From: Halorarum halophilum
GTDB lineage: Archaea; Halobacteriota; Halobacteria; Halobacteriales; Haloferacaceae
Length of the DNA: 64,000 nucleotides
Direction of reading: 5' to 3'
Assembly (NCBI RefSeq): GCF_013401515.1
Contig: NZ_CP058529.1
Location: 3,224,001 to 3,288,000 of the forward strand
The notes beneath the pieces were generated by a model, which saw only the letters and a list, made by a program, of their open reading frames with translations, searched no databases and had not been told where the DNA came from. Shown piece after piece: positions 1 to 64,000 of this stretch (position 1 is the stretch's first letter; each line of letters begins with the position of its first letter). Both the position numbers and the translations under genes were made by a program.

Positions 1-353
1 TCCGCTGAGAGGCGAAGTGTCTGGACGGCACGATCGACCTCGGTCTTTGACTCGCCGATAGGTTTGCCCTGCTCGCTGGTGATGATGCGGGCGACCTCGT
101 CGGCCCGGGACTCCAGTTTCTCGGCGGTCGTCATTAGCAGTTCGTAGCGCTCGTAGGCTGAGAGCGTCGAAGCTTCCTGGGCGCGAGCGGCGGCCTCAAT
201 GGCCTCGTTCACCTGCTCCGTCCCAGCCATCGGAATTGAACCCACGTGCTCGCCGTCATAGGGATGTACCACGTCCGTCCGTTCGTCTGCGCTGACCCAT
301 TCGCCACCGACGAGCATGTCCTTGTCTAAGCTACTCGCTGTTTCAAGACTCAT
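1..353 (-). CDS. NAD(P)-dependent aldehyde dehydrogenase, N-terminal part (cut by window edge)
   Basis: About 117 N-terminal residues are visible and the rest lies left of the window. The translation begins MSLETASSLDKDMLVGGEW and continues with the typical aldehyde dehydrogenase N-terminal pattern (VGSIPMAG, then a helix, then SEQGKPIGES). The ATG is preceded by a TATA-like element centred about 28 nt upstream on the minus strand, so the mRNA is probably leaderless. It is divergent from a DapA-family gene. In haloarchaeal pentose and sugar-acid pathways such an enzyme oxidises alpha-ketoglutarate semialdehyde or a similar aldehyde. That role is inferred from context; the catalytic Cys/Glu region is not in view. 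Confidence 0.9.
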   Translation of the reverse strand, partial: MSLETASSLDKDMLVGGEWVSADERTDVVHPYDGEHVGSIPMAGTEQVNEAIEAAARAQEASTLSAYERYELLMTTAEKLESRADEVARIITSEQGKPIGESKTEVDRAVQTLRLSA

Positions 354-376
354 ACAGGGATGGAGTCTCAGCGCGA

Positions 377-384
377 AATTAAGT
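377..384 (-). promoter_or_regulatory. TATA-like element for the aldehyde dehydrogenase
   Basis: On the minus strand this reads CTTAATTT, centred about 28 nt before the ATG at 353. That spacing fits a leaderless archaeal transcript starting at the A of the start codon. Confidence 0.5.
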
Positions 385-501
385 GTTGCCCCGATAGGCG
401 GCGGAGATTAAACAGAGCATCGTTCGCCGGGCCGCCGTCGCAGCGGATTCGATCCGCGAGGACCCGACCGCTCTCTTCGTCGATGTCGCTGGCATCCCAA
501 A

Positions 502-508
502 TTATAAA
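502..508 (+). promoter_or_regulatory. TATA box of the DapA-family gene
   Basis: TTATAAA is centred 28 nt before the ATG at 533 and no Shine-Dalgarno is present, which supports a leaderless mRNA and this start codon. Confidence 0.65.
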
Positions 509-532
509 CTAACGGTCGACTAGTCCAGCATC

Positions 533-1441
533 ATGCACCTATCGGGGACTGTCGTTCCCATGGCTGCGCCTATCCACAGGCGCGGCGGGGACATCGACGT
601 ACCTACCCTCGAGGACTTCACGGAATCCTTAGTCAATGCGGGGGTACACGGTCTCTTCCCCGGAAGTTCGATTGGCGAATTTCCGAGCCTGACCCGCGAG
701 CAGAACCATCAGATCATCGAGATTGTCGCAGAGACCGCTGCTGATGACACGGACGTACTTGCCGGCTGCTGTGACACAAGTGTTGACGGCGTCATCGACA
801 ACGTTCGCGCCGCGGACGCTGCCGGCGCGGATGCAGCTGTCGTCGTCACCCCCTACTACCTCAATACGACACAGAATGGACTGTACCGCTTTTTCACCAG
901 CGTCGCCGACCGTACGACGCTGCCGGTCCTCGTCTACAACATCCCCTCGCTGACCGGCAACCACGTCGAGGTCGAGACGATCACCAAACTGGCCGCTCAT
1001 GACGACATCGTGGGGGTGAAAGACACCTCCGGCGACCTTACCTACCACCACCGTGTCATTGAGGAGACACCTGACTCCTTCGCAGTCTTCCAGGGTGCGA
1101 CCGAACTAGCTGTCGCTTCACTCGACTTGGGTGCGTCCGGCATCATCGCCGGCCCCGCGAATATCTTCCCCGAGGCGCTTGCACGGCTCTACGAAGCTCA
1201 CCAGTCTCACGATCACGACGAAGTCCGGCGTCTGATGAACCAGGTCGTCGTTCCCCTCGTCACCGCTACGAGTGACGTTCCGACCGCCGCGGGGATCAAG
1301 CACCTTGTCGGGCGAAGCGGACTCGATGTTGGCGAACCGCTCGCTCCACTTCCAAAGCTCGACGATGATGAACGCGACCGGCTCGACCAAACCTATGAAC
1401 GCATCGTCGAACGTCTCGAAACGTCTACTGCCGAACAGTAA
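533..1441 (+). CDS. DapA/NanA-family aldolase or dehydratase
   Basis: A 302-aa class I aldolase-fold (TIM barrel) enzyme of the dihydrodipicolinate synthase/N-acetylneuraminate lyase family. The Schiff-base lysine is K163 in the motif GVKDTSGD and the conserved tyrosine is Y135 in VYNIP; GSSIGEF (44-50) replaces the usual GTTGE loop. Length is normal for the family. Family members act on 2-keto acids: they cleave 2-keto-3-deoxy sugar acids, or dehydrate and decarboxylate 5-keto-4-deoxyglucarate to alpha-ketoglutarate semialdehyde. It is divergent from an aldehyde dehydrogenase and close to a sugar-acid dehydratase and a sugar importer, so it is probably the 2-keto-3-deoxy acid aldolase or dehydratase of this pathway. 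The exact substrate cannot be read from the sequence. Confidence 0.88.
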   Translation: MHLSGTVVPMAAPIHRRGGDIDVPTLEDFTESLVNAGVHGLFPGSSIGEFPSLTREQNHQIIEIVAETAADDTDVLAGCCDTSVDGVIDNVRAADAAGADAAVVVTPYYLNTTQNGLYRFFTSVADRTTLPVLVYNIPSLTGNHVEVETITKLAAHDDIVGVKDTSGDLTYHHRVIEETPDSFAVFQGATELAVASLDLGASGIIAGPANIFPEALARLYEAHQSHDHDEVRRLMNQVVVPLVTATSDVPTAAGIKHLVGRSGLDVGEPLAPLPKLDDDERDRLDQTYERIVERLETSTAEQ

Positions 1442-1623
1442 TACCACCACCCGACGATACGATTCGTCCCGAGTCAGCTTTCTCCGCCCCGAACTTTCCG
1501 AACCCTGAGTGACGTCGTCCATTCGTATTGCGCTCGGCACAGATTTGCTAACCTGCTTGAGCACTCAACGTCGACGTCAGCAAAAGGGTGGAACGCCTCG
1601 GTCACACAGCGAGTGCGACGAGA

Positions 1624-2964
1624 TTAGGCGTTGTTGATCTCCTGGTCGATCCGGCTCTGTGCATCGTTGAGCGCCTTTTTGGGTGTCTTGTCCTGGACGA
1701 GCGCTTTGTTGCACTCCGTGTAGACGATCTCGGAGAACGTTGAATAATCCGGCGTCGCCGGCCGGGCGCTCGTTTGCTGGAGCGCCTCCGCGAAGGTCTC
1801 GAGAAGGGGCGCCTGCTCGAAGTATTCCTCGGTGTAGAGGTCCTTTCGAACTGGCAACCTGCTGTGTTCGAGTGCGAGCGTTTCTTGGGCCTCTTTCGTC
1901 GCCACAAACTGGGCGAACTGCTGGGCTGCTTCCTTGTTCTCGGAAAACTTGTTGACGAAGATACTCCAGCCACCAAGACAGGAGTTCGGCGCGTCCGGGT
2001 TCCCTTCGGCCTTCGGCATAGTGGCAACGCTGAACTTGTCTTTGACGGCGGAACCGTCCTCGTTCATGACCGAAACTGCGTAGGGCCAATTACGCATGAA
2101 CAGCGTGCCGCCCTGCTGGAACGTCTGGCGGTTTCCATCCGTTCCGCTCGCCGGGATGGACTTCGGCGTGACTCCGTGTTTGTGGATCAGATCCACGGCG
2201 TGGCTGAGTGCATCGATTCCTTTCTGAGTATTTACCTTGAGCTGGTCGTTGTGGGTGACGGTGCCGCCCATACCCCAGAGCCAGTTGAGCCACATGATCG
2301 TGAGTCCCTCGTTGGAGCCACCCTGCCAGATGTAGCCATTGTTGATTTCGTCATCTTGCTCGAGGATGTCCTGCGCGACGTTCACCACCTCCATGTACGT
2401 CTTCGGCACGTCGTGACCGTATTCTTCGAGTTTGTCCTCCCGGTAGTAGAAGGCGTTCGCGTCGGTGAACATCGGCATCCCGTACAATGTCCCGTCGATC
2501 GTCGCCGCCTCAACCGGCGTCTCGAGCATTGCGTCGGTGTGGCCATCTGGATCGGATACCTCGGCTGCCCACTCGTTCCCGACGAACTCGGCAGGCCATA
2601 TAACGTCCATCATCCCGATGTCGAAGTCGGTCGACTGCGAAACGAACTGGTTGATGTAGTACTCCCGAGTCGAGGAGGACGCGGCCGGCGTCGCAGTTGC
2701 GTCGATCGAGACGGAGTTGTTCGCCTCGTCGAACATCGGTCCGATACTCTCCATGTCGTTTTCGAACGACGAAATATGGACGAAGCTAATTTCAGTCTCT
2801 TGGTTACCGCCGTTCCCCCCATTACCGCCGTTCCCCCCATTACCGCCGTTTCCGCCGTTGCCAGTATTTTGATCACCGCTACAACCGGCAAGCAGGACTG
2901 CCCCGCTCGCCGTGATCCCTTTTATTAACTGCCGTCTCCGGGTTCCGAAGCTATCGCGTGGCAT
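1624..2964 (-). CDS. Carbohydrate ABC transporter substrate-binding lipoprotein
   Basis: A 446-aa family 1 (MalE/UgpB-like) extracellular solute-binding protein. The N terminus has a twin-arginine signal (TRRRQLIKG), a hydrophobic stretch and a lipobox LAGC, followed by a glycine/asparagine spacer that tethers the domain to the membrane. Typical motifs include VDLIHKHGVTP and the CLGGWSIFVNKFSENKEAA segment that precedes the C-terminal lobe. An ATG four codons upstream is in frame, but a TATA element centred near 2993 lies 29 nt from the ATG at 2964, so I chose the latter (leaderless). It should deliver a sugar or sugar acid to the two permeases encoded further on, although it is transcribed in the opposite direction. 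Confidence 0.9.
   Translation of the reverse strand: MPRDSFGTRRRQLIKGITASGAVLLAGCSGDQNTGNGGNGGNGGNGGNGGNGGNQETEISFVHISSFENDMESIGPMFDEANNSVSIDATATPAASSSTREYYINQFVSQSTDFDIGMMDVIWPAEFVGNEWAAEVSDPDGHTDAMLETPVEAATIDGTLYGMPMFTDANAFYYREDKLEEYGHDVPKTYMEVVNVAQDILEQDDEINNGYIWQGGSNEGLTIMWLNWLWGMGGTVTHNDQLKVNTQKGIDALSHAVDLIHKHGVTPKSIPASGTDGNRQTFQQGGTLFMRNWPYAVSVMNEDGSAVKDKFSVATMPKAEGNPDAPNSCLGGWSIFVNKFSENKEAAQQFAQFVATKEAQETLALEHSRLPVRKDLYTEEYFEQAPLLETFAEALQQTSARPATPDYSTFSEIVYTECNKALVQDKTPKKALNDAQSRIDQEINNA
2805..2858. repeat. 18-bp tandem repeat encoding the Asn-Gly-Gly spacer
   Basis: Two perfect copies of an 18-nt unit (2805-2822 and 2823-2840) are followed by a diverged third copy. They encode the NGG repeats just after the lipobox of the binding protein. 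The length is a multiple of three, so copy-number change would keep the frame. Confidence 0.8.
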
Positions 2965-2987
2965 ACGTTCACACATACGTAACCGGG

Positions 2988-2998
2988 TTTATAAAAAT
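2988..2998 (-). promoter_or_regulatory. TATA box of the binding-protein gene
   Basis: On the minus strand the element reads TATTTTTATAAA-like and is centred 29 nt before the ATG at 2964, which decides between two nearby in-frame ATGs. Confidence 0.6.
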
Positions 2999-3201
2999 AT
3001 CCTTTTATGTGGGTGGCCAGAGGGATTGCGGCAGGCGATGCATGTTGGATAACTATGCCTCCATGGGCCCGAAATTTACTCTAGTCGACTACATCGCCAC
3101 CGTTCACAATCCATCGGGACCCCCACTTCCAACCGGTGAACGACGCCGCCAATCAACGGTTCGTATTCGTGCGAGTATCTGTCGCCTCGCTCGGGCTCAA
3201 C

Positions 3202-4197
3202 TCAGAGGAGTATGAAGACGGCCGCGAGCGTGAGCGCGCTGACGGTGACGAGATGGACGAGTACGAGCGCTACGGGTTTGATCCCGGTTGCTCGGAGGCT
3301 GCGAAGATCAATGTCGAATCCAAGGCCCACGAACGCCAACGTGAACAGCCAGTCGCCAACAGTGTCGATGAGGTCTGCAGTACCCGCTGATATGCCGAAG
3401 AGGTTCACCAGTACAGCCACGCTGAGAAACCCGAATAAGAACTTCGGAAATCGTCCCCAAACCTGACGAGCGTCCATCGAGTCCGCGGCAGAAGCGGCGT
3501 AGTGGCCCGCATAGCCAATCGCCAGCACACCGATGAACGCGTTCCGGACGAGTTTGGTGACGGTCGCCCACTGCCCGGCAGCCTCTGAGACAGCGAATCC
3601 TACCGCAGCCACCGGCCCGGTCGAGAACAGGCTCAACCCTGCCCAGACGCCAAACTGCTTGCCCGTAAGCCCAAACACTGGCGCCAGCGGAGGAAAGACA
3701 GCCAGGGTCACTGCGTCGAACAGGAGGATCGTCGCCACAACGTATGTCACATCTGCCTCGTCAACGTCAATGCCACCGGCGACCGCTAAGACGGCAGAAA
3801 CTCCGCAGATGCTTACACCCGCCGCGAGCAGTGACCCGGTTCGTCGTCGCAGCTGGAAGACGTGACCGGCGAGCAACTCAACATAAAGTACGCCCAGCGT
3901 GACCACCGCCGCCGCGAGGAGTAGCACGGTCGGACCAGTGTCGAGTAATTCGCCTAGGGTGAGGCGAGCGCCTAGGAGGACGATTCCTGTTTCAAGCAGC
4001 AGTTTGTGCTGTTCCAGACCAGGGGCTGCCCAAGCTGGAACGCCGACAGTGTTGGCGACAAGGGCACCAACACCGATGGCGACGATGAGCGGGCTGACGC
4101 CCGGGATTGGACCGACAGTTAGCCGGGAAAGTGCAGCGATGGCAACCAGAATCAGCAGCCCTGGAGCAAGCGAACGTATCGTTGTGACCTCGCTCAT
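3202..4197 (-). CDS. YeiH/UPF0324-family putative sulfate/sulfite exporter
   Basis: A 331-aa polytopic membrane protein with roughly ten hydrophobic segments. It has the family hallmark SICGVSAVLAVAG and the segment FSTGPVAAVGFAVSE, which match UPF0324 (COG2855). Members are putative sulfate exporters; one branch (CuyZ-like) is associated with sulfite export during organosulfonate breakdown. An upstream in-frame GTG exists at 4203, but the ATG at 4197 is preferred because it lies 2 nt after the stop of a small membrane-protein gene. It sits inside a sugar-acid locus, which is an odd place for it unless sulfur is released from the substrate. Function is by family only. Confidence 0.82.
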   Translation of the reverse strand: MSEVTTIRSLAPGLLILVAIAALSRLTVGPIPGVSPLIVAIGVGALVANTVGVPAWAAPGLEQHKLLLETGIVLLGARLTLGELLDTGPTVLLLAAAVVTLGVLYVELLAGHVFQLRRRTGSLLAAGVSICGVSAVLAVAGGIDVDEADVTYVVATILLFDAVTLAVFPPLAPVFGLTGKQFGVWAGLSLFSTGPVAAVGFAVSEAAGQWATVTKLVRNAFIGVLAIGYAGHYAASAADSMDARQVWGRFPKFLFGFLSVAVLVNLFGISAGTADLIDTVGDWLFTLAFVGLGFDIDLRSLRATGIKPVALVLVHLVTVSALTLAAVFILL

Positions 4198-4199
4198 CG

Positions 4200-4349
4200 T
4201 CACAGTGGGACGACGATGAACCCCAAGACGATGGCGAGTCCGATGAGGGTCGCCTTCCAGCCCCTGTTAAGGGATTGCCACCAGTTTGTGACGCTGCCGA
4301 GGACGCTGTTGCTTGTGCTCACAGCAGCGAACACTGTCTCTGCGGGCAT
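4200..4349 (-). CDS. 49-aa single-span membrane protein, first gene of the YeiH operon
   Basis: An open frame begins MPAETVFAAV and contains one hydrophobic helix near the C terminus (TLIGLAIVLGFIVVPL). The stop is 2 nt before the ATG of the YeiH-family exporter, so the two are almost certainly co-transcribed. A WW pair and a basic residue (NRGWK) precede the helix, as at a cytoplasmic membrane boundary. It is shorter than usual gene-calling limits. I do not recognise a family. By position it may be an accessory subunit of the exporter. Confidence 0.65.
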   Translation of the reverse strand: MPAETVFAAVSTSNSVLGSVTNWWQSLNRGWKATLIGLAIVLGFIVVPL

Positions 4350-4466
4350 ACACTTCTGTCCGCTACCTGCGAAGGGATAAAACCACCTAGGGTCGTGGTG
4401 ACGCGTCTACAATTGCGGGGGCCGTCTCCTCAACCGTAGCTGCGAGGGGGGTGTGCATGACCGTAG

Positions 4467-4474
4467 TTTATATG
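4467..4474 (+). promoter_or_regulatory. TATA box of the sugar-permease operon
   Basis: TTTATATG is centred about 37 nt before the ATG at 4507, which implies a short leader of about 10 nt. Confidence 0.5.
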
Positions 4475-4506
4475 CACCCCTCCACCAACATGGTAGACGG
4501 ACACAT

Positions 4507-5481
4507 ATGGCAGATGTAGTCGAACAATCCAGCGATCCACCCATCGAGCCGTCTGGGGGCGGGTCAACTGGGCTCCGAGCTCGATTCAGGCGGTATCGCG
4601 AACTCGACCTGACAGAGGAAGAACTGGCGACGGTACTCTTGTTTCCCGTCGTCATGTTTCTCCTGACCGTCTCGTTCTACCCCATCGTCGATACGGTATG
4701 GGGAAGTTTGCATACGGGGTATGTCCTCGAACACGAGACGAAACAGTTCGTCGGCCTACAGAACTACGAACAGATACTCAACAGCGGACGATTCTGGAAC
4801 GCACTCACGGTGAGCCTCATCTACACCTTCGTCAGCGTCCCGATCGAACTCGTCATCGGCATCGGCATGGCGCTGTTGCTCAACCGTGCGTTCAAGGGCA
4901 AGTACTTCATTCAGGCCGCGATCCTGTTTCCCTGGGCGCTACCGACAGTGATCAACGCCCGGATCTGGGCTTGGATGTTCCACGGCGAGTACGGTGTTAT
5001 CAATGACATGCTCGTCAAGATCGGCATCCTTGAATCCCCCTACCCGTTCCTTGCAGTCCCCGACGCTGCGCTCGCCTCGATGTTGTTCGTTACTATCTGG
5101 AAGACGAGTTCGTTCATGGCACTCATCATGCTGGCCGGACTCTCCGGGATTCCGAGCCATCTCTACGAGGCGGCGCGTATGGACGGCGCATCGAAATGGC
5201 GCCAGTTCCGGGACATCACACTGCCGTTGCTGAAGCCGACCATCCTCGTCGCGCTCATCTTCCGAACGCTCCCCGCATTCCAAGCGTTCGGCCTGCCGTA
5301 CGGGCTGACTGGTGGCGGCCCGGCAGAGGCGACGACGACACTCGTCTTGTACGACCATAAGCTGACATTCAACTCGCTGGCCTTCGGGCGCGGCTCCGCC
5401 GCCGCGACGATCATCACGCTCATTGCGCTCCTCATCGCGTTAATCTACGTGGGAACGCTGTATGAACCGGAGGTGAGCTAA
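4507..5481 (+). CDS. Carbohydrate ABC transporter permease (MalF/UgpA type)
   Basis: A 324-aa inner-membrane subunit with six predicted spans. The EAA loop that docks the ATPase is present as EAARMDGASKWRQFRDITLP. The N-terminal cytoplasmic tail is long and acidic. I chose the ATG at 4507 (MADVVEQ) over an upstream in-frame ATG because the upstream one would lie before the expected transcription start. The next permease follows with a 1-nt gap. With the lipoprotein and the ATPase at 8.3 kb it forms a CUT1-type sugar importer. Confidence 0.92.
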   Translation: MADVVEQSSDPPIEPSGGGSTGLRARFRRYRELDLTEEELATVLLFPVVMFLLTVSFYPIVDTVWGSLHTGYVLEHETKQFVGLQNYEQILNSGRFWNALTVSLIYTFVSVPIELVIGIGMALLLNRAFKGKYFIQAAILFPWALPTVINARIWAWMFHGEYGVINDMLVKIGILESPYPFLAVPDAALASMLFVTIWKTSSFMALIMLAGLSGIPSHLYEAARMDGASKWRQFRDITLPLLKPTILVALIFRTLPAFQAFGLPYGLTGGGPAEATTTLVLYDHKLTFNSLAFGRGSAAATIITLIALLIALIYVGTLYEPEVS

Positions 5482-5482
5482 C

Positions 5483-6346
5483 GTGAGCACTAAGTCACGC
5501 AGCTTCGAGATCGAGTCCTTCCAGTTTGTCGGTAAGAAGGTCGGCTTCTACGGGTCGCTCCTGATCCTGGTACTCGTCTCAATGTTTCCCGTCATCTGGA
5601 TCTTCCTCACGTCGATCAAGCAACCCGGGAGCATCGTCCAGTTTCCAGTTCAGTACTTGCCGCAGAATCCAACGCTGGAGAACTACCGTGTGGCTCTCGG
5701 AAACGCGCCGTTCTTCCGATACTTGATAAATAGCGCTATCGTCGCTGGTGGCACTGCAATATTGGACGTCTTCCTTGGTGCTATCGCCGGATACGCGCTC
5801 TCACGTCTGCGCTTCCGATTCAAGCTCCACGTCCTCCTGCTCATCCTGGGCACGGCGATGTTGCCATTCATCTCGCGGCTCATCCCATTATTCTCGCTGG
5901 CGCGCTCGTGGGGACTGCTCAATAACTACCTCGGGCTCATCATCCCCTACGCGGCCTTCCAGCTCCCCTTCGCCGTCTGGATCTTCCAGGCGTACTTCAA
6001 GGAGTTGCCCGATTCGCTGGAGGAGGCGGGACTGATGGACGGCCTCTCGCGCATCGGTGTTCTCTTCCGAATCATCCTCCCTGTCTCGGCGCCGGCGATG
6101 GCGACGACCGCTATTATCGTCTTCATCTATGCATGGAACGAGTTCCTGTTCGCACTGACGTTCATGAGCCAGGACAGCATGCGAACTATCACGGTCGGTA
6201 TCGCTCTGTACGGCGGCCAATTCGAAACACCGTGGGGGACTATTTCGGCAGCAGTCTTCACGTCAATCATCCCCCTGATGTTGTTCATGCTGTTCTTCCA
6301 GCGTAAGGTCGTCGAGGGACTCACCGCGGGTACCGGCAAGGCCTGA
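5483..6346 (+). CDS. Carbohydrate ABC transporter permease (MalG/UgpE type)
   Basis: A 287-aa membrane subunit with six spans and the EAA motif EEAGLMDGLSRIGVLFRIIL. The start is GTG, and a good Shine-Dalgarno (GGAGGTG at 5469-5475, inside the end of the previous gene) sits 7 nt upstream. This internal operon gene is therefore translated by the SD route, unlike the leaderless first genes. Forms the second half of the transmembrane channel of the sugar importer. Confidence 0.93.
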   Translation: MSTKSRSFEIESFQFVGKKVGFYGSLLILVLVSMFPVIWIFLTSIKQPGSIVQFPVQYLPQNPTLENYRVALGNAPFFRYLINSAIVAGGTAILDVFLGAIAGYALSRLRFRFKLHVLLLILGTAMLPFISRLIPLFSLARSWGLLNNYLGLIIPYAAFQLPFAVWIFQAYFKELPDSLEEAGLMDGLSRIGVLFRIILPVSAPAMATTAIIVFIYAWNEFLFALTFMSQDSMRTITVGIALYGGQFETPWGTISAAVFTSIIPLMLFMLFFQRKVVEGLTAGTGKA

Positions 6347-6498
6347 GCAGGGTCGGCGCAGCTTTTCTCATCGCTCGTCTCCTCACAGAGCGCCTTTTCA
6401 CCGACCGATTTCCTTTGAGCTGCCGCGTCATTCTCTTGGGCACACGCTTTAGATTCAGAAGTTCGGCACCAAAACGGGTATTTCGACTCCGTGTTCAC

Positions 6499-6764
6499 TC
6501 AACACCGTTGACGATGTGGGGGGAGGTTCTCCCCTAGGAGCCCCGCGGCGATGGTGCGCTGTCGATTCACGTTCGCTTCCTCCAAGTACAAGGCGACGTG
6601 AGGTGTCGCGACGACCTATTCGTAGTCGCGGAACAGGTGGTCGAATGTAGTGGGTCGTCGGGAAGAACGGTAAGGCCAACCAGCGATCTTGCCTGCGTTG
6701 AGTGCGTCGAGGAGTACGTCCCCGTCGACGAGAGAGCCTCGGGCAACGTTGACGAGGGATGAGA
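6499..6764 (-). pseudogene. Relic of a D-isomer-specific 2-hydroxyacid dehydrogenase
   Basis: Minus-strand translation gives LVNVARGSLVDGDVLLDALN close to 6760, the conserved NAD-binding end of D-2-hydroxyacid dehydrogenases. After a frame break and an in-frame stop it resumes as VVATPHVALYLEEANVNRQR, the family's C-terminal segment, ending at 6499. The N-terminal catalytic and dinucleotide-binding parts are missing and there is at least one internal frame disruption, so this is not a functional gene. It lies directly downstream of the dehydratase gene on the same strand and was probably part of the same operon before decay. Confidence 0.8.
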
Positions 6765-6767
6765 AAG

Positions 6768-8033
6768 TCAGACGATCAGTTCGGACCCATCGGTGAGGTA
6801 CTGCTCACATAGATCGCGATTCAGTTCGACACCAAGACCCGGTCCCTCGGGAACGTTAATGTACCCCTCCTCGAGGATGGGACCGCTCTCGCCGGTGCGG
6901 GCGACCATGTCGTTCCACCACGGGACGTCACGGGAGTGCCACTCCATCGCGATGAAGTTCGGGATGGCCGCCGAAACATGGGCGCCGGCAACAGTGCCGA
7001 GCGGACTGGAAATGTTGTGTGAGGCGATAGGAATGCCGTAGAGGTCACAGACTGTGGCGATGTCGACGTACTCACCGAGGCCCCCGCACTTGTTCACATC
7101 GGGCGCTGCAATGTCCATCATTCCCATCCTTGCGGTCTTGTTGAACTGGTCGACCGTGACGAGGTTCTCGCCAGTCAAGATGGGGATGTCGACCGACTCA
7201 GTGACGCGCTTCTGTGCGTCCCACTTCTCCGGGGGTACTGGGTCTTCCAACCACGCAAGGTCGAACTGTTCGAGTTTTTTGCCGAGGCGGATGGCCGTCT
7301 CCACGGTGAAGTTCCAATGGAGGTCCATCCCGAGGTCGATGTCGTAGCCGATTTCATCGCGGACAGCTTCGACAAGTGATACTTTGTGCTCGAGCGCTTC
7401 GTTGTCCATTCGCCGGTTTGCATCGTCGTATCCAGCGTGTGTAGGCACGTCCAGATCGAATTTGAGTGCGTCGAAGCCCTCGTCGACGACTGCCCGGGCC
7501 TCTTGTGCGTAGGACTCGGGCGTGTAGACGTCCTTGGGATTGTGAGCTGTGGCCTCGCCGAGCGACTCCCCCGCATGTGTATCACAGTAGATTTTGATTT
7601 CGTCCCGGTACTTCCCGCCGAGGAGTTCGTAGACGGGAACATCCAACAATTTCCCTTTGATGTCGTAACAGGCGGTCTCGATAGCAGTGAACGCGGCCTG
7701 GCCTATGCGGCCGGTTCCGGTATAACGTTGTTCGAGGAGTTCCCGCATGCGGTGGGTGTCGAGCGGGTTTTCGCCCTCGAGGTCGATCCCCATCCGTCCA
7801 GCCATATCGAGGGCTGCCTCGGCTCGAAAGGTCTCGCCAAGGCCGTAGACGCCAGCGTCGGTCTCGACCTTGACAATACCCCATGTGAAGTTCCCTGCGA
7901 TGGCCATCGTTTTGATGTCGGTTATCTCAATGTCTCGTTCCGAGGGCCGGTGTGTCTCTGTTCGTGCGAGATCACGCCATGGGACACCGCCTCCCTGTGC
8001 AACTCGATAATCAGGCTCGTCATCCTGTACCAT
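6768..8033 (-). CDS. Enolase-superfamily sugar-acid dehydratase (mandelate racemase group)
   Basis: A 421-aa two-domain enzyme with an N-terminal capping domain and a C-terminal TIM barrel. Metal ligands are visible in order: Asp in GMDLHWNF, Glu in AWLEDPVPPE and Glu in LTGENL. SHNISSPLG supplies a histidine at the barrel end. It resembles haloarchaeal xylonate/arabinonate and gluconate dehydratases, which remove water from aldonic acids to give 2-keto-3-deoxy acids. A much longer open frame exists upstream, but a TATA-like element about 30 nt before the ATG at 8033 (MVQDDEPDY) supports that leaderless start. It would feed the DapA-family enzyme and the aldehyde dehydrogenase. Confidence 0.88.
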   Translation of the reverse strand: MVQDDEPDYRVAQGGGVPWRDLARTETHRPSERDIEITDIKTMAIAGNFTWGIVKVETDAGVYGLGETFRAEAALDMAGRMGIDLEGENPLDTHRMRELLEQRYTGTGRIGQAAFTAIETACYDIKGKLLDVPVYELLGGKYRDEIKIYCDTHAGESLGEATAHNPKDVYTPESYAQEARAVVDEGFDALKFDLDVPTHAGYDDANRRMDNEALEHKVSLVEAVRDEIGYDIDLGMDLHWNFTVETAIRLGKKLEQFDLAWLEDPVPPEKWDAQKRVTESVDIPILTGENLVTVDQFNKTARMGMMDIAAPDVNKCGGLGEYVDIATVCDLYGIPIASHNISSPLGTVAGAHVSAAIPNFIAMEWHSRDVPWWNDMVARTGESGPILEEGYINVPEGPGLGVELNRDLCEQYLTDGSELIV

Positions 8034-8059
8034 TACCGTATGAGTGCTAGAACGCCCGG

Positions 8060-8066
8060 TTAAAGA
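8060..8066 (-). promoter_or_regulatory. TATA-like element of the dehydratase gene
   Basis: On the minus strand it reads TCTTTAA, centred 30 nt before the ATG at 8033. Confidence 0.45.
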
Positions 8067-8303
8067 TTGTGGTGGAGAAGCGGACGTCCCCCTCCGCAGC
8101 TGATTCAGTACCGGCAGTGAGCGTTCCTTCATTCTCACTCACACACCCGCGTCAGCGTGGTCTAGCAGTCACTCCTTCCCATAAGCTGCAAAGAGAGGCG
8201 ACCATCGCGTGGTGAAAATCACCGCGTATCACACAGAACCACCGCCGGACAGAGGTTTTATCACATCAGGTTCCAACATTTGGTACGGAATCGCATAGAG
8301 ACT

Positions 8304-9434
8304 ATGGGACGACTTGAACTCAACAAACTGACGAAGGTGTTTGACAGTGGTGACGAGCGGATTGTCGCCGTCGACTCGCTCGACATAACGGTGGACGATG
8401 GCGATTTTTTGGTGCTCGTTGGGCCATCCGGATGCGGGAAGTCAACGACGCTGCGATGCATCGCGGGCCTGGAGATCGCAAGTAGCGGTCAGGTCCTGCT
8501 TGACGGGAACGACATCACGGACAAGAAGCCCCCGCAGCGCGAGATGGCGATGGTCTTCCAGAACTATGCGCTGTACCCCCATATGACCGTCCGGAAGAAC
8601 ATCGGCTACGGGCTGAAGATTACAACCGACCTCCCGAAGGACGAGATCAACCAGCGGGTCGAAGAGACTGCCAGAATGCTTGAGATTGAGGAGCTCCTCG
8701 ACAAGAAGCCGAAGGCGCTCTCCGGTGGCCAGCAGCAACGTGTTGCACTGGGTCGCGCGATTATCCGCGAGCCCAAGGTCTTCCTCATGGACGAGCCGCT
8801 GTCGAACCTGGACGCTAAACTGCGCACCCAGATGCGTACCGAGATCCAGCAACTCCAGCAGGATATGGGCATCACGACGATCTACGTGACTCACGACCAG
8901 ACGGAAGCGATGACGATGGGCGACCACATCGCCGTCCTCAACGGTGGTGAGCTCCAGCAACTCGGCACGCCACTCGAGTGTTACCACCAGCCAACCAACC
9001 AGTTTGTTGCTGGTTTTATTGGCTCTCCGTCGATGAACTTCCTAACTGTTACCCGGCGCGGCAACATCCTCGAACACGAACAGTTCAGCTACCACCTCGG
9101 CCAGGAAACTGTCGACTTCGTCGCCGACGCTAGCACCGAGCTGACCCTCGGCATCCGCCCAGAACATATCGACATCGTCGATGCAGACACACCGAACGCG
9201 ATCCCTGTCGACGTCAATGTCGTCGAACCGATGGGGGAACTCAGCTACGTCTACATCACCATCGGAGACCAGACGTACACGATGAGCGTCGAAGGCGAAC
9301 GTCTCGTTAAGGCCGGTGACCACCTCCACGTCGTCTTTCCCGAACGAAAGATCCACCTGTTCGACGCCGCGTCCGGCGCGGCGCTCAAAAACAGCGAGCC
9401 AACTGATGCCGTAGAAATGTCACAGGAGATTTGA
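8304..9434 (+). CDS. Sugar ABC transporter ATPase (UgpC/MsmK/MalK type)
   Basis: A 376-aa ATPase. Walker A is GPSGCGKST (about 40-48), the signature is LSGGQQQRVALGRA, and Walker B with D-loop is FLMDEPLSNLDA; VTHDQTEAM follows. A C-terminal extension of about 140 residues carries the TOBE/OB-fold regulatory domain typical of CUT1 ATPases (LGIRPEHIDIVD). I chose the ATG at 8304 over an in-frame TTG eight codons upstream. It is divergent from the dehydratase and supplies energy to the two permeases about 2 kb to the left. Confidence 0.94.
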   Translation: MGRLELNKLTKVFDSGDERIVAVDSLDITVDDGDFLVLVGPSGCGKSTTLRCIAGLEIASSGQVLLDGNDITDKKPPQREMAMVFQNYALYPHMTVRKNIGYGLKITTDLPKDEINQRVEETARMLEIEELLDKKPKALSGGQQQRVALGRAIIREPKVFLMDEPLSNLDAKLRTQMRTEIQQLQQDMGITTIYVTHDQTEAMTMGDHIAVLNGGELQQLGTPLECYHQPTNQFVAGFIGSPSMNFLTVTRRGNILEHEQFSYHLGQETVDFVADASTELTLGIRPEHIDIVDADTPNAIPVDVNVVEPMGELSYVYITIGDQTYTMSVEGERLVKAGDHLHVVFPERKIHLFDAASGAALKNSEPTDAVEMSQEI

Positions 9435-9561
9435 CGTAACGATCACTTCGCTCAACCCAGCGACCAGGTCAGGCAGCCAGCTACATAATGCCCGAGGGGC
9501 GGTCGACGACTCGCTCTCTTTGTAACGATGGTGGTTCGCTCTTTTGAGTTCGACCGTTCGG

Positions 9562-9573
9562 CCATTGCAAACA
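9562..9573 (+). promoter_or_regulatory. Upstream arm of a 12-bp inverted repeat flanking the IclR gene
   Basis: CCATTGCAAACA lies 31 nt before the ATG of the IclR gene, near where its promoter should be. Its exact reverse complement, TGTTTGCAATGG, lies just after the stop codon at 10389-10400. Candidate operator for the regulator. Confidence 0.5.
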
Positions 9574-9603
9574 CATTTGTAGAACCGGCCCAATGCCAAC
9601 GAT

Positions 9604-10383
9604 ATGCCAGCGGACAACCCCGCAGGGGATGTCGGACGACGCGTAAAGGCGGTCCAGACGACCTGCCGAATTCTCGACGAACTCCGAAATCTGGATGGTG
9701 CCGGGGTGTCGGAACTTGCGGATCAGCTAGACCTGGCGAAAGCGACCGTCCACAGCCACCTCGCGACGCTTTGCGACAACGAGTTCGTCGTCAAGCGCGG
9801 CGACCGGTACGAGATCAGTCTCAGATTCGTCGATTTCGGAGAGTACGCAAAAAACGACGTCGACATCTACGACCTCACGTGCACCGAAGTCGACCGACTC
9901 GCCGAGGAGACCGGAGAAATCGCCCAGTTCATGGTCGAAGAGCACGGCAAAGGGGTCTATCTCCACAAGGCGCAAGGCGAGAAGGCCATACAAACGGCCT
10001 CATATACAGGCAATCGGAAAAACCTCCACTGTACGGCGCTTGGCAAGGCTATCCTCTCACAGCTCCCGGAGGATCGCGTTGAGGAGATTCTGGAGACGCA
10101 CGGATTACCCCAGCAGACAGCACAGACAATCACTGATTCCGATGAACTCTTCGATGAACTCGAGCAAATCCGTGACCAGAACGTTGCCTTCGACGACGAA
10201 GAAGTGCTTCATGGCCTCCGCTGTGTCGCTGCACCGATCGAACATCCGACCGGCAAACTACAGGGCGCCATAAGCGTCTCCGGCCCAACGAGTCGTTTCA
10301 AAGGAGAGCGCTTCACGGAAGAGATCCCTGAGATTATCCGCGGCGCAGTCAACGTCATCGAAATCAACGCGACTCACCTCTGA
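9604..10383 (+). CDS. IclR-family transcriptional regulator (sugar-acid cluster)
   Basis: A 259-aa protein with an N-terminal winged helix-turn-helix (about 15-75: VSELADQLDLAKATVHSHLA) and a C-terminal IclR effector domain (LHCTALGKAILSQLPED; VAAPIEHPTGKLQGAISVSG). Family members bind metabolites of the pathway they control; haloarchaeal relatives activate pentose catabolism. Located at the end of the transporter and dehydratase cluster, it probably controls that cluster. Exact 12-bp inverted repeats flank the gene. Confidence 0.93.
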   Translation: MPADNPAGDVGRRVKAVQTTCRILDELRNLDGAGVSELADQLDLAKATVHSHLATLCDNEFVVKRGDRYEISLRFVDFGEYAKNDVDIYDLTCTEVDRLAEETGEIAQFMVEEHGKGVYLHKAQGEKAIQTASYTGNRKNLHCTALGKAILSQLPEDRVEEILETHGLPQQTAQTITDSDELFDELEQIRDQNVAFDDEEVLHGLRCVAAPIEHPTGKLQGAISVSGPTSRFKGERFTEEIPEIIRGAVNVIEINATHL

Positions 10384-10388
10384 CGCTC

Positions 10389-10407
10389 TGTTTGCAATGG
10401 GCAAACA
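10389..10407. promoter_or_regulatory. Inverted repeat after the IclR gene
   Basis: TGTTTGC, five bases (AATGG), then GCAAACA: a perfect 7-bp-arm palindrome starting 6 nt after the stop codon. Its left 12 bases are the reverse complement of 9562-9573. It could be an operator or a transcription stop. Confidence 0.5.
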
Positions 10408-11002
10408 CCAGCGCCGGTCCTAAACAGGAGAAATCGGCCGTTCTGACCCTTTAACGCGGTGCATACCGTCTCTCCTAAATCACTCATTCGTTCGCAGTAA
10501 GCGAATCAAGAACGCTCTAGGGAGTATATCGTCTCCACCTGTTTTGTCCCGGATGCTCGCAGTGCGATCGTCTTCACACTCGCCATATCGATTGATTCTG
10601 TACGAGACTGCCTGTTACATTGATTCTGTGTTCCGTCATTAGATTTGCTCACTGCGAACGCCGCTTGGAGAGAGTTGGTCAGAGCAGTTCGTCGGTACAC
10701 CATCGGTGACCATGCTGATGAACAACACCGAGAGGACCGTCTCGTGATATGGCTACATCGAATTCTGGTGAACTATCCTACATACTGGAGGCATACACCT
10801 TCCATAGGGATTACAGTCCTACTATTGTAATCGGGGTCAAAGCGACTCTTCGAAATGGTAATTGCGTCAGTTCCCCCCACTCACAAGCCTGTGTCTATTA
10901 TCGACCGGGGAGGGTGTGTCTCTCCAACCCTCGAATAACTAGAAGGAATACACAGAGAATAAAAACTCATCATCCTTCGCTCTAGGGACGCGGGATTCGC
11001 GA

Positions 11003-11224
11003 TCACCGAAAGCGTTCTAGCCTATGTCGAGCCCGCATGGCCAGGATAGGAAATCTGGCGGTTACGTGGTTCAGGTCCCAGTAGTTGAGCAGGGGAAACG
11101 AATCTCTGTAGACGGAACGTATCTCTTGGTAGCGTCGATTCCGCCGAGTAGGTCCGACGACCCGACTAGGATCGGTGTCAGGGAAATTTAGGTTGGTATC
11201 GCGGTATACGAAGTGATATTCGTA
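11003..11224 (-). pseudogene. Unrecognised coding remnant
   Basis: A 73-codon stop-free frame without a clear start encodes RRYQEIRSVYRDSFPLLNYW followed by a stretch ending in ARHRLERFR. The residue mix looks like a real protein C terminus, possibly from a transposase or another mobile gene, but I cannot assign a family. Confidence 0.25.
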
Positions 11225-11941
11225 TCACCAAATAGGCGTTCAACTTGTTCACGGACGTTGTAGTGTAAGAAAAACTTGTGACTCGGCTTTTTGACTATAG
11301 TTGTTGAGTGAGATTGGTTCACCATCTACGATAGCACTCAGAAGACAAATAGTCCGATCATGGCTGAGAACAATTCGAACCTCCCCATCCTCGCCGAGGT
11401 GGTGGCTTATCCCATCACTTATCAGACTGGCTATTGGTTTCTCCCATTCTCTAGATCGCCTTAAATTCTCCATTTCAGGTTATCTTCCGCAGCTTACATC
11501 GTATTCTCTCCATGAGATTTCACGACCTCTGTCAGTACAATATTGTCGACAATGTTCCGTTTCCAGTCGATAACGCCTCAAGGATTCTGCCTGACTTCAG
11601 TGATGTAAACTCCTATTTCAATTTCCGATTATGGAACTTGCATCTCGATTCGATTGGTATCGGAGATGATGTGTAAGATGATCAGTCGGAATACAATGAG
11701 TTCCGACATATCCTGTGTGGGTGAGGTTAGCCAACCGTTCGACGGTAAGCACCCACCCGACCTACTTGTCGCCGAGCGAATCGCATGTCTAGGTATAGAA
11801 TAAAAATCGAGTGACCGCTCACTAGAATACATGACTCCAGCTCCACAAGAACGCAATCTCCGTAGTCCGCGGACCGTTCTCTAACGGATAACCTCGCGCT
11901 GGCTGGGGAAGGGTTTTGTCTGCACCCGGAGAGGATGGAAT

Positions 11942-13411
11942 ATGCTCGGCAATCGCAGGGCACTCCTCGTTGTCCTCGTTCTCATCGTGATGCTGAGTGG
12001 GTGTGCAGCCAGTCCTGGCGGACCGGCTGTCCCCTCCGTCGACGAGTCCACCGATACAAGTCCCACGTCTTCGATCGCTCCAACCGACTCTCCTACGCAG
12101 AATCAGACGACAACTGCACAGACTCCAAATGGAACGCTCGAGGTCCACTTCATCAACGTCGGGCAGGGTGCCAGCACACTCATCGTCACGCCAACTGGGG
12201 AGACGATGCTGATCGATACGGGCGACTGGCGCGATGAAGGCGAACACGTCATCGACTATCTCGACGCCCAGGGGATCGATAGAATCGACCACCTCGTAAC
12301 GACGCACGCGGACGCCGACCACATAGGTGGCCACGCAGCGGTGATCGAGTACTACGAGACGGAGAAAGACGGAATCGGCGCAGTGTACGACCCCGGTCTC
12401 TCCGCCAGTTCGGCGACGTACGAGCGCTACCTCGACGCCATCGAAGAACACGACGTCCAGCTGTACGAGACGCGTGCAGGTGACACGCTTCCGCTCGACG
12501 GTGCAGAAGTATCCGTCCTCGGGCCGCCAGAGCCGTATCTCGCCAACGAGGATCGCAATGAGAACAGTATCGTCCTCCTCGTACGCCACGGCGAGACGGG
12601 CTTCCTCTTCCAAGGCGATGCCGAAGCCGAACAGGAGGAGTACCTCGTCGACAGATACGGCGACCAGCTCAACGTAACCGTCCTGCAGGCAGGTCATCAC
12701 GGGAGCCGGTCGAGCACTGACGAGGAGCTCCTCGATGTAACAGAGCCACAGGTAGCAGTCATCTCCAGCGCGTACGACTCTCAGTATGACCACCCGCACA
12801 CCGAGACACTCCAGCGGCTCGCTGACCGCTCGATCCCGACCTACTGGACGGCAACCCATGGTACGACTGCATTCCGATCGAATGGCTCGGCCGTCGAGGT
12901 CTGGACCCAGCAGTCTGCGCCAACGACTGCGACAGCAATCCGCGACGGATCGCCGGTCGAGCCAGGGAGTGATGTCTCACTCGAACTGCGGATGACGCTC
13001 GGAGCAGCGATCGCCGACGGTGGTACGGACACACCTGAATCGTCGAGCACCGAGACCGAAACTGCGGACGATGAGGGGCCTGCGCTCTCGCTGGTCGAGA
13101 TCCACGCGGATGCGGAGGGTACCGAGAACGAGAACCTGAACGACGAGTACCTCGTCTTCGAGAATACTGGTGAGGACGCGCTCGACCTGTCTGGGTGGCA
13201 GGTCGCGGACAGTGCGGACCACACGTACACCGTCCCTGATGGGTTCACACTGGCGCCTGGTGAGCGTGTAACACTTCATACGGGGAGCGGGACGGACATA
13301 GCAACAGACCTCTACTGGGGTTCTGGAAGCGCGATCTGGAACAACGGTGGCGACACGGTCACCGTCACGGATTCCAGCGATGCGGTCGTACTACAGGAGG
13401 AGTACTCATGA
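11942..13411 (+). CDS. Secreted ComEC-like metallo-beta-lactamase lipoprotein with C-terminal lamin-tail-like domain
   Basis: A 489-aa protein with a signal peptide and lipobox LSGC (Cys21), then a Ser/Thr-rich linker. A metallo-beta-lactamase domain of the ComEC/Rec2 C-terminal type follows: VHFINVGQGAS (68-78), LIDTGD, HADADH (122-127), FQGDAEAEQE and LQAGHHGS. After a second acidic linker the last ~110 residues (EDALDLSGWQVADSADHTY) resemble a lamin-tail (LTD) domain. ComEC beta-lactamase domains are thought to degrade one DNA strand during uptake, and LTD domains often accompany secreted nucleases, so an extracellular nuclease or phosphodiesterase role is plausible. The stop overlaps the start of the next gene by 4 nt. 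Confidence 0.88.
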   Translation: MLGNRRALLVVLVLIVMLSGCAASPGGPAVPSVDESTDTSPTSSIAPTDSPTQNQTTTAQTPNGTLEVHFINVGQGASTLIVTPTGETMLIDTGDWRDEGEHVIDYLDAQGIDRIDHLVTTHADADHIGGHAAVIEYYETEKDGIGAVYDPGLSASSATYERYLDAIEEHDVQLYETRAGDTLPLDGAEVSVLGPPEPYLANEDRNENSIVLLVRHGETGFLFQGDAEAEQEEYLVDRYGDQLNVTVLQAGHHGSRSSTDEELLDVTEPQVAVISSAYDSQYDHPHTETLQRLADRSIPTYWTATHGTTAFRSNGSAVEVWTQQSAPTTATAIRDGSPVEPGSDVSLELRMTLGAAIADGGTDTPESSSTETETADDEGPALSLVEIHADAEGTENENLNDEYLVFENTGEDALDLSGWQVADSADHTYTVPDGFTLAPGERVTLHTGSGTDIATDLYWGSGSAIWNNGGDTVTVTDSSDAVVLQEEYS

Positions 13412-13716
13412 GCGAGACAGAGGAGACTGCGGTGTTAGACCGCTTCGAAGAAACCGAAGACGGGGAGGAGGTCGCCGTCCTCCTAATCGAGTCAGACGGA
13501 GAGGTAGTCGACGAGGCGGTCGTGGCACGTTCGAGGCTTCCCGAGGATGGCCGCCAGCAGGACGCGGTGTTCACCGTTCGCTTCGTGGACGGTGACCCCG
13601 TTGAGTTCAGCTATGAGTCCGAGGAGACCGAGAATCGCCAGGAGTCCGCGTCAGATCGGTTCGATCGGCTCTCGAAACGACTCTCAGATGAAGACGAATC
13701 AGAATCGCCTGAGTGA
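13408..13716 (+). CDS. DUF3006-like small acidic protein
   Basis: A 102-aa protein starting with VLDRFEETEDGEEVAVLLIE, the DUF3006 pattern (a short beta domain often found next to ComEC-like metallo-beta-lactamases), with a SRLPEDGRQQDAVF segment. The C-terminal third is a charged, probably disordered tail. The ATG overlaps the stop of the lipoprotein gene (ATGA), so translation is coupled. No signal peptide, so it should stay in the cytoplasm. Function unknown. Confidence 0.75.
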   Translation: MSETEETAVLDRFEETEDGEEVAVLLIESDGEVVDEAVVARSRLPEDGRQQDAVFTVRFVDGDPVEFSYESEETENRQESASDRFDRLSKRLSDEDESESPE

Positions 13717-14464
13717 TCGTGCGCCTTGTTGCCTAGGTTGTTTGACGGTCCACTCACAGGTATCAACCTGATACTAGTTCGAGATAGTTCTCTCCGTCGT
13801 TCAACTGCTGGAATGGCTTAACGCTGCGCGATTAATCTTCCACAACTATTCGGGATTTACTACCACTATTGAAGGTAGTATGAGATACAGATATGTTGGG
13901 TGCAGTCGGTGTCAATCCACCGTTTACCACTAGAGTACTGGAGGACGGCCCCAGTCAGTAATGACGTAGATCTGAACCGCACCACGCCTATTGAAATCGT
14001 GATACAGCCCGATAATCACGATCCAAACTGAATGCAGCGTGTGATGCCACCGCGAGATCGGAAGGAAGCGGAACGGCGTTGAACAGAAATCCATCTAGTT
14101 CTATCATCTCTCACTTTAGCATTGGTAGATAATATTACCAATCCATACTTGTATCAGATATCTCTCCGAAGCTCGGCTACAACGCAACGATACCTATCCG
14201 GATTGTCTCGGACTCAATCGATGGCGTCGACAATGTCTGGAAGTCTACCCTGTTAGAGGATAAGGGGTGGCGAATTGTCGGGAGATGCTGCACCACCGAA
14301 GGGTGACCCCGCAATCCAATGTGCTCTCTGCTGTATCGACGACAATTACGTGGGGAACGAACGGACATCGCGTTACGACGATGAAGTCGAACATCAGAGA
14401 GCCCAACGCCGATCGCGAACCCCTCCCACGTTGAGCGCATCTCTACGCCGACTCGGATTATCGA
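13717..14464. other. Intergenic region without a supported gene
   Basis: Short frames exist but none has a convincing promoter or protein-like composition. Two small inverted repeats are visible: GTATCA-ACC-TGATAC at 13760-13774, which may end transcription of the preceding pair, and ATTGGTA/TACCAAT arms at 14121-14127 and 14136-14142 with an 8-nt loop. Confidence 0.55.
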
Positions 14465-15910
14465 TTATCCGTTCCGCTCACTTAGCCACGTGTTCAGCGG
14501 CGCAAACTGGCTCGTATCGTATAGGGGGGCAACGCCGAATGGCGCATCGACAGTCGTGTTCAGGTCGACCGTGCCACCGTCGATATCGAGTGTCGCAAAG
14601 CCATCGGAATGGTGGCGATACAGATCGCCGTGAACGGCCAAGACTGTCTCCTGTATCTTCTTTGGAAATGAGTGCAGTCCTCTGAAGTAGTGGTGACCGT
14701 TTCGCTCGACGTGGTCAGCACCGATCGTCGCCGTCACGGCGAAGTCTTGTAGTAACTCGACCGGACCGACCGTCGTCAAGTCCTCGGCGCAGATTACGTA
14801 CTGACGTTCCGCATCAGTCTGATTTCGGTGGGCGATCAAGCACGCGTTGATGATGCCCTTGAAGACTCCCTTGCAGTTTTTGTGGCTCGTCCCGGCGTAG
14901 CCGTACTCGAGCGCGGTACCCGTGCTGTCGATTCGGCCATCCGACTCGTCGATGATGATCGGCGGTGCATCGTCCCACCCGAGGAACAACTCCCGAGTTT
15001 CGGGGGTGAACGCCTCGTCTCGTGGGAGTGGTTGTTCGACATATTCGAGACGATCGAAGATGGCCCGAAGCGCTGGTTCCGACATGTGGTCACTCCATTG
15101 ATGTTTGAAGTCTTCCGCGGAGTCGTACCCCTCGTTTGCGTCGACGGTGCAGAGGTAGTCGTCGACGTCCAGGTTTGCGAGCACCTCACCTATCCGAGCG
15201 AGCCGATCCCTATCGGTTTCAGGGTCCGCGGAGAGCTTGATCTTGAAATGGTTCACCCCATCTTCGCGCACGTACTCAGCGAGCGTCAGCGGTAGTCCAT
15301 CGTCGGGTCGACTATCTACGAGTTCCGGGTTCGTGAGCGGATCGTCGAGGCCCACGGTGTGCCTGACCGCAGTAGCACGTCGCGGTCTTTCCGGTAACAA
15401 CTCCTTGGGTTTGAACGGGGCCAACTCGTCGTACACCGAGCCCAGGTCGATCCCAAGCAGGTTCTCCCGGACTGCGCTCGCGAAAGTCGTGTTCGTTTCG
15501 CGGCAGACAGCGTCGATCACTGCCTGTTCAACGAGACTCACGCCGTACGACCAGAGTAAGGGCGGAAACGAGGTGTCGGATGCCCACTCGCGTTGGGCTT
15601 CGTAGAGCGAGCGCCAGAACGCAAACGCGGTCGGTTCCGGGTCGAGGTTCCGAGCGATGTCCGCCGCCGATTGGAACACAGCGACCATGTTTTGGATCCC
15701 TTCGTCAAGGCTCATCTCGGGATCCTTGTAGAACCAGCCTGGAATCAACCCACCCGTCGCTATGCCTTCCTGGGTCGCCCCGTCGACGTCAGTCTCCACC
15801 CGGAGGAACAACTTCGGGATTTCGGTCACTTCGACATTCCCGAAGTGAAACGGCATCCTGGTCTCAAGGTCGATTACGTGAAACGTCGTGGTCGAAACCG
15901 AGATCGTCAT
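14465..15910 (-). CDS. Divergent enolase-superfamily protein
   Basis: A 481-aa protein, longer than the usual 370-430 aa of this superfamily. Barrel motifs are visible: FKIKL (KxK-type base), VDANEGY (metal Asp), YVEQPLPRDEAF (metal Glu), IIIDESDGR (third ligand) and a late lysine segment SHKNCKGVFKG. These place it in the mandelate racemase/muconate-lactonising-enzyme side of the enolase superfamily, whose members abstract the proton alpha to a carboxylate. The ATG at 15910 was chosen because an AT-rich box lies about 29 nt upstream. It is followed in position by an FAH-family enzyme on the same strand. Substrate unknown. Confidence 0.8.
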   Translation of the reverse strand: MTISVSTTTFHVIDLETRMPFHFGNVEVTEIPKLFLRVETDVDGATQEGIATGGLIPGWFYKDPEMSLDEGIQNMVAVFQSAADIARNLDPEPTAFAFWRSLYEAQREWASDTSFPPLLWSYGVSLVEQAVIDAVCRETNTTFASAVRENLLGIDLGSVYDELAPFKPKELLPERPRRATAVRHTVGLDDPLTNPELVDSRPDDGLPLTLAEYVREDGVNHFKIKLSADPETDRDRLARIGEVLANLDVDDYLCTVDANEGYDSAEDFKHQWSDHMSEPALRAIFDRLEYVEQPLPRDEAFTPETRELFLGWDDAPPIIIDESDGRIDSTGTALEYGYAGTSHKNCKGVFKGIINACLIAHRNQTDAERQYVICAEDLTTVGPVELLQDFAVTATIGADHVERNGHHYFRGLHSFPKKIQETVLAVHGDLYRHHSDGFATLDIDGGTVDLNTTVDAPFGVAPLYDTSQFAPLNTWLSERNG

Positions 15911-16032
15911 AGGCGGCCCAACAATCGCGACGACCATATTCCTTCCTCCGCCGACAGGTCACACTGAGGATACTGCTGCTTGCGAGCCACCCCTACCGGG
16001 GGATTCTGAGCCTCACCATGGCCCGCGTCAGT

Positions 16033-16875
16033 TTACTCCCCGACGACAGGGTTCGTGAGCGTCCCGATCCCTTCGATTTCGGCCTCGCAGGTTTGACCCG
16101 GTTCAAGCAGGTCGACGGGCTCGCGGAAGATTCCGACACCACCTGGTGTTCCGGTCGAAATCACATCTCCAGGCTGGAGCGTCATGTTCGCGCTAATGTA
16201 CGACACCAGTTCTGGGACGTCGAAAATGAACTGTCTCGTGTTGGATGACTGTTTCGTCTCCCCGTCGACGTGTAACGCGACATCGACGGCGTTTGGGTCG
16301 AAGTCGTCTCCTGCCACGAGCGTGGGGCCCATCGGGGAGAAGGTGTCGTAGCTCTTCCCCCTGAAGAACTGGCCGTCGGAGAACTGCGCGTCCCGGCCGC
16401 TCACATCGTTGAGAATCGTGTACCCGGCGACGTATTCTGAAACTTCGTTCTCGTCGAGGTTCTTTGCGGTGCGGCCGATGACGACTGCAAGTTCGACTTC
16501 GTAGTCCACCTGTTCACCGTCTGGATGGACGATCGGGCTGTTCGGATTTGTGACTGTCGTCGGTGCCTTGGCGAATAGAAGAGGTTCGTCAGGGATTTCT
16601 TCGTCCTGTTCTTCTGCATGGTCCCGGTAATTGAGCCCGGCGCAGACGATTTTCGGCGGGCGGGGAACCGGCGCCAGCAGGCGTACCTCATCGGGGTCGA
16701 CCTGTGAGACGGCTTCGTCTTGAACGAGGTCGAGTACCTGATCGAGATACCGTTGATTGGTGAGGTCCTGATAGGACGGTTCACCCGCTGGGAGATCGGC
16801 GAGGGCGTGGATGCCTGCCTCGGTTTTGATGCCCCATGTGGGTCCAGCACCACCGTTGTATCGAACGAATTGCAT
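16033..16875 (-). CDS. Fumarylacetoacetate hydrolase (FAH)-family enzyme
   Basis: A 280-aa protein with an N-terminal domain beginning MQFVRYNGG and the catalytic FAH fold. The segments KIVCAGLNYRDHAEE, DYEVELAVVIG (metal-binding acidic residues), GYTILNDVSGRDAQ and DVISTGTPGGVG are diagnostic. FAH enzymes hydrolyse C-C bonds in 2,4-diketo acids or dehydrate 2-keto-3-deoxy acids; in haloarchaeal pentose oxidation a member is the 2-keto-3-deoxypentonate dehydratase. A TATA box 30 nt before the ATG at 16875 supports the leaderless start. Probably works after the neighbouring enolase-superfamily enzyme. Confidence 0.88.
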   Translation of the reverse strand: MQFVRYNGGAGPTWGIKTEAGIHALADLPAGEPSYQDLTNQRYLDQVLDLVQDEAVSQVDPDEVRLLAPVPRPPKIVCAGLNYRDHAEEQDEEIPDEPLLFAKAPTTVTNPNSPIVHPDGEQVDYEVELAVVIGRTAKNLDENEVSEYVAGYTILNDVSGRDAQFSDGQFFRGKSYDTFSPMGPTLVAGDDFDPNAVDVALHVDGETKQSSNTRQFIFDVPELVSYISANMTLQPGDVISTGTPGGVGIFREPVDLLEPGQTCEAEIEGIGTLTNPVVGE

Positions 16876-16901
16876 CGGGTGTGAGAGATGGGGCCGCCAC
16901 C

Positions 16902-16908
16902 TTAAATA
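16902..16908 (-). promoter_or_regulatory. TATA box of the FAH-family gene
   Basis: On the minus strand it reads TATTTAA, centred 30 nt before the ATG at 16875. Confidence 0.6.
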
Positions 16909-16990
16909 TTGAGATGGATGCGTTACCACCGATGATCAGCTCTGACGCGTGCTCTCAGCGATTGCTGTCGTGCGGAGACTGCAGTAGGGG

Positions 16991-17000
16991 CATATTTTTC
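16991..17000 (+). promoter_or_regulatory. TATA box of the LarA-like gene
   Basis: CATATTTTTC is centred about 29 nt before the ATG at 17025. It excludes the several in-frame upstream starts, which would lie before the transcript. Confidence 0.6.
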
Positions 17001-17024
17001 ACTGAATCAACCCAGCGATACGGT

Positions 17025-18380
17025 ATGGATGCAAACTCGGCAAGGAGCTCACTTGCTGTACCGGAAGAGTCGATCCGCAAGGCATGTGGCGATACTCCGC
17101 TTCCCGAACTCGGACTCATCGAACAAGTTTGGGAGACCGACCCGATTGCGCGCGAAGCCATCGGGGAGCGGGCAGCGGATGCCTTTGGATCACTCCCCCT
17201 TGATGACGTCCCAGAGGGCGGTGAGATAGCACTCGGCGTCGGGAGCCGTGGGATCGCGAATCTCAGCCGGATCGTCGCCGGCGTTGTTGCGGAGGCCCAG
17301 GACCTCGGATACGAACCGTTCGTGTTCCCAGCGATGGGCAGTCACGGCGGGGCCACGGGGGAGGGGCAGCGCGAGATGCTGGCCGAACTCGGCGTGACCG
17401 AGTCGGCCATCGGCTGCGAGATTCGGTCGAGCATGGAGGTCACCGAGGTCGGTCGGACCGCCGACCGGGACGTGCCGGTCGTCGCCGACGCGAACGCGGT
17501 CGCGGCCGACGCGATCGTGCCGATCAACCGAGTCAAACCGCACACCGACTTCGATGGCACGGTCGAGAGCGGCCTTTCGAAGATGCTCGTCATCGGGATG
17601 GGCAAACAGCGCGGGGCGAAGATCGCCCATGACTGGGCCGTCGACTGGTCGCTCCGAAACATGATCCCCGAAATCACCGAACAGCTACTCGCGGAACTTC
17701 CCGTCGTTGGTGGGGTCGCGATTCTCGAAGACCAGCGGGACGACACCACACTCATTGAAGGGGTGCCACCGGAGGGCTTTCTCGACCGCGAGGCGGAACT
17801 CCTCGAGACCGCGTACGATATCATGCCGACGCTCCCGTTCTCGGAACTCGATGTACTAGTGCTCGACCGGCAGGGGAAGGACATCAGCGGCCAGGGGATG
17901 GACACGAACGTCATCGGTCGCCGCCCGTTTGCGATCCAGGAACCTGAGCCGGACCTTCCTGATATCAAACGGATCTATACACGGGGACTCACCGGGACGA
18001 CACACGGCAACGCCATGGGGATGGGCTCGGCCGACTTCGTCCATGCGAACCTCCTCGAAGAGATCGAGATGCCGACGACGCTCATCAACGCCCTGACGGC
18101 GAGTACGACCAGGGGCGTCCGGCTCCCGCCGGCCGTCGAGACCGACCGCGCCGGCCTCGTCGCAGCAATGTCGACAATTGGAATCGTCGACCCGACGACG
18201 GTCCGCGTCCTCCGCGCTGCCGACACGATGCACCTCCACCGGCTCTACGCGTCGACCGCGCTCGTCGAGGAAGCGCGGGACCGCGACGACCTCCGCGTAC
18301 TCGAGGAACCCTCGCCCATTAGGTTCGAAGCGGGTGACTTCGCGACCCCGTCCCCTCACGAGACGGGACATGATGATTGA
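17025..18380 (+). CDS. LarA-like (DUF2088) putative nickel-pincer racemase/epimerase
   Basis: A 451-aa protein with a Lar_N-type domain: GVGSRGIANLSRIV, then MGSHGGATGEGQ with H107, then NRVKPH with H173, GLSKM with K186 and AKIAH with H202. These positions closely match the catalytic histidines and the cofactor-attached lysine and nickel histidine remembered for lactate racemase LarA (H108, H174, K184, H200), including the 16-residue Lys-His spacing. Members isomerise 2-hydroxy acids such as lactate, malate or aldonates. No LarB, LarC or LarE cofactor-synthesis gene is in the window. Divergent from the FAH gene; probably part of the same acid-degrading pathway. Confidence 0.75.
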   Translation: MDANSARSSLAVPEESIRKACGDTPLPELGLIEQVWETDPIAREAIGERAADAFGSLPLDDVPEGGEIALGVGSRGIANLSRIVAGVVAEAQDLGYEPFVFPAMGSHGGATGEGQREMLAELGVTESAIGCEIRSSMEVTEVGRTADRDVPVVADANAVAADAIVPINRVKPHTDFDGTVESGLSKMLVIGMGKQRGAKIAHDWAVDWSLRNMIPEITEQLLAELPVVGGVAILEDQRDDTTLIEGVPPEGFLDREAELLETAYDIMPTLPFSELDVLVLDRQGKDISGQGMDTNVIGRRPFAIQEPEPDLPDIKRIYTRGLTGTTHGNAMGMGSADFVHANLLEEIEMPTTLINALTASTTRGVRLPPAVETDRAGLVAAMSTIGIVDPTTVRVLRAADTMHLHRLYASTALVEEARDRDDLRVLEEPSPIRFEAGDFATPSPHETGHDD

Positions 18381-18476
18381 TCACCGCAAAACTGAGCGCG
18401 TCGAAAACGGAGTCGATACTCCGACGGACCGAGACGGTACCCGAGCCACACCCGTAGCTGGTGTGAAGGTAATCCG

Positions 18477-19625
18477 TCAGATCGTGAGTTCGTCGAGTGC
18501 GACACGACACTGCTCGTCCGAGGACTGGTAGCTCGCTTCGGTAAGCTGGACGCCCCTAGCGCCCGCAGCGAAATCCCAGGGGAACGGCTCGTCCGCGACG
18601 ACGTGGCGAATGAACTGCTCCCACTGGATTTTGAACGCGTTCTCGAACTCCTGGTTGTTCGGCACCCCTTCCCAGTCGTCGTAGAAATCGTGTTCGTTCG
18701 GTGTGTCGGGGTTCCACTCCGGCTTTGGGGTATTGGAGTGGTGTTGGGTCTTACAATCACGAAGTCCAGCGACGGCACTCCCGTTTGTCCCGTCGACCTT
18801 GATTTCGAGGAGGTCATCGCGATTGACCCGCACAGTCCACGAGGAGTTGAGCTGTGCCACGATATCGTCCTCGAGTTCCATGATGGCGTAGGCCGCGTCG
18901 TCGGCCGTCGCTTCGTACTCCTCGCCGTTCTCATCGACGCGTCGGGGGATATGAGTCTTCTCCAGACAGCGAACCGACTCCACGCGGCCAAAGAGGTTCT
19001 CGATGACGTAGCTCCAGTGGGAGAACATGTCGTCGATGATTCCGCCACCGTCCTCCGCGCGGTAGTTCCAAGATGGGCGCTGTGCAGGTTGGACGTCCCC
19101 AGTAAACACCCAGTACCCGAACTCGACGCGCACCGAGAGGATCTCGCCGAAGTAGTCCTGGTCGATCAGCCGCTGGAGCTTCATCAGCCCGGGCAGCCAC
19201 AGTTTGTCTTGGACAATACCATGTTTGACATCACTTTGCTTCGCCTTCCGGGCAACTTCGAGGGCAGTATCGAAATCTCCCGCCAGGGGTTTTTCACAGT
19301 ACACGTCCTTCCCGGCCTCGATCGCTTTCAGGAGTGCGTTCGGACGGCGTGGGGTGACCTGCGAGTCGAAGTAAATCTCGTCGTCCCCGTCGAGAACTGT
19401 CTCTAGGTCGGGGTCGGCGATCCAGCGCTCGACACCGTGTTCCTCGCTCAAGGCCTTGAGTTTGCGCTCGTTCCGGCCGACCAACACCGGATTCGGGATC
19501 ACCCGCTCTCCAGTGGGGAGTTCGACCCCGCCCTCGTCTCGGAGGGCCAGAATAGATCGGATGAGGTGTTGATTCGTTCCCATCCGGCCGGTCACGCCAT
19601 TCATGATGATACCAATCTCTTGCAT
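18477..19625 (-). CDS. Gfo/Idh/MocA-family oxidoreductase
   Basis: A 382-aa NAD(P)-dependent dehydrogenase-like protein. It has an N-terminal Rossmann domain (MNGVTGRMG), the signature VYCEKPLAGD with the conserved Glu-Lys-Pro, and a C-terminal beta-sheet domain with GGGIIDDMFSHWSYV. Members oxidise or reduce sugars, inositols and hydroxy acids. The phosphate-binding loop has GxxGRMG rather than the usual GxGxxG. Start ATG at 19625 (MQEIGIIMNG). It is convergent with the LarA-like gene and divergent from a second Gfo/Idh/MocA gene. Substrate not predictable. Confidence 0.88.
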   Translation of the reverse strand: MQEIGIIMNGVTGRMGTNQHLIRSILALRDEGGVELPTGERVIPNPVLVGRNERKLKALSEEHGVERWIADPDLETVLDGDDEIYFDSQVTPRRPNALLKAIEAGKDVYCEKPLAGDFDTALEVARKAKQSDVKHGIVQDKLWLPGLMKLQRLIDQDYFGEILSVRVEFGYWVFTGDVQPAQRPSWNYRAEDGGGIIDDMFSHWSYVIENLFGRVESVRCLEKTHIPRRVDENGEEYEATADDAAYAIMELEDDIVAQLNSSWTVRVNRDDLLEIKVDGTNGSAVAGLRDCKTQHHSNTPKPEWNPDTPNEHDFYDDWEGVPNNQEFENAFKIQWEQFIRHVVADEPFPWDFAAGARGVQLTEASYQSSDEQCRVALDELTI

Positions 19626-19896
19626 GGGGCTAGTGCGTCGTCGAAACTCCAATTCGGCACTACAATAACGTTTTGGTCACCCCTTGGGTACTACCCACAA
19701 GAACGGTGGAGTGATTGACTCCCATCTTCCCAGTCCATCGACTTCTTCGGCGATCACGATTCACCTCTCATTCGGGCGAATTGCTATAATGACTCGACTG
19801 GATCCGCAGTTACAGAGGTATGGGGCGAGCAAGGAGTTTGATGCAATTTTGGCTGTTACCTCTATACTCATATAACTCCTCACGGCAGTCGGATGT

Positions 19897-21003
19897 ATGG
19901 GTGTGAACATCGGTTATGTCGGTATCGACCATCACCACCGTGACCCGTACTTCGCTGTTGCGAGCGGCCTGGACGTCACAATCACCGCGGTGTGTGAGCC
20001 CGGCCGACAAGTGGACGTTGAGAACGTCGCTGCCATGGACGAACGACCAGACGAAGTCACCACCGAGGGACAGAACGTCGCCGATCTCGTGGCGGGTGCG
20101 TCGGTCTACGAGGACCCGCACCGCCTCGTCGCCGATGGGGACATCGACGTCGTCTGGATTACGTATCGTAGCGACGAGACGCCGTCGATCATCGAAAGTG
20201 CCGTCGAGAACAGCGTCCACGTCATCAGTGAGAAACCGATAGCACGGACCGCAGCCGACCTCGAAACGATTGCGCAGCGGGCGAACGAGGCAGGCGTCAC
20301 CGTCTCGCCGACGATGTACTATCGAAAGAACCCCGTTGCGATGGAACTCCGTGACCGAGTCCGCGATGGCTTCTTCGGCGACGTGTGGACCGTTGAGGGG
20401 CGGTTCAACGCAAGCCAGCTCTCCTACCGGAACACCGACCACTACATCTACGACGAGGCGACCAGTCGCGGCGGCGCCCTCCAGTGGATCGGGCCGCACT
20501 GGGTCGACATGATGCCGTGGGTCCTCGATGATCCGATTGCCCAGGTGAACGCTGAGTTCCACGAGGCGGCGGATACCGACGTTGATGCGGGGGCCGTACT
20601 TCAGTTCAAGACCGAAGGTGGAACGCTCGGCACGTATCATACGGGGTATTACCTGAGCGACCGCGGCAAGGACACGCATCTCGGCCTCTACGGAACCGAC
20701 GCCCAAGCTCTGACGCCGCTCCACCACGACTCCCTCCAGCACGAGCCGACGGTTCCGCTCGAACTCACGTCGGAGAAACCGGACTGGTCGGCAGCGCCAA
20801 CGCGGACCACCGAGTTCGAGTTCTCCTACGACCGCTTCCCGGCCTGGGGTGACTTCGTCCAGGACTACTTCGAGGCGTACTTCGAGGGCTACGAGACGGG
20901 GGACGTGCCCGCGACGGTCGACGACGCGGTCCAGTTGCTCAGAGTCCTCGACGCGGCCTACGAGTCCGGCGACCGTGGCGAGTGGGTCGAAGTCTCGGAC
21001 TAG
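19897..21003 (+). CDS. Gfo/Idh/MocA-family oxidoreductase (second copy, distinct)
   Basis: A 368-aa protein with a Rossmann N-terminal region (VNIGYVGIDHHHRDPYF), the conserved VISEKPIARTAADL motif and a C-terminal domain with the segment RGGALQWIGPHWVDMMPW. It is only distantly similar to its neighbour, so this is not a recent duplication. A TATA-like box lies about 24 nt before the ATG. The unusual GIDHHHRDPYF replaces the glycine-rich loop, so nucleotide binding may be altered. Likely acts on a sugar-derived acid in this island. Confidence 0.87.
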   Translation: MGVNIGYVGIDHHHRDPYFAVASGLDVTITAVCEPGRQVDVENVAAMDERPDEVTTEGQNVADLVAGASVYEDPHRLVADGDIDVVWITYRSDETPSIIESAVENSVHVISEKPIARTAADLETIAQRANEAGVTVSPTMYYRKNPVAMELRDRVRDGFFGDVWTVEGRFNASQLSYRNTDHYIYDEATSRGGALQWIGPHWVDMMPWVLDDPIAQVNAEFHEAADTDVDAGAVLQFKTEGGTLGTYHTGYYLSDRGKDTHLGLYGTDAQALTPLHHDSLQHEPTVPLELTSEKPDWSAAPTRTTEFEFSYDRFPAWGDFVQDYFEAYFEGYETGDVPATVDDAVQLLRVLDAAYESGDRGEWVEVSD

Positions 21004-21162
21004 CAACGCCGCACGCTCGGAGTCCTGCACTCTGGTTTTCCTTACGCGCGTTCCAGGTTTGTAGGTCGACAATTCATGCACCCTCGCTTCCGCTCCATCG
21101 GTTCTGACACCATCCTCGAGCAGTGATTTCGTCTCGTCGCTAGACGTTCGACTATCCTGAAC

Positions 21163-21169
21163 TTTATAT
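21163..21169 (+). promoter_or_regulatory. TATA box of the second IclR gene
   Basis: TTTATAT is centred 26 nt before the ATG at 21192 and supports that start over an in-frame ATG at 21168, which lies inside the TATA region itself. Confidence 0.65.
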
Positions 21170-21191
21170 GATTAGCTGCGCTGCTTCCCCT

Positions 21192-21959
21192 ATGGACAAC
21201 AAAGACGGACCGAAGACACTGCAGACGACGGCGACGTCGATAGAGATTCTCAATCTGCTTGAAGCAGTCGATGGTGCGAGGGTCTCCGAGATCGCCGATC
21301 AGATGGAGACCCCAAAGAGCACTGTTCACGGTCACCTCGCGACGCTTAAGGAGAAAAAGTTCGTAATTCAGCGAGGTGATTTCTACTATCTCGGCCCCGA
21401 ACTCCTGCGCTTGGGCAATCAGGTCCGGACCCGGCAGGAGGGATTCGTCCTAGCACGCGAGTTCACGGAGCGACTGTTCGAAGAAGTCGAACTTCGATCC
21501 ATCTTTGCAGTAGAGATGGGTGGAAAAGCAGTTTTCATTCATACTGCGTCGGGAAGCAAAATGGGATGGATGCATGAACAGTTAGGAAACCGCCTGTACC
21601 TCCACAACACTGCTGTTGGGAAGGCGATACTCGCTGAGTATCCCAAATCGAGAGTCGAACAGATCCTCGATGAATGGGGGATGCCGGCGGAAACTGAGAA
21701 CACTATCACTGACCGAGCGGCCTTATTCGACGAACTCGCTGAAGTCCGCGACCAGGGGTACGCCGTCAATCGCGCAGAGAACATCAAAGAACTACATGGA
21801 ATTGGTGTCGCCGCGACCAGACAATCGGGAGAAGTGATTGGTGGATTCAGCGTCACCGGTCCGGAGCACTCGTTTACCGGCTCGAACAGGGAGGGACAAC
21901 TTGCGGACAGGGTGACGGAGATAATCAACGAGTACGAACTTGAACTAGCACTCGCGTGA
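21192..21959 (+). CDS. IclR-family transcriptional regulator (acid-degradation island)
   Basis: A 255-aa regulator with a winged helix-turn-helix (SEIADQMETPKSTVHGHLA, roughly 30-75) and a C-terminal effector-binding domain (LHNTAVGKAILAEYPKSRV; IGVAATRQSGEVIGGFSVTG). It lies between two oxidoreductase genes and a NitT/TauT-type ABC transporter operon on the same strand, so control of this uptake and degradation island is the natural reading. It differs clearly from the regulator at 9.6 kb, which suggests a different inducer. Confidence 0.93.
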   Translation: MDNKDGPKTLQTTATSIEILNLLEAVDGARVSEIADQMETPKSTVHGHLATLKEKKFVIQRGDFYYLGPELLRLGNQVRTRQEGFVLAREFTERLFEEVELRSIFAVEMGGKAVFIHTASGSKMGWMHEQLGNRLYLHNTAVGKAILAEYPKSRVEQILDEWGMPAETENTITDRAALFDELAEVRDQGYAVNRAENIKELHGIGVAATRQSGEVIGGFSVTGPEHSFTGSNREGQLADRVTEIINEYELELALA

Positions 21960-22201
21960 GAACAGCACGTGGGAATTCGTGGTTTCACATATGGGAACTT
22001 TATAACAGGCTGGCTCGAAATGACAAGCCTAGGCTTGTAATATTGTGCGTGTCATTCACGTACATAAACGGGTCTCGCCCTCGGCCCCATTCGAGAGTAC
22101 CGAACTATAAATAGCACTTATTGTAGCGGCCTGTTAGCGCCAACAAAACGATCGCACTGACGAGTCGATGGTAAGAACTGTCACTCTCCGTATACCACAA
22201 T

Positions 22202-22209
22202 TTTTATAA
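22202..22209 (+). promoter_or_regulatory. TATA box of the NitT/TauT-type binding-protein gene
   Basis: TTTTATAA is centred 28 nt before the ATG at 22233. Two further TATA-like boxes lie near 21995 and 22105, and no gene is supported between 21960 and 22232. Confidence 0.6.
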
Positions 22210-22232
22210 GGGGAACGCAAACCCAACTCCCG

Positions 22233-23465
22233 ATGCCCGACCGAGAATCGAGTTCGGCGGAAGAACAGATAGTTGACGACCTTGATGGCCTGCTTCCGGG
22301 AAGCATTGATCGGCGGAAATTCCTCCACGGCTCGCTAAGCTCCCTTGGTGCTGTAATGTTCGCCGGCTGCATGGGCGGCGGCGGTGGAAACGGGGGCGGC
22401 AACGGGGGCGGCAATGGCGGCGGTAATGGCAACGCTGAGGTTTTCACGACACCGTGGAAGCAAGAACCCTCGTGGGGTCACGCACACGTTGCAGAAGGTC
22501 GTGGGTACTGGGAGGACGCCGGCGTTCCCAACATCGACGCGACGCGGGGCAACGGGTCGGACACTGAGGCCCAGAACATCGGTGTTGGCAACAAGCAGAT
22601 GGGAATCAGTTCCATGCCGACGGCGCTGAGCGTCTATCCAGAAACCGAGGACACCGAGGCACTGGACATGTCGATCGTAGGGCTGGCTCGGGGGCGACCG
22701 CTTCTGTCGCTCATCTGGCGCAAGGACCAGATGAAAAACAGGGAGGACATCGCCGGGAAATCTATCCTCGCGGCATCCGGGTTCGCGGCGGCAACCTCGG
22801 ACGTCTACCCCAATCTAGTTGGCGTTGACCCAAGCGAAGTGGATATGCAGGAGGGGACGGAGGAGGTCGCTGCCCCCAAACTAGCCAACAATGAAGTCCA
22901 GGCCATCTGGGGGTCCATCGACCTGCTTCCCGCCTACCAAGAGGAAGTGGACGCCGAACTCGGTGTAACCCCGCTGACGGCCTTCGGTGCGTTCCCTGGC
23001 TTCCCAATTTGGGTCAACAACAGCTGGTACGAGAACAAGGAGAACAACGTAGAGTTCATGTCGAAGGTCCTGACCGGGTACTTCAAGGCCCTAAAGTGGG
23101 GGCTGCTGAACCAGGGCGAGTATCTCGACTACCTCAAAAACGAGGTTAACCCCAACCTCCAGACCTGGACCGACGAGGAACTCCAAGGCCAGCACGCGGT
23201 GAACTGCGCCCAAGCGATCACGCTGGACATGAAGGACGAGGGGCTCGGCTACTTCACCGAGGACGGCGTATCGTTCGTTCTCGAGAACGCCGGGTCAGCC
23301 CTGGTCGACAACCCCGACGCACTCCCGTCCGCGAGCGAGCTTGTCGACAGGCGCGCGTACGAACAATCGGAGAAAGTGACGTTTACCGAGGATGAGTGGA
23401 ACCAGCTATCCGAAACCGCCGGCGAAGTGTGGAATCTCTTTGAGGAGGCCGAATCTGGGAACTGA
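22233..23465 (+). CDS. NitT/TauT-type ABC substrate-binding lipoprotein
   Basis: A 410-aa secreted protein with a long acidic N-terminal leader, a twin-arginine signal (DRRKFLHGS), a lipobox FAGC and a Gly/Asn-rich tether of repeated GGGN units. The mature domain resembles NMT1/SsuA-type binding proteins: TPWKQEPSWGHAHVAEGRG at the start, NREDIAGKSILAASG in the first lobe and the lobe-crossing APKLANNEVQAIWGS. The family brings in nitrate, taurine, alkanesulfonates, thiamine precursors or aromatic acids. It is followed by a matching ATPase and two permeases. Confidence 0.87.
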   Translation: MPDRESSSAEEQIVDDLDGLLPGSIDRRKFLHGSLSSLGAVMFAGCMGGGGGNGGGNGGGNGGGNGNAEVFTTPWKQEPSWGHAHVAEGRGYWEDAGVPNIDATRGNGSDTEAQNIGVGNKQMGISSMPTALSVYPETEDTEALDMSIVGLARGRPLLSLIWRKDQMKNREDIAGKSILAASGFAAATSDVYPNLVGVDPSEVDMQEGTEEVAAPKLANNEVQAIWGSIDLLPAYQEEVDAELGVTPLTAFGAFPGFPIWVNNSWYENKENNVEFMSKVLTGYFKALKWGLLNQGEYLDYLKNEVNPNLQTWTDEELQGQHAVNCAQAITLDMKDEGLGYFTEDGVSFVLENAGSALVDNPDALPSASELVDRRAYEQSEKVTFTEDEWNQLSETAGEVWNLFEEAESGN

Positions 23466-23817
23466 CACCCCACCAGTGGTCCCCTTGCAGAGTAGATGAT
23501 CGGGCCCGAACCACTCTCGGTCACCGATGGGCCATCGCACCGTAGCAAGCCGACAGCCGTTGTGGAGACGGATCAGATTATTTGAACGAGACAATTCCTC
23601 AGCAAGGCCTCGGTTCTACCGAAACTCCTGGTAAACGAAGCAAGTGTCTCGGGGCTTGACCATGGTGTAGTTCACGACAGATGGACGATCACTCACCGGA
23701 CACGTGATCAGACCGGGGCATGCTCTCCTCGTACGACACGTGATTCCAATTTCAGCCGGTCGGTTTTGGCAGAATCAGTTATCCTTATGGGGTGTGGCAT
23801 ACGACGTGCGTGTGTGA
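23466..23817 (+). other. Intergenic region before the ATPase gene
   Basis: No gene is supported. A weak TATA-like box (around 23785-23792) lies about 28 nt before the ATPase start, so the ATPase and permeases may have their own promoter. Confidence 0.5.
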
Positions 23818-24663
23818 ATGAGTAACGAGTTAGCACCGGAGTCCCAGGCGGGCGACACGACGTCTGCGGAGAACACGATCTCATTTAGCGGTGTTGACAA
23901 GGTGTACGGTGCCGACGAGGCGGCTGAGGAGTCAGTGACGGCACTCAAAGACATCGACCTGGATATCTCACGTGGTGAATTCGTATCCGTGGTCGGCCCC
24001 TCGGGCTGTGGGAAGACGACGTTATTGCATCTTGCCGCGGGCCTCTTGGAAGCCACGGATGGGGCCGTCAAAATCAACGGCGTCGACGTGCAGAGTCCCG
24101 ATCACGAGCGAAAGGAAGTAGGGCTCGTGTTCCAGCATCCGGTCGCCCTGGAATGGCGGACCGTGCTGAAGAACATCATGCTCCCGATTCAGATCCTGAG
24201 AGAGAACGGGGCGATAGAGGGGGACATGTCCGAGTATCGGGAGCGCGCCGAGGAACTCATCTCCCTCGTGGGGCTCGAAGGGTTCGGTGACTCGTATCCA
24301 AACGAGCTGTCCGGCGGGATGCAACAGCGAGTCACGATCAGCCAGGCGCTGATTTACAATCCCTCTGTCCTGCTGATGGACGAACCGTTCGGGTCGCTGG
24401 ACGCGATGACGAAGGACGAACTCAACCTCGAACTGCTACGAATCTGGCGCGAGACAGAGAAGACGGTCCTGTTCATCACGCACGACCTAGACGAGGCCGT
24501 GTTCCTCTCGGATCGGGTTATCGTTCTCTCCCCCCGACCGGGCCAGGTCGCCGACGTCATCGACATCGACCTCGACCGTCCGCGAACTGATGACACGAGG
24601 GGATCGGAACGCTTCGTTGAACTGTCGGCCAAACTCCATCAGCACTTCAAGAGTCTACGATGA
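23818..24663 (+). CDS. NitT/TauT-type ABC transporter ATPase (SsuB/TauB-like)
   Basis: A 281-aa ATPase. Walker A is GPSGCGKTT (60-68), the Q-loop segment is VFQHPVALEWRTVLKN, the signature is LSGGMQQRVTISQA, and Walker B with D-loop is LLMDEPFGSLDA; FITHDLDEAVFLSDR completes the H-loop. The short C-terminal tail and the DEAVFLSDRVIVLSPRPG segment are typical of the nitrate/taurine/sulfonate subfamily. The stop overlaps the start of the first permease (ATGA). Confidence 0.93.
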   Translation: MSNELAPESQAGDTTSAENTISFSGVDKVYGADEAAEESVTALKDIDLDISRGEFVSVVGPSGCGKTTLLHLAAGLLEATDGAVKINGVDVQSPDHERKEVGLVFQHPVALEWRTVLKNIMLPIQILRENGAIEGDMSEYRERAEELISLVGLEGFGDSYPNELSGGMQQRVTISQALIYNPSVLLMDEPFGSLDAMTKDELNLELLRIWRETEKTVLFITHDLDEAVFLSDRVIVLSPRPGQVADVIDIDLDRPRTDDTRGSERFVELSAKLHQHFKSLR

Positions 24664-25508
24664 TCGGAAGTGCCGTTCGCAAAATAGGCGACGGGATGCC
24701 GGAGGCCGGTCGGTTTACGGTCGAAGACTCCCGGCGAACCCGCTGGACGCTGTCCGCCATTGGCATGCTCCTCGTGCTTGGGCTCTGGGAGCTGACCACG
24801 ACCGTCCTCGAACTCAATCCGAAGTACTTCCCGGGCCCGACCGAGGTGCTGAACGAACTCGTGCGAATCTGGCCTGCGATCACGAGTGCGCTGCCAAACA
24901 CGCTCTCGGCGGCCATCACAGGGTATCTCATCGCACTCGCGCTGTCCATCGCTATCGCGATTCCGCTCGCCGCCAACGAACGGGTCCTGAACGCCCTGAT
25001 GCCGTTTATCATCGGGACGAACACCGTCCCGCGTATTGCGATGACTCCGCTTGTCATCTACTGGGTTAGCTTCGTCACGGTCTCCGGTCTCTATCTCGCG
25101 AACTACGTTATGGCGGTCTGGGTGGCGTTCTTCCCAATGTTGATCGCTGCACTCGATGGATTCAGAAGCACCGACGAGGCGACGGAGAACATGCTCCAAC
25201 TGTACGGCGCAACGACGTGGCAGGAGTTCAAGTACGTCCGCTTCAAGCAAGGGCTCCCGTTCATCTTCGACGGAATGAAGATTGGATTCGTGCTGGCGAT
25301 GATCGGTGCAGTCGTCGGCGAATTCGTCAGCGGGACATTTGGCATTGGGTCACAGGCGGCCTCCGCGATTGGTCGCACGAGTGTCTCACGGGCGTTCGCC
25401 ATCGTCCTCGTACTGGGATTCATCAGCACTGGCGTCGTGCTCATCATCTACATGATCGAGAGCCGCTTCCTCTTCTGGCGCGAATCGTCGATCATGGGGG
25501 AGGGCTAA
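24660..25508 (+). CDS. NitT/TauT-type ABC transporter permease 1
   Basis: A 282-aa membrane subunit of the SsuC/TauC type with about six spans and the EAA-like docking loop ENMLQLYGATTWQEFKYVRF. Start ATG overlaps the stop of the ATPase gene. A second permease follows after 3 nt, so the channel is probably a heterodimer, whereas bacterial SsuC/TauC transporters usually use one permease gene. Confidence 0.92.
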   Translation: MIGSAVRKIGDGMPEAGRFTVEDSRRTRWTLSAIGMLLVLGLWELTTTVLELNPKYFPGPTEVLNELVRIWPAITSALPNTLSAAITGYLIALALSIAIAIPLAANERVLNALMPFIIGTNTVPRIAMTPLVIYWVSFVTVSGLYLANYVMAVWVAFFPMLIAALDGFRSTDEATENMLQLYGATTWQEFKYVRFKQGLPFIFDGMKIGFVLAMIGAVVGEFVSGTFGIGSQAASAIGRTSVSRAFAIVLVLGFISTGVVLIIYMIESRFLFWRESSIMGEG

Positions 25509-25511
25509 CAG

Positions 25512-26381
25512 ATGTCGAGAGTGCCAGCCCACCGATCCGCGAAGACAAAGCAGTGGATCAAGCGACAGATACCGACCGTCGCCACGGGGATCGGGTTCCT
25601 CCTTCTGTGGGAACTCGTCGCCCGCGTAATCGGCAACAATCGGATTTTCGCGACTATTCCCTACACCCTGAAACAGACGCTCGAGCGGAGTGACACTGTC
25701 GTCGTTCGGGTGATGGAGACCTTCACGTCCGTGTTCGTCGCGTTCATCCTCGCTGTCTGCCTCGGTGTGGTTCTGGGGATGGTGGTCGCCGAGCTCTACA
25801 CCATCAGGCAGATGACGATGCCACTCATCATCTTCGCGTACGCAGTTCCCCACCCAGTCCTCGCACCGATGTTCATCATTTGGTTCCTCATCGGCGGGGA
25901 TATCACGCTTCTCACGTTTCAGAATCCCGCCGCATACGTGCTCGGCTCCGAAATGGTCAGAGAGTCGACGCTGAGTCTGGCGATCGACGGTGTCTCTACC
26001 TTCGGTGCATGGGTTGGGTTCTTCCCGGTCTTCCTCAGCACGATCACCGGGATGAACGCGCTAGAGGAGCGATTCCAACACCTGGGCGCCGTCCTGGGTG
26101 CCTCGAGATGGCAGATGGTCAAGTACTTCCGGTTCTGGCGTGCCATGCCGAACATTACGAGCAGCATCAAATCGACCGTCCAGCTCTCCATCGTGGGAGT
26201 AATCGTCGCGGAGTTTATCGCGTCTTCATCCGGGATCGGATATCAGATCGTCTTGGCGTGGAAAAACGCGGCACTCGGCTACATGTTCGGGGTCGTCATC
26301 GTCATCATGCTCGGCTCCTACCTGTTCTACCAGATTGCCGTGTGGACGCTCAAGGCTGTGACGCCGCCGGGGTCGGTTTAA
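25512..26381 (+). CDS. NitT/TauT-type ABC transporter permease 2
   Basis: A 289-aa membrane subunit with spans like permease 1 and the docking loop ERFQHLGAVLGASRWQMVKY. The pair of non-identical permeases is reminiscent of pyrimidine-precursor (ThiXY-like) or aromatic-acid importers in this family, but the substrate cannot be read from the sequence. Last transport gene of the operon; an amidohydrolase follows after 114 nt with its own promoter. Confidence 0.92.
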   Translation: MSRVPAHRSAKTKQWIKRQIPTVATGIGFLLLWELVARVIGNNRIFATIPYTLKQTLERSDTVVVRVMETFTSVFVAFILAVCLGVVLGMVVAELYTIRQMTMPLIIFAYAVPHPVLAPMFIIWFLIGGDITLLTFQNPAAYVLGSEMVRESTLSLAIDGVSTFGAWVGFFPVFLSTITGMNALEERFQHLGAVLGASRWQMVKYFRFWRAMPNITSSIKSTVQLSIVGVIVAEFIASSSGIGYQIVLAWKNAALGYMFGVVIVIMLGSYLFYQIAVWTLKAVTPPGSV

Positions 26382-26461
26382 GAACTCAATCTTTCGCAAC
26401 GGTGTTAGCGTACAGTCCAGCCACTCATGACGATGGGTTGAACTAGGCTTCCTCACAGTAG

Positions 26462-26467
26462 CTTTAT
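26462..26467 (+). promoter_or_regulatory. TATA-like box of the amidohydrolase gene
   Basis: CTTTAT is centred about 31 nt before the ATG at 26496, so this gene can be transcribed independently as a leaderless mRNA. Confidence 0.5.
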
Positions 26468-26495
26468 CACGCCACCAACAAGAAGCGCTATCAGG

Positions 26496-27506
26496 ATGCG
26501 GATAGACGTCCACAATCACCTCCTGCCGGAACCGTATATCGACCTTCTCACAGAATGGGACACGCCCGTGGGCCTCGAGGTCGAAGATGGGAACCTCTAC
26601 ATGGCCCACGAGCGCTCTGGGACGGCCAGCGTCGCAGCCGGAAACAGGATTCCTGTAAACGAAGGGTTCACGGACGTCGAAACTCGGTTCGATTGGATGG
26701 ATGAATACGATGTTGACACGACGTTGGTCTCTGTATCCACCCCGAATCCACTTCACGACGCGTTTACTCCTGAGCAGTCGACGCAGCTGATTCGAGCCAT
26801 CAACGATGGTTTTGCCGAGCTGCAATCCGACTACCCGGGGCGCATCGCCGGACTCGGGATGCTCCCACTTCGAGAGCCCGAAGAGGCCATTGATGAAGTT
26901 GACCGGATCGCCACGGACCTCGACCTGCATGGGATCGCCCTTCCCACGTCGATCAACGGTCAGAAGCTGTCGGCAGAGGAGCTAGCACCTGTGTTTGACC
27001 GAATGGATGAGGTAGATCTGACGGCCTTTATCCACCCGCACGGAAACGTTCTCAGCGACGAGTTACACGAGGACGAGTCGTTCCTCAACCCGCTCGTGGT
27101 GTTCCCGACGGAGACGACGTTCCAGATCGCCCGCCTCATCTACGACGGGTTCTTCGACGACCACGAGTTCGACATCGTCCTCTCGCATATGGGGGGAGCC
27201 CTTCTTCAGCTGGCCGGCCGATTGAACAGGGGCCGTGACGAGATCGACGACCCTGAAGCTGGGCCGGAGAAACCGATACTTGAGTATCTTCAACGGTTCT
27301 ACTACGACTGTATCTCCTTTCACCACCCCGCCCTCGCGGCGGCGATCGACACCGTTGGGCTCGAACAGTTCGTGTTTGGCACGGACTTCCCATTTGATGA
27401 GGAAGACACTGAAACTATCGTGGCCGATGTCGAAACTGTGGTTCCATCCGAGTCGGACCGCGAACGCCTCATGGTCTCAAACGCTGCTGAACTGTTCAAC
27501 ATATAG
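26496..27506 (+). CDS. Amidohydrolase-2 family hydrolase/decarboxylase
   Basis: A 336-aa TIM-barrel metal enzyme. DVHNH at residues 4-8 gives the first metal-binding histidines, FIHPHG the next, SHMGG another, and GTDFPF holds the catalytic aspartate. This set matches Amidohydro_2 proteins, which include aminocarboxymuconate-semialdehyde decarboxylase, aromatic-acid decarboxylases and lactone hydrolases. It follows an importer and an IclR regulator, so it probably performs an early step on the imported compound. Haloarchaeal members are mostly uncharacterised; the reaction is not predicted. Confidence 0.85.
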   Translation: MRIDVHNHLLPEPYIDLLTEWDTPVGLEVEDGNLYMAHERSGTASVAAGNRIPVNEGFTDVETRFDWMDEYDVDTTLVSVSTPNPLHDAFTPEQSTQLIRAINDGFAELQSDYPGRIAGLGMLPLREPEEAIDEVDRIATDLDLHGIALPTSINGQKLSAEELAPVFDRMDEVDLTAFIHPHGNVLSDELHEDESFLNPLVVFPTETTFQIARLIYDGFFDDHEFDIVLSHMGGALLQLAGRLNRGRDEIDDPEAGPEKPILEYLQRFYYDCISFHHPALAAAIDTVGLEQFVFGTDFPFDEEDTETIVADVETVVPSESDRERLMVSNAAELFNI

Positions 27507-27879
27507 AAAACCGCAAACAAGCAGCGTAGCTCAACCTGCCCTATTCAGTGTCAACAACTCCCCCAAAAATTGGATATGGTAAATTAAATATCTATTATTC
27601 GAATCAGGGATATTACTCAAGATTCAATATAATAATTGAGATGGGTAGCGGACTTCTTCGGCCTTTGGGCTCTCTCATGGCCTCCTAGCGAATTTGATTA
27701 TCAGATAGATAATGCTACTATAAGTGCCACTAGGAAAATTGTCGGGCCATTACTTGGTTCTTTAGTAGGGGATTGCTGCTGTCTCCAAAAACCGATTGAG
27801 TGATATATCTGAACAGAGATAGAATGACAGAAAATGTATGCTATGTCGAAATCGGAATGAGGAAAATTTGAGATGTATG
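27507..27879. other. AT-rich intergenic region left of the DNA-transfer operon
   Basis: No gene is supported. The stretch is clearly more AT-rich than its surroundings and contains an inverted repeat (ATTATC-AGATA-GATAAT at 27697-27713). It separates two convergent operons and is a candidate boundary of the element to the right. No matching repeat at the other side was recognised. Confidence 0.5.
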
Positions 27880-29967
27880 CTATCGATTCGATAGTGATTG
27901 GGTGGCGCCACCGTTATCCACTGAAACCCCAAGCATTGTTTCGGAACCGTTCTCGCCTGGATCGAAATCGATCACCTCCGTCTCTAACGGAAGTGCCCGC
28001 ACCTCGAGACCGCGCCACTCACCGTCGACACCGACAAGAGCTTCCGAGTAGCCTGCCCGATCGTTCCCAGGAATCGCGTCCTGCACGAATCGCATCTGTG
28101 CGTAGTTCAGGCCGAACTCGTTGGCCCACTCCTCGTCCATACCGTCGAGCCGATGAAATTGCTTGACTGCACACTGGTCGAGGATGGCTTCCGACTCCGG
28201 ATGCTGGAAGAACTCGTCGACAGTCTGGGTGACAAGCTGGATTGAGAGATCGTGATGACGGTGATGGCGGAACACCGTCTCGAGGAAGGACAGGCTCGCG
28301 GTGTCCTGCATTACGTACCGCGCCTCGTCGATGCAGAATACGACCTCCTTCTCGGTCTCCTTTGCGCGTTCGTAGACGAGCGAGATGAGAAGTTGCATCA
28401 ATAGACTCGTGGTCCCACCGACGCTCCCCTCCTGCTGGCCGAGATCGAGATAGATGAGACCCTCATCACGAATATCGAACTCGGTCGGCCGCCCGAGGTT
28501 CTCGAACCGGCCGCCCTCGGCGAACGGTCGGAGTTGATCGATAAGCCACGTCGCATCGGCCCGTAACTTGTCCTCCTCCGCAGCCGTCCGAACGACGAAC
28601 GGTTGGGGATCGTCGACCAACGTCTCCAGGATATCGAGGACGTCCCTGAGCGTCGGGCTCTCGTTGGCGTGCGTGGCGATGTCGTCAGTGATCCCCTGCT
28701 CTCGATACGCATGGTCGATTGCGAGTTCGAGCGTCGTTCGCCGATCACCGAGGTCGACACCACGGAGGGCGAAGTAGTTCGTGAGGAAGCTCAGAACGCT
28801 CGCCTTCTTCTCGCTGAACGGGCTGGCGTCCTCGCCCATGGCGCGCTGGACGTGCTCCGGAGTCAGTTTGATCTCCAGAGGATTCAGCCCCATCGTCCCA
28901 CCGACCGTGATGCGACGGGCGCCGAGCGCGTCAGCGACGCCGGCCCAGTTGTTCAGCGGTTCGAGGATGATTCCCAGCCGGTTCGGCGACTGGGCGATCG
29001 ACCGGAGGAACTGCTGTTTAGCGCCGAACGATTTGCCAGAGCCCGGGTCACCCACGGTGAACTTGGCATAGCCGTTCTCGCGGGCGAAGGGGTCGATGAC
29101 GAGCGGGCTGTCCGTGTGACGATGGACGCCGACTTCAACCCCACCGGGCTCGAGGATCGTTGGCGTATGTGGTGAGGCGAGCACGGCCCCCACCGCTCCA
29201 CCGAGTGCGACGGCTTCACGGCCGAATGGATTGCCGGTCAGTGGGGCGGCAGCTCGGACAGCGAGATCCTGTGTGCAGATCGCCGTTTTCGGGGTGAGGT
29301 TCGCGGGCGTATCGCGGAGACGGCGGCGAACGGTCCGCACGTCCTCCCGCAGTGTTTCGCGAGAGTCGGCCCGGACGGTGACAAACATAGCCTGGCCGAA
29401 CACTCGCTGGCCGTTTTCGACGGCAGTGTAGGTGGCTGCCGCCTCGTGAGCGCGCTCCTGCAGGTAGCGCCCGTGGACACTCCGTTCGAGGTCGGCATCG
29501 ACCTGGAGGTCGTCGGCCACCTTCTGGAGTTCGTCACGGGCGCGTTCCTGATTCCTCGGCGTGATTCGAACCGTACAATCGAACTGGACGTCGGTGAGCG
29601 TGAACAGCTCGTTGAGGTAGCCGTCGGCGGGGTAGTCGGGCCAGTCAGCAACGTACAGCGTGCTCGTCCACTGCTCGCCGACACGGGCCGCTCTCGTCTC
29701 CCACTCGACGGCCGCAGGTGCGACAGCATGCTGCTGGCGCTCGGCGATCTCCTCGAGAACTGCCTGCTCGGCGTGGGCATCCCGCAAGACCGACTCGTCG
29801 AACACGGCACCGGGCTCGAACGGTTCGGGCTCCGCCCGACGATGCCACCACGTCGTGACCAGTACGCCGAGGAGCAGCGCCCCCAAAAGGGCAGTACCTA
29901 CTGGAAGCAAAGGCAACTCCGTGATGGGACCCTGAAGCGGGATGAGCGAGGACGGGAGATTACTCAT
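27880..29967 (-). CDS. VirB4/TrbE-like type IV secretion ATPase
   Basis: A 695-aa protein. A hydrophobic segment (about 24-40) anchors the N terminus. An N-terminal VirB4 domain (about 90-235) is followed by the ATPase core: Walker A GDPGSGKS (306-313), Walker B VVFCIDEA (542-549) and the helicase-like QLVTQTVDEF (577-586). VirB4 proteins power pilus assembly and substrate transfer in type IV secretion and conjugation; HerA/CedB-like relatives drive DNA import in archaea. The ATG at 29967 overlaps the stop of the upstream gene by 8 nt, which favours this start over longer frames. Last gene of a six-gene operon. Confidence 0.9.
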   Translation of the reverse strand: MSNLPSSLIPLQGPITELPLLPVGTALLGALLLGVLVTTWWHRRAEPEPFEPGAVFDESVLRDAHAEQAVLEEIAERQQHAVAPAAVEWETRAARVGEQWTSTLYVADWPDYPADGYLNELFTLTDVQFDCTVRITPRNQERARDELQKVADDLQVDADLERSVHGRYLQERAHEAAATYTAVENGQRVFGQAMFVTVRADSRETLREDVRTVRRRLRDTPANLTPKTAICTQDLAVRAAAPLTGNPFGREAVALGGAVGAVLASPHTPTILEPGGVEVGVHRHTDSPLVIDPFARENGYAKFTVGDPGSGKSFGAKQQFLRSIAQSPNRLGIILEPLNNWAGVADALGARRITVGGTMGLNPLEIKLTPEHVQRAMGEDASPFSEKKASVLSFLTNYFALRGVDLGDRRTTLELAIDHAYREQGITDDIATHANESPTLRDVLDILETLVDDPQPFVVRTAAEEDKLRADATWLIDQLRPFAEGGRFENLGRPTEFDIRDEGLIYLDLGQQEGSVGGTTSLLMQLLISLVYERAKETEKEVVFCIDEARYVMQDTASLSFLETVFRHHRHHDLSIQLVTQTVDEFFQHPESEAILDQCAVKQFHRLDGMDEEWANEFGLNYAQMRFVQDAIPGNDRAGYSEALVGVDGEWRGLEVRALPLETEVIDFDPGENGSETMLGVSVDNGGATQSLSNR

Positions 29968-31078
29968 CGACGGCCTCCCGAGGATGATGGTCGATCGCAG
30001 GCACCGTGCTGACGGCAGCGGCGGCGTCACCGTACTCATGGGTCTCGCCGTTCCAGAACTCCATGGCGAGCAGGTACAGTTCGGGCGTGTCGAGCCGGTG
30101 GCTCGACCAGCCCCCAGTGGCTCCGACGAGTTCGGTTTCGACCGCTCGGCAGCGCCTGTCCAGCAGGTCGAACAACTCAGCCCGGAGTTCGCCCTCGGTC
30201 AGGCGTTCGCGCCGGGTCACGAACGGGGTGACGAGGACGCCGAGCACCGGTATCCGACTCAGCCGCTCGGCGGGTGGCCGTTCGTCAGTGTGGCGGTTGT
30301 ACACCTCGAACGGCGTCACCTCCACACCGAGGTAGTAGTGGAGCTGCTGGGTTTCGGCGAGGTCAGCAGGCCGCCGTTCACGATACTCCTCCAGGAGCTC
30401 GCGAAACACCGGGTTCGCCGCGACGTCGTCGTCCATCAGTCGGTCGTCGATCTGGTCGATGAGTTGCTCCACCGGAAACGGACGCGTCGTCGCGTGGAGT
30501 GTCAGCGGAAAGTCGAGGTCGTTGTTGGCGAACTTCTCGGCGACGGCCTGACGGGACGCCCAGTCACCGGACATCGCGAAGTCCATGTTCGCCGGATCGA
30601 GCTGGAGCATCCCCACCATGGTCCCGTCGGATTGCTCGATTGCGCCGGCGCCGGGCCACGCCCGTTCGAGTCCCGTGAGATCTTGCGTACGCTCGTCCGG
30701 CGTGAACGGACTGTATTCGCGGACACCACCATCGGTCTGTCTCGCCGCGTTCGCTTCGTCACTTGAATGGCCCGTGGGAGCAGCGACGGTAACGCGTGGC
30801 CGGGCGAGATAGTAGCGAGCGACGTCACCGAGCCAGGTCCCAGCAGGGAGATGCGATGGGGAGGCCACCACGGCAGCGACTCCTGTGAGGATGCCGAGTA
30901 GCACGAGGGGAAGCACCAGTACGTCGATTCCAGTGAGGCCACCGAGAAGCAGTCCGACGGTCGGAAAGCCGACGAGGACGTACACGTCTCCCTCGGGGAT
31001 GTTGATGATCGGAAGGCGACTCTCTTCGCCGATAGCGTCCATGATGCGGCGGGACGCGGCGTCGTGATCGTTCGTCAT
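29960..31078 (-). CDS. Membrane protein with VirB3/PrgI-like N terminus and possible VirB4-like N-domain
   Basis: A 372-aa protein. Two adjacent hydrophobic segments lie at about 33-72, after a short soluble tail that includes NIPEGDVYVLVGFP; this arrangement resembles VirB3/TrbD/PrgI proteins. The rest is soluble and includes DGTMVGMLQLDPANMDFAMS, similar in layout to the N-terminal domain of VirB4 ATPases, but there is no Walker motif. VirB3 normally binds VirB4, and this gene overlaps the VirB4 start, so a membrane platform for the ATPase is likely. The assignment is by layout and context; sequence similarity needs a profile search. Confidence 0.6.
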   Translation of the reverse strand: MTNDHDAASRRIMDAIGEESRLPIINIPEGDVYVLVGFPTVGLLLGGLTGIDVLVLPLVLLGILTGVAAVVASPSHLPAGTWLGDVARYYLARPRVTVAAPTGHSSDEANAARQTDGGVREYSPFTPDERTQDLTGLERAWPGAGAIEQSDGTMVGMLQLDPANMDFAMSGDWASRQAVAEKFANNDLDFPLTLHATTRPFPVEQLIDQIDDRLMDDDVAANPVFRELLEEYRERRPADLAETQQLHYYLGVEVTPFEVYNRHTDERPPAERLSRIPVLGVLVTPFVTRRERLTEGELRAELFDLLDRRCRAVETELVGATGGWSSHRLDTPELYLLAMEFWNGETHEYGDAAAAVSTVPAIDHHPREAVDE

Positions 31079-31087
31079 CGTCGGGAC

Positions 31088-32236
31088 TCAGTAGTATCCG
31101 GGGTCGTTCTCGGTCCGCCGATACGAGGGAACGCCGCGCTGGCCGTTCGCGTCAACGACGACGTTGTCCTGGTTCGTTCCAGCAGTGTTAGCGGTCTGCA
31201 CGTGTTCGGTTTGTCCGCCTGTTCCGTTCGTACTCGATGCAACGCGCTGTGCGACTGCATGACCAGCAGCGGCTTTCGGCCCCCATCGGGCAGCCGTTGA
31301 GGCGGCATACGGGCCAGCGACAGCCCCAGCAGTGACGACTGCACCAGCGGTTACCGCGGCGCCAGTGGCGGTGCCGAGCACTGTCGCCGTCAGTGGGGAC
31401 GCGTACTTGAACAGCTTCCAGACGACGAGTACGGCAAGGAACGGAAGCGATGCTGCGAGGAGATAGCTGAGAAACGCGCTCTCGGGGGCTAGGGGTGCGC
31501 CGGTTCCCTCGCTGAACAGGAGGGCGTATGATTTGAACAGGACCGCGACCGGAAGCGGCATGATCGCCAGCGGGACGAACTTCAAACTAAGTGCCTTCGC
31601 AATTCGGGAGACGACAGGAAGATTGCCGAACGTGATGGCGATCGCCAACGGCATTCCGTACACGTAGATGTAGAGGAGGACTTCTCGAATGAACAGGAGC
31701 GCTTGGAGTACCCACATTGAGAGTCCTCCTAAGGTGGCCATTGAGAGCGCAAGGGCCGGATTGGAGAGGGATACACGCAAAAAGCTCAGCATGGCGCTTG
31801 TGACGACCGCTATGTCCGGTATCAATGCAATAGTGAATCCATCGACAAGATAGAGGGTTAAGACGCACACCCAATACCAGGTCACTATTAGAAATGCTCC
31901 AGTCCAAGCTGTGCTCCCTGTCTTCCTAGCTTCATACCTACTTCCCATTTTGAAAATACGAACAGTATGCCGTCCTTGGACACAAGTCACGAGCAACAGT
32001 AGTCCAACGAGCATCATTTCACCGCCTACGAGAGAATCATGGAGTTCAACCCATGGCTCGTTCGTTGGTCTTCCGAAAACAAACGATCCCTCCGTTGCGG
32101 GAGTTGGTGTACCAAATTGACTCTTTGCGAGAGTTCGATAGCCCTCGATTATGCCGCTCTGGAACCAGTCAATGATCCGTTCGACAGCATCTTCGAACCA
32201 TTTGAGTCCAATATCAACTAGCGAGATGTTACTCAA
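31088..32236 (-). CDS. VirB6/TrbL-like polytopic membrane protein
   Basis: A 382-aa protein with a soluble N terminus, about seven hydrophobic segments between residues 70 and 320, and a soluble Gly/Thr/Asn-rich C-terminal tail. This layout matches VirB6/TrbL channel components of type IV secretion systems (CedA in the archaeal DNA-import system). The start codon is TTG, overlapping the stop of the upstream lipoprotein gene as TTGA; translation is probably coupled. The gene ends 9 nt before the next one. The first half is visibly less GC-rich than the flanking operon genes. Confidence 0.7.
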   Translation of the reverse strand: MSNISLVDIGLKWFEDAVERIIDWFQSGIIEGYRTLAKSQFGTPTPATEGSFVFGRPTNEPWVELHDSLVGGEMMLVGLLLLVTCVQGRHTVRIFKMGSRYEARKTGSTAWTGAFLIVTWYWVCVLTLYLVDGFTIALIPDIAVVTSAMLSFLRVSLSNPALALSMATLGGLSMWVLQALLFIREVLLYIYVYGMPLAIAITFGNLPVVSRIAKALSLKFVPLAIMPLPVAVLFKSYALLFSEGTGAPLAPESAFLSYLLAASLPFLAVLVVWKLFKYASPLTATVLGTATGAAVTAGAVVTAGAVAGPYAASTAARWGPKAAAGHAVAQRVASSTNGTGGQTEHVQTANTAGTNQDNVVVDANGQRGVPSYRRTENDPGYY

Positions 32237-33054
32237 GGTTCCACCTCCGAGATCCTGACATTACAGGAAGGGAACCCTTCGCCTGTATACTCTACATTAT
32301 ATGACTTCCTGTGAGAGTCCTTACTAAGCTCAGTGAGGATTTTCACCGAAAACCTTCCTTCGACAGTCTCAGGTCCACATGAGATGTTACTGCCTGACGA
32401 ACCAAACGGTTGGGTGAAGCTGAAGATGTTTTCCTCCTCGTCAACCGTGATTAGGGCCTTCTCGCGATGTTCGTGAAGACCGCTCTCTGTATCATAGATT
32501 CCGCTCTCTTCGAAATCATTGGGTGTCGGTTGCGGAACGTCACCTTCGAAGCGAAGCTGCGTCACAGCATCTGGCCCAGTTCCGTGATTTTCCACGGTGA
32601 CAATGGCCTCTGATCGGATTGCCTGATCACTCGCTCCTTCGTACATCTCGTCGGGATGGTTCCGGCCGAGCTTCAGATCGGTAATCCGGACGTCCGGACG
32701 GATATCAAGACTCGCTTCGTCGACCGTCTCCTCATCGGCGATCGCGTGAACTTCGTACTCTCCCGGTGAATACGGCATCCCGAGGTCGATCGTTTCACGG
32801 GTCACACCGGCTGCTACGCTTCGCGTCGCGAACTCCGATCCATCCGGTTGAATCACCGTGAGCCCATCGACGGAAGCGTCCTCACGAAGCGTGACGACGA
32901 GCTGCATCTCGCTCACAGTGACGTCACGAATTGCACCATCAGATTCTCCCTGGCCATCGGGCGCCCCAGTACAGCCAGCAAGTGGGAGGACCGTGCTCCC
33001 AGCGATGCTTCCAAGGACTGTCCGTCGGTGGAGGTGTCGATCGGTGTGTATCAT
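32233..33054 (-). CDS. Tat-type lipoprotein of the DNA-transfer operon
   Basis: A 273-aa secreted protein. The N terminus has HRRTVLGSIAG and the lipobox LAGC, followed by an acidic beta-rich domain with repeated VTVE-like strands and two cysteines near the C terminus (SCGPE and PSCNVR) that could form a disulfide. Start ATG at 33054 overlaps the preceding stop (ATGA). It could play the part of a VirB7-like lipoprotein or a surface adhesin, but no family was recognised. Confidence 0.7.
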   Translation of the reverse strand: MIHTDRHLHRRTVLGSIAGSTVLPLAGCTGAPDGQGESDGAIRDVTVSEMQLVVTLREDASVDGLTVIQPDGSEFATRSVAAGVTRETIDLGMPYSPGEYEVHAIADEETVDEASLDIRPDVRITDLKLGRNHPDEMYEGASDQAIRSEAIVTVENHGTGPDAVTQLRFEGDVPQPTPNDFEESGIYDTESGLHEHREKALITVDEEENIFSFTQPFGSSGSNISCGPETVEGRFSVKILTELSKDSHRKSYNVEYTGEGFPSCNVRISEVEP

Positions 33055-34781
33055 AGGTATTCGTCGTACTGCAGGAATCTTCCGAGGCGTATGCCGCCGT
33101 ACAGGGCTGTGATGAACGGGATAGACCACCAGACCACCTCGGCGATGAGGGCCGTCCAACCGGAGATGGTCCACAACGGGTGCCAGGAGAGGCTCGCGGA
33201 GTCACCGACATACGCCGGATCATGTGAGAGCCACGAGCCAGGGTGGTAGCGGGCCGTGTAGCTCCCCGGTTCGTTGACAGTCACGACAGCGACGCCCTCG
33301 ACATTCGTCTCGATTCGCTGGCCGTTGACGGTGATGTACCCTTCACGTGCTTCCCCACCAATCGGAACGGCCTGTGGGTCGTCGCTCTGCGTTTCCGCGA
33401 GGTGAATCGGTACACCTGTGGTGGCATCGGAGAGTTCGATCCGGAGCGTCGCCGTAGACTCGTTCTGCTCCAGAACATCGATGCTCAGGTTGCTCTCGTG
33501 CAATGGGCGCTCAGCGTTCCCATCTGGCGTGCGGATGGTCGCATTCACCCCGCGCACGACTCCGTGGACGCGAAGCTGATCTGGGTCGACGTCCGTGTAC
33601 CGAAGCCCGAGCCCGTATGACCGCGTGTAAGAGGACGTGACAACGTCAACCGAGACGTTCTCGTGGAGTCTTGATGCGGGGGACTGACTTTCCGTCCCCC
33701 AGACGTCCAGGATCGTCGGCCCATCACGAACAGGTTCCGCACGTGGACCGATCTCCGATGGGTAGGCGTGGACGTACACCGGGCGAGCGTCCGAGTCGGT
33801 TCGCTCAGAGCCGTCGACCCGGGCGTGAACGAGTTCGTCCCAGCTCTCATCGCGGGCTGTGTAGTAGCGCCAGATACCACGGACCCGTGCCTCGCCGTCC
33901 GCGGTCAGCTGATAGCCGTGCCAGGGCTGGCTCTGATAGATTGCTACCCCCGCATCGCCGTTGGGATACCCAACCCGGTACTGCTCCACGACCGGGTCGT
34001 AGACCCTGACAGGAACGGAGTCGGAGACGGTGAGGTGGTCGGTGGTCATCTCCGACCCATTGCCGAGCCCTTCCGTCATCTGACCCGAGAGGGTGACGCG
34101 GATGTCGGCCTCGACCTTGAGGGTCGTTCGCCTGCTTCCGTTGGTCCTGTATTCGATGACGGGCAGTTGTGATCCATCAGTGACCGCCAGACGGTCGTCG
34201 CCAAAGTAGAGGCGAACCTCGCTCACCTCGTGATCGACCACCGACCAGCCACCAGAGCCGGTTTCTGTTGGTCCGTCCTCGGGGACTCGCACGCGATAGT
34301 CGACGAGTCCTCGGACCGTCCCGTGCGGCGCGATGTACAGTGGTGAAGTGCCCGGATCACGGTGAATTCGCGTCGACGGATGGACGGCGAAGAGTGACGC
34401 GTGTGCGTCCGCGATCGCCACCGATTCGGTTAGATTCGCGTCTGGTGGATGTACCGACGTCTCTCCATCGCCGGGTTCGAGGTTGCCGAAGTCGTGTGCG
34501 CTCCAGGTCGCTGCTGTCGCCGGTGGTCGTTTGAACGTGATGTCAGTGCAGTTGGCCAACTCCTCCATCGCGTGCTGCTCAGATTTCGAGCCGACCGATC
34601 CGTTCGGGTCAACAGTACAGCGATCGGAGTCCTTTGACCAGAGTGTCGCCGTCTCGTTGTCGTCGAGTGGGCTGTCCTCAGCTGTCTGCTGGGAGCGCTC
34701 AGTGGCAGCACCAAGTCCGACCACGACGACGCCCACGGCTACCAGGATGGCGACCAGCGCCTGCGGTGACTGCGATCTCAT
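33051..34781 (-). CDS. Large surface protein anchored by N- and C-terminal membrane segments
   Basis: A 576-aa protein. A signal-anchor helix follows MRSQSPQ (about 8-27), then about 500 acidic, beta-rich extracellular residues with several N-glycosylation sequons, an Ig-like/carboxypeptidase-regulatory-like repeat near the end (VNGQRIETNVEGVAVVTV), and a C-terminal hydrophobic pair around GWTALIAEVVWWSIPF. It has no recognised family. As the second gene of the operon, 16 nt after the VirB2-like gene, it may be the exposed contact or stalk component of the machine. Confidence 0.7.
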   Translation of the reverse strand: MRSQSPQALVAILVAVGVVVVGLGAATERSQQTAEDSPLDDNETATLWSKDSDRCTVDPNGSVGSKSEQHAMEELANCTDITFKRPPATAATWSAHDFGNLEPGDGETSVHPPDANLTESVAIADAHASLFAVHPSTRIHRDPGTSPLYIAPHGTVRGLVDYRVRVPEDGPTETGSGGWSVVDHEVSEVRLYFGDDRLAVTDGSQLPVIEYRTNGSRRTTLKVEADIRVTLSGQMTEGLGNGSEMTTDHLTVSDSVPVRVYDPVVEQYRVGYPNGDAGVAIYQSQPWHGYQLTADGEARVRGIWRYYTARDESWDELVHARVDGSERTDSDARPVYVHAYPSEIGPRAEPVRDGPTILDVWGTESQSPASRLHENVSVDVVTSSYTRSYGLGLRYTDVDPDQLRVHGVVRGVNATIRTPDGNAERPLHESNLSIDVLEQNESTATLRIELSDATTGVPIHLAETQSDDPQAVPIGGEAREGYITVNGQRIETNVEGVAVVTVNEPGSYTARYHPGSWLSHDPAYVGDSASLSWHPLWTISGWTALIAEVVWWSIPFITALYGGIRLGRFLQYDEYL

Positions 34782-34797
34782 TGCTGTCGAACACAGG

Positions 34798-35214
34798 TTA
34801 CCAGGGGACCAGGTCGACACACTGCGCGAGCGGGAGGTTCATCATCGAACCCGCGACCATGTACAACGGTCCGAGGACTAACAGGAGGAGCGCGGATTTC
34901 AGCGCGCCTCGTTTGTGCCGTTTGAGTCCTTCGCGCTGCTCGGGATGAAGGGTAAACATCTCTGCGAGCGAGTCCGCTTGCCAGACAACGACGACCCCGA
35001 TGACCCCGATCCCAGTTGTGAGCTGGAAGAATCCCGAGATCATCTCGGGGAGTCGTTCGGCCGCACAGACGGCGGATTCCTGTGCGACGACGGGTTCGAC
35101 GAGGGCGAAGCTGAGGAGGACAACTGTTCCGAGTACTCGACGCAGCACCTGCGAGCGGTACGGTTGGGTATCGGTTTCTGAACCTGTGTCGGATTGGACT
35201 TCTGTGGAGGTCAT
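34798..35214 (-). CDS. VirB2/CedA1-like small membrane protein (candidate pilin)
   Basis: A 138-aa protein. A signal-like helix (about 25-44) ends in VVAQES, a plausible signal-peptidase site; the mature part would be about 90 residues with two hydrophobic helices joined by a basic loop (QREGLKRHKRGALK). That is the topology of VirB2-family pilins. Two cysteines (AVCAAE and AQCVDL) flank the helices and may be paired outside the cell. First gene of the operon, as expected for an abundant pilin. Family assignment rests on topology and neighbours. Confidence 0.6.
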   Translation of the reverse strand: MTSTEVQSDTGSETDTQPYRSQVLRRVLGTVVLLSFALVEPVVAQESAVCAAERLPEMISGFFQLTTGIGVIGVVVVWQADSLAEMFTLHPEQREGLKRHKRGALKSALLLLVLGPLYMVAGSMMNLPLAQCVDLVPW

Positions 35215-35522
35215 GGTTGAGGTTGGGTCGTGTGCCGGGAACCCGGATCAACGTGGAGAGCTGAATCCCTGGTTCCACTATCTGTACATACAATATACTA
35301 TGGAAGAGTAGTTGAATATAATATTATTGAATTGGATAAAATACGCAACTAACAGGTGTATTGATGAACCAATCCCGACGCTGTTCTCCCCTGGTCGGGT
35401 CGGAACGTAGGACAGTATCTACTCGCGGTCCCCTGCCTGGTTCCGACCGCAGCCAATCGCCAATCTGAGGACCTCTATCAGGCGGAGGATTAAGACGCCC
35501 TCACGCGTTTCCACTCGTACTC
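35215..35522. other. AT-rich intergenic region right of the DNA-transfer operon
   Basis: No gene is supported. It contains an AT-rich run (about 35288-35345), which probably includes the operon promoter: a TATA-like sequence near 35291 on the minus strand would give a leader of about 50 nt. It also marks a visible step to higher GC content to the right. Confidence 0.5.
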
Positions 35523-36731
35523 ATGGCTTCGGGAACGGTCTGCTACGCCTGCGGTACAACCTACCCCTCGACCGAGCGCCTGCGCTGCGACTGTGGCGAG
35601 CCAGTCTGGATCGAGGTCGACCCGTCGGGGTTCGACTGGTCGGCCGTCCGCGACGGCGAGCAGGGCGTGTGGCGCTATGCCGACCTCCTCCCCGTCGAGC
35701 CGTCGACGGATGTGAGTGCCGGCGCCGGCGATACACCGCTCATTCGAGCCGAGCGACTCGACGAGTACGCCGGCTGTCGGCTCCACGTGAAGGACGAGGG
35801 GCTGAACCCCACTGGCAGCTTCAAGGACCGCGGCAGCGCCGTCGGCGTCGGGGCGGCGATCGAACGCGGCCGCGAACTCGTCGGCACCGTCTCGCACGGC
35901 AACATGGCGATGAGCACGGCGGCGATGGCGGCCGGCCGCGGCCTCGACTGCGTCGTGCTCGTCCCGGAGCGCATCCCACCCGGACGGCTCGAACTCATCG
36001 CGCAGTACGAGCCGACGCTGCTGAAGGTGGCAGGCGACTACGGGAGACTGTACGACGAGACCGTTTCCCTCGACACTGAGCCGGCCATCGAGTTCGTCAA
36101 CTCCGACGCCCCCCTCCGCGTCGAGGGCCAGAAGACGGTCGCGCTGGAGCTCTGCGAGGCGTTCGCGCCCGACGTCCCGGACGCGATCGTCCTCCCGGTC
36201 AGCAGCGGCGGGCACGCCAGCGCGGTCTGGAAGGGGCTCCGGGAGCTGTCCGCGGCGGGCGTCGTCGACGACCTCCCGCGGCTCTACCTGGTCCAGGCGG
36301 CCGCCTGCGACCCCGTCGCCCGGGCGTACCGCGAAGGTGCCGAGACGGTGACGCCGGTCGACCCCGACGAGACGGTCGCGTTCTCCATCTCGAACGCGTC
36401 GCCGCCGAGCGGGAACCGGGCACTCGCGGCTGTCCGCGACACCGGCGGCGCGGCGGTGTCGGTCTCCGAGGCTGCGATCACGGAGGCGCAATCGATACTT
36501 GCGACCGAGGCGGGACTCTGCGTCGAGCCGGCGAGCGCGACCACGCTCGCCGGCGTCCGGACGCTCACCGACGAGGGCGAACTCGCGGCCGACGAGGACG
36601 TCGTCGTCGTAACCACGGGGACCGGATTCAAGGAACTCGGAACTGGGAGCGAACCGTCCGACGCCCGGACGATCGACCTCGGTGACCTCGAAACGGAACT
36701 CTCAGCGATCGTGTCGAATCCGAGTGGCTGA
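35523..36731 (+). CDS. thrC: Threonine synthase
   Basis: A 402-aa PLP enzyme converting O-phosphohomoserine to threonine. An N-terminal zinc-ribbon-like knuckle (CYACG ... CDCG, residues 7-25) precedes the fold type II core. The PLP lysine is in NPTGSFKDRG, and the phosphate-binding loop is PVSSGGH. Haloarchaea often have more than one thrC-like gene, so a related beta-replacing or eliminating activity is possible. A TATA-like box lies about 31 nt before the ATG. First gene of the GC-rich segment. Confidence 0.88.
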   Translation: MASGTVCYACGTTYPSTERLRCDCGEPVWIEVDPSGFDWSAVRDGEQGVWRYADLLPVEPSTDVSAGAGDTPLIRAERLDEYAGCRLHVKDEGLNPTGSFKDRGSAVGVGAAIERGRELVGTVSHGNMAMSTAAMAAGRGLDCVVLVPERIPPGRLELIAQYEPTLLKVAGDYGRLYDETVSLDTEPAIEFVNSDAPLRVEGQKTVALELCEAFAPDVPDAIVLPVSSGGHASAVWKGLRELSAAGVVDDLPRLYLVQAAACDPVARAYREGAETVTPVDPDETVAFSISNASPPSGNRALAAVRDTGGAAVSVSEAAITEAQSILATEAGLCVEPASATTLAGVRTLTDEGELAADEDVVVVTTGTGFKELGTGSEPSDARTIDLGDLETELSAIVSNPSG

Positions 36732-36915
36732 GGGCGAATGAGGTAGAATCGTACATCTGGGGGGTTGGTATCAGGGGAGATGTTACTCGAATAATAACAG
36801 GGCCTTGATGTACGTCCGTGTTGAATCACCTCGTACGATGCCCACAATATGGGTGACGTATTCCTGAACGAACACTCGGACGTGAGGGATACAGTCTCCC
36901 TGCGTGGTCCAAGAC

Positions 36916-37254
36916 ATGACATGTGAAGAATCACCGGGAGACACGGACGCGACGAATCGGGATTCCACGAGGGATGCAGGTCCCTCTGAGACCATCGTCC
37001 GGACAGAGTGGGTGGAGTCCGGACGGCCGAGTATCGCCATCGTCGAGGCCATCGCGGAGGCGACCGGACGCGACCCCGTCTCCGTCGCGCCGTTGTACGA
37101 GCACATCGATAGCGACGCCCTCGACGCGCTGGTAACCGCTGCGAAAGACAGTTCGCGTCCCGACGTTCGCGTGTCGTTTTCGGTGGACGTGTTCACGATC
37201 GTCGTCGACGGCGGTGGCGGGCTCGAAGTCCGCGCCCGTTCGACAGGAGTGTGA
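36916..37254 (+). CDS. HalOD1 output-domain protein
   Basis: A 112-aa haloarchaeal protein. The C-terminal two thirds match the HalOD1 (halobacterial output domain 1) pattern: SIAIVEAIAEATGRDPVSV, then PLYEHIDSDALDALV, then two beta strands with VDVFTIVVDGG. HalOD1 is a small domain found alone or fused to response-regulator receivers; its function is not established. An upstream in-frame GTG at 36904 is an alternative start; ATG at 36916 is preferred. Confidence 0.8.
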   Translation: MTCEESPGDTDATNRDSTRDAGPSETIVRTEWVESGRPSIAIVEAIAEATGRDPVSVAPLYEHIDSDALDALVTAAKDSSRPDVRVSFSVDVFTIVVDGGGGLEVRARSTGV

Positions 37255-37451
37255 TCTGGCGGGCGAGCACTGATTTCCGACACGGTCGCCCTCCCTACCG
37301 AGTTACGAGTGGGTCACGGAGTACGACTGATCGCCTTCGACCTATCCTCCAGTAGGCTTCGACTCACCCTCCGCGACGATCGGGCGGCCGCACGACACTC
37401 CACCGCGCAGGTGGGTGAACGAGTTAGTACGCACGTCTCGCATAGTCTCAC

Positions 37452-37598
37452 ATGGGACACGAGTTGGACGACGTTGACCGGAGCATCCCTTACCTGTTCC
37501 AGCGGAACGCCCGCGACACGACGGCACAGGAGATCGGGGACAGCGCGCTAGTGTCCGTCCTAGATGTTCGGAGGCGCGTGAGCGTGCCGCTCGACTGA
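37452..37598 (+). pseudogene. Truncated Lrp/AsnC-type helix-turn-helix fragment (48 aa)
   Basis: The frame begins MGHELDDVDRSIPYLFQRNA and continues TTAQEIGDSALVSVLDVRRR before a stop. This follows the haloarchaeal Lrp N-terminal pattern (ELDDVDR..I...LQRDAR.TTA.EI...VGVS...VRNRI), but the recognition helix is damaged and the rest of the gene, typically a ligand-binding or TrkA_C domain, is absent. It is probably a pseudogene remnant, although a micro-protein cannot be excluded. An intact relative with the same architecture lies at 52.4 kb. Confidence 0.7.
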
Positions 37599-37684
37599 GT
37601 CTTTAGAAGCTCTGCCCGAGCCCGGCCCGTGCGGTCGGCCGTGAGAGCGACCCGTCCCGCAGTGAGAACGACCCAGTCCCGAAG

Positions 37685-39112
37685 TCAGGGCTGGGAGGCG
37701 TTACGCCGCCAGCGATACTCCAGGACCCCCCAGACCACTGCCACGACGACTGCCAGCAACAGGGCGGACAGCTGGCCGACGCCGAGCCAGACGGGCGTGA
37801 TGTACATCAACCCGTTCAGGTACTTGCCCGGGAGGACGTCCTTCACGCCGATCCAGAACTGGTCGACGGGGCCCCCGGTTCGCGAGGCCAGCCCCGCACG
37901 CTCCGCGCTGGGACCGCCGGCGCTCTCGTCACCCGTCCCGAGGCGCTCGGCCTCGTACGGGAACGCCACGCGCGCGGCCCAGACGACGTTCCCGTCGGTG
38001 TCCACCTCGAACACGCGGTTCCCGTTCGAGTCGGTGATCAGCGTGTGCCCGTTCGGCAGGCGGTCGGCGTCCCGCGGCCACTGCATCCGGGCGTCCCGCC
38101 ACTGCCAGGATTTGATCCACTCGCCGTTTTCGCGCTGGTACTCGACGACGCGGTTGTTCTCCGAGTCCGCGACCAGCACGGCCGGCCCCCCGTTCTCCTC
38201 GGGGATGTAGTCCGGATTGTGCTGTTCGTAGATGACGCCGTAGTCGTCCTCCGACCCGAGCGTCCAGTTCTCGTCGGTCCGGCCCGTCTCACGGTCGATG
38301 AACAGGGCCCGGTCGAGGTTCCGAGCGCTGACCATGATGCGCGAGCCGTTATCGACGAGTTCGACGTCGTTGATGTGCGTCCAGTCCCCGGGGTACGGGC
38401 CGCCGGTCTCCTCGGGGTCGAACTCGTCGGAGGCGTTCCACGTCCAGACCGTCTCGTCGCTCGTCTCGTCGACGACGAACACGCGGTCGAGGTAGATGTC
38501 GGCGACGACGAGGTGGGTGTCGTTGATGCGGTCGACGTCGTGGTACCGTGTCGCCTCCTTGCCGGGCGTCATCCGCGACCAGACGGGGGTGACCTCCCCG
38601 GTAGTGAGGTTGACGCGTTCGACGCCGTTCCGGGTGCACGCGTCGGCTTCCTCGTGATGGTCGTAGTACGCGTCCCAGGTGTCCTGGTCGACGCCGTGGC
38701 GAGCGGGGTCCCATTCGTCAGGATCCGGGCAGTCGGGGCCCTCGACGTGGTCCGCGTAGGTCGCCTCGACCGTCGCTCGCGTCCCGGGAACCGGGTCAAC
38801 GTCCCAGTAGCGGGTGTGTGTGTCGTTGTAGTAGAGGATGCTCCCGTTCGGCGCGTACGCGACGAGTTCCGCCCGTCCCCGGGGGCCGTCGCTCTCCTGT
38901 CCACGCCACGAGTTCGAATCCATCCCCATCACGGTGATGTCGTCGCGTTCCGGGACGACCTGTTGGGATCGATCGGCCATCACCTCAGACCCCGATTTCC
39001 CTTCGAAGCCGCTCTCCCCCGAGGGATTACCGACGTACGCGGCCGCGGTTCCGACGACGCACCCGACGATGACGAGCGCGAACAGCGCCCGATAGAGCAG
39101 TTTCTCGGGCAT
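37685..39112 (-). CDS. Membrane-anchored arylsulfotransferase (ASST)-like beta-propeller
   Basis: A 475-aa protein with an N-terminal membrane helix, a six-bladed-propeller-like domain and a C-terminal membrane helix before a basic tail (EYRWRRNASQP). Diagnostic segments are YHDVDRINDTHLVVAD, DWTHINDVELVDNG and DADRLPNGHTLITDSNGNRV, which match archaeal ASST-family proteins. ASSTs transfer sulfate between phenols without PAPS, but in archaea the activity is unproven and a related role in glycan or lipid sulfation is possible. The domain faces outside. Confidence 0.8.
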   Translation of the reverse strand: MPEKLLYRALFALVIVGCVVGTAAAYVGNPSGESGFEGKSGSEVMADRSQQVVPERDDITVMGMDSNSWRGQESDGPRGRAELVAYAPNGSILYYNDTHTRYWDVDPVPGTRATVEATYADHVEGPDCPDPDEWDPARHGVDQDTWDAYYDHHEEADACTRNGVERVNLTTGEVTPVWSRMTPGKEATRYHDVDRINDTHLVVADIYLDRVFVVDETSDETVWTWNASDEFDPEETGGPYPGDWTHINDVELVDNGSRIMVSARNLDRALFIDRETGRTDENWTLGSEDDYGVIYEQHNPDYIPEENGGPAVLVADSENNRVVEYQRENGEWIKSWQWRDARMQWPRDADRLPNGHTLITDSNGNRVFEVDTDGNVVWAARVAFPYEAERLGTGDESAGGPSAERAGLASRTGGPVDQFWIGVKDVLPGKYLNGLMYITPVWLGVGQLSALLLAVVVAVVWGVLEYRWRRNASQP

Positions 39113-39468
39113 TAGCTCCTGCGTCCGCGAACGTGGCTACCGGCGAACGGACGCGCGTCGCTGGCCGACCGATCGTCGAAGCGCGCGGTGTCGGCAACCC
39201 GCCAGCAAGGGGAGCAGCGGGACACGTCCCTCGAGTCTCGGCACGGTCGATGAGCGGACATCTTGCCAGAACCCTTCGCTCGTGGCGTAAACAGATTTCC
39301 GCTTTTCGTCGATACCATCGGTTTCCTCGAAACGAGGACAGCGGACGCATCCGCTCGATGGACTCCCCCCGACGGTGTCGATTCCGGGCTCTCTGAGAAG
39401 AGCGGCCAGGAACTGCAGAGATCGGCGGAGAACGCGGCTATCGGGCGTGGAACAGCCGATTCACAGAT
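39113..39468. other. Intergenic region between divergent genes
   Basis: No gene is supported; open frames here are noise in GC-rich DNA. The only clear signal is at its right end, the palindromic promoter of the MarR gene. Confidence 0.5.
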
Positions 39469-39484
39469 ACGTGTATATACACGT
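39469..39484. promoter_or_regulatory. 16-bp perfect palindrome over the TATA box of the MarR gene
   Basis: ACGTGTATATACACGT reads the same on both strands. Its centre TGTATATA is the TATA box, about 25 nt before the GTG at 39501. A regulator bound here would block TBP, so this is a strong candidate autorepression operator. Confidence 0.75.
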
Positions 39485-39500
39485 GCCGCGTACTCCCCCC

Positions 39501-39983
39501 GTGGATCTCTCCGCCACCAGGAACTGCCACTGTCTCGCCGCGCGCCGCCGCGCGCGGGAGATAACGCGACGCTACGAGGAGGAACTCCGCCCCCACGGAC
39601 TCCGGGCGACGCAGTTCTCCGTCCTCGCCGCGCTGGCCCAGACGGGCCCGAAACCCCTCGGGGAGCTCGCCGACCTCCTCGGTCTCGATCGCACGACGCT
39701 CACCAGGAGCGCCCATCGCCTCGAGGACAAGGGGTGGATCGCGGACGCCGAGTCGGCGGACGCCAGGGAACGCCCCCTGCGGCTGACCCCGGCCGGCCGC
39801 CGGAAGATCGAGGCGGCCTACCCCGCGTGGAAGCGGGCGCAGGACGCGGTGGAGCAGCAGGCTGGGCAGCGACGGACGGAGCGAAGCCACGACGGAGCCA
39901 CGACGATGACACCAATCCAGCGGCAGACCGAACGGGAATCGCGAACGGAACCGAGCGAGCCGTCGACGGACCACGAGGAGTGA
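39501..39983 (+). CDS. MarR-family transcriptional regulator
   Basis: A 160-aa protein. The winged helix-turn-helix includes TQFSVLAALAQTGPKPLGEL, then LGLDRTTLTRSAHRLEDKGW and RPLRLTPAGRR, the MarR layout. MarR proteins usually repress their own gene and neighbours and respond to small aromatic ligands. The start GTG at 39501 is chosen because the TATA box lies 25 nt upstream; longer frames begin before the promoter. It is followed after 4 nt by a VOC-family gene and then a string of genes on the same strand ending in an exporter, which may form its regulon. The C-terminal 30 residues are charged and disordered. Confidence 0.88.
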   Translation: MDLSATRNCHCLAARRRAREITRRYEEELRPHGLRATQFSVLAALAQTGPKPLGELADLLGLDRTTLTRSAHRLEDKGWIADAESADARERPLRLTPAGRRKIEAAYPAWKRAQDAVEQQAGQRRTERSHDGATTMTPIQRQTERESRTEPSEPSTDHEE

Positions 39984-39987
39984 CACG

Positions 39988-40890
39988 ATGCAGAAGATCA
40001 CGCCGAACCTGTGGTTCGACGACGACGCGGAGGAGGCGGTAGACCGGTACACCAGCGTATTCGACGATTCGGCGATCGGAACCGTCAGCCGGTACGACGA
40101 GGCATCGGCGGAAGCGTCCGGACGGCCGGCGGGCAGCGTCATGACCGTGCCGTTCGAACTCGAAGGCCAGTCGTTCCTGGCGCTCGACGGCGGGCCGGGG
40201 TTCTCGTTCACCCCTGCGATCTCGTTCATCGTCAATTGCCCGACGAGGGAGGGGGTCGACGAACTGTGGGGACAGCTTTCAGCGGGCGGCGAGGAACTGA
40301 TGCCGCTCGATACGTACCCGTTCAGCGATCGGTACGGCTGGATCCAGGACGAGTACGGCGTGTCGTGGCAGCTGATGTTCGCCGACCACGTCCCGAAGCG
40401 AGAGATCGTCCCGTCCCTGCTGTTCGTCGGCGATCGGTGTGGACAGGCGGAGGAAGCGATCGGCTTCTACACGTCGATATTCGGCGACTCCGAGGTCGGT
40501 GACGTGGCCCGCTACGGCCCGGATCAGGGGCCGGACGAGGAGGGGACGGTCATGTACGCCGACTTCAGGCTCGAGGGCCAGCGGTTCGCGGCGATGGACA
40601 GCGCGATGGACCACGGCTTCGACTTCACCGAGGCGATCTCGTTCGTCGTCGACTGTGCGGACCAGGAGGAGGTCGACTACTTCTGGGAGGAACTCACGAC
40701 GGACGGCGGCGAGGAGGGACAGTGCGGCTGGCTGAAGGACCCCTACGGCGTGTCGTGGCAGATCGTCCCGACCGTGCTGTCGGAACTGCTGGAGGGCGAG
40801 GATTCCGAGGGTTCGAGGAGGGTCACGGAGGCGCTGCTCGGAATGCGGAAACTCGACGTGGAGGCGCTGGAGGAAGCGTATGCCCCGTGA
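39988..40890 (+). CDS. Tandem VOC (PhnB/3-demethylubiquinone-like) protein
   Basis: A 300-aa protein made of two similar halves, each with the PhnB pattern: NLWFDDDAEEAVDRYTSVF and SLLFVGDRCGQAEEAIGFY start the repeats, and DEYGVSWQLM and DPYGVSWQIV end them. VOC folds act in dioxygenases, glyoxalases and resistance proteins; this branch has no assigned reaction. It is separated from the MarR gene by 4 nt and overlaps the next gene, so it belongs to the MarR operon. Confidence 0.85.
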   Translation: MQKITPNLWFDDDAEEAVDRYTSVFDDSAIGTVSRYDEASAEASGRPAGSVMTVPFELEGQSFLALDGGPGFSFTPAISFIVNCPTREGVDELWGQLSAGGEELMPLDTYPFSDRYGWIQDEYGVSWQLMFADHVPKREIVPSLLFVGDRCGQAEEAIGFYTSIFGDSEVGDVARYGPDQGPDEEGTVMYADFRLEGQRFAAMDSAMDHGFDFTEAISFVVDCADQEEVDYFWEELTTDGGEEGQCGWLKDPYGVSWQIVPTVLSELLEGEDSEGSRRVTEALLGMRKLDVEALEEAYAP

Positions 40891-41095
40891 TACGGGAGGG
40901 ACGCCCATCCCGACGGCGGAACTGGCCGCCCCGGCCCGACGAGCACTCGACGGAGCCGGATACACGACGCTGGAACAGCTCGAAGCGGTCCGAGAGGCGG
41001 ACGTCGCGGAGCTACACGGCGTCGGTCCGAGTACGGTAGCGACGCTTCGCGAGCTACTCGAAGCGCGGGACTTGTCGTTTCGAGGGGGCGAGTAG
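40880..41095 (+). CDS. Helix-hairpin-helix small protein
   Basis: A 71-aa protein with IPTAELAAPARRALDGAGYT followed by LEQLEAVREADVAELHGVGP, the helix-hairpin-helix motif (LHGVGPSTVATLREL) found in DNA-binding and Pathogenicity-locus-like proteins. Its start overlaps the end of the VOC gene by 11 nt. It could bind DNA or simply be a protein-interaction module. Confidence 0.75.
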   Translation: MPRDTGGTPIPTAELAAPARRALDGAGYTTLEQLEAVREADVAELHGVGPSTVATLRELLEARDLSFRGGE

Positions 41096-41170
41096 CGTGG
41101 AGCACGTCGACTCGACGCCGGAGAACGGGAGTGCGGCGATCTCCACGTTCCTAAGCAAGGGACCGCGAGC

Positions 41171-41659
41171 GTGACGGGGACCTCCGGGGAGGGTACGAGC
41201 ACGCAAGTCACCCGGGTCATCGAGGCACCCCGCGACGAGGTGTATCGAGCATTCCTCGACCCGGACGCCGTCGCCTCGTGGCTCCCACCAGCGGGCATGA
41301 CCGGCCACGTCCATCGCTTCGATCCGCGCGAGGGCGGCGAGTTCCGCATCTCGCTGACGTACCGGGACCCGGCGGATTCGCCGGGTGGAACGGGTGGGAA
41401 GACCACCGGGGACACGGACACGCATCGAGGGCGGTTCGTCGAACTGGTTCCCCACGAGCGGATCGTGGAGGTCGTCGCGTTCGAGTCGGACGATCCGGCG
41501 TTCGACGGCGAGATGAGGGTCACCGTGAGTCTGGCCGACGTCGCCGACAGCACCGAGGTCACGTATCGCTGTGAGAACGTACCGAGGGGGATCCGGCCCG
41601 AGGACAACGAGGCCGGCTGCCGGTCGTCGCTGCGGAACCTGGCCGCGCTCCTCGAATGA
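41171..41659 (+). CDS. SRPBCC/AHSA1-family protein
   Basis: A 162-aa protein with the START-like pattern: [20 protein letters not shown], then [28 protein letters not shown] and a late [24 protein letters not shown]1-like SRPBCC proteins bind hydrophobic ligands, and many sit beside stress or transporter genes. The start is GTG. Its stop overlaps the ATG of the ABC ATPase (ATGA), tying it to the exporter operon. Confidence 0.85.
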
Positions 41660-42720
41660 GCCCGACGATCGCTCCAGCGAATCGCTCCGGGACTGTAACC
41701 CAATCAGACACTACAATGAACGACGAACCGACGTACGCGATCGAAACCACCGGCCTGCGGAAGTCCTTCGGGGAGACGCAGGCCGTGGACGGCATCGACC
41801 TGCAGATCCCCCGGGGGTCCGTGTACGGGCTCCTGGGACCCAACGGCGCCGGCAAGACGACGGTGATCCGGATGCTGGCGACGCTGCTCCGGCCGGACGA
41901 GGGTACCGCGACCGTCCTCGGCCACGACGTGGTGCGGGACGCGGCCGAGGTCCGCGCGACGGTGAGCCTCACGGGCCAGTACGCCTCCGTCGACGAGGAC
42001 CTGACGGGTCGCGAGAACCTCGTCCTCGTGGGCCGCCTCCTGGGGTTCCCGTGGCGAGACGCCGGGGAGCGCGCCGACGAGCTGCTCGCGGCCTTCGGCC
42101 TCGCGGACGCCGCCACACGGCAGGTGCGGACGTACTCCGGCGGCATGCGGCGTCGCCTGGACGTCGCCGCGAGCCTCGTCGTGACGCCCGAGGTGCTGTT
42201 CCTGGACGAGCCGACGACCGGCCTCGACCCGCGCAGCCGGAACCAGGTTTGGGCGATCATCCGCGCCATCGCCGCCCAGGGCACCACCGTCCTCCTCACG
42301 ACGCAGTACCTGGACGAGGCCGACCGGCTCGCCGACCGCCTCGCCGTCATCGACGACGGGCGCGTCATCGCCGAGGGAACGAGCCGCGAACTGAAGGCGG
42401 CCGTCGGGGCGAGCACGCTCAACGTCCGCGTCCAGGACCCGGATCGCCGCTCGGAGGCCGAGGCCGTTCTGGGCGAGGTACTCGGCCTGGAGGTCCACGA
42501 CGGGACCGACCGGGACGCGCTCTCGGCGAGCGTCCCGGACGAGGAGCGCGCCGCCGCGGCGCTCGCGGCCCTCGCCGATGCCGGAGTACGGGTCGCGGAG
42601 TTCTCGCTCGGACAGGCGAGCCTGGACGAGGTGTTCCTGGCGCTCACGGGCCGCCCTGCCGAGGACCGGGTCGAAGAGCCGGGTGCCGCGAGAACGGAAA
42701 CGACGGAGGCGAGGACATGA
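41656..42720 (+). CDS. ABC-2 exporter ATPase, daunorubicin-resistance type (DrrA-like)
   Basis: A 354-aa ATPase: Walker [10 protein letters not shown] (61-69), signature [15 protein letters not shown], Walker [16 protein letters not shown], and [19 protein letters not shown]. The C-terminal DUF4162-like tail ([17 protein letters not shown]) is typical of DrrA-type drug or lipid exporters. The ATG at 41656 overlaps the previous stop; a second in-frame ATG at 41716 ([10 protein letters not shown]) would remove a disordered leader. Paired with the permease that follows. Confidence 0.92.
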
Positions 42721-43556
42721 GCGCCGAGACGCCGGAGGCGCCCCCCGTCGCCGAGGACGAACTCGGCGGCGTCCTCTCGAAGGCCGAGCGCCCACCGCGC
42801 GCCGGGGCCGTCTCCGCTTCGCTCACCCTGGCGTGGAGAGCGATGCTCAAGATCAAGCACGTCCCCTTCCAGCTCTTCGACGTCACGGCGTTCCCGCTCA
42901 TGTTCACGCTGCTGTTCACCTTCCTCTTCGGCGGTGCCCTCGCGGGCTCGCCCGGCGAGTACATCCAGTTCCTCCTGCCGGGCATCCTGGTCCAGTCCAT
43001 CGTCTTCATCACGGTCTACACGGGCTTCGGGCTCAACACGGACATCGACAAGGGCCTCTTCGACCGGTTCCAGTCGCTCCCGATCTGGCAGCCCGCGCCG
43101 ATCGTCGGCGCGCTCCTGGGTGACCTCGTCCGCTACTCGATCGCGGCGGTCATGGTCATCGGGCTCGGGGTCGTCCTCGGCTTCCGGCCCGGCGCCGGGG
43201 TCGGTGGCGTGCTCGGCGGTCTCGCCCTCGTGCTCGTCTTCGCGTTCAGCCTCTCGTGGATCTGGATCCTCGTCGGGCTCTCCGTCGAGAAGCCCGAGTC
43301 CGTCATGACGACGAGCTTCCTCCTGCTGTTCCCGCTCACGTTCGTGAGCAACATCTTCGTGGATCCGACGACGATGCCGGGGTGGCTCCAGACGGTCGTC
43401 GGTGTGAATCCCGTGACGCATCTCACCGACGCCACCCGCGGGCTCATGCACGGCGGCGTCGCGCTCGCGGACGTGGCGTGGGTGCTCGCGGCCTCCGCCG
43501 TGATCGTCGCCGTGTTCGCGCCGCTGTCCCTCCGCAAGTATCACGAGGAGCGGTGA
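42717..43556 (+). CDS. ABC-2 exporter permease (DrrB-like)
   Basis: A 279-aa membrane protein with about six spans after a 45-residue soluble leader. The region [20 protein letters not shown] and the re-entrant [17 protein letters not shown] match DrrB/ABC-2 permeases. The ATG overlaps the stop of the ATPase (ATGA). A much longer open frame runs upstream in the same phase but overlaps the ATPase gene and is not real. Together they would export a hydrophobic compound, under possible control of the MarR protein five genes earlier. Confidence 0.92.
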
Positions 43557-43575
43557 GTGAGGACGGTGGCGTCGT

Positions 43576-44235
43576 TTACCCGCGCGGGAACGCGGCGCGG
43601 AGTACCTTCGACTCGGCCTTCCGCAGGTGTTCGGCGGCCGTGCTGGGCGCACACTCCATCCTCGCCGCGATCGTCTCGTAGTCCCCCTGGCGCGGAACCT
43701 CGTAGTAGCCGACGTCGATGGCGACTTCGACGGCCTCGCGCTGGCGTGCGGAGAGCGACGTCCCGACCAGTCCCGGCGTCGCTCCCATCCCGCTCACCGC
43801 GTCGACCGTCACCTCGAACGGGGACGGGACCTGCTCGATGGCGGCCTGCACTTCGTCCCGAGGCCCGAACACCGAGAACGTCACCGAGCCGTCGCCGTAG
43901 ACGAGGGGAGGCACGACGAGCAGGCTGCCGCGGGTGAAGGTCCCGAAGAGCCGCCGCGAGAGCTCGTTCAACTCGTTCCGCAGGTACGCGTAGAAACGAC
44001 CGTCGCCCGCCGACACGAGTTCGAAGTCGAGCACCGCCGCGATCCGTCGTATCCCGTCCCGAAACGCCTCGGCGTCGCCTTCCGCGTACACCATCAACCC
44101 GAGCCGGTCGCCGGAGACGTTCCAGTGGAGGCCGACCACCCGGTCGAGGTACGGCGCGTCCGAGAGCACCCGGTACATGGCCGGGACCTCGCTCCCGTCC
44201 CCGGCGGGTGCGACGGTGAGCCGGACGTGTCTCAT
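43576..44235 (-). CDS. Bat-type HTH_10 transcriptional regulator
   Basis: A 219-aa haloarchaeal regulator. The N-terminal sensor-like domain is followed by the bacterio-opsin activator HTH_10: LSARQREAVEVAIDVGYYEV then GDYETIAARMECAPSTAAEH and LRKAESKVL. ATG at 44235, with a TATA-like box about 31 nt upstream. It is convergent with the exporter operon and divergent from an NAD(P)-binding protein. Confidence 0.9.
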   Translation of the reverse strand: MRHVRLTVAPAGDGSEVPAMYRVLSDAPYLDRVVGLHWNVSGDRLGLMVYAEGDAEAFRDGIRRIAAVLDFELVSAGDGRFYAYLRNELNELSRRLFGTFTRGSLLVVPPLVYGDGSVTFSVFGPRDEVQAAIEQVPSPFEVTVDAVSGMGATPGLVGTSLSARQREAVEVAIDVGYYEVPRQGDYETIAARMECAPSTAAEHLRKAESKVLRAAFPRG

Positions 44236-44323
44236 CCCGTGGACGCTCCCTCCCCCTCGGCTTAAACCTCCCGTGGAGTTCCGGCAGCAGGGATACGGCG
44301 CTGGCGCGACTATCGAGGGTATC

Positions 44324-45352
44324 ATGCGAGTGTTCCTCGCGGGTGCGACGGGTGTCCTCGGCCGTCGGCTGGTCGACCAGTTCGCCGACCGGGGACACGA
44401 AGTGGTCGGGCTCGTCCGGGACGACGACGGCGCGGCGCTCGTCGAGACGCGGGGCGGCACGCCCCAGTACGGGGACGTGCTCGATCCGGAGACGCTCGCT
44501 CCGGCGATGGCGGGCGCCGACGTGGTCGTCGCCGCCCAGACCGCGCTTCCGGTGAAGGACAAGCCGACGGAGGCAGACTGGGCCCGGAACGACCGCGTCC
44601 GGGTCGAGGGCACGCGGAACCTGGTGGCCACCGCGGACGACACCGTCGACCGGTTCTGCTTCCCGAGCGTCGTCTGGGTCGCCCGACAGCCCGACGGCTC
44701 CCGGTTCGATGAGCGGGCCGAGCGCCACCCGGACCGGGCCACGCGGTCGGCGGCCGACGTCGAGGACCTCCTCCAGGACGCGGCGTCGGAACACGGGTTC
44801 GACGTCACGATCCTGCGGCTGGGCTTCCTCTACGCGCCGGACGCGGGGCACACGCGCCAGATGGGCGAGGGGCTCCTCTCCCGCGACTTGCCCATCGTCG
44901 GGGGCGGCCTGCTCGGCCGCCGGGACGCGGAACTGTCGCTGCTCCACGCGGACGACGCGGCGCGGGCGTTCGTCGAGGCGATCGGTGCGGACGCGACCGG
45001 CCTCTATCACGTCGTCGACGACGAACCGGTCTCCGTGGCCGACTTCTTCTCGGCGTTCGCGGCCGAGTTGGGCGCGCCGAAGCCCCGTCGGGTTCCGGGG
45101 TGGCTCGCCCGGTTCCTCGTCGGCCGGGAGCAGGTGAACGTGCTCACGAAGCCGTTCCCCACTACCGCCACCCTGTTCCGCAGGGACGTCGGGTGGGAAC
45201 CGTCGTACCCCACCTACCGCGAGGGGCTCGCGCAGGTCGTCGGGAGGTGGGCGGACGACGGCACGATCCGACGTACTGGGACCGGGTACGAGTGGGTCGG
45301 GCACGAGACCGCCCGCCAACCGAACGCCGCGGAGGCCGCCCCGCGAACGTGA
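44324..45352 (+). CDS. NAD(P)-binding extended-SDR protein
   Basis: A 342-aa Rossmann-fold protein: VFLAGATGVLGRRLVDQFAD at the start gives the GxxGxxG nucleotide loop; ALPVKDKPTEADWARNDRVR and LRLGFLYAPDAGHT follow. Belongs to the NAD-dependent epimerase/NmrA side of the SDR superfamily. The usual YxxxK is not evident, so it may bind the cofactor for sensing or act on an atypical substrate. ATG at 44324 is the first that keeps the nucleotide loop at the N terminus. Confidence 0.8.
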   Translation: MRVFLAGATGVLGRRLVDQFADRGHEVVGLVRDDDGAALVETRGGTPQYGDVLDPETLAPAMAGADVVVAAQTALPVKDKPTEADWARNDRVRVEGTRNLVATADDTVDRFCFPSVVWVARQPDGSRFDERAERHPDRATRSAADVEDLLQDAASEHGFDVTILRLGFLYAPDAGHTRQMGEGLLSRDLPIVGGGLLGRRDAELSLLHADDAARAFVEAIGADATGLYHVVDDEPVSVADFFSAFAAELGAPKPRRVPGWLARFLVGREQVNVLTKPFPTTATLFRRDVGWEPSYPTYREGLAQVVGRWADDGTIRRTGTGYEWVGHETARQPNAAEAAPRT

Positions 45353-45557
45353 ACGAGTCGGGGGCCCCAGGAGGTTCCTCGGACAGTTCCGGTGATCGCG
45401 GACGAACGAGTCGTGGCTTCCCGAACGAATGCGTGTGATTCGCCCCTCCGGTCCGCGAGAGAAAGCACTCCTGATCACCGATCTGTATTACTGGTGGGGA
45501 TAATACACTCCACCAATACTACCAAAAGTCATATGACGGCCGACGTACGTCTTCGAA

Positions 45558-46721
45558 GTGAAACGGACCATGCCCCACGACACCGACCGGTTACTGACGA
45601 CACACATCGGGAGTTTGCCGCGACCGCCGGAGCTACGCGAGCTGTTGAAGCGACGCGACGCGGGCGAGGAGGTCGACGAGGACGAGTGGGCGAGCGCGGT
45701 CGCGGACGCCACCGAGACCGTCATCCGGCGTCAGTCGGAGGTCGGGCTGGACATCGTGAACAACGGCGAGCAGCCCCGGGTCTCCTTCAACTGGTACGTG
45801 GCGAACCGAATCTCGGGGATCGGCGGCACCCGCGAGGCGCCGCTGTGGGACGACCTGCAGGACTACCCCGAGTACGCGGAGACCGAGTTCAAGACCGACA
45901 CCATCGACCTGCGAACCCAGCCCGCCGTGGTCGAGCCGATCGAGTACGTCGGCGCCGACGCGGCGCGCGAGGAGCTCGACGCGTTCTTCGACCTGCTCGA
46001 GACGACTGACGTCGACTTCGAGGAGACGTTCATCACGGCCGCCGCGCCGGGCGTCGCGGCCGCCTCCCTGTTCAACGACTACTACGACTCCCACCGGGAG
46101 TTCGTCTTCGCGCTCGCCGACGCCCTCCGCGAGGAGTACGAACTGATCGCCGAGACGGGCGCGACCCTCCAGCTCGACGCGCCCGAACTCCTCGCGTCGG
46201 GCCACCGCGGCCCCCAGGACAAGTCGATCGAGACGCTGAAGGGGATCATCCGGCTCCACGTCGAGGCGCTGAACGAGGCCGTCGCCGACATCCCTGCCGA
46301 GCAGATCCGCGTCCACACGTGCTGGGGGAGCTACGAGGGCCCCCACCACCGGGACGTCGAACTCGAGAAGGTGCTCCCGGAGCTGTACGAACTCGACGTG
46401 TCCGGCATCAGCATCGAGCAGGCGAACCCCCGGCACCAGCACGAGTACCGCGCGTTCGCCGAGCATCCGCTTCCCGACGACTGGTACCTCATGCCCGGCG
46501 TGGTCGACGTGAAGACGAACGTCATCGAGCACCCGGAGACGGTCGCCGACCGGCTGGAGCGGGTGATCGACGCCGTCGGCGACCCGACCCGCGTCGTCGC
46601 CGCCCCGGACTGCGGCTTCGACACGCAGGCGGGGCTGGCGATGGTCGACCCCGAGATCGCGTGGGCGAAACTGGAGTCGCTGGTCGACGGGGCGGCCGTG
46701 GCGAGCGAACGGGTGTTCTGA
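45558..46721 (+). CDS. MetE-like cobalamin-independent methionine synthase family protein
   Basis: A 387-aa protein with the C-terminal MetE barrel: TTHIGSLPRPPELRELLKRR at the start, IVNNGEQPRVSF, LQLDAPELLASGHRG, HTCWGSYEGPHH (zinc His/Cys), and PDCGFDTQAGLAM with the second zinc cysteine. Such short archaeal proteins either methylate homocysteine from a corrinoid or methyl-donor protein, or act on other thiols. Start is GTG at 45558 or ATG at 45570; a TATA-like box inside the palindrome GTCATATGAC (45528-45537) is 25 nt before the GTG. Confidence 0.85.
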   Translation: MKRTMPHDTDRLLTTHIGSLPRPPELRELLKRRDAGEEVDEDEWASAVADATETVIRRQSEVGLDIVNNGEQPRVSFNWYVANRISGIGGTREAPLWDDLQDYPEYAETEFKTDTIDLRTQPAVVEPIEYVGADAAREELDAFFDLLETTDVDFEETFITAAAPGVAAASLFNDYYDSHREFVFALADALREEYELIAETGATLQLDAPELLASGHRGPQDKSIETLKGIIRLHVEALNEAVADIPAEQIRVHTCWGSYEGPHHRDVELEKVLPELYELDVSGISIEQANPRHQHEYRAFAEHPLPDDWYLMPGVVDVKTNVIEHPETVADRLERVIDAVGDPTRVVAAPDCGFDTQAGLAMVDPEIAWAKLESLVDGAAVASERVF

Positions 46722-46848
46722 CGGGCCGGTCCGGTTTCGGACCCTGCGTGGAAGAATCCGACCGAGCAGACCGATCGGTGTGGCCGACGCGAGGGCGACA
46801 CCCCACGGGGGGAAAGCAGTCGACGGTCGCCGAGTCGCCCGCCGACAA

Positions 46849-47883
46849 TTAGCCGGCAGATCCCGAACGCAGTTGCATCGTCGCGACGGTAACACCCCCC
46901 AGGACGGTCGAGAACAGGAGGGTCGCGCTCCGAAAGATGAGCGCGCCGGCCGTCGCCGTCGCCGCGGGCACGCCCGTCACGGTGACGAGGAGCGCGACCA
47001 GCGTCGCGTCGACGGCGCCGATGCCGCCGGGGAGGGGGACGAAGTCGGTCACCGCGACGGTCGACACGACGAACACCGGCACCGCGACCGGGACGCTCGC
47101 CCCGACGGCGGCGAGCGCGATCCAGAGCACCGTCGCCTGCAACAGCCAGCCGAGCGTCGACGACGCCAACCCCAGGACCAGCACCCGACGATCGGCGACC
47201 ACCCGCTCGAGACCGGCGACGAACGTGCCCACCCGTTCCTGCAGGTTCGCGGGCGTGATGCCCCGGGCGCCGGGGACGACGCGCGCGGTGACTTGCTGCA
47301 AGGTGACCAGGACCGAGACGGCGCGGACCTCGATCCACCGCTGATAGCGCCAGCCCAGGACCCCGATCACCACCAACAGCGTCGAGACGCCGAGGAGCGA
47401 CGCGGCTACGATCGCCAGATCACGCCCGAGTGCCGTAGTGGTCCCGACGTACACCAGCCCGAGAAACGCCAGGACGGGCGCGGGGAGGTAGTTGATGACG
47501 TCGGTGCTGGTCACCGACAGGAACGCGGTCTCGTAGTTCGTCCGGGTCGACCGCGTGACGAGGAGCGCCGCGATGGGTTCGGCGCCGCCGACCGAGAACG
47601 GTGCGACGTTGTTCACGAACAGCACGTTCAGGAAGACGAGCAACGACCGTCGGGGGGACGTCGGGACGTCGAGGGCACCGAGGATGAGGTGGAGCGTGTA
47701 GCTCCACGAGGCGATCCAGAGGAGCGAGACGAACAGGGCGGCGCCGACCCCGACGCGATCGGCGGCGCCGAGCGCGGCCACCACCTCGGACACGCCGACG
47801 ATCCTGACGAGGGCGAACAGGACGAGGAACGCGACGCCGAAGCCGACGAGGATCGAGCGCGCCGTCCGTGACCGTGCCTTCAT
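46849..47883 (-). CDS. YbhN/UPF0104-family membrane protein (lysylphosphatidylglycerol synthase-like membrane domain)
   Basis: A 344-aa integral membrane protein with about eight spans. NNVAPFSVGGAEPIAALLVT and DFVPLPGGIGAVDATLVALL are the typical LPG_synthase_TM (PF03706) motifs. Members may flip lipids or lipid-linked sugars. Convergent with the MetE-like gene. Confidence 0.88.
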   Translation of the reverse strand: MKARSRTARSILVGFGVAFLVLFALVRIVGVSEVVAALGAADRVGVGAALFVSLLWIASWSYTLHLILGALDVPTSPRRSLLVFLNVLFVNNVAPFSVGGAEPIAALLVTRSTRTNYETAFLSVTSTDVINYLPAPVLAFLGLVYVGTTTALGRDLAIVAASLLGVSTLLVVIGVLGWRYQRWIEVRAVSVLVTLQQVTARVVPGARGITPANLQERVGTFVAGLERVVADRRVLVLGLASSTLGWLLQATVLWIALAAVGASVPVAVPVFVVSTVAVTDFVPLPGGIGAVDATLVALLVTVTGVPAATATAGALIFRSATLLFSTVLGGVTVATMQLRSGSAG

Positions 47884-48020
47884 CTCGTCTTACTCGTTCG
47901 CGCTCCCACTAGTGTGCTGTCCCCGAATCGGGGAGGGACTCGATCCGCCGAACCGTCGTGCAGCTCGGAGAACATGACAGGATGCAGTTTTATTAGCCTT
48001 AAGCGTGTCGCCCACGAACG

Positions 48021-48575
48021 ATGTCTTCTCGAGAGGTGGAACTCCGGAGTACGGTCGGGGGATTCACGGCGAGCGGGCGGCTCCACACGCTGAGCGTCTG
48101 GTTCATCCTCGCGCTCAGGCTGATGATGGGGCTGGCGTTCTTCCAGAGCGGACTCGACAAGGTGCTCTCCGGGAGCTTCAGCGCCGGCGGCTATCTGACG
48201 GGGGCCACCCCGGCGAACGGGAGTCCGGCCGCGGACCTGTTCGTGGCGATGGGGAACACGCCGTGGTTCGTCGAGTTCGTGAACGTCGCCGTCCCGTGGG
48301 GCGAGATACTCATCGGGCTCGGGTTGATCTTCGGCGTCATGACGCGCTTCGCCGCGTTCTGGGGCGCCTTCATGATGCTCCTGTTCTATCTCGGGAACTG
48401 GGACATCTCGCATGGCTACATCAACGGGGACTTCGCGTACATGCTCGTCTTCCTCTCGGTCGCCGCGTTCGGCGCCGGGCGGATCCTCGGGCTCGACGCG
48501 TACATCGAGCAGTACGAGGTCGATGGGCGACCCCTCGTCGAACGCTACCCGTGGCTCCGGTACGTCCTCGGTTGA
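48021..48575 (+). CDS. DoxX-family membrane protein
   Basis: A 184-aa membrane protein with four hydrophobic segments, the DoxX/DoxD pattern (ALRLMMGLAFFQSGLDKVLS, then PWGEILIGLGLIFGVMTRFA). DoxD is the small subunit of thiosulfate:quinone oxidoreductase; many DoxX proteins serve in redox protection. TTTTATTA upstream is a suitable TATA box. Confidence 0.88.
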   Translation: MSSREVELRSTVGGFTASGRLHTLSVWFILALRLMMGLAFFQSGLDKVLSGSFSAGGYLTGATPANGSPAADLFVAMGNTPWFVEFVNVAVPWGEILIGLGLIFGVMTRFAAFWGAFMMLLFYLGNWDISHGYINGDFAYMLVFLSVAAFGAGRILGLDAYIEQYEVDGRPLVERYPWLRYVLG

Positions 48576-48800
48576 GGTGGCCACGACTGATTCGGGACCA
48601 CGATGACCTGTCGTGGAAGGAGTATGCGGAGATGAGAGCGACGCCGGCGACTGAGCGAACGTCGGCCAGGTTGCGGACTTCCAGGACTCGGATTCGACAC
48701 TTCGATGGGATGGACGACGTGTAGTCTGACTACCGCTACTACGCTCACCCTCAGTAGCACTGACAATAGGGCTATCCACTCTCATCGCGTGCTAATTCCC

Positions 48801-49130
48801 ATGTCGAACCGCTCCCCCCACTCCTCGAACGGCGATCCACGTCGGAACGTCACCGGGACGTCCCGGCACTACGGCCCGTTCGTCCTTCGCAACCCCCGGT
48901 GTCAGTTCGTCCTCGACTTCCTCCGGCGGACGCGTCAGCGCTCGCCCGTCCACGTCACCGATCTCATCGACGAGTACCTGACCGCCGAGGTCGGTCCGAT
49001 ATCGAGCGACGAGCTCCCGGCCGTTCGAAGTGATCTCTACCAACTGTTCTCACGACACTGCCTCGTCCAGATGGAGGAGGGCGGGCTCGTCACCTACGAC
49101 AGGTACCACGATACCGTGAAGCTTCGATAG
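48801..49130 (+). CDS. Haloarchaeal DUF7344-like winged-helix protein
   Basis: A 109-aa protein. The segment PRCQFVLDFLRRTRQRSPVH followed by VTDLIDEYL and ELPAVRSDLYQLFSRHCLVQ matches the DUF7344 helix-turn-helix layout common in haloarchaea. Probably a DNA-binding regulator. An acidic-poor N-terminal tail with RSPHSS is disordered. Confidence 0.7.
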   Translation: MSNRSPHSSNGDPRRNVTGTSRHYGPFVLRNPRCQFVLDFLRRTRQRSPVHVTDLIDEYLTAEVGPISSDELPAVRSDLYQLFSRHCLVQMEEGGLVTYDRYHDTVKLR

Positions 49131-49213
49131 GGGGCGGTGGACCACTCCCGGTACGGCGGAGAGCCCGACCGTATCCCCTTTCGACGGAGGAGGGCCGGCC
49201 GTACAATGCGACG

Positions 49214-49423
49214 CTACGGCCGACCGAGGAGGGCGTTCTGGAGGACGTGCAACACGAACGCGCCGAGATACGCGGCGGCGATTCCTATCGTGATCGCCGA
49301 TCGACCGAGCACGGCGATCGCCACGATGACAAGCGGGCCGACGAGCAGCAACCCGTCGAACACCCGGTCCTTGGCTCCCGACTCGAACACCAGTTCGACG
49401 ACCGGGAGATCGCGGACGTTCAT
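49214..49423 (-). CDS. Small two-span membrane protein coupled to TrkH
   Basis: A 69-aa protein with two hydrophobic segments (LLLVGPLVIVAIAVLG and the following AITIGIAAAYLGAFVLHVLQ). Its ATG overlaps the TrkH stop (ATGA), so it is translated with TrkH. No family recognised; by coupling it may be a structural or regulatory partner of the potassium transporter. Confidence 0.75.
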   Translation of the reverse strand: MNVRDLPVVELVFESGAKDRVFDGLLLVGPLVIVAIAVLGRSAITIGIAAAYLGAFVLHVLQNALLGRP

Positions 49424-50967
49424 TGGTACAGCCCCCCGCGACTGAACAGCGTTCGGAGCAGCACGAGCACGGGAATGATCTCGAGCCGCCCGATCCACAT
49501 GTTGAACAGGAACATCACCTTCCCCAGTGTGGGCATACTCGGCCCCGTGATGCCCGCGGAGAGCCCGACGTTGCCCTGGGCGCTGGCGACCTCAAAGACG
49601 ATGTTCTCGAGCGTGTACTCGCCAGCCGGGAGGATGGTGAGGAAGACGAACATCCCCAGCCCCAGGAACACGAACCAGAGGAAGGCGATGATCGCCGCCT
49701 CCTCGAATTCCCGACTCGCCTCCTCCTGCGTGAGTCGGCGGCCGTCGATCTTCAGGCGGCGGACGGCCGACTCGGGGTAGAAGACGTCCGAGATGCGGTG
49801 CCGGATCCCCTTGAGGAGGGTCGCCAGTCGGATCAGCTTGATGCCGCCCACTGTCGACCCGGCGGCGGCCCCGACCACCATGCCGAAGGTCACCGTGAGT
49901 TGCGCCTCCGCCGGCCACCGACCGAGCGCGACGTTCGTGGAGTCCACGGCGGTCTGGAACCCAGTACAGGACATCGCGGAGACGTACTGGAACAGCCCGT
50001 AGCGGAACGCCGTGAACGCCGAGTCGTACGTGCCGTTGAAGTAGACCATCGCCGTGAGGAGGATCGACCCGGCGCTGAAGAAGCCGAAGATCCACCTCGT
50101 CTGGAGGTCCGCGTACAGGTTCCGTAGCTCACCCCGCAGCATGAGGTAGTGGACAGGGAACGCGATGCTCCCCAGGATCATCACCGGAATGAGCGCGAAG
50201 TCGATGGCCACACTGTCGTAGGTCGCGATCGAGTTGTCCGTGATGGAGAACCCGCCCGTCGAGAGGCCCGTCATGCCGTGGTTGATCGCCCCCCAGATGG
50301 GCATCCCGGCGAGCCAGAGGATCAGGATCGAGATGAACGTGAATAGGATGAAGATCCACCAGATGGACCGAACGGTCGAGACGATGCTGGGGTGGATCTT
50401 CTCCGAGCGCGCCTCGCTCTCGTAGAGGGTCAGCGACCCGCTCCCGGGGCGGGCGAGGATCGCCGTCGTCAGGACGATGACGCCGACGCCGCCGATCCAC
50501 TCGCTGAACGTCCGCCACCACTGGAGGGTTCGGGGCAGCACCTCTTCGTTGTCGGTCATCGTGAGGCCCGTGCCCGTGAACCCGCTCATGCTCTCGAACA
50601 ACGCGTTCAGCGGGCTGGTGAAGGCCGCGAGCGTCGAGGTCTGCGCTGGGGTGTTCAGCACGGCCGGCGCGAGTTCGACGGTCCACGCGATCAGGAGGAA
50701 CGGAGTCGACCCGAAGACGCCGACGCAGAGCCAGCCGAGCGCGGCGATGATCATCCCGTGGAGCTTTCCGGGGTACTCCGCCTCCCGGAACACAGACGTC
50801 ATGCCGTACCCGAGCACGAACGGGATCGCCCCGGACACGAGCAGTGGCGGGATCGCGTAGTACTCCCCCCAGACGACGGGAACGAGGACGGAGACGAACA
50901 TCAGACCGGCCAGTGCCTGGAGGATACGACCAAGGTCCCGCCCGATCGTTTCCGTGGCCGCGTTCAT
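49420..50967 (-). CDS. trkH: TrkH-family potassium uptake channel subunit
   Basis: A 515-aa membrane protein with the four selectivity-filter-like loops of TrkH/KtrB: SMSGFTGTGLTMTD, HGMTGLSTGGFSITD, AMSCTGFQTAVDST and SAQGNVGLSAGIT. It imports K+ driven by ion gradients; K+ is the main osmolyte in haloarchaea. The start ATG at 50967 matches family length. It is in an operon-like group with TrkA (upstream, same strand) and a small membrane protein (downstream, overlapping). Confidence 0.95.
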   Translation of the reverse strand: MNAATETIGRDLGRILQALAGLMFVSVLVPVVWGEYYAIPPLLVSGAIPFVLGYGMTSVFREAEYPGKLHGMIIAALGWLCVGVFGSTPFLLIAWTVELAPAVLNTPAQTSTLAAFTSPLNALFESMSGFTGTGLTMTDNEEVLPRTLQWWRTFSEWIGGVGVIVLTTAILARPGSGSLTLYESEARSEKIHPSIVSTVRSIWWIFILFTFISILILWLAGMPIWGAINHGMTGLSTGGFSITDNSIATYDSVAIDFALIPVMILGSIAFPVHYLMLRGELRNLYADLQTRWIFGFFSAGSILLTAMVYFNGTYDSAFTAFRYGLFQYVSAMSCTGFQTAVDSTNVALGRWPAEAQLTVTFGMVVGAAAGSTVGGIKLIRLATLLKGIRHRISDVFYPESAVRRLKIDGRRLTQEEASREFEEAAIIAFLWFVFLGLGMFVFLTILPAGEYTLENIVFEVASAQGNVGLSAGITGPSMPTLGKVMFLFNMWIGRLEIIPVLVLLRTLFSRGGLYQ

Positions 50968-51093
50968 GTATCTCCGACTGCTGCACCAGGAGGCATATAC
51001 ACGGCGGAACGACGACGGGATCCCGGTTCGAGCGTATGACTCATACTACGCTTACAGCCGCCGGTGATGGTTACGCGTTGCATCGGTGGCTCC

Positions 51094-51780
51094 TCAGTCG
51101 AGTCGGTCTTCGTAGTGGCCGAACACGTCGGTGAGCTCCGGTTCCGCCCCGAATCCCGAGTACACCGTCAACAGGTCGCCGGCTTCGATTCTCGTACTCC
51201 CTCGCGGTGTGATTGGTGGATCCTCCCCCTCGCGCTCGATGGCGACGATCAGGACGTCGTCGGGAATGATCTCGTCGTCGGCCGCTTCGATGAGCGTCTT
51301 GCCGGCGATGGGGGCTTGCGCGGTGACGCTTATCTCGAACACCTCTGCCTCCTCGCCGATGCGCATGTAGTCCACGATGGCGGGGCGGGCGACCGCCCGA
51401 TAGAGGTACTCGGCGATGAGCTGCTGGGGGTTCTCCATCGTGTTGACGCCGATCTGTCGGAACAACCCCATGTGCTCCGGGTTGTGAACCACCGAGAGGA
51501 TCGCGGGAATGTCGAGTTCCTTCGACAGCAGGCAGATCATGATGTTGGTCGCGTCCTGATCGGTCGTGGAGATGATCGCGTCGGCCTGCTCGGCGCCGGC
51601 GTCCTCGAGCGTCTCCTTGACCGTCGCGTCGGCGTTGAGGACCAGACAGTCGTACTCGCCCGCGATTTGGTCGGCTTTCTTCGCTTCGCGCTCGATGACG
51701 ACGACCTCGTTCCCCGAGCGTGTGGCGACGTCGATGAGTGGGGTGCCGATATCACCGGCCCCGACGATGATAATATACAT
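51094..51780 (-). CDS. trkA: TrkA potassium uptake regulatory protein
   Basis: A 228-aa protein with an N-terminal RCK/TrkA_N domain (YIIIVGAGDIGTPLID, the NAD/ATP-binding loop) and a C-terminal TrkA_C domain (IAGKTLIEAADDEIIPDDVL). TrkA gates TrkH. The ATG at 51780 puts the nucleotide-binding strand at the N terminus as usual. Same strand as TrkH, 126 nt upstream of its start. Confidence 0.94.
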   Translation of the reverse strand: MYIIIVGAGDIGTPLIDVATRSGNEVVVIEREAKKADQIAGEYDCLVLNADATVKETLEDAGAEQADAIISTTDQDATNIMICLLSKELDIPAILSVVHNPEHMGLFRQIGVNTMENPQQLIAEYLYRAVARPAIVDYMRIGEEAEVFEISVTAQAPIAGKTLIEAADDEIIPDDVLIVAIEREGEDPPITPRGSTRIEAGDLLTVYSGFGAEPELTDVFGHYEDRLD

Positions 51781-51891
51781 TCTCCTGTTCGTTCTTGGCC
51801 GGCTGAGGAAAGTGTATCGAACTCGCATCGAGATTGTCCGGGTCTGAACGAGGGGCGAGATAATTGCCCATCACGCAATTTGGCTGGGGGA

Positions 51892-51898
51892 ATATTAA
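51892..51898 (+). promoter_or_regulatory. TATA box of the 119-aa hypothetical gene
   Basis: ATATTAA is centred 28 nt before the ATG at 51923, consistent with a leaderless transcript. Confidence 0.6.
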
Positions 51899-51922
51899 GT
51901 AGTCGAACTTCGAAGGGATAGT

Positions 51923-52282
51923 ATGGACGACGAGGGGTCAGATACAACTGAGCGTCTTCCGGACGACCTGCTTGCGGTCGTTCGGGCGCTGGACGAGGGG
52001 GAACTACGGGCGCTGATCGACTTCGCCCAGGACCGGCTCCGGGAGGTTCATCCGGCCATCTCGGACCGGATCGACGAGAACAGTCATCAGGAGATCGTTC
52101 AGGCCGAGGAGGGCCAGGCCAAAGTCCTGCGATACGAACCGCTCGACGATGACCAGCAGGAGGTACCCGTACTCTACCTCGTCACCGAGGAGCCCACCCC
52201 CGAGGGCGATACGAGGCTCCACTGGACGTACCTGGGACCGGCCGAGGACAGATACGGTCAGACCAGCGGGGAACTCGACTGA
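51923..52282 (+). CDS. Conserved-looking acidic hypothetical protein
   Basis: A 119-aa soluble, acidic protein: an alpha-helical N-terminal half (LLAVVRALDEGELRALIDFA) and a beta-rich C-terminal half (VPVLYLVTEE; LHWTYLGPAEDRYG). No family was recognised. It lies divergent from TrkA and upstream of the Lrp-TrkA_C regulator, so a link with the potassium locus is possible. Confidence 0.7.
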   Translation: MDDEGSDTTERLPDDLLAVVRALDEGELRALIDFAQDRLREVHPAISDRIDENSHQEIVQAEEGQAKVLRYEPLDDDQQEVPVLYLVTEEPTPEGDTRLHWTYLGPAEDRYGQTSGELD

Positions 52283-52377
52283 CCGGGTGTCACTCGTCAT
52301 CGCTTCCGACTCCGAGAGGGACGGTTGCCGCCGAGTGAGCGGAAAGTGTTTGTATTGATTCTTCCCCATTCAAGGAT

Positions 52378-53133
52378 ATGGACTATCGGCTCGACGAGAT
52401 CGACAAGCGGGTCATCTATCGGCTGATGGAGGACGCCCGGAACACGTCGGCGCCAGACATCGCGGAGGAGGTGAACGTCTCCTCGGGGACGATCCTGAAC
52501 CGCATCCGGCAGCTCGAGGAGTACGGCGTCATCACGGGCTACCACATCAACGTGAACTTCGAGCGCGTGGACAAGCGGCTAACCAACCTCTTCGTCTGCA
52601 CGGCGCCGGTGGCCGAGCGACCGAACGTCACCACGAAGCTCACCCAGATCCCGGGCGTCACGAACGTGCGGGAGCTGATGGCCGGGAAGCGGAACCTCCA
52701 CGTCGTCGCCGTCGGGACCGACATGGACGACATCGCGCGGATCGCCCGCGCCATCTCGACGTTCGACGTGGAGATCGAGTCGGAGAACCTCCTCCAGCAG
52801 GAGCTGACCGAGCCGTACGCCCCCTTTGGCCCGGAGAACGGCACGGGGAACCGATCGCTCACCGACTTCATCAGCCTCGCGGGCTCGGCACAGGTCGTCG
52901 AGATCACCGTCGACGGGTCGTCGTCGCTGGCGGGCCTCTCCTTGGAGGAGGCGAACGACGAGGGGCTCCTGGAGGACGGCGTCCTCATCATCGCGATCGA
53001 GCGCGACGGCACGATGATCACCCCCGACGGGGACACGTGCATCGAGGCGGACGACGTCATCACGCTCTTCTCGCAGGAGGAGCTGTCCGCCGACCTCGTC
53101 GACCGCTTCAGCCAGCCCTCGCTCACCGAGTGA
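52378..53133 (+). CDS. Lrp/AsnC-type HTH regulator with TrkA_C ligand domain
   Basis: A 251-aa protein. N terminus: Lrp/AsnC winged HTH (YRLDEIDKRVIYRLMEDARN; then SAPDIAEEVNVSSGTILNRI). Middle: Lrp dimerisation domain (VRELMAGKRNLHVVAVGTDM). C terminus: TrkA_C domain (LEEANDEGLLEDGVLIIAIE; TMITPDGDTCIEADDVITLF). This fusion is typical of haloarchaeal regulators next to potassium or cation transporters and probably senses a nucleotide such as c-di-AMP or a related ligand at the TrkA_C domain. It should control the neighbouring Trk genes. Confidence 0.88.
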   Translation: MDYRLDEIDKRVIYRLMEDARNTSAPDIAEEVNVSSGTILNRIRQLEEYGVITGYHINVNFERVDKRLTNLFVCTAPVAERPNVTTKLTQIPGVTNVRELMAGKRNLHVVAVGTDMDDIARIARAISTFDVEIESENLLQQELTEPYAPFGPENGTGNRSLTDFISLAGSAQVVEITVDGSSSLAGLSLEEANDEGLLEDGVLIIAIERDGTMITPDGDTCIEADDVITLFSQEELSADLVDRFSQPSLTE

Positions 53134-53327
53134 CCTGCTTCGACTCGTTGGGTTTGTCGAGTCGATCTTTCCTCCCGCCCCGGAAGTGCAACTCCGGATA
53201 CGCCCGTCGCGTGCGTGACGCTGGACCAGTATCACGCCGACGCCGTCGGCTGGAACGATTTCGGGCGGGCGGCGGCCCCCCGCCACGCGCTCGGGAACCG
53301 AGTCGATCGAGGCCGACCGGGCTGTCT

Positions 53328-54206
53328 TCAGAGGTCGCGCCAGCTGTGTTCCGGCTCCCAGCCGAGTTGCTCGCCCGCCTTGTCGATGCTGATGAGCGAC
53401 TCCGTCCCGGAGAGGTCGCCGTGCTCGGCGTCGGGGTAGTACTCCTCGGCGAGCGTCGCGGAGTCGACCTCGGCGGTCGTGTCGGCCGCGACCGCCCAGT
53501 AGGCCTCGTGGCCGTCGTGGTCGGCCTCGAGGGCCGCCCGGGCGATCGTGGCCCCGTCCTCGATGTGGAGATACGAGAACAGGGTGCTCCGGGTGGTGTG
53601 GTGCCACGCGTCCGCCAGCCCGTCGAGCGTGCGGTCCTCCCCCGCGAACGACTCCCGGAGTTCGTCCTCGGTCGCGACCCACGGGTAGCGGAGCGAGGAG
53701 ACGGTCGGGGCGTCGGGGAGGCGGCCGAACCCGTCGCCGAGCGACTCGGTCGTCTCCTTGCCGAGCGCGTACGGGTCCCGCGGCGTGAGCGGGTGCGCCT
53801 CGTCCACGGGGAGGTACTCGACGTGGGTCGGCGCCTCCTGGTAGGCGGCGCCCATCACGTTGATGCTCGACGGGAGGACGACCGATTCGAGGTCCAGTTC
53901 GTGCGCCGCCTCGAGGACGTGGTACGCGCTCATCGCGTTGCTCTCGTAGGTGACGTGGCCGGGGTGGTCCGTCGGACCGGGGATCGTCCCCATGTGGACG
54001 ACTGCGTCGACGTCGGCGACCGCGAACGAGCCGTACACCTCGCCCGCGTCGAGGAGGTCGGTCGTACGGTACTCGTCGGCGACCTCCTCGCGGCGCTCGC
54101 CCCGGGAGACGTTCACCGTCCGGTAGCCGCGGTCGGAGAGGTGCGCCAGGATCGCCTCGCCGATCTTCCCGTTGCCGCCGGTGACGGCGACCGTGTCCAG
54201 GCTCAC
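53328..54206 (-). CDS. Extended SDR, uronate dehydrogenase or sugar epimerase-like
   Basis: A 292-aa Rossmann protein with VAVTGGNGKIGEAILAHLSD (NAD loop), VDAVVHMGTIPGPTDHP, the substrate Ser in VVLPSSINVMGAAYQE and the catalytic YALGK (YxxxK). The layout is close to uronate dehydrogenases and NDP-sugar epimerases. An earlier GTG exists at 54215, but GTG at 54206 lies 26-28 nt after a TATA-like GTTAATC, so I prefer it. Divergent from mannonate dehydratase, which supports a uronate role. Confidence 0.8.
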   Translation of the reverse strand: MSLDTVAVTGGNGKIGEAILAHLSDRGYRTVNVSRGERREEVADEYRTTDLLDAGEVYGSFAVADVDAVVHMGTIPGPTDHPGHVTYESNAMSAYHVLEAAHELDLESVVLPSSINVMGAAYQEAPTHVEYLPVDEAHPLTPRDPYALGKETTESLGDGFGRLPDAPTVSSLRYPWVATEDELRESFAGEDRTLDGLADAWHHTTRSTLFSYLHIEDGATIARAALEADHDGHEAYWAVAADTTAEVDSATLAEEYYPDAEHGDLSGTESLISIDKAGEQLGWEPEHSWRDL

Positions 54207-54344
54207 GTTCCCCACTTCCGGCGCGGGGGATTAACAGTTGATGGCGTGTCCGTACCCGGGCGGCTGCCAGCCGGAGAGGATCGACGTGATCGGGGGAACG
54301 ACAAGGCCTAAGCGGTCAGTCGCCGAGTCCCTGACCACTCAGCA

Positions 54345-55310
54345 ATGGATCTCTCCCTGGTCCTGCCGCCCGAACCGGACGAACGCTGGGACCTCGCCAG
54401 ACAGGCCGGCGTCGAACACGCCGTCTTCCACTCGCTCGAACTCGGCGACGGCTCCCGCCCGTACGAGTACGACGAACTCCTGCGGCTCGTGAACCGATAC
54501 CGCGATTACGGCCTCGAACCGGCCGTCTTCGAGGGGAGCGTCCCGGTCACCGACGCCGTCAGGCTCGGCACCGACGGGCGCGACGCCGAGATCGAGCGGT
54601 TCGAGACGCTGCTCCGGAACCTCGGCGAACTCGGCGTCGGGGTCGTCTGCTACGACTGGATGGCCGGCCTTCGGTGGGCGCGCACGTCTACGACGGTCCC
54701 CGCCCGCGGCGACTCGCTCACGACGGCCTACTCGGACGAGCAGATGCGCCGCGGCCCGACCCCCGCTGCGGCGCGGAACACGACCGCTGCGGACCTCTGG
54801 GAGAACCTGGAGTACTTCCTCGAGCGCGTCGTCCCCGTCGCCGAGGAGGCGGGTGTGAAACTGGGGCTCCACCCCGACGACCCGCCCATCGGCGACGTGC
54901 GCGGGATGCCCCGCATCGTCAACAGCGTCGAGGCGTACGACCGCGTGCTCGATATCGTCGACAGCGAGCACAACGGGATCACGTTCTGTCAGGGCAACTT
55001 CGCCGCGATGGGCGTCGACGTCCCCGAGACCGTCCGTCACTTCGGCGACCGCATCAACTTCGTCCACTTCCGGGACGTCGAGGGGCCGGCGGACGACTTC
55101 GTCGAGACGTGGCACGACGCGGGACCGACCGACATGGCCGCGGCGATCGACGCCTACCACGACGTGGGCTTCGACGGGCCGATCCGCCCCGACCACGTGC
55201 CCACGATGGCCGGCGAGGACAACTCGGTCCCCGGCTACCACATCACGGGGAAACTGTTCGCGGTCGGGTACATGCGGGGGCTCATCGAACGCTCGGCCGC
55301 CGACGAGTGA
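54345..55310 (+). CDS. uxuA: Mannonate dehydratase
   Basis: A 321-aa TIM-barrel enzyme of the UxuA family: VVCYDWMAGLRWART, LGLHPDDPPIGDVRGMPRI (metal-binding), ITFCQGNFAAMG, INFVHFRDVEG and IRPDHVPTMAGED are diagnostic. It converts D-mannonate to 2-keto-3-deoxy-D-gluconate in glucuronate breakdown. Shorter than E. coli UxuA (394 aa) as in other archaeal members. Flanked by oxidoreductases that could supply mannonate. Confidence 0.92.
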   Translation: MDLSLVLPPEPDERWDLARQAGVEHAVFHSLELGDGSRPYEYDELLRLVNRYRDYGLEPAVFEGSVPVTDAVRLGTDGRDAEIERFETLLRNLGELGVGVVCYDWMAGLRWARTSTTVPARGDSLTTAYSDEQMRRGPTPAAARNTTAADLWENLEYFLERVVPVAEEAGVKLGLHPDDPPIGDVRGMPRIVNSVEAYDRVLDIVDSEHNGITFCQGNFAAMGVDVPETVRHFGDRINFVHFRDVEGPADDFVETWHDAGPTDMAAAIDAYHDVGFDGPIRPDHVPTMAGEDNSVPGYHITGKLFAVGYMRGLIERSAADE

Positions 55311-55334
55311 GCCGGGGCGGCCGGGCCCGTCCGG

Positions 55335-56435
55335 TCACCCATCGTTAGCCGGCGCCGGCGAGAGCGCGCCCGACTCGACCATCGCCTCGAGCGGGTTCCC
55401 CTCGATGTCGGCCGGTAGGTCGACGCGGCCGTGCCGGCGGACGGACTCGTAGCCGGCGAAGAGGATCTCCGCAGTGTTGAGGCCGATGCGTCCGCTGGTG
55501 ATCGGCTCGCGATCCTCCTCGAGGCCGTCGATGACCTCCGCGGCCGAGCGGTCCTGGAAGCTCGAGCCGAAGCGGTCCGTCTCCGAGCCAGTGCGGTGCA
55601 GGCCCTCGCCGTCGACGTTGACCGCCTCGCGCTCCCCGTCCCGTTCGAGCTCGAGCATCGGGCCGTCGTCGGCGTCGATGCGGACGGTCCCGCCCGTCCC
55701 GCGGAGCAGGAACGCGGCGTCACAGAAGTCGCTCCCCTCGCCCGACGAGAGGACGCCGTACACGCCGTTGTCGTACCGCCACTGGGCCCACATCTGGTTC
55801 TCCTGGTGCGAGCCGAAGCGGCGGTCCTCCGTGCGGTAGTCGAGCGCGGCGAGCACCCACTCCGCCGAGCGGTCCCCGTTGAACATCCCCGCGAGGTCGA
55901 CGGTGTGGGCGCCGAGGTCGTAGAAGTCGCCCCAGCCGATCTCGACCCGCCGGAGCGACCCGATCTTACCCTCATCGACGAGCCGCTTCGCCTCGGTGAA
56001 CGGCCTGCCAAACCGCCGCTGGCGGTTGAACGTGAGTTGGACGCCGCTGCTGCGGCACTCCCGGACCATCGCCTTCGCGTCCGGCAACGTGGTCGCCATC
56101 GGCTTCTCGCAGTGGATCGCGTCGGGGACGCCGCTGTGGGCACAGCCGACGACGACGTCGCGGTGGATCGCGGGCGGGACCGCGACGCTCGCCACGTCCG
56201 GGTCGAGTTCGCGGAGCATCGTCTCGTAGTCCCGGTACACCGCGCCGTCCGGAAGGTCGAACTCCTCGGCGAACGCCGCGGCGTTCTCCGGGGCGACGTC
56301 CGCACAGCCGACGACCTCGCAGCGGTCGTCGGCCTCGAACGCCTCGGCGTGCCGATACCCCATCGCGAACCCCTGGACCGTCGGGTTCGCCGGGTCCGGC
56401 CCGGTTCCGATGACGGCCACTGAGTAGGTGGTCAT
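55335..56435 (-). CDS. Gfo/Idh/MocA-family oxidoreductase (uronate cluster)
   Basis: A 366-aa protein: Rossmann start VAVIGTGPDPANPTVQGFAM, the conserved IHCEKPMATTLPDA (EKP), and GWGDFYDLGAHTVDLAGMF in the C-terminal domain. A TATA box 30 nt before the ATG at 56435 excludes the much longer upstream frame. Convergent with mannonate dehydratase; may interconvert fructuronate and mannonate or oxidise another sugar acid. Confidence 0.88.
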   Translation of the reverse strand: MTTYSVAVIGTGPDPANPTVQGFAMGYRHAEAFEADDRCEVVGCADVAPENAAAFAEEFDLPDGAVYRDYETMLRELDPDVASVAVPPAIHRDVVVGCAHSGVPDAIHCEKPMATTLPDAKAMVRECRSSGVQLTFNRQRRFGRPFTEAKRLVDEGKIGSLRRVEIGWGDFYDLGAHTVDLAGMFNGDRSAEWVLAALDYRTEDRRFGSHQENQMWAQWRYDNGVYGVLSSGEGSDFCDAAFLLRGTGGTVRIDADDGPMLELERDGEREAVNVDGEGLHRTGSETDRFGSSFQDRSAAEVIDGLEEDREPITSGRIGLNTAEILFAGYESVRRHGRVDLPADIEGNPLEAMVESGALSPAPANDG

Positions 56436-56460
56436 TCTTCCGTGCGTATCCTGACTGCCC

Positions 56461-56469
56461 GATAAAAAT
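56461..56469 (-). promoter_or_regulatory. TATA box of the Gfo/Idh/MocA gene
   Basis: On the minus strand it reads ATTTTTATC, centred 30 nt before the ATG at 56435; it decides the start. Confidence 0.65.
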
Positions 56470-56509
56470 CGGTTTCGGTCCGCCCGACCCGCCAGCGCCC
56501 TGGTGCGGG

Positions 56510-57241
56510 CTACCAGTGAGCGGCGACGACCTCGTCCGCGTGCGAGAGGGTCTCGTAGGAGTCGGGTCGCTCCTCCGCCTCGTAAATCAGCCAGTCGACG
56601 CCGTGCTCGCGGGTCGCCGCGACGATCGCGTCGACGTCGAGGTCGCCCTCCCCGACCTCGACGACGTCGCCGGTCCCGGCGTCGTAGTCCTTGAGGTGGA
56701 CGAGGCCGAGCCGGTCGGCGTACTCGTCCAGCAGCGCGAGCGGGTCGTACCCCGCCGCGCCCGCCCAGCCGACGTCGAGTTCGAGCCCCACCCCCTCGCC
56801 GGCGTCGGCGAGGTGCGCCAGCGCGGGCTCGCCGTCGAGTTCCCGGAACTCCTGGTCGTGGTTGTGGTAGTGGAGCGACAGCCCGCGGGCGGCGAGGTCG
56901 TCGGCCGCCGCCGAGAGTCGGACGGCGGCCGCCTCGACGGCCTCGGTCGACTCGAAGTGCTCCGGGTCGAGCCACGGCACGACGACGTCCTCGTACCCGA
57001 GGCGGCGGGCGGTCTCGGCGACCGGCTCGGGGTCCGCCTCGATCTCCTCGAGTCCGACGTGCGCGGCGGCGGCTTCGAGCCCGGACCGATCGAGGGCGTC
57101 GGAGACCGCCTCGACGCTCGCGTCGCCGATGCCGGCGAACTCGACGCCCTCGAACCGCGTCCCTCCGACCCGTTCGAGCACCGTCGGAAGCTGGTCACCG
57201 ACGGCGTGCAGGCTGTACAGTTGGATGCCGATGGCTGTCAT
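56510..57241 (-). CDS. Sugar phosphate isomerase/epimerase-like TIM barrel (AP-endonuclease-2 fold)
   Basis: A 243-aa protein of the xylose-isomerase-like barrel family: IGIQLYSLHAVGDQLPTVLE, LHYHNHDQEF (metal His), LELDVGWAGAAG (metal Asp), LVHLKDYDAG (metal His/Asp) and WLIYEAEERPD (Glu). Acts as isomerase or epimerase on sugars, often in clusters with Gfo/Idh/MocA enzymes as here. Same strand as the preceding oxidoreductase. Confidence 0.88.
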   Translation of the reverse strand: MTAIGIQLYSLHAVGDQLPTVLERVGGTRFEGVEFAGIGDASVEAVSDALDRSGLEAAAAHVGLEEIEADPEPVAETARRLGYEDVVVPWLDPEHFESTEAVEAAAVRLSAAADDLAARGLSLHYHNHDQEFRELDGEPALAHLADAGEGVGLELDVGWAGAAGYDPLALLDEYADRLGLVHLKDYDAGTGDVVEVGEGDLDVDAIVAATREHGVDWLIYEAEERPDSYETLSHADEVVAAHW

Positions 57242-57353
57242 GGCTACCCCGACAAGACGCGGCTCAATAAGCCCGGTGTTCGCGCGGGTGGGGCGGCACG
57301 TCGGGCGGGTTCGATCGCCCCTCCTGCGTTTCGACGACCCGCCCGCGGCCGCA

Positions 57354-60300
57354 CTACCCGTGGCTCGCCGGGAACCGTCGGTTCGCCAGGTCCATCGGGT
57401 CTGCCTCCCCGGCGGCGAACGGTCGGAGGTGGAACTCGAACGTCGCCGCTTCCGGTTGCACCTGGTACTCGTCGTACGGTTCGACGGGGGTGCCGCCGAC
57501 GCCGGAGACGCGGTGGTCGAGGTCGAACCCGACGGAGCCCCGCGGTTCCAGTTCGTGCTGGTAGTCGGCCTCGGCGAGGTTGGCCCACTGCTCGAGGTTC
57601 ACGTTCATCGACTCGTCGGTCGCGGCGCCGAGCAGACCCACCTCGCCGTTCGAGAGCGCCGCCCAGCGCGTGTCGGCCTTGTTCCCGTTGTCCGTCGGCG
57701 GCAGGTAGGGGACGTACTGGTCCTCGACCGACCCGGCGTACCGACCGACGTCGACGCCCCACTTCCGGTCGGGGTACGTCTCCAGCGGCCCGCGGCCGTA
57801 CCACTCGAACTCGGAGAACTCCTCGGGGAGCTCCATCCGGAGCCCCACCTTCGGGAGGTAGTCGGTGACGATCCTCCGGAGCTCGTCGTTCGGGTCCGCG
57901 TCGACGCCGACGGTCACGTCGCCGCTGCCGAACACCGCGTAGCTGTACGCCGTCCAGAAGCCCGCGCCGCGCTCGGAGGACTGACTCTCCTCGAACTCGT
58001 CGAACTCGTACCAGCGGACGGCGCTCTCGGGCGGCGAGTCGAAACCGTCCGCGACCTCGTCGGCCGTCAACGCTCGGTCGTACAGCCGCGCGGAGTCGAT
58101 TGTCGTCGCCGTGTAGCGGCCGGTGTTCTCGGAGTTGTGGCCGACGTGGACCGGGAACTCGGTCCCGTTGACGCCGGACGGCTCGTAGGCGCTCGACCCG
58201 ACCTGCTCCCCGTCGAGGTAGAGCCGGAGCTCGTCCGCCGTACAGACACCCGTGAGGGTATGCCAGTCATCACCGAGGTCGTCCGGGACGGGTGCCCGCA
58301 CGGTGTGCCAGCCGTCCGAGTAGACGAACAGCTCGAAGTCGCTCCCGTTGACCTTCAGCCCGTACTGGTGGTCGCCCTTGGTGACGAGGGGGTTGTGATC
58401 GCCCGTCTCGACGCCCCCGAACGTCGCGCTGATCGTGAACCCGGGGCTGGTGAAGTTCACCCCCGACCCGCTCCCCGCGTCGACGTAGTCGTCCTCGCCG
58501 TCGAGCGCGAGCGCCAGCCCGGACCGGCCGTCGACGCGCTCGGGGTCGCCGTGGACGATCCCGTCGCTACCGCCCGTCCCGTCGGGCGTCGTCAGCGTGG
58601 TCCGCGGGCCGCGCCCCTGTGCGAACCCGGTCACGTCGACGCGGACGAGCGCGTCCGCGGGCTGTGAGACGTTCACCGAGTCGACCTGGTGGTCCAGCGA
58701 GTCCAGTCCCGCCTCCTCCCAGCTCGACGCCTGTTCGCTCCCCCACGCCTGCACCTCGTTCATGATGGGGGCGCGCCAGGCGTCGAACAGCGGGCCGGCG
58801 TCCAGCAGCTCGGCCCCCTCGTACCGCATCGAGGAGAGCGTCCCGGCGTCGCGGTCGAACGTGTACTCGAACCCGTCCCCGGCGACGCCGACCGACCCGT
58901 CGTCCTCCGAGGTCGACAGCGCGGGGAGCTCCGCGGGGTCGACCGTCGGCGCGTCCGGCGCGTCGACGGGCACGTCGAGCTGGTCGCGGGCGACCCGGTG
59001 GCCGGCCTCCGCGTACGCCCTCGCCTCGGGATCGACGAACGAGACGTTCAGCCGGTACTCCACGCCGGGATCGGGCTCCTCGGGCGACTCGAACGGGACC
59101 GAGACGCGCCGGGTCTCGCCCGGGGCGAGGTCGAGGTCGAGCGTCCCCTCGTCCACCGTCTCGTCGTCGGCGACGAGCTCCCAGCGCCCGTCGAGCGCGC
59201 TCAGGTCGGTGAAGGAGAAGTGGTTCGTGATGTAGACGTCGCCCTCGGCGAGTCGCCCCGTGGGCGCGACCTTGACGGGTTGGTGGCTGTGCTTGAGCTG
59301 GTCGAGTTCGGGCTGGGTGCGGCGGTCGGACCAGACCAGCCCGTTCAGACAGAACGGGTTGCCGTCGTAGAACCCGTACTCGACCGACTCGCCGTCGACG
59401 GTCGTCGTCCGGGTCACGTCCTGGTTGACCCAGTCCCAGACGAACCCGCCGCCGAGGCTCCGGTCGCGGAGCAGTCCGTCGAACGTGTAGCGCAGCACCG
59501 CGCCGTCCTCGACGGAGGCGGGGTCGGCCGCCTCCTCGGCCGACAGCGCACGGTCGAACGCATGAACCGCGTCGACGGTGATCGACGCCTCGCCCCCCGA
59601 CCCGTCGTCGGACGCGGGGCCGGCGCCGCCGAGTCGGAGCGGGGCGCGTCCGCGGAGGAACCCACGGGGCGCGCGGTCGGTCGCGACCACCCGCTCGCCG
59701 TCGAAGTAGACGCGGAGCCCGTCGTCCGTGACCACGAGGACGAGCGTGTGCCACTCGTCGGCCGAGAGCCCCGGGAGGTCGGCCGACGTCGCCCGCCCCC
59801 CGGTGCCGACGACGAGCCGTCCCTGGTCGACCGCGAGCACGTCCCGCCCGCCCGCGGACAGGAGCTCGCGGGTCGTGTTCGGCCCGACCCCCGTGGAGGT
59901 GACGGCGAACGTGAACGAGGGAGAGCGGTCGAGGTCCGCCCGTTCGACCTCGATGTGGTCTCCGTCCCCCAGCGTGACCGCGCCGCCCTCCCGGCCGGCT
60001 TCGACGGTCGGCGAGCCGACGAGGACGCCGTCGGGTCCCTCGCCCGTCCCGTCGCGTGCCCGACGGACCGGCGGCTGGATGTGCTCGTCCCACATGCGGT
60101 GGACGAGGCCGAGGCTGTTGCCCATCGCGTGGTTGTACTCGCCCATCACGACCGGGCGCTCGCCGTCGCCGATGCCGGAGCCGTCGGCGACCGAGAGGAG
60201 GCCGTCGAGGTCGGGGTAGCGCGGTCCGAGCATGTCGCTGTACTCGACGTCCCACCCGCCGCCGTTCGGCTGGTGGTACAGCAGTTGGTCGGGTGCGAGT

Positions 60301-62093
60301 CCCTCGACGCCCCCCGAGTAGGACTCGACCGGCCCGACGCCAGTGACGTCGCTCGTGTCCTCGGGGATGTGCTCGGGCGAGTCCGCGGCCAGCGCGGCCA
60401 TCGCCAGGTGCTCGTCGCCCGTCCCCGCCTCGTTCCCGGTCGACCACGAGAAGATCGAGGCGTGGTTGCGGTCGCGCAGCAGCATGCGCCGGAAGCGTGC
60501 GACCGCCTGGTCGTGGTAGGCGTCCGTCGAGGCCAGCAGGTCCTCGAACCAGTGGCTCTCGACGCAGACCTCGTCCTGGACGTACACCCCGTACTCGTCA
60601 GCCAGCCGGAGGAACGTCGGGTCGTTGGGGTAGTGGGAGGTGCGCACCGCGTTGAGGTTGAACCGCTTCATCAGCTCCAGGTCGGTCCGCATCGTCTCGA
60701 CGGGGACCGTCCGCCCGGTGTCGGGATCGGTCTCGTGGCGGTTGGTCCCCCTGACGTTCACCGGTTCGCCGTTGACGAGGACGCGTGCCCCGGGCTCCCC
60801 CCGCGTCGCCTCGAACGAGCGGAAGCCGACCTTGTCGAGCATCGCCTCGGTCGGCGACCCCCCGGACGGGAGCAGTTCCAGCACGACGGTGTAGAGGTTC
60901 GGGTGTTCGGCCGACCACTTCGCGGGATCCCGGACGTCGGTCTCCATCGTCACCGCGTCGCCGTCGGGTCCGACCGTCGTCGTGGTCGACAGCGTCGCCA
61001 CCGGCTCGTCGGACGGGCCATCCCTCGACGAGTCCTCCGACGCCCCCGGGCCGGACGGCTCCTCGCCCTCGAACAGGTGGGCGCGGACGGTGTAGGAGCC
61101 CTGCGGCTCGCCCGTGAAGTTCGCCAGTTCGGCGTCGATGCGGAGGTGGCCGTCCTCGTAGTCGTCGTCGAGGCCCGACCGGACGTGGAAGTCGCGGAGG
61201 TGGACCGACGGCGTGGAGAAGAGGTAGACGCTCCGGTAGATCCCGGCGTAGCGGAACATGTCGATGGTCTCGATCGCCTCGCCGTCGGAGAAGCGATACA
61301 CCTGGACCGTGACCTCGTGGTCGCTCCCGGCGGAGACGTGCTCGGTGATGTCGAATTCGCCGGGGGTCATCGGCCCCTGCTGGAAGCCGACGTACTCGCC
61401 GTCGACCCAGACGAAGTACGCCTGCTTGACCCCCTCGAAGTGGAGGAAGACCTCCCGGCCGTCCCAGTCGTCGGGGACGCTAAACGAGCGCCGGTACGTC
61501 CCGGTCGGGTTCGTGTCGGGGACGTCGACGCCGCCCTCGGCCCTGGGGTCGAGTTCGCCCTCGAGCGGCGGGTCGTACTCGGTCCACGTGATGGGCGTGT
61601 TCGCGTAGATGTACTGGTCGTACCCCTCGGTCTGCCAGACGCTCGGGACGTCGATGGACTCCCAGTCCCCGTCGGCGTACTCCCCGGGTCGGTCGTCCGG
61701 GCGCTCGTAGAAGCGGAACTCCCACTCCCCGTTCAGGCTCCGGAAGTAGTCGGACCCCGCGAACCGCTCCTCGAGGGGGGTGAACCGCTCGTCCGAGTCG
61801 CGCGCCTGCCGGACGGACCCGTACGGGATGGCGGCCGTGGCGTGGGTCGGTTCGCGCCCCTGTTCGAAGACTGTGGGGTCCTCGATGTACGAGGAGATGT
61901 TCCCAACGCGTCCAGGGCCGCCGGATTCCGTCTCCGGGGACGAGGGCGCCCCGTCGGACTGGGCTGTGCCGACGGACGAGGTCCCGGCAGCCAGGGCGCC
62001 GAGGCCCGTCGCCTGGAGGAACGTGCGCCTGGAGGTCGTGATCGGCGACGACGTGTGCGATGTGGCCGATGGTCGCGAGCGATCCTTACTCAT
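57354..62093 (-). CDS. Secreted GH2 beta-galactosidase-like enzyme with two inserted LamG-like domains
   Basis: A 1579-aa protein. Tat signal TSRRTFLQATG at 20-30. Sugar-binding domain (about 118-300), Ig-like domain (about 300-430), then the LacZ-type barrel: NRHETDPDTGR (451-461), acid/base E555 in STGNEAG, nucleophile E652 in GEYNHAMGNS, and the last strand GGFVWDWVNQD (882-892). A LamG-like jellyroll (about 676-876) interrupts the barrel between the nucleophile and the last strand; a second (about 1168-1366) interrupts the C-terminal beta-galactosidase small-chain domain (about 1065-1562), which otherwise ends LacZ-like (WYGRGPLETYPDRK). Cleaves beta-galactosides or related glycosides outside the cell. 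Start ATG at 62093 puts the Tat signal near the N terminus. Confidence 0.9.
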   Translation of the reverse strand: MSKDRSRPSATSHTSSPITTSRRTFLQATGLGALAAGTSSVGTAQSDGAPSSPETESGGPGRVGNISSYIEDPTVFEQGREPTHATAAIPYGSVRQARDSDERFTPLEERFAGSDYFRSLNGEWEFRFYERPDDRPGEYADGDWESIDVPSVWQTEGYDQYIYANTPITWTEYDPPLEGELDPRAEGGVDVPDTNPTGTYRRSFSVPDDWDGREVFLHFEGVKQAYFVWVDGEYVGFQQGPMTPGEFDITEHVSAGSDHEVTVQVYRFSDGEAIETIDMFRYAGIYRSVYLFSTPSVHLRDFHVRSGLDDDYEDGHLRIDAELANFTGEPQGSYTVRAHLFEGEEPSGPGASEDSSRDGPSDEPVATLSTTTTVGPDGDAVTMETDVRDPAKWSAEHPNLYTVVLELLPSGGSPTEAMLDKVGFRSFEATRGEPGARVLVNGEPVNVRGTNRHETDPDTGRTVPVETMRTDLELMKRFNLNAVRTSHYPNDPTFLRLADEYGVYVQDEVCVESHWFEDLLASTDAYHDQAVARFRRMLLRDRNHASIFSWSTGNEAGTGDEHLAMAALAADSPEHIPEDTSDVTGVGPVESYSGGVEGLAPDQLLYHQPNGGGWDVEYSDMLGPRYPDLDGLLSVADGSGIGDGERPVVMGEYNHAMGNSLGLVHRMWDEHIQPPVRRARDGTGEGPDGVLVGSPTVEAGREGGAVTLGDGDHIEVERADLDRSPSFTFAVTSTGVGPNTTRELLSAGGRDVLAVDQGRLVVGTGGRATSADLPGLSADEWHTLVLVVTDDGLRVYFDGERVVATDRAPRGFLRGRAPLRLGGAGPASDDGSGGEASITVDAVHAFDRALSAEEAADPASVEDGAVLRYTFDGLLRDRSLGGGFVWDWVNQDVTRTTTVDGESVEYGFYDGNPFCLNGLVWSDRRTQPELDQLKHSHQPVKVAPTGRLAEGDVYITNHFSFTDLSALDGRWELVADDETVDEGTLDLDLAPGETRRVSVPFESPEEPDPGVEYRLNVSFVDPEARAYAEAGHRVARDQLDVPVDAPDAPTVDPAELPALSTSEDDGSVGVAGDGFEYTFDRDAGTLSSMRYEGAELLDAGPLFDAWRAPIMNEVQAWGSEQASSWEEAGLDSLDHQVDSVNVSQPADALVRVDVTGFAQGRGPRTTLTTPDGTGGSDGIVHGDPERVDGRSGLALALDGEDDYVDAGSGSGVNFTSPGFTISATFGGVETGDHNPLVTKGDHQYGLKVNGSDFELFVYSDGWHTVRAPVPDDLGDDWHTLTGVCTADELRLYLDGEQVGSSAYEPSGVNGTEFPVHVGHNSENTGRYTATTIDSARLYDRALTADEVADGFDSPPESAVRWYEFDEFEESQSSERGAGFWTAYSYAVFGSGDVTVGVDADPNDELRRIVTDYLPKVGLRMELPEEFSEFEWYGRGPLETYPDRKWGVDVGRYAGSVEDQYVPYLPPTDNGNKADTRWAALSNGEVGLLGAATDESMNVNLEQWANLAEADYQHELEPRGSVGFDLDHRVSGVGGTPVEPYDEYQVQPEAATFEFHLRPFAAGEADPMDLANRRFPASHG

Positions 62094-62274
62094 GAGTCTC
62101 ACACGCCGGGCGGCGATCGTGATGGTCTCTCCCTCGACGGATGGTAACACACAGTTTGGTGCACATGCGCCCAAATCAACTCTCGGAGGAGGTCATTAAT
62201 CACATCGCTATACTAATAGGAAATAAGGGGGTTCGACGGGGTTCGGGAACGACGAGTGACCGACTGTCGACGCG

Positions 62275-63459
62275 CTACGCGGGGTCGAGTCGAACCAGCG
62301 ACGTGCGCTGTTCGTCGCCCCTCCCCTGGCTGACGGCCGCGTACAGCGAACCGTTCGCCGCGGAGAGCTGACCGACGTGGGTCCCCACCTCGGCGGTGAA
62401 CCGCGCGGGTTCGACGCGGAAACCGTCCGTCCCGATTCCCCCATCCGGTTTGAGCGCCCGGAGCCGGTCGCCGCCGGTGTAGACCGTGTCGCCGACGATG
62501 ACCGGTGGGTGGTCGCCGGTGGTCCCGACGTCGACGTGCCACCGTTTCTCCCCGCTATCGGCTGAGAGGGCGTGGAGTGTCCGTCCACCGTCTACGTACA
62601 CCGTCCCGTCGGCGACGCCGATGCCACCTTTCGCGAAGCCGCCGATCTCCGTGGTCCACTCGATCTGTCCCCGCCTTCCGAGTGCGTACAGGTTGCCGTC
62701 GAAGCAGCCGACGAAGGTTCGCCCACCGACGGTGGTCGGGCCACACTGGCAGTAGTCCGGCAACGCCGTGCGCCAGAAGCCATCACCAGTGCTCGGGCTG
62801 AGTGCGTAGACGTCACCAGCTTCAGTCGCCACCACGAACGGCACCGACTGGGTACCCGCGATCCCCTGGATCTGACCGAACAACCGGCGCTCCCACTCCA
62901 CAGCTCCAGTCTCTCCATCGAGTCTGACGATCGTCTCGCCCGTGCCGACGAGCAGTGAGGTCCCGGACCCGCTGACGATCGGCGGCGCGGTGGTGTGTCT
63001 ACTCGACTCGTGCACCCACCGCTGCTCGCCGGTCTCGACGTCGAACGCGCGGACCATCCTGTCCCCGGCGACGTACGCGGTGCCGTCGTGTACTGCCGGT
63101 GGCGCCCAGTACACGGCAACCCGGTTCTCGGGCGCGACCGACCACCGTTCCTCGCCGGTCTCGATATCGAGTGCCAGCACGTCGTGGCTGACCGTCACGA
63201 AGGCCGTCTCCCCGGCAACGATGGGTTCGGCGGTGTGCCTTCCGGTCTCGACCCGCCAGCGTTCCGTCACGCCCGACCGGGGGCCCGTCCCGTCGGGAAT
63301 GTACCGAGTGTGCTGGCGGTCGTGGCCGGCCGTCGGCCAGTCGGTCGCGTCGCCGGCGTCCTTGGCCGCTCGATCGTACCCGCTGTTCGACGAGCAGCCG
63401 CCCAATCCGGCTACGCTGGCGGTTCCGATTGTCGCGAGGAGGGACCGTCTGGAGGGCAT
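62275..63459 (-). CDS. PQQ-type beta-propeller lipoprotein
   Basis: A 394-aa secreted protein: Tat signal PSRRSLLATIG, lipobox LGGC, then PQQ-like blades with repeated WxxxG motifs (ALDIETGEERWSVAP; AFDVETGEQRWVHES; ALSADSGEKRWHVDV). Domain as in YncE/BamB-like folds; many haloarchaeal members are surface scaffolds, not enzymes. It is followed by GH2 on the same strand with a gap of about 180 nt. Confidence 0.9.
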   Translation of the reverse strand: MPSRRSLLATIGTASVAGLGGCSSNSGYDRAAKDAGDATDWPTAGHDRQHTRYIPDGTGPRSGVTERWRVETGRHTAEPIVAGETAFVTVSHDVLALDIETGEERWSVAPENRVAVYWAPPAVHDGTAYVAGDRMVRAFDVETGEQRWVHESSRHTTAPPIVSGSGTSLLVGTGETIVRLDGETGAVEWERRLFGQIQGIAGTQSVPFVVATEAGDVYALSPSTGDGFWRTALPDYCQCGPTTVGGRTFVGCFDGNLYALGRRGQIEWTTEIGGFAKGGIGVADGTVYVDGGRTLHALSADSGEKRWHVDVGTTGDHPPVIVGDTVYTGGDRLRALKPDGGIGTDGFRVEPARFTAEVGTHVGQLSAANGSLYAAVSQGRGDEQRTSLVRLDPA

Positions 63460-63946
63460 CTGGTGCTCGCTCTCTCGTCGTCCCTAACTATCCTCTGATT
63501 TCACGCTGACAGGAGTCTGAACGAGCTCCCGACGAATGGAGGTACTAGAAATGACGAATAACGACTATAGAAAGTAAATAGATATTTTTCTGGTGGGTCC
63601 GCCGGCGTACGCGAACCGGAGAATCCAATCAGCGGACGAGTCAGTGTCTTCCCAACCCGTGCGTCCGAGCTCCGTCGATGTGGGCGTCACGGCTTCGACG
63701 AAGCAGCCCCATCGTCCAGACTATTAGCCGAGAGCGGCGCTGTACCCCGATCGGACGCTGTTGCGTCGACGAGGTTCCGATCGAGTGCAGACTCCGAGCC
63801 GTCGCCGATCGAGTCGGTGCGGACGGATCGGGCCGACAGATGCGGGAGACGAGGACAGCCAAGACAGTAGCCGAACACCACGACTCATAACAAAAGAAAT
63901 CATTACGGGTTAGATATAGGAAGGAGAAGATAATAGAAAGGTAGTA
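63460..63946. other. Intergenic region near the right edge
   Basis: No supported gene. Short overlapping frames on both strands here have no promoter or family pattern. An AT-rich segment near 63560-63600 may hold the promoter of the propeller lipoprotein. Confidence 0.45.
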
Positions 63947-64000
63947 CTACCTCCGCCGGCCGTGGTGCTGAAGCGAATCGTCCGTCGGTCCGTCGTAGAG
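63947..64000 (-). CDS. Possible C-terminal end of a gene entering from the right
   Basis: A stop-free frame of 17 codons reads LYDGPTDDSLQHHGRRR before a TAG stop. It may be the tail of a minus-strand gene beyond the window; too short to assign. Confidence 0.3.
   Translation of the reverse strand, partial: LYDGPTDDSLQHHGRRR

Follow-up and report, generated by a model that had tools for sequence, protein, structure and literature searches.

The six-gene operon on the minus strand of the analyzed window (64,000 nucleotides of the Halorarum halophilum contig NZ_CP058529.1) most probably codes for a mating channel through which DNA would be transferred by a conjugation-type system, which is carried by a ~100-kb integrative element and has a remote motor ATPase, termed g7' (probability about 0.78). 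According to the proposed scheme, a membrane channel or pilus would be built from the VirB2-like, VirB6, and VirB3/VirB4 proteins, with g2 and g3 contributing surface components, and the ~1180-aa HerA/TrwB-like protein g7', encoded at the opposite end of the element, would serve as the substrate motor; an OB-fold protein of the element, a possible binder of single-stranded DNA, would assist it. We infer from linkage and co-variation that the operon and g7' form one machine; its substrate is presumably DNA, which is presumably exported to a recipient and not imported. The window operon is best read as the part of an integrative conjugative-like element responsible for transfer, and this copy of the element is perhaps immobile. 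The label "conjugative-like" is preferred to that of a canonical ICE because the relaxase is absent.

Gene content of the operon and identity of its products

All six genes of the operon, g1 to g6, are present and intact at window positions 27880–35214 (Table 1), and neighboring genes overlap or are separated by gaps within about 16 nt, as proposed in the first-pass annotation. The same set and order of genes was observed again within the same genus (46–82% identity) and in dozens of haloarchaea outside it, where identity is comparable; this recurrence of the order and of all six genes argues that the operon is not a chance arrangement.

Table 1. Coordinates of the operon genes and of other features in the window
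Feature	Positions	Strand	Characteristics
g1, VirB2/TrbC-pilin-like small membrane protein	34798..35214	-	signal peptide (ends VVAQ) followed by two hydrophobic helices
g2, large extracellular protein	33051..34820	-	signal peptide and C-terminal membrane anchor; alternative ATG start possible at 34781
g3, Tat lipoprotein	32233..33054	-	ATG start; twin arginine and Tat-lipobox RRTVLGSIAGSTVLPLAGC
g4, VirB6/TrbL polytopic channel protein	31088..32236	-	Pfam TrbL_3 PF19590
g5, two membrane helices (VirB3/PrgI-like), then probable VirB4 N-domain-like alpha/beta domain	29960..31078	-	
g6, VirB4 ATPase	27880..29967	-	intact Walker A (GDPGSGKS) and Walker B (VVFCIDEA)
AT-rich gap from g1 to divergent PLP-enzyme gene	35215..35522	.	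right edge of low-GC island
Element-associated MBL-fold (ComEC-like) lipoprotein with lamin-tail domain, and DUF3006-like gene	11942..13716	+	Pfam

The VirB-type assignments proposed earlier for these products stand with unequal firmness. The identification of g4 as VirB6/TrbL and of g6 as VirB4 is secure: g4 matches the TrbL_3 family over its full length (E=1e-183), the g6 family profile matches the VirB4 structure 4ag5 in PDB (E=1.3e-11), the Walker motif columns of g6 are invariant across 18 homologs, and its E values against the NCBIfam VirB4 families reach 1.6e-31, under the curated cutoffs. A VirB2-like identity of g1 is weakly supported by matches of 15 of the 24 family members to the Pfam TrbC/VirB2 model (PF04956; best E=6e-4) and of two of them to T4SS_pilin; the window copy itself does not match PF04956, and its predicted structure, three helices modeled at low confidence, has no fold match. 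The predicted model of g5 (pLDDT 48) is also of low confidence; its six best PDB matches are all VirB4/TrwK chains (E between 0.14 and 0.67, none significant singly), and a single family member matches PrgI (E=0.24), which is only suggestive of a VirB3/VirB4-N-like protein. The low confidence of both models is probably explained by the small number of sequences, only five, that went into them. The surface protein g2 has no match in Pfam, NCBIfam, or PDB and remains an operon member at about 80 loci, while g3 is present in most operons and missing or unrecognized in some.

In agreement with the first-pass annotation, no relaxase, VirD4, VirB11, or integrase gene was recognized within the window (ORFs were scanned, the outer parts by eye). 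The canonical relaxase family PF03432 is absent from the window genome and from 33 of 35 genomes, with weak matches in the other two, and no oriT was found. Archaeal conjugation is known to proceed without canonical, recognizable relaxases. Rep-Arvir proteins (PF25227), which are reported from archaeal conjugative elements (PMC13107129), were rejected as the missing relaxase: they occur in 28 of the 35 genomes, yet not near the elements.

A predicted motor ATPase at a distance from the operon

In annotated plasmids the operon continues into g7, which encodes a ~1200-aa ATP-binding HerA/TrwB-like protein, overlaps directly preceding g6 by 8 nt, and is often followed by genes for a PriS-like primase and a primase-associated protein. 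No g7 is located directly downstream of position 27880 in the window; the window genome (G000) encodes g7' (1177 aa) at C1:3157629-3161162, outside the window but on the same island, 91 kb from the operon. Its Walker A motif is intact (motifs were read in the window genome only), and matches to both TrwB_AAD_bind (24.0 vs. 20.5 bits) and the HerA domain DUF87 lie above the cutoffs. This protein shares 70% identity with g7' of the sister genome G026 and, being divergent, only about 32% with plasmid g7. By its domain content, the integrated element has a predicted type IV coupling-protein-like ATPase.

The locus survey, in which 85 VirB4 loci were scored for an adjacent g7, revealed that the gene is missing at 35 of them; an adjacent g7 is therefore not strictly defining for the TrbL_3/VirB4 operon family. 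The state without adjacent g7 characterizes 20 of the 24 contigs longer than 1.5 Mb vs. 9 of the 49 plasmid-size contigs with clearly scored loci (Fisher P=1.2e-7, a value that ignores phylogeny). At least six changes on the VirB4 tree are needed to account for this state, i.e., it arose several times; the copies from the window and from G026 belong to a clade of 12 rows, 11 of which have no adjacent g7.

The operon had been initially interpreted as a "minimal" machine devoid of a coupling protein, an interpretation that the genome-wide searches for g7 rule out. Among the 35 genomes without adjacent g7, 28 encode g7 or g7' on the same contig as the operon (our own count from the search tables) and four, all draft assemblies, on another contig; in G307 a g7 relative is found only as a fragment, and G028 and G310 have no g7 at the locus, the operon itself being broken in both. 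A short window can make such a system look minimal when the partner gene is far away. At the two broken loci (L107 in G028 and L096 in G310) the rest of the operon is lost, and VirB4 remains alone or with a part of g5.

All 18 assembled integrated elements contain both the operon and g7', 7–91 kb apart and usually with element genes between them. Conversely, intact close full-length g7' was detected in none of the 19 operon-free genomes, where matches are partial, interrupted, or distant; this rules out g7' as a housekeeping HerA. In addition, the distances among g6 and among g7' proteins are correlated (Mantel r=0.67, 0 of 5000 permutations, host phylogeny not corrected for). The first-pass annotation had regarded homologs always flanked by relaxase and VirD4 genes as evidence against its interpretation; of these two partners, a VirD4-type ATPase is indeed linked, and a relaxase is absent. 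Elsewhere on the chromosome of the window genome there are two truncated g7' pieces (C1:1723900-1724697 and C1:1499584-1500429, with 70% and 38% identity, respectively), which suggest older, decayed elements.

The proposed integrative element and distribution of the family

The region 3140–3260 kb of the window genome has a GC content of mostly 0.53–0.64 vs. mostly 0.64–0.72 outside, and the operon lies at the right edge of this low-GC island, where GC climbs from about 0.60 to 0.67–0.70. The ~100-kb integrative element was placed at about C1:3156000-3259500; the island contains the operon, g7', a truncated integrase, and genes for TFB, ArdC-like, and OB-fold proteins. Recurrent genes of the 18 elements encode the OB-fold protein (11 elements), TFB (10), and the ArdC-like M78 peptidase (9), as well as a replication-primase-like protein (10) and a SWIM-type zinc protein (9), the latter two being named by reading the sequence and not by a database match. 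The integrase gene beside g7' in the window genome is reduced to a C-terminal fragment, and thus this copy of the element may no longer excise; the sister genome G026 has a full-length integrase gene beside g1. A search for attachment sites at the element ends yielded no convincing repeats, the longest being 14 bp (17 bp in G026), which is short enough for chance. The ComEC-like MBL lipoprotein and DUF3006-like genes may be a part of the transfer function: in G026 their orthologs lie downstream of VirB4 at a distance of 2 kb, in G113, G247, and G352 they lie near the operon, and DUF3006 is named in the record of plasmid pAArc-CO. The island also carries a family B DNA polymerase gene (C1:3190770-3193016), and such a gene is found in pAArc-CO as well, which has the same operon. 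Positions 1–27500 of the window constitute island cargo rich in genes of sugar-acid type catabolism, including ABC transporters, IclR regulators, GFO/IDH/MocA proteins, and enolase-superfamily enzymes.

The TrbL_3 family has a patchy distribution: 145 of the 294 Halobacteria genomes have it, and the 14 control genomes, Haloferax volcanii among them, all lack it. Relatives of VirB4 were found in 222 plasmid records; in a set of 394 genomes, 204 have one at E<=1e-100. Viral origin was ruled out, as IMG/VR viral contigs contain no relatives of the operon and phage records give only distant partial matches. The dN/dS values for four genes in six close locus pairs (0.07–0.32) point to purifying selection; the transfer machine is maintained, at least in the family.

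Competing readings and known transfer systems

The first-pass annotation suggested either a Ced-like DNA-import or contact-dependent transfer machine or the transfer half of a decayed conjugative element. The transfer-half proposal is borne out by the location of the operon on plasmids and islands with mobile-element genes and by its linkage to g7'. The parallel with the Ced DNA-import system of Sulfolobales (PMC9905601) holds for the architecture, since both have a VirB2-, VirB6-, and VirB4/HerA-like set and no relaxase; in the sequence comparison, made via NCBIfam only, the sole match to CedD was a weak one of the plasmid g7 (E=0.0013). The parallel does not extend to the host-system status of Ced, as the family of the window operon resides on plasmids and in low-GC islands with mobile-element genes. 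Thus, a domesticated host machine for DNA import or exchange that works without a VirD4-type ATPase is unlikely: while the excess of chromosome-size contigs without adjacent g7, the conservation of the operon under purifying selection, and the truncated integrase of the window genome would fit it, g7' is found elsewhere on the same island, the family is patchily spread, and the state without adjacent g7 has arisen repeatedly.

A contact-dependent machine for protein delivery or adhesion that has lost DNA movement is slightly less probable still. The large surface protein and the lipoprotein of the operon, together with the absence of a relaxase, would fit such a machine, but g7' contains domains of the HerA/TrwB DNA-translocase type, primase genes directly continue the plasmid operons, the elements share a conserved OB-fold protein of the nucleic-acid-binding type, and no effector gene was recognized. 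Equally improbable is a remnant in decay that no longer functions: the integrase truncation, the lack of clear attachment sites, and the truncated g7' pieces at other chromosomal sites agree with it, whereas g1–g6 and g7' are intact and the dN/dS values between the window and G026 are 0.09–0.28 (with synonymous sites near saturation). The earlier description of the element as decayed is supported for its integrase only.

With the mating channel of an integrative element as the preferred reading, its closest known counterparts are the T4SS-like operons of haloarchaeal plasmids, for instance those of Natronorubrum bangense (CP031308) and Halobacterium sp. BOL4-2 (CP070334), which have all six genes, identically ordered, and VirB4 proteins with 69–77% identity to that of the window over the aligned part; there, however, g7 and often the primase genes are directly adjacent, whereas g7' of the window genome is 91 kb away. 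The integrated transfer element is of an already known kind: haloarchaeal elements with fusexins exceed 50 kb and encode VirB4, HerA, a TraG/VirD4-type ATPase, and a XerC/D recombinase (Moi et al., 2022, PMC9259645), and, likened by this published description, they represent the same kind of island. The Pfam model HAP2-GCS1, which may be too distant to detect Fsx1, gave no fusexin match over the cutoff in 35 genomes, and two candidate anchored proteins looked unrelated by eye. Similarly, the euryarchaeal plasmid pT33-3 from Thermococcus conjugates without a relaxase and requires VirB4- and VirD4-like proteins (reviewed in PMC12857230), a likeness to the window system that is again drawn by description. 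A further class considered, the pR1SE-like vesicle plasmids, is recognized by its vesicle gene clusters ORF6-9 and ORF17-25 (PMC10818511).

We found no description, in the literature searched, of operon and motor recurrently lying tens of kilobases apart with all six operon genes retained; this split layout and the missing relaxase are the remaining points of interest. A wider proposal is tentative, with the odds somewhat against it: a large family of haloarchaeal integrative elements may conjugate without any relaxase, having the channel operon and the HerA/TrwB-like motor at opposite element ends, and the motor and the OB-fold protein may prepare DNA in a manner unlike that of bacterial conjugation. 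Few relaxase-less archaeal conjugation systems are defined well enough for testing. The family described here is common, occurs in cultivated haloarchaea, and has a recurrent gene set (g1–g6, a distant coupling-type ATPase, and often the OB-fold protein, TFB, ArdC-like gene, and integrase), which makes each step of relaxase-independent transfer testable.

Two further observations concern related systems. In several plasmids (L035, L145, L146, L152, L153, L155-L157), ExoVII-like xseA/xseB genes are located immediately upstream of the operon. On its 187-kb contig C3 (C3:16376-25459; L042, L043), the window genome encodes another, distant system of this type, which comprises g4-, g5-, g6-, and g7-like genes with 22–43% identity to the N. 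bangense set.
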